This document shows, in pieces, positions 1 to 31,893 of a stretch of DNA of 31,893 bases. Every line of letters starts with the position of its first letter. The stretch's first letter is position 1. The stretch comes from a virus. The stretch spans positions 1-31,893 of IMG/VR virus record IMGVR_UViG_3300031972_000892. The stretch is one strand, 5' to 3'. Under the pieces are notes generated by a model. The model saw only the letters and a list, made by a program, of their open reading frames with translations. It did not search any database and was not told the origin of the DNA. A program made the position numbers and the translations under genes.

Positions 1-166
1 TATGCGAGATACATAGGAGCAATAGGAGCAGAGGGAGTACCATCGGCCTTACGGAAAGGAATCTGTGGAGCCTTCTCAATCACACCATCCTTGCTGTCGT
101 AGTTGGGAGAATAAAAGATTAACTCGTCATTGATAAGGTCATACAGTTCGTAGATCTCAACATACT
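1..166. repeat. Left copy of the 166-bp end overlap
   Basis: Bases 1-166 match 31728-31893 except at 31, 36, 37, 38, 129 and 136. The overlap continues one reading frame, so it marks circular closure of the assembly. The mismatches mean it is not a perfect physical terminal repeat. Confidence 0.9.
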
Positions 167-812
167 GAAGAAGACTATCTTCGATGTCCTCAATCTTACC
201 ACCATTAGATAAGAGATAAGATCTGTCAGACGAATCAAGAACCTGATTGAACTCGTTAAGATAGTCATGCTTGATGGATGCCTTGAACCTTTTGTTACCA
301 AAACGTTCCTTGGCTTGCTTGGCTGGAAGATAGTATCGATGCCCACAGAAGCGCATCGACTCCCAGTTGTTAGCATCCATATCAATTATAACATCCCAAG
401 GATGCACCGCTTTGATGTCGATGCTGTCCATTGCCAGTTCCTTTTCCATCAAACCAAGTTTAAAGAACGAGCAAGGATAGATAAGAGCATACCGCAATCC
501 AGTCTCAAGCATCTCTGCTTTCTCATACAGGAAACGGTTAAGCACCATCTCTACTGTATCGGGCTCCCCAATGCCCTGTGGATCCCCCCCCACCGCTACG
601 GCTGGAGCCTTGGCAAATAGAGAAGCAATAAAGCTTTCTACAAACCCATAGGCGTCAGCAGTCTCAACAGTGACCACTCCACCCTTTGCTGTCTTCTGCT
701 CACGAAACATCTCAGAGCGATAGGCTCTGGTGTATGCTTCCATAGCGTGCTTGCGCTGATCCCAATAGTTCCGGTGCGCTATGATAATCTGTGATATGTC
801 TGAGGCTTTCAT
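1..812 (-). CDS. Portal protein, N-terminal part (runs off the left edge)
   Basis: Encodes about the first 271 residues of the portal, the dodecameric ring through which DNA enters and leaves the head. Translation starts at the ATG at 812-810 (MKASDISQII...), with AGGAGA eight bases upstream, and stays open to base 1. The start overlaps the terminase stop as TAATG, the usual terminase-portal order. The remainder lies at 30824-31893. Joining base 1 to base 31727 gives 1716 nt, exactly 572 codons, so the two pieces form one 571-residue protein. That size fits podovirus portals. The portal assignment rests on position directly after TerL, length, and the downstream scaffold and capsid genes; it is not based on a single diagnostic motif. 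The last ~55 residues of this piece are repeated, with three amino-acid differences, at the right end. Confidence 0.85.
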   Translation of the reverse strand, partial: MKASDISQIIIAHRNYWDQRKHAMEAYTRAYRSEMFREQKTAKGGVVTVETADAYGFVESFIASLFAKAPAVAVGGDPQGIGEPDTVEMVLNRFLYEKAEMLETGLRYALIYPCSFFKLGLMEKELAMDSIDIKAVHPWDVIIDMDANNWESMRFCGHRYYLPAKQAKERFGNKRFKASIKHDYLNEFNQVLDSSDRSYLLSNGGKIEDIEDSLLQYVEIYELYDLINDELIFYSPNYDSKDGVIEKAPQIPFRKADGTPSAPIAPMYLA

Positions 813-2311
813 TATCTAAATCTCCTAGATGATTTTAATGGATGTGCGGTCGTAATAGGTTTGTGCTTAGCGGGACGCTTCTTAAGTACCATTCTGTCCC
901 AATCACTCTTCGGTGTCTGTACACTTTGTAAACCACGTAGTGCCAGAGCATAAGCAATACACCGATCATCGTGGTAGTTGTTTCCATCAGGGTGGTGTGG
1001 TGCCCTACCCTTGTCATCAATCACGAGGTTTCTCATCTCGCTGAATGTAATGGAATCTATGTTCTCTATAATTCTTTCTTGTATCGAAGACTTAAACATA
1101 TCATAAAGTTTAATCTTACTCTTCTGCGTGGTAGTAAACGGAGAGTAGTTAGAGAAACCAAACCCATCAAAGATTTCTTTAACTGCTGCCCCGTGGTTGT
1201 TAAGTTCAAAAGTCACTGGTGCCCTGTAGGCTCTAGCGATTTGGATAACCTCTTCGCTGAATGCCTTAATAGATAATTGATTGGAACTGATGATTGCTAC
1301 TGGGCTATACGAAATCTTGTCTAGAACGTAAGCAACCGAGAAATCTCTTCCGACACCGGATGCAGGATCAAAACCCACACTGTAACGATTCCGATCATTA
1401 TAGGGTTGAAGAACAACCCGTAGTTTATTTTGTACATTAATAACTTCCAAAGGATCCAGATCTTCATGACTAAAGAAGTTCTGATCATCAAGACTATATG
1501 CCTCTTCCAAGGTTGCCGGGTACTCTCGGCGGAAGAGACTTTCTGATTTGATTTCTTCAAGTTTACACCGTCGCCAATAGATCTGCTCATCAGTAAGATT
1601 GTACAGATTCTGTAGCGTTTCTTCATTAGAATAAAATGTCAACCCGCCTTTTGGTAGTTCCTTCCTGTAATCTGGAAAGGTAAACCAAGGCATCATGATC
1701 ACTTCCCATGAATCATTATACTGTGCGTCCATTGCAATCTGGTGTAGAGCATCACCCCAGTAGTTGGGGGTACTTTCTATTACAACGTTGGCATCATTAG
1801 CAGATGCTAGCAAGGATGCTAATACTTCATCAGCCTTATCATAGAAGGCAAACTCTGATAGATGCGCACCGTTAAATGTATACCCTCTGTCCGTAGCGTC
1901 TGACTGTGCCGAGAAGGCACCTAGAGAGGCTCCTGTGGCTTCGAAGGTTATCTCATCCCTCTTAATAGTAGAAGCCCGTCTAAGGGGCTTAGGAAGCGTA
2001 TTAAGAAATCTCTTGTCTATGTCAAGCAACTCTGTAGCAGAACGCAACTTGTTAGACATAACAGCAAACTTTAAAGGATCTGATGCACAGTAAGCCCGCC
2101 AAAAGAAGTAGGACCTACAAAGGGTAGACGAACCAAGTTGCCGTGCCTTAACAACAGCAACCCTTTTGTTATTTTCTAATGCCTCAAGCAATCTAACTTG
2201 CTCTGGATTGATAACGTGGCCAAAGGTTTTCAACTTCGCGTTCTTATCTTTAATCTTAAGACGCGGGATGAACTCATGTGGGTCTAGTATAATGTCACTT
2301 AGGTTCGACAT
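812..2311 (-). CDS. terL: Terminase large subunit (packaging ATPase/nuclease)
   Basis: The 499-residue motor cuts concatemeric DNA and pumps it into the prohead through the portal. The ATPase domain has a deviant Walker A at residues 53-63 (VVKARQLGSST), an acidic Walker B-like stretch SEFAF at 152-156 and the coupling motif ESTPNY at 179-184. The RNase H-like nuclease domain shows D315 (GFDPASG), E369 (TFELNNHG) and the HDDR cluster near 447-450. The length is normal for the family. The start has AAGGA six bases upstream and overlaps the preceding small gene by 17 nt. The stop overlaps the portal ATG (TAATG), suggesting translational coupling. The subfamily, and so the headful or site-specific cutting mode, cannot be told by eye. 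Confidence 0.95.
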   Translation of the reverse strand: MSNLSDIILDPHEFIPRLKIKDKNAKLKTFGHVINPEQVRLLEALENNKRVAVVKARQLGSSTLCRSYFFWRAYCASDPLKFAVMSNKLRSATELLDIDKRFLNTLPKPLRRASTIKRDEITFEATGASLGAFSAQSDATDRGYTFNGAHLSEFAFYDKADEVLASLLASANDANVVIESTPNYWGDALHQIAMDAQYNDSWEVIMMPWFTFPDYRKELPKGGLTFYSNEETLQNLYNLTDEQIYWRRCKLEEIKSESLFRREYPATLEEAYSLDDQNFFSHEDLDPLEVINVQNKLRVVLQPYNDRNRYSVGFDPASGVGRDFSVAYVLDKISYSPVAIISSNQLSIKAFSEEVIQIARAYRAPVTFELNNHGAAVKEIFDGFGFSNYSPFTTTQKSKIKLYDMFKSSIQERIIENIDSITFSEMRNLVIDDKGRAPHHPDGNNYHDDRCIAYALALRGLQSVQTPKSDWDRMVLKKRPAKHKPITTAHPLKSSRRFR

Positions 2312-2552
2312 TGGGGTCCTTCTTCTTTACAGAGACCAGCCACTCATCGACTGGAGAAGAACCATCCTCACCTACCACCGTTAGACCACGATATAAAACA
2401 AGTAGTGAGATTAGGTCTTGAGGCTTGAACCCTTTAAAGTCATCCTCGGCAAACTTAGATGTGACATCGTATATCAAACATCTAACTGCTTCTGCTATAT
2501 CACCACTTTCAAGAGCCTTGAGGCCCTTTGTTATTTTCTTTCTTCGTGCCAT
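2295..2552 (-). CDS. Small protein before TerL, candidate small terminase
   Basis: 85 residues with a basic N-terminus (MARRKKITKG), a probable helical body and a polar C-terminus. I do not recognise a family. The position immediately upstream of terL, with a 17-nt overlap, is where the small terminase subunit often lies. That protein recognises packaging sites and stimulates TerL. No convincing helix-turn-helix can be read, and 85 residues is short for TerS, so the role is a positional guess. The ribosome binding site is weak (GGA in CCGGATGGAACA). The alternative is an early host-takeover protein in the same leftward operon. Confidence 0.65.
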   Translation of the reverse strand: MARRKKITKGLKALESGDIAEAVRCLIYDVTSKFAEDDFKGFKPQDLISLLVLYRGLTVVGEDGSSPVDEWLVSVKKKDPNVEPK

Positions 2553-2614
2553 TGTTCCATCCGGTGTTATTCTTTTTCCATAAAGGTATTCTAGGAAATC
2601 TCTATGGGAGAAGG

Positions 2615-2812
2615 CTAATCTTCTGGTTCGCTATTAATAGGAAGATTTGTCAATACTTCCTCAAGAGAAGGGGGGGAACACCTGTTCATTAACCTTTGTA
2701 GGTAGCGTTCGATGTTCCCCCCTGTGACTGCCCTGCGTGCGACACGTTCGAGGTTTCTTCTCTCTTTGTTTTTCTTATGATACTTCTTATGATCTTTATT
2801 GTAAGTGCTCAA
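2615..2812 (-). CDS. Small basic protein, unknown function
   Basis: 65 residues beginning at a TTG codon (2812-2810) inside the end of the sigma-like gene, with GAGGAA about ten bases upstream. No ATG is available in the N-terminal part. The N-terminal half is very basic and His/Lys-rich (KDHKKYHKKNKERRNLER), and the C-terminal half is acidic. The basic start vaguely resembles the front part of phage HNH-type proteins, but no HNH catalytic motif follows, so at most it would be a remnant. It lies in the leftward operon between the sigma-like gene and the TerL-proximal genes. The coding call rests on packing and frame openness. A small DNA-binding or terminase-accessory role is possible. Confidence 0.5.
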   Translation of the reverse strand: MSTYNKDHKKYHKKNKERRNLERVARRAVTGGNIERYLQRLMNRCSPPSLEEVLTNLPINSEPED

Positions 2813-3203
2813 CCTTAATGTTTCCTCGCAACTTCTTTAGTGCCTTTGCATAGCACTTGCGAACAGATTCATGTGAGCAGTTCTCTAAGCCTGCAACGTA
2901 GCGAAGGGAAGCATCGTCCTCTGCAATCGCTAAGAATACTCTCATCTCTTTCTCTGTAAGCAAACCTTCTATCTCATCCAAGAGATTATTATATCTTTTA
3001 TGACTGTCTTCTCTTTCAATGTATGTGGCTTCGGGACTAGGGAAAGAGTTAAGCCAACTGTCATTAGCAGAGATATACCTAACATAATCATACATCTCTA
3101 AGTTTACAACTTCTTGATATGTCTCGGCCTGCTCTAGTTTATCTGAATATGTTTGCCTCACAGGTCTCATAGTCTTGCTACCGTACTTTCTTTTGCTCAT
3201 CAT
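2796..3203 (-). CDS. Sigma region 4-like HTH regulator
   Basis: 135 residues from the tandem ATGATG at 3203 (MMSKRKYGSK). This start is preferred over an upstream one at 3254 because AGGAGACC lies just ahead of it and the upstream ATG would lie almost at the predicted transcription start. The C-terminal third (about residues 85-130) reads like sigma-70 region 4: LLTEKEMRVFLAI, then a second helix, then SHESVRKCYAKALKKLR, the typical recognition-helix pattern. No region 2 is visible. It is the first gene of the leftward operon that runs through terL and portal, behind a good sigma-70-type promoter with an inverted repeat at the start site. Likely role: redirecting or co-activating host RNA polymerase for phage genes. 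A plain HTH repressor is the alternative. Confidence 0.75.
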   Translation of the reverse strand: MMSKRKYGSKTMRPVRQTYSDKLEQAETYQEVVNLEMYDYVRYISANDSWLNSFPSPEATYIEREDSHKRYNNLLDEIEGLLTEKEMRVFLAIAEDDASLRYVAGLENCSHESVRKCYAKALKKLRGNIKVEHLQ

Positions 3204-3216
3204 ATGGTCTCCTATA

Positions 3217-3237
3217 TGTAGATTTCTAATATCTACA
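3217..3237. promoter_or_regulatory. Inverted repeat at transcription start, candidate operator
   Basis: Arms TGTAGAT (3217-3223) and ATCTACA (3231-3237) are separated by seven bases. The repeat lies between the -10 box and the ribosome binding site of the leftward sigma-like gene, covering roughly +3 to +23 of the predicted transcript. It could be a dimer operator or a 5'-leader hairpin. Part of it (GTAGATATTA on the minus strand) recurs at the equivalent position of the rightward sigma-like gene. Confidence 0.5.
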
Positions 3238-3245
3238 CAATAAGT

Positions 3246-3274
3246 AGTATACAATAAACTGAACGGTAATTCAA
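3246..3274 (-). promoter_or_regulatory. Sigma-70-type leftward promoter
   Basis: On the minus strand, TTGAAT (3274-3269) and TATACT (3251-3246) are separated by exactly 17 bases. Both hexamers are close to the bacterial consensus. It lies 40-70 bases upstream of the sigma-like gene start and in the gap after the last gene of the preceding leftward unit. It should start the terL-portal-head transcript and be readable by unmodified host polymerase, fitting early expression. Confidence 0.65.
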
Positions 3275-3285
3275 GTTGACATTTA

Positions 3286-4494
3286 TTATTCGGGTATGTT
3301 AGGGTAAAACTCCTCTAAGTGTCCAATCACTCGCCCTCTGTAATCCACTCTCTCATCCTCCGCCGGTGACTGAACGCGGATTATGTAGTCTGCGATACGC
3401 CCCCGCGCTCCGGGACTAACGATGTCAAGGTCAGCCTGCGGTGCGAAGTTTCTTCTGTAAAACAAATACATTGCATTGACAGCACCTTGGAAAGCAGGAT
3501 CGGGGTCAGTATTAAGTCTGTAGGTTATTTCATCAGTAAGACTGTTTCGCCCTTCATCTGTCTGGAGATCGCCCATATTTAAACCACGGTCTATAAAGAA
3601 TGCTTGTAGTACCGCTGAGTCATCTGGATTCCTACTCATATAATCTAAAGCGTCTCCGATTGATCGTCCTTCTGTCTGTGTAGCACCGACGGCACCGAAG
3701 AGCGGATCTCTAGGTGTATAGGGCGTGAACAGTCCCAGCGCCTCTAGACGCCTTCTTAACTCTCTTTTACCTTCCGGTGTGGTAGCATCTAAACCCCGCG
3801 CTGCATCTCTTAGATCTTGTATGAGCGGCTCGGATATTCTAGGAGCAGTTCTGGGCATAGCATCAAACTCGTCATCTGAAAGATTAGGTGATCTAGGATC
3901 CAAGCCAGCCGCACCTTGGCGTAGCATTATGCCCGGATCTTCCTCCCGACCTAAGTAAGATGCTTGCTCACCTACCATCTGAAGTTCAGCAATTAATCTA
4001 GACTTCTCTGGATCTAGTCTGGGGATGTGTGCAGCAAACATTGCTGTATGATCAGCCACTTGTCTAAACAAGGGAATCTCTGGGTATGCACCAGAACCAG
4101 CGTCAGGTATTGTGCGAGGTCCTTGATGCGCTGCTCTTTGCTCACGGAAGGTTTCCAGTTCCTGTGGCGTCATAGGTTCTTCCGGCTCGATCTCTTGGTT
4201 TAGGAAGTTCGTCAATGGTGATAACGGTAGAAGCACATCATCACCGCCTGTGCCCAAAACAGTACCCTCAATAAAAGTATCGTATGCTGATGTTGCTGGT
4301 ATCATAAAGGGAGAATCAAAAACAGGTCCTTCCTCATCCTCTGGTAAGACTTCGAGATTTGGTCCTTCGTCATCTGGTCGCTGGAAAACAACTCTGACCG
4401 CACCGGATTCTGGGTCTGTGCTATAGCCCTCTGGAAGTTCTTCTTCCTCGTCATCACCAAAGATCTTATCCAGAAACTGATCCCAAAGACTCAT
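3286..4494 (-). CDS. Acidic 402-residue protein of unknown function
   Basis: I do not recognise a family. The N-terminus (MSLWDQFLDKIFGDDEEEEL) is an amphipathic stretch followed by an acidic run. Residues ~20-130 are Pro/Glu-rich and probably disordered. The C-terminal half looks helical and mixed-charge, with a possible folded domain around 220-400 (DALDYMSRNPDDSAV; YRLNTDPDPAFQGAVNAMYL). No signal peptide, membrane segment or lytic-enzyme signature is visible. GGGAG lies seven bases before the ATG, which starts two bases after the stop of the holin-like gene. It is the last gene of the long late leftward unit. Candidates are a minor virion or ejected protein, or an unrecognised lysis protein given its neighbour. 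Both are guesses. Confidence 0.8.
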   Translation of the reverse strand: MSLWDQFLDKIFGDDEEEELPEGYSTDPESGAVRVVFQRPDDEGPNLEVLPEDEEGPVFDSPFMIPATSAYDTFIEGTVLGTGGDDVLLPLSPLTNFLNQEIEPEEPMTPQELETFREQRAAHQGPRTIPDAGSGAYPEIPLFRQVADHTAMFAAHIPRLDPEKSRLIAELQMVGEQASYLGREEDPGIMLRQGAAGLDPRSPNLSDDEFDAMPRTAPRISEPLIQDLRDAARGLDATTPEGKRELRRRLEALGLFTPYTPRDPLFGAVGATQTEGRSIGDALDYMSRNPDDSAVLQAFFIDRGLNMGDLQTDEGRNSLTDEITYRLNTDPDPAFQGAVNAMYLFYRRNFAPQADLDIVSPGARGRIADYIIRVQSPAEDERVDYRGRVIGHLEEFYPNIPE

Positions 4495-4496
4495 AC

Positions 4497-4682
4497 TTAC
4501 GCTCCCTTAAGTTCTACAATCGCATCAATGACAGACTGACCGCCAATGTACAGTGCGCTGATGGTGACCCAATCACCTGAGGTTAGATAGCCTGCTGCTG
4601 CCAGACCAGTAGCGGTTGCCCATACAAGCAACTTACGAGACAAGATCTTTTCTAATCCCTTATCGAGTAAAGCCTTAGCCAT
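4497..4682 (-). CDS. Small membrane protein, candidate holin
   Basis: 61 residues: a basic N-terminus (MAKALLDKGLEKILSRK), then a hydrophobic stretch from about residue 18 to 34 (LLVWATATGLAAAGYLT), a polar turn (SGDW) and a second moderately hydrophobic stretch (VTISALYIGGQSVIDAIV). This two-helix layout and size fit a class II holin, which makes inner-membrane holes at lysis. The family is not certain, and no adjacent endolysin is recognisable. The ATG overlaps the previous stop as TGATG, implying coupled translation. A membrane accessory role is the alternative. Confidence 0.65.
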   Translation of the reverse strand: MAKALLDKGLEKILSRKLLVWATATGLAAAGYLTSGDWVTISALYIGGQSVIDAIVELKGA

Positions 4683-4981
4683 CAGAATGCTCTCAGTCTG
4701 GAGGCTTCACCATCCCAGAGTTCATCAACATCATCCACACACTTATCATATGTCTCTTCTACACACACTACAAAGCGGCTCCAGCCTTCCTCCCAGTCAA
4801 TCCACTCTAGGTTACCATACGTTCCTTCGGGTCCTAGAAACATTACTCTCGCTCCATCTACATGGAACTCACAAGAAGCAGTTAAAGATTTACCCCACAG
4901 GGTACCTTCAACATCAAACTCTGCCAGTCGGCTTGCTGCTAGTGCTGGATCAAACGCATCTAATATAAACAATACTCTCAT
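4682..4981 (-). CDS. Small acidic protein, unknown function
   Basis: 99 residues with a clean ribosome binding site (AAGGAG, six bases before the ATG). It begins with an alternating hydrophobic strand (MRVLFILDAF) and is rich in Asp, Glu and Trp later, so it is probably a small soluble alpha/beta protein. No signal peptide or known motif was recognised. It lies between a fibre-like virion protein and the holin-like gene, and its stop overlaps the next start. Late expression is likely from its position. I cannot assign a role. Confidence 0.7.
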   Translation of the reverse strand: MRVLFILDAFDPALAASRLAEFDVEGTLWGKSLTASCEFHVDGARVMFLGPEGTYGNLEWIDWEEGWSRFVVCVEETYDKCVDDVDELWDGEASRLRAF

Positions 4982-4991
4982 AACATTCTCC

Positions 4992-5747
4992 TTATGCTGT
5001 TACTGTAGTGCCGTTAGGAATCAATCTGTAGTAGACCTTGGCCTTGATAGTTGCAGTTGCCGCGTTATCTGTAAACACAGCCAAAGCAATCTGGTTATAG
5101 TTATCATCTCCAGTGTCTGGCGCAAGTTGAATTGCTGAAGCATTAGATTTATTATTGTCCTCGAACTCATACGAGTCACCCGGATCTTGGATCTGAACAA
5201 TGCGAGTGATTGATTTAAGTACCGTTGAACCGTTAGCAATCTGAAACTGTGGCTTCATCCACATCTGGTAGTTGGTGTGCTCTCCTGTATCCGAGCCTGT
5301 TGAGGTTGCGGTTCTTGTAAAGATCGCTGCCTTTGGACCAGAAGACGCAGAGTCAAATACCATTCCACCCAACTCCATATTGTGACCGCTGTCACCAAAG
5401 TTATCTGCATCACCATCAGTCAACCCCAATCCTATGTTTACATGATTCTCTGTAGTAGCAGTGGTAGTTTGGATCCTAAACTCAATGTCATAGTTCTGTT
5501 GCTTAGCCGCTGCTAGAAGGACGATGGATCCACTCTTAGTTCGTGGACGCCAACAGAAGACTGCTCCAGCGGAGGCGACGGTTTGAGCCTTAGAACCCGC
5601 AAGACTAATAACCCACCCGTCATCGCTATTATAAGTAACACCAGAAGCAAGCACGCTATTCGGGTCAGCACTGGAATCAGCGGTCGAGGGGCGTAGTTCC
5701 AGCCACTGAGATGTGTCTTTAGGACCAAATACATTTTTGATAGCCAT
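4992..5747 (-). CDS. Beta-rich virion protein, possibly fibre or appendage
   Basis: 251 residues with the composition of phage surface proteins: Thr/Ser/Asn/Gly-rich, alternating hydrophobic strands, almost no charged helices, for example AGAVFCWRPRTKSGSIVL and QIALAVFTDNAATATIKAKV. No catalytic motif, signal or membrane segment is visible. AAGGAG stands ten bases before the ATG. It is paired with another beta-rich protein just upstream, which may form a linked structure such as a fibre head or decoration. The assignment is from composition and location in the late region. It could also be an adsorption protein. Confidence 0.65.
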   Translation of the reverse strand: MAIKNVFGPKDTSQWLELRPSTADSSADPNSVLASGVTYNSDDGWVISLAGSKAQTVASAGAVFCWRPRTKSGSIVLLAAAKQQNYDIEFRIQTTTATTENHVNIGLGLTDGDADNFGDSGHNMELGGMVFDSASSGPKAAIFTRTATSTGSDTGEHTNYQMWMKPQFQIANGSTVLKSITRIVQIQDPGDSYEFEDNNKSNASAIQLAPDTGDDNYNQIALAVFTDNAATATIKAKVYYRLIPNGTTVTA

Positions 5748-5761
5748 TGTTAAAGTTCTCC

Positions 5762-6172
5762 TTAAGCGTGTGCATCATACGTAAGATACGCAGACGCAGC
5801 CGTAAAGGTGCCAGCATCACCCTTGATGAAGGCAAAAAGCGTGGTAGCCTCTCCACTACCGGGAACTCCTATAGCCCAACCAGCAGTGCCCTTAGAAGCA
5901 GTGGTGGTACCAGTAGTAATATCAGCCTCAGATTCAGGGATGATGATCTCATCTCCCGCTGCATCCGAACAGATGTACATAGTAATCTTTGTGGTGCTGG
6001 ATATGGAACTGCACTTAACGTACAGGTAATGAAAGTTTAAAGCAGCATCAGTTGCTGCCTTGGGTACTGCAAAGGTTAAAACCTTTGATGTCGAAAATGA
6101 TGTCCCAACAGATGAAGGTGCTGTGGACGATGTTGATAGCGATGGCAGTTCTACTGCTCTAACGGTAGGCAT
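5762..6172 (-). CDS. Small beta-rich virion protein
   Basis: 136 residues, Ser/Thr/Ala-rich and low in charge, with strand-like segments (VLTFAVPKAATDAALNFHYL; TKITMYICSDAAGDEIIIPE; TLFAFIKGDAGTFTAASAYL). This is the style of a small jelly-roll or decoration-type structural protein. The ribosome binding site GAGGAGA lies seven bases from the ATG. It immediately precedes the 251-residue beta-rich protein in the same leftward unit, and the two are likely co-expressed and perhaps assembled together. No family was recognised; a structural role is inferred. Confidence 0.6.
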   Translation of the reverse strand: MPTVRAVELPSLSTSSTAPSSVGTSFSTSKVLTFAVPKAATDAALNFHYLYVKCSSISSTTKITMYICSDAAGDEIIIPESEADITTGTTTASKGTAGWAIGVPGSGEATTLFAFIKGDAGTFTAASAYLTYDAHA

Positions 6173-6211
6173 ATTGATCTCTCCTCATATATTAAATGTT
6201 TTGTCACTAGG

Positions 6212-6355
6212 CTATTTCTTTTTCTTAGCCATACGATTAATCTTCTGTCCAGCCTTCTTGGCCTTCTGGTAAGACTTACTCTTAGGGTTTGATTTCCCAC
6301 CACGAGCCTTCTTGGCACGGATGTTATCCCAAAGCCCTTTCTTCTTCTTAGGCAT
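6212..6355 (-). CDS. 47-residue Lys-rich protein
   Basis: A very small protein, MPKKKKGLWDNIRAKKARGG at its start, ending in KINRMAKKKK. About one third of residues are lysine. The opening KKGLWDNIRAKKARG pattern resembles a family of tiny proteins seen in marine phages, whose function I do not know. AAGGAG lies seven bases before the ATG, supporting real translation. It is the third of three basic small genes in a row. Binding of nucleic acid, or packaging in the virion with the genome, is a reasonable inference. Confidence 0.7.
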   Translation of the reverse strand: MPKKKKGLWDNIRAKKARGGKSNPKSKSYQKAKKAGQKINRMAKKKK

Positions 6356-6366
6356 TGGTTATCTCC

Positions 6367-6450
6367 TTAATACTTCTTTGACTTCTTCTTGGTCTTCTTG
6401 AAAGGGCTGACCTTCTTGACTGTCTTCTTAGGCTTAGTCTTCTTATACAT
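6367..6450 (-). CDS. 27-residue Lys-rich peptide
   Basis: A tiny open frame encoding MYKKTKPKKTVKKVSPFKKT followed by KKKSKKY. More than half of it is lysine. AAGGAG lies eight bases before the ATG, inside the end of the DUF6321-like gene, and the ATG comes two bases after that gene's stop. The next gene's ribosome binding site follows its own stop directly. The spacing and dedicated ribosome binding site argue that it is expressed despite its size. It may be a DNA- or RNA-binding peptide, but no homology could be assessed. Confidence 0.55.
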   Translation of the reverse strand: MYKKTKPKKTVKKVSPFKKTKKKSKKY

Positions 6451-6452
6451 TG

Positions 6453-6713
6453 TTACCACTCCTTGCAGGACCAGTATCCTGCGCTAGTTTTATCTTTCTT
6501 CTTATCGCACTGATGCCGTGCTCTAAAGGACTTGCGTGCCTTAGGGTTGTTTTTCCTGATCTTCATATTGGCATCACCATACTTGACGATCTTTTCTTTG
6601 CCCCCTTGGCAACCTTTAACTACTTTCTTTTTCTTGCCATGACCTGCTTCACCCTCCTTAATACGACGGGGCTTGTTGCACTTCATTGCTTTCTTATTAG
6701 TTTTCTTTGGCAT
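6453..6713 (-). CDS. DUF6321-like small basic protein
   Basis: 86 residues starting at MPKKTNKKAMKCNKPRRIKE. This start is chosen over one 16 codons upstream because AAGGAGA lies ahead of it and the match to the family begins there. The pattern CNKPRR...KKVVKGCQGGKEKIVKYG...KARKSFRARHQCD...SAGYWSCKEW is that of DUF6321, a small basic protein recurrent in marine phages, recognised from memory of the motif. Four cysteines could bind a metal but the spacing is irregular. The function is unknown. It overlaps the previous gene by 17 nt and sits in the late unit with two other Lys-rich genes. Confidence 0.8.
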   Translation of the reverse strand: MPKKTNKKAMKCNKPRRIKEGEAGHGKKKKVVKGCQGGKEKIVKYGDANMKIRKNNPKARKSFRARHQCDKKKDKTSAGYWSCKEW

Positions 6714-6942
6714 CGTTACGAATCTCCTTGATGTCCTCATCGATATCCTCAACACGCTCAATAATATATTTGATGTCTGATTCTATACGGATAAGGGTCT
6801 CGTGGTTGTCATCTACTGTGGCGGCTTTGGCTTCTAAGGCTACCAGTCTGTGGCCTGTAGTTGCATAAAAGATAGCCATAGTGACCACCACTCCGCCGAC
6901 TACCAGCACATCTTTGATTGTTAATGTTGAATCGAATGTCAT
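6697..6942 (-). CDS. Membrane-anchored coiled-coil protein, possible lysis factor
   Basis: 81 residues. Residues ~10-28 (KDVLVVGGVVVTMAIFYAT) form one transmembrane helix near the N-terminus. Residues ~32-78 are a charged amphipathic stretch with heptad-like spacing (LVALEAKAATVDDNHETLIR; IIERVEDIDEDIKEIRND), probably a coiled coil. This anchor-plus-coiled-coil layout is shared by inner-membrane spanins and XhlA-type holin partners. The gene begins directly after the stop of the giant internal virion protein (TAAATG) and overlaps the DUF6321-like gene. A lysis or injection-accessory role is inferred only from architecture. Confidence 0.7.
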   Translation of the reverse strand: MTFDSTLTIKDVLVVGGVVVTMAIFYATTGHRLVALEAKAATVDDNHETLIRIESDIKYIIERVEDIDEDIKEIRNDAKEN

Positions 6943-9900
6943 TTATTTAAGTTCCCTTAATGATCTAATTCGTTGCTCTCTGGTACGAAGTGGTATCTCA
7001 TCTGGCAAGGGTTCATCAACCGCTGTGATGACGCCCATAGAGCGAAGCCATTCTTGCCAGTCTTCTTGCAGAGCCAAGCGACTACCGGGTACTTCACCGG
7101 GCATAGACTCTTCGGTAGCAGCAATGCCACCGTAGTCCATGATAGTTCTTTTTAATCCTATACCAAGCGCTGCTTCCATGAACGCATAGTGAGCACGACG
7201 GCTGGCCATGTCATCATAAGGTATACGCCATTGCACACCAGCATAGGTAGTAGAACCATAGCGTGCCTCGTCCTGTGGGACAGGCTCAAGGTTAACTACT
7301 GAGGTATAGGCTTCCCACAGTTCAGCATTGCGAGACAGGTACCAGACCATTCTAGGATCCAGATAGGTGCCAAAGGTTCTGGCCTCACCAAACTTAATCT
7401 CTTTGCCAAACATAATAGCAGCAGCAAACCTGTAGAGAGGAGAAGCCTTCGAAGCAAGCTCAAGGCCAATGGTCTCTGCTGCTTCCAAGGGAGCATCAGG
7501 TGCTTTAGCCATCAGAGGGATAAAGGAAAGATAGTTAATGATATCATCCATAGCGGAGATGTATGGGATAGATGGACCATACAGGCTGTAGCGTCTCTGG
7601 TTTTCTTTGTCGTCAATGATAGCCAAGCGAGCACGAGAGTTTAAGTAATCTCTGCTGTCTGGGTAGAACTGTTTGTCATCATAGCCGCCAATGTTCTGTG
7701 CTAGTTTAGCAGCGTTCTTTGCTCTGGTAGGATTGTTAACCATAGTCTTAAGCACAGTCTTGATTGCCTGACGCTGGAAGGTATAGAACCAAGCGACCTT
7801 GGCAATGTATTTCTTTTCAAAGTTGCTAAGCCCACCGTAATCAAACAGTGCTTCTCTTGCCAGACGGATAGCCTCTTGCTTAGACTTACCTTCTTTAAGA
7901 GCCTTGACAAGCACGCCAACTCTAAAGGCAACATCAGTTCCATTACCAAGTTGTGTGGTTAGGTTCATTTCTCTTGCAGGGTTCCAGTTCCTTCTCATCT
8001 GATCTTTAATAAAGCCAACTGAAGTTCCATCAGCCAGTTGCCCAGAGTAGCGAAGCATACTTTCTAAGATGTTAGAAGAGATCTCTGCTCGTGCCTGAGA
8101 CTTAGTAATAGAGTTATCCACAACCAGATCCGCAATCATAGAGGTAGTGATAGGCTCTCTTGTTACTGGATGCGTAAACAAAACTCTATCTGATATCTTC
8201 TGTCCCATCAGTCTCATACCATAGACCTGCTTCATTACATCGACAACATCAATATTAAATACTGACATAGCGTATCGACCACCAACTGTAGAGTCAATGA
8301 TTGCAGGTGCGGTTAGAGCATTAGCCATTAAGAAGTTAATGTTGGCAATAGGAGTAACACCTGACAACACACCAGTCTTGGCTATGTTAGCACCAGCCTC
8401 AAGGTTCTTAGCAGGCGAGAGTGTATCACCGATTATCTTAGCCAGTCTCTGCACACCGGGAGCAGGATCGACTTTAATCTTTTCAGCATGACCAATCAAC
8501 TCTTCCATAAACTCAAGCGTGTCATCGGAAAGGTTAAACTTACTGGGTGCTGTACCCATAGGGCTAATCAGTTTAATATTCTCTAGGACCTCACTCAAAC
8601 CTTCTATGTCTGTAGCCTTGATAAGCGCCACCTTGGATGTGATGCCTTCGAAAGCAATTGGGATATCCATAAGTGCTTCGGCAGGACCAGCAGGAACCAG
8701 ACCCGGACCTGTAGGCTTCCTTGCTTTCTCAAACATCCTGCGGGAGGATTCCATAATAACTTTATATTCTTCCTCTGACAGGTTGCGACCAACCGAGGAA
8801 CCCAGATTTTTAATATACCTCTCACCCGGTGTTGGTACAGTGTAGCCACTACGATGTGCTGCTTTACCATAGGCAAGGCCTAGTGCATGTTTAATCTCTT
8901 CAGTTGCGTCTAATGCGGAACCACTACGCTGAACCATAGCATCAGCAATGTCTTGGATGATTGGCGACATCCTATCAGTTACATCCACACCAGTGGCTGC
9001 ATCAATAGCATCTGCCATAGAGGCTTCATACAAGCGCTTTAGTTCTTCTTCAGTAGGACTACCAAACCTCATTGTGCGTCGAGACCTGCGCATCTCATCA
9101 GCAAAGATAACACCACGATGCTTACTGTCTGTAGTAATAAACCTAGCAACAAACTGTTGCGTTGGGAACAGGAAGGGGTCAAGCCTTCTGAACTCCTCCG
9201 CTGTCTGCTTAACTATGTTGGCTTGTTCTCTTGCTATAAAGTTAGCAATCAAAAGTTGTGTGTGGTCCTTAAAAGAATAGATCGGAACTTCACGGCTTAA
9301 CTCTTGCAGGAACTTACCCGCACCGTTTGCACCTATGAAACGATCAGCACCCATCTCAATAAAGTCTCCCAATGGGCGACCTTGCATAGTCTTATGTATG
9401 CTAACAAGAACCTGATATGCTTCGTCATACTTACCGTCTGCAATCAACTTAGCGAAAGCCCGCTTACCTTTGTTAAGGAAACTGTTAGGCTCCTCACCCA
9501 ACTCGGCAATAAGAGATTTAATCTTATGTACAGGCAAGGAGATCTTACTAAGTTCAATGGTTCTGCCAGTAGTCTGTAGGGTCTGGGAGATTGTCTCGTG
9601 TCCGCCAAACATAATAGAAATGTAATCATCAAACAGATCTTCTATTCTTCCAGCATACACATCGGCTACAGTCTTACCAAATGCCTCAGATGGTGTAGAG
9701 CCTTGTGCTCTGTTGCGCATAACGCGAGAGTTGTAAGACTCTTGTATGGCACCAAACCTATTTTTAATTGTATCGATGTACTCTCTGGTGATAGGATTGT
9801 ATACTCTTGTCGGACCAAACATAGCCTCTGAGACAGCCCTCGTGCCCTCTCTAAGCCCTCTTGCCAATGGGCCTAGGCGGATAGCCTCCGGAGCAAACAA

Positions 9901-12168
9901 CTCCTCAATAGACGCTGCCTCAAGCCTTGCTGATACACCACCTTTAGTTCTTAGTGTCTGGGCAGTTAGTGCTTTACCAACAGCAGTCTCTGTACCGGGG
10001 AGCCTAGTGGCAAACTCCATCAGTGCTGCTTCTCTAATAATATTAATCTGTTCGCCACTGACATCCTGTCTAATCTGTGTAAGGCCAAGGTCTTGCAGTC
10101 GTCGTCTTGCAGGTGTCTGACCAAACTGTTCTAGGTTCTTAACATATGCCTGTACTTCTCCAAGCAAAGACTGGGGTATCTCGGTACCGGTATTGTTAGA
10201 TACTTCCTCGCCTGCCTCAAGTTTCTTTGTAATCTCATCGATGTAATGTTTATTAAGTTTGCCTATCGGGCTCTCGTCAAGTTGTTTAATAACCTGCTCA
10301 AGAGTAGTTCTTTCTATAAACAGTGAGCCAACCCGCAGTTGATCCAATCCACCAGCAGCCCTGCTGGCTGCTTCCATAGACTTAGCCAAGGTCAGTTGCG
10401 CTTGTTCTCTTAGGATTCCTCTAGCAAGGGCTAGGTTGGCTTCTCGGCTAAGTTCTGGTAATGTTCCCTTAGCCAGACTCTCCTTTGCTGCCTTTAACTT
10501 TTCTACAACAGGGCCTGTCTCGAACACGATTGCATTTGCTATCCCATCCTCAACCAGTTTATTAAAGTCTGCAACCTTGGTAGGTATGCCTAAGTCTCTG
10601 GTACGATCAAGGATGCGAGTGAAGTGTCTGACATCAGGGTCATACATCTTGACAATGGGTTCAGTAATGTCCTCGGTATACTTAACTGCTCTACCCTCAG
10701 CCAAATGTTCTGGGGTTATATTCTCTACTCGTGTTGGACCTGCTGCTTCCTGTGCTCTTAGTAGATCTTCTACTGCATTGACAGCGTCCTCTGACATATA
10801 TACTTTAGAGATGGCCGATACACGAGGGTCAAGCGGATTAACAATACCAGTCTTTACCTTGCCTAGTGTGCCACCCTCTAGTATCTGCGCAGCACCACGA
10901 GCAATAGTTATTTGACTAGCCCATACCCGTGCTCTATCCTTAGCGGACAAGGCTGCCTTAGCAGACACACCACCAACATCCTGCCCCATACGAGCACCGG
11001 TCTTAACTAATCTACCAGCATCACCCACTATCCCTAGGTCAATAGGAATAATAAAGTCTACACCAAAGCCTGTATACCAAGCAGCATTACCAAAGAATTC
11101 TTCTGCTGTCTCGGAGAAGCCTGCCGTCTCTGCCATGTATCTGGCTGCTTCCTCAAACGCTGTGGCAGATCCCCCGCCCTCTACTACTCTTTGTTCTATA
11201 GCCTGCGCAAAGGGACGGGCATCACCCATACCAGCAAGTGCAGCAGTACCTTCTATCACACCATACGCAGCAGAGATAGGTGCCATCAACCCACGCATTA
11301 TCTGGGAGGTATCAGACTCAACAGTTCTGCCTTCCTCCATCTCGGTCAGAGCATTGTTTAACCAATCTTTTAATGGTACATCACCAGCATACTTGAGCAA
11401 GAAAGGCTGCCATTCTATTCTTTTCTCATCAGGATCAAGACCATCTAAGTACTGAATGTATTCGGTTCTTGCTTGGTCATAGTATGAAGAATGCAAGTAG
11501 TCTTGCATTGCTTTCTCTTCTGCGGGAGACTCTGTAAGTATTTGTTTTCCCATACCTCTTGCCATAGGGGCAAGCACAGGTACGCCAGTAGCCTCAACTA
11601 AAGATCTCGTGCCTTCGTATAGCGGACCAATAAGAACAGATTCTTTAGCACCACCGGGAGTAACATCCTCCTCGATGACACGACGCATCTCTCTTGCTTG
11701 ATCATCTAATGTTTTTTGTTGTATGTCAAGGTCGGGAGCAAAGGGAGCAGGCTCATCCTCTGGCCTTACAACAGCCTCCTCCATCAACTGCTCTTCGGTA
11801 GGGAACACCTTGACAGCAGGTGGGGGCAACTCCACACCAGACCTCATCACACGCTTCTCGGTAGCCTCTAAGGCACCCCGTCTAAAATCTTCTAATGACC
11901 TACCACCTGTGAATGGGATAGGTGCATCCTCTATAAACTCTGGGACTAAAGGTATATCAGTTGCTCTTTCTCGCCTAGGGTCGTCAGCAGTTTTTAGTTC
12001 ACCAAGCAATTCTATAATGGCTGGCTTAGCAGCACTTGTCTTGATGGCGTCTAAGTCTTCTGTCGACAACACACCAGTGGCTTGGTTAAGGATACTTACT
12101 TCTTCTAGTAAAGAGTTGTAGTCATCCTCGTCCGCAAAGCCACGGAACTCTAGTTCTCTGGGGTCCAT
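6943..12168 (-). CDS. Giant internal virion/ejection protein (T7 gp16-like position)
   Basis: About 1741 residues, one sixth of the genome. The ATG at 12168 is preferred over a TTG at 12174 because AAGGAG is nine rather than three bases away. The protein is helical and Ala/Glu/Arg-rich, with no signal peptide. Near residues 1442-1480 it has FDYGGLSNFEKKYIAKVAWF followed by YTFQRQ, a pattern I recall from the C-terminal parts of very large phage ejection proteins. It is the third of three consecutive genes of increasing size, as in T7 gp14-gp15-gp16, whose products leave the head and build the DNA conduit across the cell envelope. I could not find a lytic transglycosylase signature such as that at the T7 gp16 N-terminus. 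Confidence 0.85.
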   Translation of the reverse strand: MDPRELEFRGFADEDDYNSLLEEVSILNQATGVLSTEDLDAIKTSAAKPAIIELLGELKTADDPRRERATDIPLVPEFIEDAPIPFTGGRSLEDFRRGALEATEKRVMRSGVELPPPAVKVFPTEEQLMEEAVVRPEDEPAPFAPDLDIQQKTLDDQAREMRRVIEEDVTPGGAKESVLIGPLYEGTRSLVEATGVPVLAPMARGMGKQILTESPAEEKAMQDYLHSSYYDQARTEYIQYLDGLDPDEKRIEWQPFLLKYAGDVPLKDWLNNALTEMEEGRTVESDTSQIMRGLMAPISAAYGVIEGTAALAGMGDARPFAQAIEQRVVEGGGSATAFEEAARYMAETAGFSETAEEFFGNAAWYTGFGVDFIIPIDLGIVGDAGRLVKTGARMGQDVGGVSAKAALSAKDRARVWASQITIARGAAQILEGGTLGKVKTGIVNPLDPRVSAISKVYMSEDAVNAVEDLLRAQEAAGPTRVENITPEHLAEGRAVKYTEDITEPIVKMYDPDVRHFTRILDRTRDLGIPTKVADFNKLVEDGIANAIVFETGPVVEKLKAAKESLAKGTLPELSREANLALARGILREQAQLTLAKSMEAASRAAGGLDQLRVGSLFIERTTLEQVIKQLDESPIGKLNKHYIDEITKKLEAGEEVSNNTGTEIPQSLLGEVQAYVKNLEQFGQTPARRRLQDLGLTQIRQDVSGEQINIIREAALMEFATRLPGTETAVGKALTAQTLRTKGGVSARLEAASIEELFAPEAIRLGPLARGLREGTRAVSEAMFGPTRVYNPITREYIDTIKNRFGAIQESYNSRVMRNRAQGSTPSEAFGKTVADVYAGRIEDLFDDYISIMFGGHETISQTLQTTGRTIELSKISLPVHKIKSLIAELGEEPNSFLNKGKRAFAKLIADGKYDEAYQVLVSIHKTMQGRPLGDFIEMGADRFIGANGAGKFLQELSREVPIYSFKDHTQLLIANFIAREQANIVKQTAEEFRRLDPFLFPTQQFVARFITTDSKHRGVIFADEMRRSRRTMRFGSPTEEELKRLYEASMADAIDAATGVDVTDRMSPIIQDIADAMVQRSGSALDATEEIKHALGLAYGKAAHRSGYTVPTPGERYIKNLGSSVGRNLSEEEYKVIMESSRRMFEKARKPTGPGLVPAGPAEALMDIPIAFEGITSKVALIKATDIEGLSEVLENIKLISPMGTAPSKFNLSDDTLEFMEELIGHAEKIKVDPAPGVQRLAKIIGDTLSPAKNLEAGANIAKTGVLSGVTPIANINFLMANALTAPAIIDSTVGGRYAMSVFNIDVVDVMKQVYGMRLMGQKISDRVLFTHPVTREPITTSMIADLVVDNSITKSQARAEISSNILESMLRYSGQLADGTSVGFIKDQMRRNWNPAREMNLTTQLGNGTDVAFRVGVLVKALKEGKSKQEAIRLAREALFDYGGLSNFEKKYIAKVAWFYTFQRQAIKTVLKTMVNNPTRAKNAAKLAQNIGGYDDKQFYPDSRDYLNSRARLAIIDDKENQRRYSLYGPSIPYISAMDDIINYLSFIPLMAKAPDAPLEAAETIGLELASKASPLYRFAAAIMFGKEIKFGEARTFGTYLDPRMVWYLSRNAELWEAYTSVVNLEPVPQDEARYGSTTYAGVQWRIPYDDMASRRAHYAFMEAALGIGLKRTIMDYGGIAATEESMPGEVPGSRLALQEDWQEWLRSMGVITAVDEPLPDEIPLRTREQRIRSLRELK

Positions 12169-12181
12169 AAGCAACTGCTCC

Positions 12182-14470
12182 TTATTCTAGCGTTGTATTA
12201 ATCTGCCCGGTGCGCAAGTTATATAGGGTCTGATACACATGGGTAGACAAGTCTTGCGACTGTCGCTTGGTATCATAGGTCTCTTGCCCAACAATATTTC
12301 TTAGTGCTGCTTTAATGTTGTCCGCGCTTTGATCATCAGCATCAGCAAGTTTATAGATTTGCTCCAACTGATCATTGGTTAAGGATGCAGTCTGCTCAAT
12401 ACCAGTGCCAGCCAACTTCACAGGACCATAGGAGTCATATGCAATCTTGGCAAGGTCAAGCCCTGTTGCTGTCTTATCGGCTATGCCCTTAAAGATTTCT
12501 GCTGCTGTCATACCAGCAAGAGCAACTGTCTCATTACGCTTGGCTTGCTTCTCCTCTGCAACAGAAGGTAGTGAAGTATCAGCAGCCCCCATCGCTGCAA
12601 GTTCAGCACTAATGTCAGGAGCAAGTATTTCTTCTTCATCTCCAAGAAGGTCAGTAGTATCATCCGGGTCATCAGAAGCAATAGGAGCAAAACTAATATC
12701 TTCTACTATCTCCTCTGTCGTTGGCGCTAAGGTAGGTACAGCAGGAGTTGCGCCTTGAGGTATGGTAGCGGTAGGGGCAGGTGCTTGCGTGGCTTCTAGG
12801 GCTGCTAGAGAGCCTCCTACATCATCTCCTACTGGAGGCACCGTACCCTCTGGAGCAGTGGTTGCTGAAGGAGCAGGAGATTTATTTATGGTTGCCATGA
12901 TGTCATCCTCTTCTACCCTATCCGCACCCAATATAATATCTGCTGTCTCTGGGGTAACAGGGGCTTCGGTGGGTTCATCCACAGGCAGACCAGCACCTTC
13001 CCTTAAACTTCTTGCCAATTGACCAGCAAGGTTCTGCGCATTACCGGGGTTCCTTCCGGCAATCTCTTTTAGAGTCTGCATATTAGAATCAAGTTCTTGA
13101 TACATCTCGATTGCTTGCTGTCTATCGATGTCAGGATCAGTCTCAACATAAAACTGTACAAGGTCATCAAGAGTAACATCATCGATGTCTCTGGTCTTAC
13201 CGCCAGTAAACGTTACTCTTTCTTTACCAAGAGGGCCCTTAGTTATATTCTCTGGTAGAAGTTCCCTTACAACTTTAGGAGTTAGGTCGACCGAGCGCTC
13301 CAAGGCTTGGTCAAGAAGTTCTGTTACTTGTTCTATATCTCGACCAGTAGCACGGGCAGGCTTGTCTAGCAGTTTAATAAGAACACGCTTCTCTCTGCCT
13401 GTAATAGGCATGGCTTGGATAACACCAGATCTTTGTTGACGGTCAAGCCTTATAAGGTCGCTGGTGATCGTTTCCTGTAGGTCCCGCAACCTATCGCCTC
13501 TATTAATATTTTGTCTGCTACCATACAGTCTAGTATATATATCTGCTGCCTTACGCTCGATATCTTCTGGAGAAAGGACGGATATATCACCAAACAATTC
13601 TTCTTCTTCTGTGGCAAGGTCTGCCTCAAGTGCTGCAATCTGTTGAGATAGTTCTGGATACTCAGCAACATAATCAGCATAGGTCTTCTGGCCGGGAACA
13701 GTAGGCACCCCAGCCACACCAACCTGTGGTGCAGCAATATCAGTAGTAGTTGCTCTACCTCTTTCAACAGCAAGAAGTTCTCCTACCCCGTCATCAGACA
13801 TCAGCAAGCGAGCAACACCCGGCTCAAAGCCAAAGGCTTCTGTCATAGCCAAGGCCACATCTTGGGGTGTTACCTTACCGGGGTACTTAGCAATAAAAGA
13901 ATCTTTAGCAGCCTTGTATGCATTCTCTAGGCCAGCAAGTCTCTGGACTTCGTTGAGGGTTTCACCAACACCAGAAGAGTAGGCTTCTTTCATAGCCTTA
14001 TCTATATCGTCTTTCACTCCTTCTCTGGCCGTAGTGGTAGAATCTACTACTGATGTGCCTGTAGCAGTACCTCGTGTAGGATCAATAAGAGCATCGGACA
14101 TTACCCTGCCCCTGCCCTCGACCGTAGCCTTTCTTATCATAGCATCAAAGTCATCACCCTTGCGTGCTACTTCCTTAGCACCAGCGACAGCAGCCCTTGA
14201 TGTAAGGTCAGCGTTCTGTCTAGCAGCAGCAGCAGAATCTTTTTGTAGTTGTAATGCAACCCTAGCATCTGCTTGGATCTGATCTCTAACAAGAGAGTCT
14301 AGTGTTGACTTCGCATCTGCTAGCCTACGCAGTTTGCGGTTAAGAAGATTAACCTTTGCTGCGCTAGGAAGTTTTGCATACTCATCCTTGAGCACACTTT
14401 CATAGATACGCATATAGTTTGCTTCGTTGCTCTGCATATCCATTGCGATTATTTCTGCTACTGTAGGCAT
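12182..14470 (-). CDS. Internal virion protein (T7 gp15-like position)
   Basis: 762 residues, largely helical. Residues ~1-90 are charged helices (KVNLLNRKLRRLADAKSTLD). The middle has repeated acidic helical segments. Residues ~510-640 are a low-complexity Ala/Pro/Thr region (APSATTAPEGTVPPVGDDVG), and the last ~120 residues are again helical. There are no catalytic motifs. It overlaps the gp14-like gene as TGATG and is followed by the giant protein, so the three are co-translated. By position and composition it is an ejected core protein. Similarity to T7 gp15 itself is not evident in sequence. Confidence 0.75.
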   Translation of the reverse strand: MPTVAEIIAMDMQSNEANYMRIYESVLKDEYAKLPSAAKVNLLNRKLRRLADAKSTLDSLVRDQIQADARVALQLQKDSAAAARQNADLTSRAAVAGAKEVARKGDDFDAMIRKATVEGRGRVMSDALIDPTRGTATGTSVVDSTTTAREGVKDDIDKAMKEAYSSGVGETLNEVQRLAGLENAYKAAKDSFIAKYPGKVTPQDVALAMTEAFGFEPGVARLLMSDDGVGELLAVERGRATTTDIAAPQVGVAGVPTVPGQKTYADYVAEYPELSQQIAALEADLATEEEELFGDISVLSPEDIERKAADIYTRLYGSRQNINRGDRLRDLQETITSDLIRLDRQQRSGVIQAMPITGREKRVLIKLLDKPARATGRDIEQVTELLDQALERSVDLTPKVVRELLPENITKGPLGKERVTFTGGKTRDIDDVTLDDLVQFYVETDPDIDRQQAIEMYQELDSNMQTLKEIAGRNPGNAQNLAGQLARSLREGAGLPVDEPTEAPVTPETADIILGADRVEEDDIMATINKSPAPSATTAPEGTVPPVGDDVGGSLAALEATQAPAPTATIPQGATPAVPTLAPTTEEIVEDISFAPIASDDPDDTTDLLGDEEEILAPDISAELAAMGAADTSLPSVAEEKQAKRNETVALAGMTAAEIFKGIADKTATGLDLAKIAYDSYGPVKLAGTGIEQTASLTNDQLEQIYKLADADDQSADNIKAALRNIVGQETYDTKRQSQDLSTHVYQTLYNLRTGQINTTLE

Positions 14471-15141
14471 CAGTTACCCCCCAATAATGTTTGAAGATCT
14501 TTTAGTCTTTCTTCCTCGATGAAGTTGAGCGTTTGACCTTCGGCAACTTTATCTCTTAGGGCAGCCAACTCCAAGCGGGGCGCTGTACTCACCACACCAA
14601 ACTCTCCAGCCAACTTATCCCGCTCAGCATCATATGCTTTTCTTTGTTGGTCTAGACTAACAGCACCTAGCCCTTCGCCAATCGCCCCCAGACCAGCAGC
14701 AGCAGCCCCACCAATAGCCGCTGTAGCCTGTGCTCCTGCCTCTATACCTGCTTGCTCATACCCCTCTCTGGCTCTACGCTTCTCTGCCATGGTAGCAGCC
14801 TCAACACCAGCAATCATTTTTCCTATGTCCATCTGGCTCTTTCTAGCTTGCTCACCTGCTTGCTTCTGGACCCTAAGGATATCACCACCCGACACTTGAC
14901 CACCTGTATAGAAGTCAGCCATACGAGAATAAAGTTCTCTCTGTCCTGCCTGTACAGCACCAAGGCCAGCAGCCTCTAACTCTAATCGCTGCTCACGAGA
15001 CAGACCCGGCGTTGCTTTAAGTTCTGCTATACGCTTATCAATTGCTTTCTTAGTCTTCTGTGTAGCGGCTACCTGCGTACCAGCAGACACTGCTGTTGCT
15101 GCGATTGCTGTTACTATTGCTGCTATTTCTACTCCGGTCAT
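14470..15141 (-). CDS. Internal virion protein (T7 gp14-like)
   Basis: 223 residues. The N-terminus (TGVEIAAIVTAIAATAVSAG) is an Ala-rich hydrophobic helix, and a second Ala/Gly-rich hydrophobic helix lies near 140-160 (AQATAAIGGAAAAGLGAIGE). Between them are long charged helices. This pattern is typical of T7 gp14-like core proteins, which are ejected first and associate with the outer membrane. AGGAG lies seven bases before the ATG. It heads the gp14-gp15-gp16-like series and follows the fibre-like genes. Confidence 0.8.
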   Translation of the reverse strand: MTGVEIAAIVTAIAATAVSAGTQVAATQKTKKAIDKRIAELKATPGLSREQRLELEAAGLGAVQAGQRELYSRMADFYTGGQVSGGDILRVQKQAGEQARKSQMDIGKMIAGVEAATMAEKRRAREGYEQAGIEAGAQATAAIGGAAAAGLGAIGEGLGAVSLDQQRKAYDAERDKLAGEFGVVSTAPRLELAALRDKVAEGQTLNFIEEERLKDLQTLLGGN

Positions 15142-15174
15142 ACCTTGACTCCTATATAATAAAAGATTTGTCTA

Positions 15175-15990
15175 TTATGTTGATGACTGTACTGATTCGA
15201 CAATGACACCCGTTGTTCCTGTGATTGCTATTTGATAATCTGATACTGCTCCCAGACATAAGTGATGCCATCCGGGTTGCAAGTTTTCTTTAATTAGGTG
15301 GAATGAGGTGTGTTGTAGCCAAGCCTTACGGTAGCCATTAGATCTCATTCTTATTCCCATCGCTCTCTCGATTGTCCAAGAGGTGTCTGCTTCTGCACGA
15401 TACATAGCAAAGGCATCTATATAACTACCAGCACCACCAGACTGTCCGGCAGATGCACTGTTATGGATAGAGTCTGGTATGAATGCTGGCTGGTACCAGA
15501 ACTCTACGATGCAGTCTGCTGACTTCTCTAGATAAAAAGATACACCTGTCTTTGGTAAGCAAGTAATCATCTCGCCAGTAAGATATCCACTTGCAGTACC
15601 AGAACTCTTCTCTGCAATGCGAGGATGAGATATGTCAGTCATCACACCATTATAAGAAGTTGCTATTGGGAATCCTAAATCAAATGGATCACCCGCATCC
15701 CACGACTCACCGTTTATTAAACTAAAGTCATTACACACAGCAGCAGTTGTACCTGAACAACCAACAGCCATGATGTCAAACTTAGATGGACCAGTCTTAG
15801 ATACTTCTAGTTTCTTTAGTTCTTTAGGTCCAAAGTATCGGTTGGTCGTACCTCGTGTATTGTTAACATAGATATCACCCGATGCTAAGCCACGGTTAAC
15901 CTCTGATCTTAACTTCTTAAAGTTTGCCTCTTGCGAGGTTGCTGTAAAGTCTTCGTCATCAGACCAAGTTTTAACTCTAGTAAATGCCAT
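15175..15990 (-). CDS. Fibre-like virion protein C
   Basis: 271 residues. The N-terminal ~50 residues (RVKTWSDDEDFTATSQEANF) look like a fibre anchor. A strand-rich domain follows with tryptophans and aromatic clusters (CIVEFWYQPAFIPDSIHNSA; WTIERAMGIRMRSNGYRKAW), suggesting a lectin-like or receptor-binding fold. GGGGAG lies eight bases before the ATG. It is the last of three consecutive genes of similar size placed between the tail nozzle and the internal virion proteins. A receptor-binding or minor tail role is inferred; no family was recognised. Confidence 0.65.
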   Translation of the reverse strand: MAFTRVKTWSDDEDFTATSQEANFKKLRSEVNRGLASGDIYVNNTRGTTNRYFGPKELKKLEVSKTGPSKFDIMAVGCSGTTAAVCNDFSLINGESWDAGDPFDLGFPIATSYNGVMTDISHPRIAEKSSGTASGYLTGEMITCLPKTGVSFYLEKSADCIVEFWYQPAFIPDSIHNSASAGQSGGAGSYIDAFAMYRAEADTSWTIERAMGIRMRSNGYRKAWLQHTSFHLIKENLQPGWHHLCLGAVSDYQIAITGTTGVIVESVQSST

Positions 15991-15991
15991 C

Positions 15992-16756
15992 TTAAGAACT
16001 CCCCGACCTACGGTCTACTGTCATGCTGCTGCGCCATCCACTTAATATTGCTACTGCATCTGCATCACACTTGATAACCATTCTGGTACCATATATAATA
16101 TCATCTGCTCCCAAGATCTTAATACCTGACCAGTTGGCTGTAACATAATGCTGTGCAGTTATTGACCTAGCAGCGTTCTGATCGGAAACTATATTTGATA
16201 CACCACCGAACTGAACCTCACCCGCAGTAACAAAATCTGTATAGCCTCCCAGTGTACCCGACCCATCGTTGGTTGTAGCATACTGCATCTTAATAGAAAT
16301 GATATCATCAGCCGCTGCTGTAACACTTGACCCTACTTGGCAGAAGATAGCTATACTAAAGTTAGCACGCATCACATCGAACTGCTTAAGGGAGAAGCCC
16401 GTGTTGCCATTAAACAATTGTTCTGATGTCACCCCACCAGATGTTGCTATAGTAGTAAAGGATGATGCGTTGCTGTTGTTGTAAGTGTTAGAGATGTTCC
16501 ATATATCACCATCATTTGTATTAATATGCAAGATGCCGCTGATTGGTTTTGACTGCTGAATCTGGTGGCCTGTAGTGAATGCAGTGTTAGGTAGTGCTAG
16601 GTTGTGTCGTATGATACCGCCTTCCATAACATTTGTTTTATCTATGTCATTCGCACCTAACGCATCCTCAAACTTTTGCATAGTAGTGTTAAGGTCTGTA
16701 GTCTCAACGAGATCATAGTCCTTATCAAATACTGTTACGCCTTCTACCTTAGCCAT
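15992..16756 (-). CDS. Fibre-like virion protein B
   Basis: 254 residues with a start like its neighbours (TVFDKDYDLVETTDLNTTMQ), then VMEGGIIRHNLALPNTAF, a pattern common near the N-terminus of phage fibres, followed by a strand-rich Thr/Ser/Asn domain. The C-terminal part (GTRMVIKCDADAVAILSGWR) resembles a beta-sandwich end. A perfect GGAGG stands seven bases before the ATG. The stop is separated by one base from the next ATG. It is probably a tail or head appendage acting with the other two fibre-like proteins. Confidence 0.65.
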   Translation of the reverse strand: MAKVEGVTVFDKDYDLVETTDLNTTMQKFEDALGANDIDKTNVMEGGIIRHNLALPNTAFTTGHQIQQSKPISGILHINTNDGDIWNISNTYNNSNASSFTTIATSGGVTSEQLFNGNTGFSLKQFDVMRANFSIAIFCQVGSSVTAAADDIISIKMQYATTNDGSGTLGGYTDFVTAGEVQFGGVSNIVSDQNAARSITAQHYVTANWSGIKILGADDIIYGTRMVIKCDADAVAILSGWRSSMTVDRRSGSS

Positions 16757-16769
16757 TGATTAACCTCCA

Positions 16770-17360
16770 TCATCTATAGATGTTCCTAGCCCATGCATAT
16801 GCAGACTTTACAGTAAAGAAACTTGTATCCTGTCCTGCCCATCTAAAACCGTGTGGCTTAATGATAACATTAAACACTGGGCTTCCACTTACGATTGGTG
16901 TGAAGAAGGGGATGGTCGTCGTGTTGTACCCTTTACCAATATAGTTTGTATCGGCAACCTTTCGTCCTGCTATGTACAGTTCTATATTATAATAGTTCTT
17001 TAGCTGGTTGGCTTCGTTGCCATTGGGAGTTGTCCATGCTCCTATGTTATCTACTACCAGTGTAAGCGACCCACGAAGGAAGCCTTCTTTAACACCAGTT
17101 AGTGTGCCTGAAGCAACTGATGCTTTACCAGCAAGCATATCATTCTGCGTAAAGGTTTGATCTGTGGTCGAATCAACAAGAGTATAATACTTGCTCATAG
17201 GATTCATAGACACAGCAGTATAGTCTATCGATTGATCGGGCAACTCGGTATGCTGCAATCCACCGTTGATGATATTAATATTCTCTTGTGTCTGCGCATT
17301 GAGGCCTGTACCTGTGATAGCCTCACCCTCACCCCATTGCTGACCGGGTATGATCTTCAT
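16770..17360 (-). CDS. Fibre-like virion protein A
   Basis: 196 residues. The N-terminus (QQWGEGEAITGTGLNAQTQE) matches the recurring anchor theme W-x-GE-x-lT-x-x-x-LN found in many phage fibre proteins. The rest is a single strand-rich domain (FLRGSLTLVVDNIGAWTTPN; YNIELYIAGRKVADTNYIGK). GGAGG lies nine bases before the ATG, which overlaps the nozzle stop as TAATG. It directly follows the nozzle, the usual place for fibre or adaptor genes in podoviruses. The function is inferred from this context. Confidence 0.65.
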   Translation of the reverse strand: MKIIPGQQWGEGEAITGTGLNAQTQENINIINGGLQHTELPDQSIDYTAVSMNPMSKYYTLVDSTTDQTFTQNDMLAGKASVASGTLTGVKEGFLRGSLTLVVDNIGAWTTPNGNEANQLKNYYNIELYIAGRKVADTNYIGKGYNTTTIPFFTPIVSGSPVFNVIIKPHGFRWAGQDTSFFTVKSAYAWARNIYR

Positions 17361-19783
17361 TAGTATGTTCCTCCGCGACTGTTAGCCATCTGATTAAACT
17401 TAGCCTGATAGGTCTTCAACTCACCCTTGTATCTATAGTTAACTTTATATCCTAGCACACAGACCTTCATGCCCAAGTTAAGAGCAGGTGTAATACTATC
17501 ACCCTTCTCATCTAACACTAGGCTAGCAGCGTTGGTGGTCGTGGTCTCTATCTGGAACTGGAAGGACACAGCGTGTAGTGGTGCTACATCATAGCGTACA
17601 GTAAGCATCCTTGTAGGTCCAGCAGCATTGGCCTTGTCAAAGGTGGCTGACCCTGCCTGTGTCTGTGTAAGATAAAAGGTACCGTAAGGTTGTCTCTCTG
17701 GATTCCTTATCATAGTAGCTACAGTACCTGCGCTATACTCGATTGGATATCTATCGTAATCAATAAAGCAATTGAGTTGTGGCTTAGCCTGACCACCAGT
17801 CTCAAGGTAATCAAACTCTACAGAGAGAACTTCTTTTTTATAATCATCATCGCCAAAGTCTAGCCATGCTGTAGCAAACCTAGTGTTGGGTGGCTTGCGC
17901 TCTGCATAGGTAGGATCTTCTGCTGACCCTGTAACCTTTATTCCCCATGTTGGTCGTCCACACCATAACTGCAATCCGTTGTTGACTGCATAGTTAATAG
18001 CATTGTCCTCATACCCAGTAAGGTTAGCAATGGTTGTCTCGTAGTTGGAACCAAATAAAGTAAAGCCTTCTGGCAACTGTGTGAAGGAGGTCGCTGGTAC
18101 CTCTTGCCTAATGGTCCATGTCTTGATAGGGGCATGATATACAAAGCCCGTCATAGGGTCGTTAAAGCCATCTGTGGGTAGGCTACACCAATACTCTTGG
18201 TCCTTAGCGTTATAGGTAGATGCTGCTATCTGACAGTTGATTAAGTTTGTATTGTCTAGGTATCCGCCAAGCCCATCAGAGATAGAAAGTATTTTAACTT
18301 GGTCATACTGTGGGTTGCCAGAGATTGCATAGAAACCATTCTGTCCTAGGAAGACAACGCCTGTTCCCGGTACGAACTGAATACTCTTATGTGCTATGCA
18401 ACCTATGCTATCTGATATCGTAGTAAGATAGAAGCCACCTTGCTCATCTGGGATCAAAGCAAAGATGCCCCGCCTAGCAAAGATATATAATATGTTGGCT
18501 GATGGGAAGAGGCCCGTGATATCCCCTACCCCATAGCCAGAGATGTTATAATAGTTGTCATTGCCGAACTGCTCAAACCTACCAGACTCAGAATAATATA
18601 CAGCAGTAGAGTCTATACCCCCAGCAAGAACAAGTTTGTTTCCCCATAGAGTTGCGAACTTAGTATCAACAGGCATGGTACCTGTCTCATTAATCGTAGG
18701 CATCTCTGATGCTAGGTTAACATCTGATGCCATGTCAAGGTAGAAGGTCTCGCAGTTGTTGGGTATCTCATCAACAAAGTAAAAGGTTTCTTCTGCTGGG
18801 GCTGACGCTGGGTCTATGCTAAACAGATTTAAGTTCTTTGTTCTGTATATCCTACGGGTAAGCGTTCCCTCTGGACCTATGGGTATGTTGGTGATAGGCA
18901 AGAAGAAGCGCGATGAGGATAGGTTAAACGTTTCTTCGTTAGCATCATCACCACCATCGCCATCCATCTGCCCTAACCAACTAATAAGTTTACTACCCTC
19001 ACTTGCAGGGCTCTCACTACCAGTGTCGCTTACATATGCAATCTTATATTTGTATGAGCACTTAAGGTTATGAAGTAAGTTTGTTTGTATAGCAGAACCC
19101 TTAGCATCATCAGTCAAGTCACCGAACTGTGCTCCCGGATCCATACCAGCAGAGTTACCGTATCCCCATATACCTACTGAGTATGTGCCTGTATCTTCAT
19201 CAGTAGTAGTGAATGCCCAAGTATATGTAGTGTCATCAACCTTGCCCATAGAAACTCTTGACGGTGTGATAGGCGTGGGAGGAGGAGGTTGGACAACATA
19301 GCCAAATGGTTCTATCCTATCTCTGTTAAAGAACTTTAATGCCCTGTTGCCGGGGATGTTAAATATGATAACGTAGTTGCCAGCGTCGATATACTGTATG
19401 CCTGGGTCTGTTAGCGATCTATTATTAATTCCATACTCTTGCTGTACTTCCAATGGCTTCGTGAGTATCGTTCCTACGTTGTTCTGGTTCTTAATATACT
19501 TGATTGCTGTAGGGGTTTCGTAGATTATATATCTTTCTGACCCTCCGTTCTTTTCCCATGCGTATACTGACCAGACTACTTCACCTTCTACAAAGTTTGA
19601 TGTTGCTGTGACATTCAGTTCTTCATTGTAAGGTACCCATCCTCTGTCGTTAATGAATGCCATTAGTCTGGGATCATAACGCCAGTTCTCTGCAACCCAA
19701 GCAGAGTTTTGATTTTGTGCCCTCAGCCTTCTTTCTATACCGATAAGGTTAGGCTGCTCAAATGTTCTATCTACTTTGGACAT
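17360..19783 (-). CDS. Tail nozzle protein (T7 gp12 / P22 gp10-like role)
   Basis: 807 residues, strand-rich. Roughly in the middle third it has the sequence pattern of podovirus tail nozzle or stabilisation proteins: FATLWGNKLVLAGG, then AVYYSESGRFEQFG, then ILYIFARRGIFAL and FLGQNGFYAISG, typical blades of a beta-propeller. Such proteins form a hexameric tube below the adaptor and close the DNA channel. It follows the 507-residue adaptor-like gene, the standard order. AAGGA lies nine bases before the ATG, and the stop overlaps the next gene. The assignment is fairly firm from motif style, length and order. Confidence 0.85.
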   Translation of the reverse strand: MSKVDRTFEQPNLIGIERRLRAQNQNSAWVAENWRYDPRLMAFINDRGWVPYNEELNVTATSNFVEGEVVWSVYAWEKNGGSERYIIYETPTAIKYIKNQNNVGTILTKPLEVQQEYGINNRSLTDPGIQYIDAGNYVIIFNIPGNRALKFFNRDRIEPFGYVVQPPPPTPITPSRVSMGKVDDTTYTWAFTTTDEDTGTYSVGIWGYGNSAGMDPGAQFGDLTDDAKGSAIQTNLLHNLKCSYKYKIAYVSDTGSESPASEGSKLISWLGQMDGDGGDDANEETFNLSSSRFFLPITNIPIGPEGTLTRRIYRTKNLNLFSIDPASAPAEETFYFVDEIPNNCETFYLDMASDVNLASEMPTINETGTMPVDTKFATLWGNKLVLAGGIDSTAVYYSESGRFEQFGNDNYYNISGYGVGDITGLFPSANILYIFARRGIFALIPDEQGGFYLTTISDSIGCIAHKSIQFVPGTGVVFLGQNGFYAISGNPQYDQVKILSISDGLGGYLDNTNLINCQIAASTYNAKDQEYWCSLPTDGFNDPMTGFVYHAPIKTWTIRQEVPATSFTQLPEGFTLFGSNYETTIANLTGYEDNAINYAVNNGLQLWCGRPTWGIKVTGSAEDPTYAERKPPNTRFATAWLDFGDDDYKKEVLSVEFDYLETGGQAKPQLNCFIDYDRYPIEYSAGTVATMIRNPERQPYGTFYLTQTQAGSATFDKANAAGPTRMLTVRYDVAPLHAVSFQFQIETTTTNAASLVLDEKGDSITPALNLGMKVCVLGYKVNYRYKGELKTYQAKFNQMANSRGGTY

Positions 19784-19795
19784 CTATTGTTATCC

Positions 19796-21319
19796 TTAAC
19801 TGGTGTAAGTTACTGTGTATCTAGGGAATCGAGCACGGCTGAAGATTGAACCAAACCTTTGTGATTGGCCACGTTGTACAACCGAATCCATATTGGTTGC
19901 ATACCTACTGTCTAGTCTGCGTAGTAAGTCTACATACTTCTTCTCGTGTAAGGATGAAAGGGTTGGGTTGGCAAACCTCATGTAGATCTGTTGCAGTACT
20001 AACTCTACTATGATCATATGAAAGTTCTCTGGGATTGCAGGTACATCAGAGTCCTTTCTTAGTTCTTGTGGTTTGTATATGTATCTAAGTGTAAAGTAGT
20101 TTAAGTTTCTATTGTCCTCGTTCTCATAGTCTGTAGAGGTATATGTCTTGTCTCCTCCGGTAGGTCTTGGGTAGAAACGAATAACCTTTTGTGTTCCTCC
20201 GTGATGTGCATACCGAGGACGAAACTTTTGTTCAGTTGTTATGTCTCTCGCAACAGAGCCAGATGGCTTACGAAGAGGTAGGTCATGGCGGACTGGGTTG
20301 CCTGCTGCATCTACCAAGGTCCAGAACTTATCTGACTGTGAGCCATTGTCGAATGAAGGATAGAATACATAAGCACCATCTGATTCTTTGATACCAAGAT
20401 AAATGATTGGTGCTTTGTTAGCCCACTCTTCTGCGTTAATCTCTGTTGCTGGCTGCCATTGGTAGGTTATCTTTGTGTTGCCTGTAAGGCCACTAGCAGC
20501 GACGAGGATAGCAGACTCGATACCTGTTTCGAAGTCATAGGTAGAAACGCCTACAGCATACTCCTTGGTCGCGACAAGGCTACCGCCTGAACCTATAGTA
20601 ACTCCTTGCAACCATTCCAGTGGTTCTGTATTACCAAAGTTAAGTGGAACATAATAGTTAGGCTTGGCTGCTGTCTGATTAAGTCTAAGGTTAGCATCTA
20701 CATCCATACGTGGTGGAACAGAATATGTTTTACCTTGTCTCGAAGCATTCGTTATTGTACTGTCTCTGAATGTGATGTCCATAATCTCAATCAGATCTTG
20801 GGGAAGAACATAGTCTTGCTTGGCAACAGTCCAGTTAGTTGTAGTAGTTGTTGCCTCTGCTGAAGTTCCTCTCCAGTCTTGCCCTAAGGTAAACACCTTG
20901 CCATCATGTGACTTACCTAATGCATAGTTTCTATTGTTCCCATCCTGTAGGATAAGAGGATACATACCGATGTGGTATGGGTTAGTCTTTGACATAAGAG
21001 GATCTATATGATTACCCTCGACAAAGATAGCAGGCTTACTTCCCTGTGCTGTAAAGGTAGCGGTTGTTGATCTATCTGTAACCCCTAGGCTACTGTGTCT
21101 GCCACCTGCTGTAGTCTCTATTGTATTGTAGTTAAGTTCTGTGAAGATTGGAATCTCTAATTGTTTTTCATTAAACTCGTAGGCGCGGCGATTCCATATC
21201 TCCATATACGCATCTTGGATTGCACTGTTAACATAGTTAATATAACCAGTAGCAACTGAATCATCAGGAGCATACTCGCTTTGTTGTAAAATCTTATTTC
21301 TTATTTGTTGTCTGTTCAT
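19796..21319 (-). CDS. Tail adaptor (head-tail connector), T7 gp11-like role
   Basis: 507 residues. The N-terminal helical segment (QIRNKILQQSEYAPDDSVAT; AIQDAYMEIWNRRAYEFNEK) is the type of opening found in podovirus adaptor proteins, which dock on the portal. A strand-rich middle follows, and then a helical C-terminal part (NFHMIIVELVLQQIYMRFAN) that also fits. It is long compared with T7 gp11 (about 200 residues), so it probably carries an inserted beta domain. It starts just after the terminator hairpin downstream of the capsid genes, so it must be expressed by read-through or at a lower level than the capsid. GAGGCGGGG provides the ribosome binding site. Confidence 0.75.
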   Translation of the reverse strand: MNRQQIRNKILQQSEYAPDDSVATGYINYVNSAIQDAYMEIWNRRAYEFNEKQLEIPIFTELNYNTIETTAGGRHSSLGVTDRSTTATFTAQGSKPAIFVEGNHIDPLMSKTNPYHIGMYPLILQDGNNRNYALGKSHDGKVFTLGQDWRGTSAEATTTTTNWTVAKQDYVLPQDLIEIMDITFRDSTITNASRQGKTYSVPPRMDVDANLRLNQTAAKPNYYVPLNFGNTEPLEWLQGVTIGSGGSLVATKEYAVGVSTYDFETGIESAILVAASGLTGNTKITYQWQPATEINAEEWANKAPIIYLGIKESDGAYVFYPSFDNGSQSDKFWTLVDAAGNPVRHDLPLRKPSGSVARDITTEQKFRPRYAHHGGTQKVIRFYPRPTGGDKTYTSTDYENEDNRNLNYFTLRYIYKPQELRKDSDVPAIPENFHMIIVELVLQQIYMRFANPTLSSLHEKKYVDLLRRLDSRYATNMDSVVQRGQSQRFGSIFSRARFPRYTVTYTS

Positions 21320-21333
21320 ATACCCCGCCTCGT

Positions 21334-21371
21334 AAAAAACCCCCTAGCCCAGAACGAGCCAGACTAGGGGG
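21334..21371 (-). terminator. Leftward rho-independent terminator after the capsid genes
   Basis: On the minus strand an eight-base-pair stem CCCCCTAG/CTAGGGGG (arms 21340-21347 and 21364-21371) with a 16-base loop is followed by TTTTTT (21339-21334). It lies between the decoration gene and the tail adaptor and should reduce transcription of the tail genes relative to the capsid. The plus strand has no T-run after the stem, so it acts one way. Confidence 0.8.
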
Positions 21372-21376
21372 GGAAG

Positions 21377-21392
21377 GCCCTCAAAGGAGGGC
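21377..21392 (-). other. Second perfect hairpin next to the terminator
   Basis: GCCCTC (21377-21382) and GAGGGC (21387-21392) form a perfect six-pair stem with a four-base loop. It sits nine bases after the decoration gene stop and just upstream of the terminator stem on the leftward transcript. It has no T-run, so it more likely protects the 3' end of the capsid mRNA or strengthens the terminator. Confidence 0.6.
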
Positions 21393-21400
21393 ATTATATA

Positions 21401-21871
21401 TTAACTGAAGATACCAAACACAAACACGTCAGCCTTGTCACTCGCAGGAGCCTCAAGGGTCTGCGCCACCGGAGGAACTAAATCATTAGTACCAGCCGCT
21501 TGGCATCGACCAGCAGTCCCCGAAGGAACCACCGCCACACCAGCACCCGCTGCATCAGCAACGTTAGCGCCTTCGGCGTAGCCTTTGATAACAACTTCGC
21601 AGAGGTCATCAGCAGCAGCGTCTGTACCCGTTCCGTCATGACCGATCATAACACCGATCGCAACTTTGGAACCAGCACCACCAGAGTTTGACTTCTGGAT
21701 TTTAACAACCCGGTCAGACCCAGTGACGGATACGTCAGCAACCTGAAACGCAACGAAGTCACCGATAGCAATAGCACCAGTGGCGAAGAAGCGCTCAGTC
21801 ACACGACGGTTGGAAGGACCAACATCCGTACCCGGAGCATCAAGGTATTGAATCATAGATGAAGTAGCCAT
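21401..21871 (-). CDS. Putative capsid decoration protein
   Basis: 156 residues from MATSSMIQYLDAPG. This start, not an upstream one at 21925 within the capsid gene, has GGGGAGA seven bases ahead and overlaps the capsid stop as TAATG. The sequence is Gly/Ala/Val-rich and strand-like (AIAIGDFVAFQVADVSVTGS; KVAIGVMIGHDGTGTDAAAD; CEVVIKGYAEGANVADAAGA), the style of small head decoration proteins that trim the capsid surface. Tight coupling with the capsid gene and placement before the terminator predict high, near-stoichiometric expression. The family is not certain. Confidence 0.75.
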   Translation of the reverse strand: MATSSMIQYLDAPGTDVGPSNRRVTERFFATGAIAIGDFVAFQVADVSVTGSDRVVKIQKSNSGGAGSKVAIGVMIGHDGTGTDAAADDLCEVVIKGYAEGANVADAAGAGVAVVPSGTAGRCQAAGTNDLVPPVAQTLEAPASDKADVFVFGIFS

Positions 21872-22920
21872 TAGAATGTCTCCCCGTTTACAAGCAATGC
21901 GCTTGAGCCAAGATGTGAAGCACACAGACCACCCATGAACAAGATGCGACCATAACGTCCATCATAACCTGAGATGTCCTCGAAGCCGGTGAACTTAAAG
22001 TCAGCGTCTCCATGAACGTGCAGGTAGATAGCGTCAAGGTTAAGCATGGCCATCGTGTTGGAACCAGCAGAGCCAGCACCAGCAGCGACATCCATCGCTC
22101 GCTCAGGCATGATCACGCCAGACGAGAACTGAAGGCTCTGAACACCAGAGGCATCAAGAGTCTTCGCATCAACATAACGCTCTTGCGCAAACAGCGCTTG
22201 ACGATAGTTGACATACCCGTTGGGCGAAGCAAGGGTCAGGTGGAAACGACCACCGTCACCGTCGGCAGGCATAAGCGTAGAAGCCTTGGCTTCCAACTCA
22301 TACATGGCACCAATACCGTTAGCCGAGAAGTCGTTCCCCGCATTGGCGAACTGGTTCTGGAGACCAACAGCAAGACCGTGGGAAAGACCACCCATCGTGT
22401 TGCCCTGCGAAGCAGGAGCAGCATCCTCAAGGAAGCCAGTCGACACGCCTTGTCCAGCCGTGTTACCGTTAATCGTACCAAGCGTAGCAAGGTCGGTCAC
22501 AGTGTTACCAACAATCTGTTGGTTAATCTTACGCATCAGCGCAGACAGTGCGTTTTTATATCGGACCTCAGCAAGGTCAATAATGGCACGCTCGCCAGAG
22601 TTCTCAGCCTCTTCACGACCTGAAATAAGAACAGGCATCGCCAGACGCATCCAGTCATACTCAGCCTGCTGGGTAGCATCACGGACACTAAGGTCCAGTG
22701 CTTCCCAACCGCTTGAGAGAACCGTTAACTGCGAGTGCTCTTGCGTTTCCACAGGAACAACCAACTTGTAGCCGCCATCGAAGGTGCGGATCTTACCAAG
22801 TTTCTTGGAGATACTGAGGAAAGGAGTCGTCTCAAAGAGCGCCTCGCTGACCTCATCCTCAATCTCAAAAATAGTCGTGGAGAGAATATCATTACTAATT
22901 CCAGTCAATGTGATAGACAT
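21871..22920 (-). CDS. Major capsid protein (HK97-fold likely)
   Basis: 349 residues from the ATG at 22920 (MSITLTGISNDILSTTIFEI). A TTG three codons upstream is possible but less likely. The protein has the features of a podovirus capsid: a helical start, a glycine-rich stretch (GNTMGGLSHGLAVGLQNQFA), a long middle helix (YKNALSALMRKINQQIVGNT) and strand segments such as RFHLTLASPNGYVNYRQALF. Codon choice looks more GC-rich than the neighbours, as for a highly expressed gene. AAAGGA precedes the start. It heads a capsid-decoration pair ended by a terminator, with a 189-base upstream regulatory gap. Confidence 0.9.
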   Translation of the reverse strand: MSITLTGISNDILSTTIFEIEDEVSEALFETTPFLSISKKLGKIRTFDGGYKLVVPVETQEHSQLTVLSSGWEALDLSVRDATQQAEYDWMRLAMPVLISGREEAENSGERAIIDLAEVRYKNALSALMRKINQQIVGNTVTDLATLGTINGNTAGQGVSTGFLEDAAPASQGNTMGGLSHGLAVGLQNQFANAGNDFSANGIGAMYELEAKASTLMPADGDGGRFHLTLASPNGYVNYRQALFAQERYVDAKTLDASGVQSLQFSSGVIMPERAMDVAAGAGSAGSNTMAMLNLDAIYLHVHGDADFKFTGFEDISGYDGRYGRILFMGGLCASHLGSSALLVNGETF

Positions 22921-23109
22921 GATTTTCAATCCTTTATTAAAGTTTAAGTTTCTATTATTAAATGTTTAACGCTTATCCATACGACTACTGAGGGTTGTTT
23001 CAGGTGGATGGTCTGAAGTCCTATTTATTCGTGCCGTCTTGAGACTGTAGATAAGTTATCCTATGTGGGTCAAACCTACTGCTTCATATAATATAATACT
23101 TTGTCAACC
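22921..23109 (-). promoter_or_regulatory. Long leader/promoter region of the capsid gene
   Basis: 189 bases without a gene. It contains an AT-rich block (23090-23101) next to a TTGACA on the minus strand (23107-23102) that lacks a correctly spaced -10 box. It also has a dyad GTGGGT-caa-ACCTAC (23065-23079) and a GATAA-g-TTATC palindrome overlapping GTAGATAA (23047-23058). These look like operators of a regulated late promoter, perhaps one needing a phage sigma-like protein. The exact start is not readable. Confidence 0.4.
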
Positions 23110-23919
23110 TTACAAGACATTAAGTATTGCATCGTTAATTCTTTGTGTAGCAATATCATAATATTTCTTTTCCAATTCGATTCCGATAAAGTTTCGACTT
23201 GTATTTACTGCGGCGACCCCGGTGGAGCCAGCACCCATACAGTTATCTAAAACTGTATGTCCTTCGTTTGAATATGTTTTAATTAAATACTCTAAAAGCG
23301 TGACGGGCTTTTGGGTTGGATGAACTGTATTTTTCTCCGCAGGAAACTCTAGTATTTCTGCCGGATAGTTAGTCCACTTCTGTTCGTATTCTGACTCTCC
23401 CAAAAGTTTGTTTCCAGAACCGATAAACTTCTCAACTCCCAACACTTTTCCTAGACGCTTCCTATTGTTTTTCTTTTTCACCACTTTAGGAACGAGTCCT
23501 TGGGGGTTATAAAGCATATTACTGTCGTTTTTGGCGGAAGCCGCCGCTGCACCTCTTTGCGAGAAAACCAAAATATCTTCAGTCTGTTTCATGGGGCGGT
23601 AGTTAGCCAGCAGAAATCCTGTGGTTCGCTGTTTCTTCCATATCCATTCATATTTGAACCAATCGACCTTCGACATAATAAGAGAACTTGTAAATGGCTG
23701 GTCGCCAAACAATACAACTGTCCCTTCAGGCTTCAGAACTCTCTCGTAATTCTGCCAAAGTTTGTCCAAAGGAAGAGGGCTATCCCACTTAAATATCCTA
23801 CTGCCTTTTTTGCCCCGACGATCTGTTGTTCCGTAAGGCAAGTCACACAAAATCAAATCGACTGAACTTTCTTGGATTTCGCTCATTATTTCTAGGCAAT
23901 CGCCATGTCGTAAAATCAT
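23110..23919 (-). CDS. DNA methyltransferase, beta class (N6-adenine or N4-cytosine)
   Basis: 269 residues transferring a methyl group from AdoMet to the exocyclic amine of a DNA base. Motif order is that of the beta class: catalytic DLPY at residues 26-29, target-recognition region in the middle, HPTQKP near 200, and the AdoMet pocket DNCMGAGSTG at 225-234. Length is typical and all key motifs are present, so it should be active. AAGGAGA lies eight bases before the ATG. It sits just upstream of the capsid leader in the same direction, with no restriction endonuclease beside it. It is likely to be for protection against host restriction, for regulation, or both. Specificity cannot be read. 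Confidence 0.92.
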   Translation of the reverse strand: MILRHGDCLEIMSEIQESSVDLILCDLPYGTTDRRGKKGSRIFKWDSPLPLDKLWQNYERVLKPEGTVVLFGDQPFTSSLIMSKVDWFKYEWIWKKQRTTGFLLANYRPMKQTEDILVFSQRGAAAASAKNDSNMLYNPQGLVPKVVKKKNNRKRLGKVLGVEKFIGSGNKLLGESEYEQKWTNYPAEILEFPAEKNTVHPTQKPVTLLEYLIKTYSNEGHTVLDNCMGAGSTGVAAVNTSRNFIGIELEKKYYDIATQRINDAILNVL

Positions 23920-23950
23920 CTGTCAATCTCCTTAGCTTTTTCTTTAAGTT

Positions 23951-24220
23951 TCATTTCTCTTTATCCTTAAGTGGTTGGTACTCAATGTAAGTTAGGTAGT
24001 GTCCTGAGTCTGTATGCTTACGGTAGGATTCTTTGAATGTATCCCACAGAGAACCACCTGACTTACAGATCATTAACAATCCAACTTCAACATTATATTT
24101 CATTGAGGTTGGTAAGTATACCCATTCTCTTCTGAAGTCACTGTAAGGTAGTTCTTTACAGAACTCTTCTATTTGTTCAGGTGTATATCTAATAAACTGT
24201 CGTGTTCTTAATGAAGGCAT
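23951..24220 (-). CDS. Hypothetical 89-residue protein
   Basis: 89 residues (MPSLRTRQFIRYTPEQIEEF...), soluble, with a helix-rich N-terminal half and a strand-like C-terminal end (GHYLTYIEYQPLKDKEK). GGAG lies five bases before the ATG. It is the first leftward gene after the divergent region and precedes the beta-class methyltransferase by a 31-base gap, so the two probably share a transcript. I recognise no family. A small regulatory or host-interaction protein is possible. Confidence 0.65.
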   Translation of the reverse strand: MPSLRTRQFIRYTPEQIEEFCKELPYSDFRREWVYLPTSMKYNVEVGLLMICKSGGSLWDTFKESYRKHTDSGHYLTYIEYQPLKDKEK

Positions 24221-24457
24221 TCAAACTCCAGTTGACTAACTTGCTCACACTTTGGGTGTAGTAAATCCTCTCTACATATATCTTATAGGATTTATCCTGA
24301 ATCATTATCACTTTATTTTGATTTTCTTTTTATTTGTTTTTGTTCTTGACATTTTAATATCTATATGGTAATATATGTATAATGGTAGATAATAAATGTT
24401 CTATTGGGATTGCTGAAGACTATATACTATAGACGGCAAGGAACAGGAGACCTTACT
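24221..24457. promoter_or_regulatory. Divergent regulatory region
   Basis: 237 bases between a leftward and a rightward gene. It holds a strong rightward promoter (described separately), preceded by a T-rich tract (24310-24345) that could act as an UP-type element. An AGGAT-tt-ATCCT dyad lies at 24287-24298, which may be a leftward operator. The leftward promoter itself is not obvious; TATAAG on the minus strand near 24286 has no good -35 partner. Confidence 0.5.
24346..24374 (+). promoter_or_regulatory. Sigma-70-type rightward promoter
   Basis: TTGACA (24346-24351) and TAATAT (24369-24374) are separated by exactly 17 bases. The -35 is perfect consensus. An overlapping TATAAT at 24378-24383 may add a second start. 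The motif GTAGATAATA follows at 24385-24394, as in the leftward sigma-like gene's promoter. It should drive the rightward island with host polymerase. Confidence 0.75.
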
Positions 24458-25087
24458 ATGAATGAAGAGATTACAGATTTAATATTTAAAGAAGGTGGGG
24501 TTGCTAGAATATATTGTTGGAGTCCTTACAGCAAGTACAAGCCAACACAAGTTCTTTATAACTACAGACGGATTGCTGAGGCAGAGGCTTGGGAATCTAC
24601 AGATAATGTTTTAATGACTGTCAACGCAGCCTTCTATGCTGATAAGGCAGAAGCTCTGATGGATTGGAATCCAGAGAAGAGTACCCTGCGTACTTGGATT
24701 ACTAACCACTTTAACTGGTGGTACCTAGAGTGGATGAAGAAACAATTTAACTATGACAAGAATGTTAAGAAAAGTATTAGTGGCTTTTGGGATGAAGAGA
24801 TAACGAAGGCTGAAGTTAAGCAATCAATTATACAACAAGAGGATAGAATGATGATAACAGATTGGGAAAGAAAAATGGATAGGATGTGCATGTATGCCAA
24901 GACTCGTAATGTAGTAGAGAGATGGATCTTTGCAGAACTTAACGGCTGGGTAAAGATTCAGTTCAGCGAGAATCGACAGAATGTATTGAACTATCCCGGT
25001 AAAGAAAACTGTGGAGTTGCGACTTACTATCGCCACCGTAACAAGTTCATGGCTGAACTAAAGGCGTACTGCAATGGCGACTACTAA
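24458..25087 (+). CDS. Sigma factor-like transcription regulator (region 2-like)
   Basis: 209 residues from MNEEITDLIFKEGG. This start has AGGAGA seven bases upstream and is preferred over a start 18 codons earlier. Residues ~45-105 resemble sigma-70 region 2: helices rich in Trp and Lys with a NPEKSTLRTWITNHFNWWYL segment, comparable to the FDPxKG-FxTY-WI part of sigma factors that binds core polymerase and melts the -10. The C-terminal ~60 residues (CGVATYYRHRNKFMAELKAY) look like a helix-turn-helix. It is the first gene of the rightward island with a near-consensus promoter, fitting an early switch for late genes. The similarity is weak, and a non-sigma DNA-binding protein is possible. Confidence 0.7.
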   Translation: MNEEITDLIFKEGGVARIYCWSPYSKYKPTQVLYNYRRIAEAEAWESTDNVLMTVNAAFYADKAEALMDWNPEKSTLRTWITNHFNWWYLEWMKKQFNYDKNVKKSISGFWDEEITKAEVKQSIIQQEDRMMITDWERKMDRMCMYAKTRNVVERWIFAELNGWVKIQFSENRQNVLNYPGKENCGVATYYRHRNKFMAELKAYCNGDY

Positions 25088-25094
25088 GTCCTAT

Positions 25095-25126
25095 AAAAAA
25101 ACCCCTGCCTCGGAATGAGACAGGGG
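25095..25126 (-). terminator. Leftward terminator facing the rightward island
   Basis: Stem CCCCTG/CAGGGG (25102-25107 and 25121-25126), extended by CTC/GAG across one mismatch, with a five-base loop. On the minus strand it is followed by a seven-T run (25101-25095). It would stop leftward transcripts arriving from the methyltransferase operon before they run antisense through the sigma-like gene. On the plus strand it lacks a T-run but may still end that gene's mRNA inefficiently. Confidence 0.75.
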
Positions 25127-25162
25127 CTTAGTTAGAATAGGAGACCAACCGATTAAAGTTGA

Positions 25163-25182
25163 TAGAGACATCATCGTCTCTA
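25163..25182. other. Hairpin in the intergenic leader before the nuclease gene
   Basis: TAGAGAC (25163-25169) and GTCTCTA (25176-25182) form a perfect seven-pair stem with a six-base loop. It lies in the 230-base gap between the sigma-like gene and the GIY-YIG gene and has no T-run. It may be an mRNA leader structure or a protein-binding dyad. An AGGAGACC like those of the sigma-like genes stands just before it (25138-25145) without a nearby ATG. Confidence 0.4.
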
Positions 25183-25217
25183 CTAATAGAATGTATTGTC
25201 AATCGTATGGAGGGGAA

Positions 25218-25376
25218 ATGTCGTTTAGCAATAGAGAAATAAAGAAGTTCATAAGTATCCAAACCCGGTCTCGTCTACCGTATCCAACAGACAAACTTAA
25301 CAATAGGAGTAATAGAGATGACAACTGTACAAGCAAAGAGGTGCCCAAAGTGCGGCACATTAAAAGAAGTAAGTAA
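25218..25376 (+). CDS. Possible 52-residue protein
   Basis: An open frame beginning MSFSNREIKKFISIQTRSRL, with GGAGGGG a few bases before the ATG. It overlaps the zinc-ribbon/GIY-YIG gene by 59 nt in another frame, and the overlapping part is Arg/Lys/Asn-rich without a pattern. The good ribosome binding site is the only positive evidence. It may be a short leader whose translation couples to the nuclease gene, or not a gene. Confidence 0.3.
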   Translation: MSFSNREIKKFISIQTRSRLPYPTDKLNNRSNRDDNCTSKEVPKVRHIKRSK

Positions 25377-25776
25377 CTTTAGCAAGCATTGCCGTAGTGC
25401 TGATGGCCTTCAGGGCTACTGCAAACCATGTGCTAGCACGAAGTCTAAGCAATGGTATAGGGAGAACCGCCAAGTTGACCCCTATGTATATAAGGTTACC
25501 TGCCCAGACCACAAGTATTATTATGGGTCCTCGATGATTCATCTTGATGATCGCATGCGATTGCACTTTAGCAACCAACGTTCCTGTAGCCTTGCCCAGC
25601 ATGTAACAGGATCAGGCTGGACTGCTGAAGACTTAGACATTTATGTTATAGGTACAGGCGACCTTAACAGCGTAAGGTATCAAGAAGCAATGCTTATCCA
25701 AAGCAATCTGGATAATGAGAAGTGCTTGAACATAAAAGGCCCTGATAGAAAATGGATTCCCAATGTATCCGATTGA
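25318..25776 (+). CDS. Zinc-ribbon plus GIY-YIG-like endonuclease
   Basis: 152 residues. Cysteines 9, 12, 35 and 38 (CPKC...CKPC) form a zinc-ribbon of the kind at the N-terminus of phage HNH/endonuclease VII proteins. Residues 56-72 (YVYKVTCPDHKYYYGSS) are a degenerate GIY-YIG pair, followed by R79/R81, E123 and N138, which fit the expected catalytic Arg, Glu and Asn. AGGAG lies eight bases before the ATG. This is a free-standing, homing-type nuclease that may spread itself or cut competitor or host DNA. It sits in the rightward accessory island. No intron is visible around it. Confidence 0.85.
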   Translation: MTTVQAKRCPKCGTLKEVSNFSKHCRSADGLQGYCKPCASTKSKQWYRENRQVDPYVYKVTCPDHKYYYGSSMIHLDDRMRLHFSNQRSCSLAQHVTGSGWTAEDLDIYVIGTGDLNSVRYQEAMLIQSNLDNEKCLNIKGPDRKWIPNVSD

Positions 25777-25951
25777 AGATCACATCGCTAACTGCTTCTG
25801 GCTGCACTGGTCGGCCTGTTACCATAAGGCAGTATGGCATGAGTCTACAGATACAGACCAGTTAGCAGATTCTTACATCGCCTATAAAGATGCTCAACAT
25901 TTTTTAGACGAGGCTCTCAATCGAATGATTGAGTTAGACACTTACCACTAG
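25763..25951 (+). CDS. Hypothetical 62-residue protein
   Basis: 62 residues rich in His, Trp, Tyr and acidic residues (MYPIEDHIANCFWLHWSACY), apparently one or two soluble helices; the second half (YKDAQHFLDEALNRMIELDT) is amphipathic. It overlaps the nuclease gene end by 14 nt and is followed ten bases later by the next ATG, so it is part of the rightward operon. No clear ribosome binding site is visible inside the nuclease gene. Function unknown. Confidence 0.55.
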   Translation: MYPIEDHIANCFWLHWSACYHKAVWHESTDTDQLADSYIAYKDAQHFLDEALNRMIELDTYH

Positions 25952-25960
25952 GAGAATGAT

Positions 25961-26212
25961 ATGAAAGATAATATTAAAACACCCTTAGCCGGGTCATTAG
26001 GAGACAAGTATGAAGATGAACTTAGAGTTAATTATGATAACAGTGTTGTTAGCGATGGGAACAGTAATGTGTTCTTTGCCACACCAACAGTTCCAGACGG
26101 AGCCACCGGTTGTGACTGCAAAGGAAACGGCACTCCAGCAGATCCAAACGGACCTTGCACTAATGCGTGTTCGAATAGATCAACTGGAGCAAAGGATAGA
26201 ACAGAAGATTAA
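25961..26212 (+). CDS. Possible 83-residue protein overlapping the next gene
   Basis: It has a very good ribosome binding site (AGGAG, six bases before the ATG) and opens MKDNIKTPLAGSLGDKYEDE. Its last four fifths lie in the same DNA as the gene at 26010, in another frame. That part is Gly/Asn/Cys-rich without obvious structure, with four cysteines. Either it is a true nested gene, or its start serves mainly as a leader for translation into 26010. I favour the second reading. Confidence 0.35.
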   Translation: MKDNIKTPLAGSLGDKYEDELRVNYDNSVVSDGNSNVFFATPTVPDGATGCDCKGNGTPADPNGPCTNACSNRSTGAKDRTED

Positions 26213-26216
26213 CTAG
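26010..26216 (+). CDS. Exported or membrane-anchored coiled-coil protein
   Basis: 68 residues. Residues ~4-22 (NLELIMITVLLAMGTVMCSL) are a hydrophobic signal or anchor segment with a cysteine at its end, though not a good lipobox. The remainder is a polar linker and an amphipathic helix with heptad spacing (QIQTDLALMRVRIDQLEQRI). This is the layout of small spanin-like or envelope proteins. AGGAGA lies five bases before the ATG. It ends eight bases inside the convergent methyltransferase gene. A lysis (spanin) role is possible but unsupported by a partner. Confidence 0.6.
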   Translation: MKMNLELIMITVLLAMGTVMCSLPHQQFQTEPPVVTAKETALQQIQTDLALMRVRIDQLEQRIEQKIN

Positions 26217-27387
26217 ACTTCAACTGAACAGTTTTGACAGTGCTCCTTGGAAGCAAGCAGTTCTTAAGAGCCCGCTGTGAAAAGATATATCTCTTTCCTT
26301 GCTTGAACCCCATTGAACCCCAGTCTAAACTGTTCAGTTGAACAACTATATTTTCCAAGCGTTCTTTATCCCAGTTTTCTTTTGGGATTATTGCCAAGAC
26401 TGATCCATCATAGTTTGTACAGTCATGCAAGAAGAATGGATTATCTTTCCTTGTCTTGCAGTTAACATAGATTCTTGGCTTGTCTGAACTGTATTGCTCC
26501 CTGCCCCATCTCCACCAGTTACCTTCATTGAACTTCTTAATCTTACGATTCATTAAGTCCTTCTTGTTTTCTCTGATGTAGTCATCTACCTTGTCATGGT
26601 AATATGTTTTGGTGTGACCAGTCGTGCGCGTAAAAGAACAAACAAACTCCTCATTACCGTCTGGATGGGCGAAGATTTTATCCATACCAGAAACACCTCC
26701 CACCTTTACATCAAAGTAATCTCCTAGTGATATGGCATTATCATACTCAATAAAACTAATCAATCCATCCTTACACGTAAATGTCTTGCTGCCTTTGTCA
26801 GTGATGGTGCTCCTTGAGTAATCATCTTTTTGAAACCTCCAGATAGCCACAGTAGGCGAGAAGCCCTTAAACACTTTCTGATCACTATAATCATAAAAAT
26901 GAGTTATGGTGCCCTGCTCGTAAAGAAGGGTATTCAATTTCTTAGATGAGGTTTGCTTTAAGAAATCAATGGGAGTAATAAATATAATCTCTCCACCATC
27001 CTCTAGCAACTGCAAACACTTCTCAATAAAGAAGATGTACAGGTTAGTCTTCTTGCTTCGTGAAGGATACAACTCAGATAAGATTGATTTTGTACTATCA
27101 AAGATATCTTTGTACCCAACATATGGTGGGTTACCAATGATGGTATCATACTTTTTATCCTCATCAAAGACGAAGAAGTCTTCATTTACGACATCGGCTG
27201 GGCACCATGTGGGATCAATCTCGACGCCTGTGGAGTCTGCTTCATCTTTGATGTGCTGCCAGAATGCGCCGGCACCCACCGAAGGTTCTAAAATAGAACC
27301 TTTGTTCTGTCTCAGATCTAACATCTTCAAGACAAATGAATCAGGAGTAAACACCTGACCCAAAGTATCAACATTATGCTTATTCAT
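26209..27387 (-). CDS. N6-adenine DNA methyltransferase, gamma class, intact
   Basis: 392 residues. GQVFTP at 10-15, AdoMet pocket LEPSVGAG at 33-40 and catalytic NPPY at 86-89 are in the standard gamma order, followed by a target-recognition region of about 250 residues (for example VKVGGVSGMDKIFA). All key motifs are present, so it should methylate adenine in DNA. The start overlaps the preceding gene as ATGA, making it the third gene of a coupled methyltransferase trio. No endonuclease domain is visible in this protein or next to it. The target sequence cannot be inferred. Confidence 0.92.
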   Translation of the reverse strand: MNKHNVDTLGQVFTPDSFVLKMLDLRQNKGSILEPSVGAGAFWQHIKDEADSTGVEIDPTWCPADVVNEDFFVFDEDKKYDTIIGNPPYVGYKDIFDSTKSILSELYPSRSKKTNLYIFFIEKCLQLLEDGGEIIFITPIDFLKQTSSKKLNTLLYEQGTITHFYDYSDQKVFKGFSPTVAIWRFQKDDYSRSTITDKGSKTFTCKDGLISFIEYDNAISLGDYFDVKVGGVSGMDKIFAHPDGNEEFVCSFTRTTGHTKTYYHDKVDDYIRENKKDLMNRKIKKFNEGNWWRWGREQYSSDKPRIYVNCKTRKDNPFFLHDCTNYDGSVLAIIPKENWDKERLENIVVQLNSLDWGSMGFKQGKRYIFSQRALKNCLLPRSTVKTVQLKSS

Positions 27388-27839
27388 TCTGACAGTGTTC
27401 CTTTATTCTTTTCTCTAAATGCTTTTAGCTCTTTTGATGGTTTGAGAGAAAAGATATCTTCCGGAGCAAACTTTAAAGCATCGCCAAGGCGAATGTTCTG
27501 AGCAACCGCTTTTTCATAAAGCCTGATCCTCCAGGTGCTCTTCTCTTCACCTGATACCTCGAAGGCAGTATCAACCATGCGCTTCCTGCAATCCGCTACA
27601 TTGTCCGGCATTATGTCTACTCCGTAAGTTGTCATGAGAGCCTGGTATGCGGTGCATCCGTTCTTCATCTTTCGTTTTATGACCTCAACCAAGATGTTGC
27701 CATTGCCACACGCCGGATCAACAAAGGTCTTTCCGGGCGTACTAAAAGACGATTTGTCTATTTTGTCAAGCATTTGATTCACTAACCACGAGGGGGTAAA
27801 AACTTCACCATGCGTATTGGAGCGCTCCTTGTTACGCAT
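27384..27839 (-). CDS. AdoMet-binding half of a split N6-adenine methyltransferase
   Basis: 151 residues. It begins like gamma-class enzymes (GEVFTP at 11-16; DPACGNGN motif I at 41-48; GVDIMPDN motif II; NIRLGDAL like motif III near 113-120) and then ends with a Lys-rich tail, with no NPPY. The missing catalytic part begins the gene just upstream (27839-28762). The ATG overlaps that gene's stop as TAATG, and its own stop overlaps the next methyltransferase. The two halves could therefore be made together and assemble. Alternatively this is a remnant. Confidence 0.85.
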   Translation of the reverse strand: MRNKERSNTHGEVFTPSWLVNQMLDKIDKSSFSTPGKTFVDPACGNGNILVEVIKRKMKNGCTAYQALMTTYGVDIMPDNVADCRKRMVDTAFEVSGEEKSTWRIRLYEKAVAQNIRLGDALKFAPEDIFSLKPSKELKAFREKNKGTLSE

Positions 27840-28762
27840 TACCCAACCTGTTCGTTGATATAAGCTACTTCTTCTTCTGTAAGACTAAACTTATGAGCAA
27901 GCTTTTCGTCATCCCATGCTTCATCAAATGAAACAAGTGGAATGTAGCGATAAGCAGCAGAAAGCAAATCTTGCTTTGTTTTTCCACACTTCATAAGAAA
28001 ACGATAAAGGTTAGTATTAAAGTAAGTTTGATAGTTTTGACACTCAACTTCAGAGTCAAAAGCATAATGCCCATAGCTTTCTGATACTACTTCAGTTGGC
28101 TTTGCAATAAAACTATAACTAGTATAGTCATTGCCTTTACCATCAGCGGCTCGATGAACTACCTTCCACTTTAAAAAGTTAGGTCGGTTTTCTACAATAC
28201 TCTTAAGAATATACTTTTCAAAGCCTTTTCTTCTGGAAACAAAACATTTTACGGTGTCTTTTTGATTAGTATCAAGAAATCTTTTATCGTTAGTCTTTAC
28301 TTTAAAATAGCTTTTAGCAGCAAAAATTGTATTAAGACTTTCAGACAAAGAAACTTTGTCTAAAATAGACTCTGCAATAATGCTACGGCTATTAAGAATT
28401 CTTGCGTCGTTAACAGCAAGATCAGTATAGTCATGCAAAAAACTAACATAGGTTGGACCAGTGTAGTTTTTATCAAGAACGACAAAAGATACTCCACCCT
28501 TTACCGAAACTCCGTTTCCAAAAACAGCATCGTTATCTGTATGCCAAATGTAACGAAGACCTTGATCTGAAGCAATAAGCCAGTCGCGATAAGACTCTAG
28601 ATTCTTTTTTCCAAACCAGCGACTTGGAGTAAGAGCGATAGTTACATCAGAGTTATCTACCCCCCATTTTACAAAGTCAGGATAAATATCTTTTGCAGTA
28701 GGATTATCTGCATTGTACCGCATTTGATAAGGTGGGTTTTGAATACATACATCAAACTTCAT
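27839..28762 (-). CDS. Catalytic (NPPY) and target-recognition half of a split methyltransferase
   Basis: 307 residues beginning MKFDVCIQNPPYQ: the catalytic motif IV (NPPY, residues 9-12) lies right at the N-terminus, preceded only by its beta strand. The rest is a target-recognition region, ending in YRYIPLVSFDEAWDDEKLAH and LTEEEVAYINEQVG, which resembles the C-terminal end of Eco57I-type methyltransferases. There is no AdoMet motif I; that is encoded by the next gene. AAGGAGG six bases before the ATG is one of the strongest ribosome binding sites in the window, arguing against a decaying fragment. Together the two genes contain all parts of one enzyme, in reversed order. Confidence 0.85.
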   Translation of the reverse strand: MKFDVCIQNPPYQMRYNADNPTAKDIYPDFVKWGVDNSDVTIALTPSRWFGKKNLESYRDWLIASDQGLRYIWHTDNDAVFGNGVSVKGGVSFVVLDKNYTGPTYVSFLHDYTDLAVNDARILNSRSIIAESILDKVSLSESLNTIFAAKSYFKVKTNDKRFLDTNQKDTVKCFVSRRKGFEKYILKSIVENRPNFLKWKVVHRAADGKGNDYTSYSFIAKPTEVVSESYGHYAFDSEVECQNYQTYFNTNLYRFLMKCGKTKQDLLSAAYRYIPLVSFDEAWDDEKLAHKFSLTEEEVAYINEQVG

Positions 28763-28781
28763 GTTAAGCCTCCTTGGTTAT

Positions 28782-28973
28782 TCATTCTGACCTCTTCTGA
28801 TAACCATCACGATACCAACCCTCCCCCTTCAGCGCAAAACTGGAGGGGGAGACTTTCTTTTTGGTACCGGACTTACAGAAAGGACAGGGAGGTGGAGGGT
28901 CTTCGTACCTCTGCATCACCTCTACCTCGCCCTCACAGCATTCATTTAAACACCGAAACTCATAGATAGGCAT
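28782..28973 (-). CDS. FmdB-family zinc-ribbon protein
   Basis: 63 residues. The MPIYEFRC opening, cysteines 8, 12/13, 30 and 33 (CPFC), a KKVSPSSFALKG segment and the ending GWYRDGYQKR are the signature of FmdB-like small zinc ribbons. Members have been called regulatory, but their action is unproven; phage copies are common. The ATG overlaps the scaffold stop as TAATG, so it is translated with the head genes, and it precedes the methyltransferase trio. It may assist head assembly or bind nucleic acid. Confidence 0.85.
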   Translation of the reverse strand: MPIYEFRCLNECCEGEVEVMQRYEDPPPPCPFCKSGTKKKVSPSSFALKGEGWYRDGYQKRSE

Positions 28974-29752
28974 TACGCTTTACCAAGCCTCTTCATATGG
29001 AGGTAAGCCTCGTAGGCGCTCTTGAACTTAGGCTTAGCCACGCCCGGTGTATTACCGGTAGTAACCTTGTAGCCAAACTCACGAGCACTATTACGGTGCA
29101 TACGAAGTTCATCATTAAGTTTATCTTGTTCAGCACGACTGGCCTTACCCTTAACAAGGTAGTAAGCCTCCTCGGCAGACAAGCCTTTCTCTCTAATGAG
29201 ACCAGCAATACTTTCTTTATGAGTATCAAAGTCAGGGTTCTCAGTACGGAACTTATCAATCTCTGCTTTACGCTTAGTAACCTTAAGTTCATCCTGAGCA
29301 GGCTGTAGCATATTGCGAAGTTGCTCTGCTGCCTTAGCCTCAATGTACTTTTGCAGATGTTCTGGGTTGTACATATCAAGTGCTTCAGGCAACTGCATCT
29401 TCTCTTTAAGACCAGTCAGCATTTGCTCATTCTCAAACAAGGCACGCTCGCGTGCTTTCAATTCATTACGCTCTGTAGAGATCTTAGTAGTTTTCTTTCT
29501 ATAGTCCTCGCGCAGGTTCTGAACTAACTTCTTTGCTTCAGGGGAAAGTTGTCTAATAACTTCATCATACTTGATGCCCTTGTGCTTAGCCTGTTCAAAC
29601 TCTGGTCCAGACAAATGTGTGTCAAGCAACTGGTCTAAGTCAATAGTATCTGCTGGGGTAGTCTGCGGGACCTCGACCGTAGGCTCAGCAGTAGTTGCTG
29701 ATTCAACGGCTGGGGTATTGACTTGTGCAGTCCCAACGTTTTCATCACTCAT
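28973..29752 (-). CDS. Capsid scaffolding protein
   Basis: 259 residues. The first ~45 are Thr/Pro/Val-rich and disordered. A long charged helical region follows (residues ~55-220, for example KKLVQNLREDYRKKTTKIST), and the C-terminal end is basic (YEAYLHMKRLGKA), as in scaffolds whose C-terminal helix binds the capsid. Scaffolds fill the prohead and leave before DNA entry. Location after the portal fits the usual portal-scaffold order, although here the capsid gene lies about 6 kb away beyond the methyltransferases and rightward island. AAGGAG stands seven bases before the ATG. Confidence 0.8.
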   Translation of the reverse strand: MSDENVGTAQVNTPAVESATTAEPTVEVPQTTPADTIDLDQLLDTHLSGPEFEQAKHKGIKYDEVIRQLSPEAKKLVQNLREDYRKKTTKISTERNELKARERALFENEQMLTGLKEKMQLPEALDMYNPEHLQKYIEAKAAEQLRNMLQPAQDELKVTKRKAEIDKFRTENPDFDTHKESIAGLIREKGLSAEEAYYLVKGKASRAEQDKLNDELRMHRNSAREFGYKVTTGNTPGVAKPKFKSAYEAYLHMKRLGKA

Positions 29753-29763
29753 TTATGTTCTCC

Positions 29764-30315
29764 TTAAAAGCCTAATGCGGCTAGGTCTAATGCGGCTTCC
29801 TCTGTAGGGGCCTCTTCTTCAACAGCAACTTCCTCAACAACTTCCTCAACCGGTGCTTCTTCTGGAGCATCAGTCTGAAGGAACTTCTTGAAGTCCTTAT
29901 CTTTAACTAACTTAGTAATCTTGGCAGAGATAGCAGCCAAGTCCTTATCACGGGTCACGGCATTCAGATCACCAAAGGAATGAATGTTTTCTTCATCACC
30001 CTCAGCCATCGTGTAATCACCGGTCGCTGACTCAATAGCCATGATGGCACGGAACAGACCTTCTGGAAGAGGTCCATCTTTGATGTCCTCAAACGTAGTC
30101 TCAATCTCTGGTGCGCCAATCAACTTATTAAACTGATTAACTGAACGAGCAAGAGCAGACAGGCGTGTCTTACCAAACCTACCTGTGGGTGCATTACCTG
30201 CAACCGTCTCGTCTAAAGCCTGAGCCTCTGCTAGCTCAACTTCCATAATGTCCTCGGGCATCACCTCCCCTTGCGGGGGTAAGGGCGCAGATGCCATTCT
30301 ATCTTCAATAGCCAT
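29764..30315 (-). CDS. Acidic head-associated protein, unknown
   Basis: 183 residues, mostly helical. The middle (FGKTRLSALARSVNQFNKLI) could fold, while the last ~45 residues are a Glu/Ala/Val-rich tail (EAPVEEVVEEVAVEEEAPTE). Strongly acidic tails occur in assembly chaperones and in scaffold-like proteins. The gene lies directly before the scaffold, after the portal, with a good ribosome binding site. I do not recognise a family. An accessory scaffold or head-completion role is inferred from the neighbours. Confidence 0.7.
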   Translation of the reverse strand: MAIEDRMASAPLPPQGEVMPEDIMEVELAEAQALDETVAGNAPTGRFGKTRLSALARSVNQFNKLIGAPEIETTFEDIKDGPLPEGLFRAIMAIESATGDYTMAEGDEENIHSFGDLNAVTRDKDLAAISAKITKLVKDKDFKKFLQTDAPEEAPVEEVVEEVAVEEEAPTEEAALDLAALGF

Positions 30316-30329
30316 AATAATGTTCTCCT

Positions 30330-30824
30330 TTAAAAGTCGTCTATGGTTTTAGTGTACTCACCATCAAGTGCAGGTTTAGCAGGACAATACTCCTCCCAGA
30401 ACCTCTCCTGATCTTTTATGTCTTTACATGCCTTGGCTCCCTCCCAGTAAGCATCTGCTCGGTCATCAAGGTATTTCTCATACTTCATTGCTTTTTCATT
30501 GTGATCTTCCAAGTAATACTTGGGCATATCATCCAACGGAACTACACCTCTTGCTTTACAAATTGCATCTCGCTCTTCGTAAGAGTTGTAGCGTACCCCC
30601 AATCCCCGGTCAAAGAAACCGTTGATTCCCCACTTACCAGTTCCCCCGGCCCCCCACTTGTCGGGGGTACGAGCAATAAGATTGACCCGTCGTCTTATCG
30701 CAATCGCACCGGTAAGCGCACCCTTTAACTGATCTGGAACCTCGGAGGCCTTGAAGATTTCTTCTATGGTCTCGCCCGAAGGAAGGCCATCCGGTCCTAG
30801 TATATCGTATACATACAGTGGCAT
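30330..30824 (-). CDS. Head-operon protein with FmdB-like start lacking cysteines
   Basis: 164 residues. The opening MPLYVYDILGPDGLPSGETI followed by EEIFKASEVPD has the strand layout of FmdB-type proteins but none of the zinc-binding cysteines. The middle contains WGINGFFDRGLGVRYNSYEE, and the C-terminal part is a charged helix. Its ATG overlaps the portal stop (TAATG), so it is coupled to portal synthesis. It may have evolved from a zinc ribbon into a structural or assembly protein. The relationship is a by-eye impression. Confidence 0.7.
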   Translation of the reverse strand: MPLYVYDILGPDGLPSGETIEEIFKASEVPDQLKGALTGAIAIRRRVNLIARTPDKWGAGGTGKWGINGFFDRGLGVRYNSYEERDAICKARGVVPLDDMPKYYLEDHNEKAMKYEKYLDDRADAYWEGAKACKDIKDQERFWEEYCPAKPALDGEYTKTIDDF

Positions 30825-31893
30825 TACTCACCAAGCCCCTGTGTTATAATGTCCATACCTGCTCCACGGATGGCTGCTGCCTCCGTTCCACCTCCAACGG
30901 GTATTGCGTCGGGACTATCTGATGGAGGAGCAAGAGGAGCCTGCTGGGCTCCCTGACCACCACCCGGTGCTGTAGGCATTGGGGGTGCTTCCTCTGGCAT
31001 AAAGTCTTCGGGCAGGTTGTGAAGTCTAATAAGTTCTTCCAAGATCTTGCGAGGCTCAACACCCAACTGAACAAGAACAGGAAGCAACTCTGTAATAGAT
31101 TGCTTCTTGATAGCAGCAGACAAAGGAGTAGAGGACTGGTCAGCGGCAGCATATTTAAACTTACCTCTGAAGTCTTCCTCGGTCAGAACCTTAACGTTGC
31201 CATCAATATAAACCATTTCTTTAGAGTGATCATCAGGCTTGGTCATCAGCAGATGCTGGAACATACTTACATAAATCTGACAGATGATCTCAAGAGACCG
31301 ATCACGGGACCTTGCTAGTTTGCCAATCTCTGAAGCAGAGTATTGGGTAAGAGCAGCAATCTCTGTAGCAGATGCATTGGTAGCCTGACCTCTGGTAAAG
31401 GGAGCAAGGATAGAACCACGGTCCAGATCCTGTCTAACCTCGGCCTTGTAGATGCTGTAGTCAGGAGAGAATGTATTAGCAATCAAAGGAACGATAGCAG
31501 TACGAGCATCAGAATCAGGAGGCAAGTCCATCTCCACAATAGACTGGTCACGGTTCTCTGCGAGTATGGCTTTTGCTTCTTCATCTAAAGTCCCCTTTCT
31601 GGTTACATAGACACGAGCATCACGGCGCAGACCGTTAGCCCAGACAGTCCGTAAGTTATTAACTTCCCACAACTGGTCGTAGATTAGACCCAATCTAGAG
31701 AAACCCTTGAGAGGATACTGCGGATCATATGCGAGATACATAGGAGCAATAGGAGCACAGGGCTCACCATCGGCCTTACGGAAAGGAATCTGTGGAGCCT
31801 TCTCAATCACACCATCCTTGCTGTCGTAGTTGGGAGAATAAAAGATTAACTCGTCGTTGATATGGTCATACAGTTCGTAGATCTCAACATACT
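30824..31893 (-). CDS. Portal protein, C-terminal part (runs off the right edge)
   Basis: The reading frame enters from base 31893 (VEIYELYDHINDELIF...) and ends at the TAA at 30826-30824. An internal methionine at 31810 is not the start. The stretch 31728-31893 repeats codons also present at bases 1-166. The unique part contributes about 300 residues, including a long helical region (ATEIAALTQYSASEIGKLAR) typical of portal stem and wing helices, and a Pro/Gly/Ala-rich C-terminal tail (APGGGQGAQQAPLAPPSDSP). Together with the piece at 1-812 it makes one 571-residue portal. The stop overlaps the next gene as TAATG. Confidence 0.85.
   Translation of the reverse strand, partial: YVEIYELYDHINDELIFYSPNYDSKDGVIEKAPQIPFRKADGEPCAPIAPMYLAYDPQYPLKGFSRLGLIYDQLWEVNNLRTVWANGLRRDARVYVTRKGTLDEEAKAILAENRDQSIVEMDLPPDSDARTAIVPLIANTFSPDYSIYKAEVRQDLDRGSILAPFTRGQATNASATEIAALTQYSASEIGKLARSRDRSLEIICQIYVSMFQHLLMTKPDDHSKEMVYIDGNVKVLTEEDFRGKFKYAAADQSSTPLSAAIKKQSITELLPVLVQLGVEPRKILEELIRLHNLPEDFMPEEAPPMPTAPGGGQGAQQAPLAPPSDSPDAIPVGGGTEAAAIRGAGMDIITQGLGE
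31728..31893. repeat. Right copy of the 166-bp end overlap
   Basis: Direct-repeat partner of bases 1-166. Relative to the left copy the portal has Glu for Thr, Cys for Ser and His for Leu, plus one silent change, which looks like strain variation between phages whose reads built the two ends. Confidence 0.9.

Follow-up and report, generated by a model that had tools for sequence, protein, structure and literature searches.

Can two neighboring phage genes, one opening at the catalytic motif of a DNA methyltransferase and the other ending just short of it, encode a single enzyme whose halves stand in swapped order? This question arises in a window of 31,893 bases that is a complete virus record, with phage genes such as those for a large terminase and a major head protein (Table 1). 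Downstream of genes for a scaffold-like and a zinc-ribbon protein, the window holds three overlapping minus-strand genes, here called A, B, and C. A first-pass annotation had read A and B as one methyltransferase with exchanged halves, and at the sequence level this description is accurate: both frames are intact, A running from motif IV onward and B covering motifs X to III. Elsewhere in the window, positions 25318-25776 (plus strand) encode a protein of 152 aa that opens like a zinc finger and includes a GIY-YIG domain; it may be a homing-type endonuclease. Positions 23110-23919 (minus strand) encode a stand-alone methyltransferase of the phrog_67 type. With A-B counted as one, three different methyltransferases (A-B, gene C, and 23110-23919) share this 32-kb record. 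Rfam and tRNA scans of the window gave no match.

Table 1. Coordinates of genes, motifs, and junction features in the window
Feature	Position	Strand	Details
Large terminase	812-2311	minus	phage gene
Major head protein	21871-22929	minus	phage gene
Gene C	26209-27387	minus	392 aa; complete gamma-type Type II methyltransferase
Direct repeat, copy 1	27377-27393	plus	B/C junction; 14 bp exact, 17 bp with one mismatch
Gene B	27384-27839	minus	151 aa; open reading frame with motifs X, I, II, III
Motif III, GDAL	27474-27485	minus	gene B residues 119-122; sequence, alignments
Motif I, DPACGNGN	27696-27719	minus	gene B residues 41-48; sequence
Motif X, GEVFTP	27792-27809	minus	gene B residues 11-16; sequence
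TAATG stop/start overlap of A and B	27837-27841	minus	sequence
Gene A	27839-28762	minus	307 aa; open reading frame with motif IV onward, target-recognition region, C terminus
Motif IV, NPPY	28727-28738	minus	gene A residues 9-12; sequence
Ribosome-binding site of gene A, AAGGAGG	28769-28775	minus	six bases before ATG; sequence
Direct repeat, copy 2	28775-28791	plus	just upstream of A; 14 bp exact, 17 bp with one mismatch
Portal-like protein	30824-31891	minus	phage gene

The gene A protein opens at motif IV (first residues MKFDVCIQNPPY). It does begin near NPPY, as first described, but it starts directly with the beta strand, and NPPY follows after eight residues; the start is not five residues ahead of the strand. 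NPP is invariant across 51 relatives of gene A. The protein aligns with the middle to the end of the Pfam Eco57I model (positions 73-171 of 171; 3.3e-7) and matches phrog_3689, and its match to PADLOC MTase_II PDLC03375 begins at model position 10; an NCBIfam search found no family. No AdoMet motifs are present in A, and a hidden motif I cannot precede it, because the frame is closed by an in-frame TAA 18 nt upstream. The closest relatives of A, at 33% identity, are the catalytic parts of larger KSG-type chains, which retain a degenerate AdoMet domain and sit downstream of their B-like gene.

The gene B protein opens MRNKERSNTHGEVFTP, carries the motif X and motif I to III sequences that the first-pass annotation had pointed out, and contains no NPPY. 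It ends shortly past motif III, which places the break, as proposed, between the GDAL of B and the motif IV start of A. In an alignment of 16 diverse AdoMet halves, the E, F, and T of motif X and the GxGN of motif I are invariant. Gene B matches positions 20-94 of the 311 in Pfam N6_Mtase (6.3e-6) as well as phrog_21201, phrog_11371, and phrog_4376, while NCBIfam returned fragmentary matches far below cutoff. Genes A and B occupy different reading frames, and the strong ribosome-binding site, the TAATG overlap, and the intact frames were all recovered; the overlap would allow translational coupling of the pair. We also agree that a single frameshift can be ruled out, and with it a simple assembly break, on the basis of the swapped order, the coupled overlapping frames, and the recurrence of the layout in other viruses. 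Gene C overlaps the stop of gene B as ATGA and is part of the same operon, outside the split enzyme. It matches PADLOC PDLC03282 with 391 bits over positions 2-383 and Pfam Eco57I at 4.6e-24; as a complete gamma type with a full-length family match, it has no need of gene B.

Single-sequence scans of viral contigs with A or B alone found no match, and a profile was needed. We scanned viral contigs with an AdoMet-half profile and bacterial genomes with a second one, each time taking the best 80 loci of more. In a search-selected and partly redundant set of 100 viral AdoMet halves, the window counted in, the catalytic half lies directly before the AdoMet half in about 48 loci (13 fused, the rest separate) and behind it in about 24; no partner was detected for 21, and 7 lie near a contig end. 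The same order thus occurs in dozens of other loci, and the impression that a swapped-order split would be unusual in phages has to be given up in favor of a recurring family that makes up about half of these 100 loci. Separate pairs in this order include those of S-CAM7, PSD9, phi-ST2, Ah1, Lak-B4, L024, L092, L097, and others (L numbers denote loci). Strictly minimal pairs, in which the catalytic gene starts at motif IV as in the window, include L024, L036, L038, L092, L097, and L099; L012, L022, L027, and L093 among the "minimal" cases are fragments. Other catalytic genes have extra N-terminal parts, namely degenerate Rossmann stretches, GIY-YIG domains, or helicases. Same-order fusions are found in Aeh1p090, L025, L026, L028, L034, L050, L091, and L101-104. 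The 383-residue phrog_11371 model matches the C-terminal part of A at 179-251 and B at 283-364, so a swapped-order fused protein already exists in Aeh1p090 and its Aeromonas phage relatives. Databases label this split family piecemeal, as "DNA methyltransferase" or "hypothetical."

Several other arrangements were encountered among these loci. In the KSG/KTG group, a large one that spans many bacterial phyla as well as phages (L105-L184, from bacterial genomes, and L002, L003, L030-L049, and L080-L086), an AdoMet half with intact motif I lies just upstream of a methyltransferase of ∼510 to 560 aa whose own motif I reads DPxxKSGVF/KTG, as if the small protein stood in for the degenerate cofactor domain of the large chain. 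In L021 (151-3492), L037 (1-3492), and L010 (2476-3975), GIY-YIG domains (MUG113 or LEM-3-like), ResIII helicase domains, or both precede the catalytic half in one fused chain, and the AdoMet half is a separate downstream gene; these look like restriction-modification proteins with the methylase split off. Nearly identical 198-aa AdoMet halves occur in prophages (L055, L061, L062, L064, L065, L067-L069, L073, and L075), repeated within contigs of one genome, and no catalytic partner was detected near them, a check that extended to two whole records. Klebsiella phage KpV477 (L012, 1520-3005) has its catalytic half in two frames and an intact AdoMet half, possibly a decayed case.

On trees of the two halves, which rest on short, divergent sequences and have moderate support, gene order changes just three times per tree and same-order fusions appear in at least two places on each. 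When the trees are built on the loci with both halves, the N-first group is a single clade (99) for either half. The two types of half also tile a complete enzyme. On L058, a natural single-chain relative of 378 aa in normal order, the alignments of B-type halves start at residues 1-7 and stop between 93 and 122, and the minimal catalytic halves have their first residue opposite residue 113. Profiles of the halves cover separate, colinear parts of M.BseCI, an enzyme of solved structure (7-91 and 128-225).

Purifying selection acts on the two halves alike in those related pairs that were tested (dN/dS 0.06-0.26), these being relatives of a window pair that has no close relative of its own. For the AdoMet and catalytic halves, respectively, dN/dS was 0.07 and 0.06 in L092/L097, 0.085 and 0.26 in L036/L038, and 0.14 and 0.075 in cyanophage ACG-2014f, and the Aeromonas fusions gave 0.07-0.17. 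The halves of ACG-2014f are ∼100 kb apart, the AdoMet half at about 36 kb and a catalytic half of the minimal type at about 137 kb. Both are present in 26 of 26 records, which represent one phage group with some duplicate accessions and hence not 26 independent events. Together with the same-order fusions and the tiling, selection in relatives and this co-occurrence argue for the two-subunit enzyme that the first-pass annotation had proposed.

Structure prediction gave a compatible picture. An AlphaFold2 model of gene A built with 50 relatives (pLDDT 82.2, pTM 0.74) matched CamA (1.6e-9), M.TaqI (1.7e-7), BrxX (2e-7), and M.BseCI (1.2e-6), all gamma-type adenine-N6 enzymes. When A was modeled alone, its first 12 residues, with the motif IV segment, were weak (pLDDT ∼62) and formed no proper strand, whereas residues 3-8 of the fused relative L025 form a strand (block mean pLDDT 86). 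The difference agrees with a beta-4 strand dependent on the partner half, although different proteins and alignments are being compared. The L025 model is itself moderate (pLDDT 73.9, pTM 0.56, 10 alignment rows). It matches M.TaqI (2.9e-6), and beta-class CcrM only at E 0.14.

We conclude that A and B are very probably the subunits of one functional DNA adenine-N6 methyltransferase, best read as one that combines a gamma-like sequence with a beta-like gene order. This conclusion draws on sequence and comparison, namely, the motif partition, the intact overlapping genes, the recurrence, the fusions, the tiling, and selection in relatives. We infer a physical A-B complex, its activity, an anti-restriction role, and, from NPPY and the matches to M.TaqI, CamA, M.BseCI, and BrxX, an m6A product. 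B, with motifs X and I-III, would form the half of the Rossmann domain that binds AdoMet, and A would contribute everything in this domain from strand beta-4/NPPY onward, together with the target-recognition region. Docking of B on the exposed beta-4 strand of A would bring the cofactor beside the NPPY pocket, and the complex would methylate adenine at a site read by A. The beta-class-like A-B order is conserved, and some lineages have fused the halves in that order. In the phage, the enzyme probably marks the phage's own DNA against host restriction; the two further methyltransferases of the record (gene C and the phrog_67 type at 23110-23919) make self-protection the likeliest role.

With the biochemistry unchanged, A-B might instead be a remnant of defense, the methylating part of what was a split restriction-modification system and has lost its nuclease. 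Relatives that combine GIY-YIG, helicase, and methyltransferase parts lend this some substance, since a catalytic half is fused to MUG113 (GIY-YIG) and ResIII in L021, to ResIII in L037, and to GIY-YIG alone in PSD9, and NatCom_35866 has T5orf172 and ResIII adjoining. However, neither a nuclease nor a helicase lies beside A-B in the window, and the two additional stand-alone methyltransferases fit self-protection better; we regard a defense remnant as unlikely. It is considerably less likely that the halves act apart, with B serving gene C or a host KSG-type methyltransferase and A being noncatalytic or otherwise partnered. B-like halves do stand alone in prophages and, in many bacteria, are found upstream of larger methyltransferases whose motif I is of the KSG/KTG kind, but gene C carries the whole set of motifs itself and matches its family completely, A has neither AdoMet motifs nor anything upstream that could provide them, and the fused or coupled A-B arrangements and the perfect co-occurrence in ACG-2014f indicate that A and B belong with each other. 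Pairing of each half with other partners, which the first-pass annotation had counted against its own proposal, was indeed observed and qualifies the two-subunit reading without refuting it. Least probable of all is chance retention of A and B as debris of one or two complete methyltransferases, for although the KpV477 catalytic half is in two frames, orphan B-like halves exist, and the third-position GC of A and B differs, all motifs are intact in both genes, the ribosome-binding site and overlapping start/stop are in place, one frameshift cannot swap the order, the same partition is found in many phages with dN/dS of 0.06-0.26 in the pairs tested, and same-order fusions have arisen repeatedly. 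Decay, likewise anticipated as a counterindication, is thus not the rule among relatives, with KpV477 as the case in point where it may have occurred.

A 14-bp exact direct repeat, TTATTCATTCTGAC, is found at both gene junctions and brackets exactly A-B, suggesting that the pair was acquired, or could be lost, as a whole, although shuffling the whole window 100 times gave two matches with up to two mismatches in 3 cases. Gene A has 24.7% GC at third positions and gene B 48.0%, a contrast between neighbors in one operon that may point to partly separate histories. The tree places gene A beside the KSG group as its sister (97), and the gene B data allow the same placement (p-AU 0.42, unrejected). 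An exchange of partners in the window, with A and B of different lineages, is possible, the B data being compatible with a common placement.

A tentative extension, to which we give a minority chance, is that the AdoMet half is shared and exchangeable, with a single B-type protein serving several catalytic and recognition subunits and phages altering methylation specificity through C-halves that they gain or swap. ACG-2014f isolate Syn7803C34 (L189, KJ019159.1) carries two catalytic halves in tandem (1492-2238 and 2228-3133; 248 and 301 aa, 28% identical) and a single AdoMet half ∼100 kb away. This isolate, the contrasting codon composition of A and B, and the KSG/KTG bacterial group are hints of such sharing. 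The idea resembles the modular logic of Type I M and S subunits and differs from it in that the division lies inside the catalytic Rossmann fold.

A few cytosine-C5 enzymes are known as natural two-polypeptide DNA methyltransferases. Here many phages apparently have an adenine enzyme cut midway through its catalytic fold, and permuted, with separate, fused, and unlinked forms. How amino-methyltransferases were permuted from gamma to beta has long been debated, and these forms offer natural intermediates for that step as well as ready-made split methyltransferases for engineering. For annotation, "hypothetical" genes of 130 to 160 aa in T4-like, cyano-, Lak, and gut phages probably encode cofactor subunits.

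How does A-B compare with known systems? Permuted motif orders define the amino-methyltransferase classes, and motif IV is DPPY/SPPY in the beta class (PMC2890505). A-B has the NPPY and sequence of the gamma class, its significant profile and fold matches being gamma or HsdM type, but in place of the gamma order X-I-II-III-IV-TRD it presents IV-TRD and then X-I-II-III on two chains. Its gene order is that of the beta class (IV-VIII, TRD, X, I-III), within one chain in fused relatives; true beta-class membership is ruled out by motif IV (NPPY) and fold (CcrM, E 0.14). Both proteins match amino-methyltransferase families and no C5 family. A-B belongs with the phage split/permuted family (phrog_11371, 3689, 4376, 21201), defined by a catalytic half that starts from or near motif IV and has the AdoMet half after it, either fused or as its own chain.

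Within that family, Aeh1p090 (phrog_11371, "unknown function") has the same succession of motif IV-TRD and motif X-I-III, but as one fused 415-aa chain of an Aeromonas phage with ∼32 to 36% identity to B in the AdoMet half. Cyanophage S-CAM7 gp056/gp057 (348 and 133 aa; compare phrog_3689 and phrog_4376), annotated "DNA methyltransferase" and "hypothetical protein," are separate genes in the same order with overlapping ends; unlike A, the catalytic gene retains a short degenerate Rossmann stretch before NPPY. KSG/KTG pairs likewise set a B-like half with intact motif I beside an A-related catalytic chain, but the AdoMet half is upstream and the large chain keeps the degenerate AdoMet domain that A lacks. 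M.TaqI, M.BseCI, and CamA resemble both halves in sequence and fold and share NPPY, yet each is a single chain with the AdoMet half first, whereas CcrM shares the order catalytic-TRD-AdoMet in a single chain without a significant fold match. The open-access papers searched gave no account of an adenine methyltransferase that is both split and swapped. M.AquI, split in the variable region, and M.EcoHK31I, split by relocation of motif IX, are established two-polypeptide cytosine-C5 enzymes (PMC3404938); they are natural two-polypeptide DNA methyltransferases as A-B would be, but they are of the C5 family, and neither has its break between motifs III and IV. To judge from the open literature searched, a motif III/IV split in swapped gene order is a new variation on both two-polypeptide and permuted methyltransferases.
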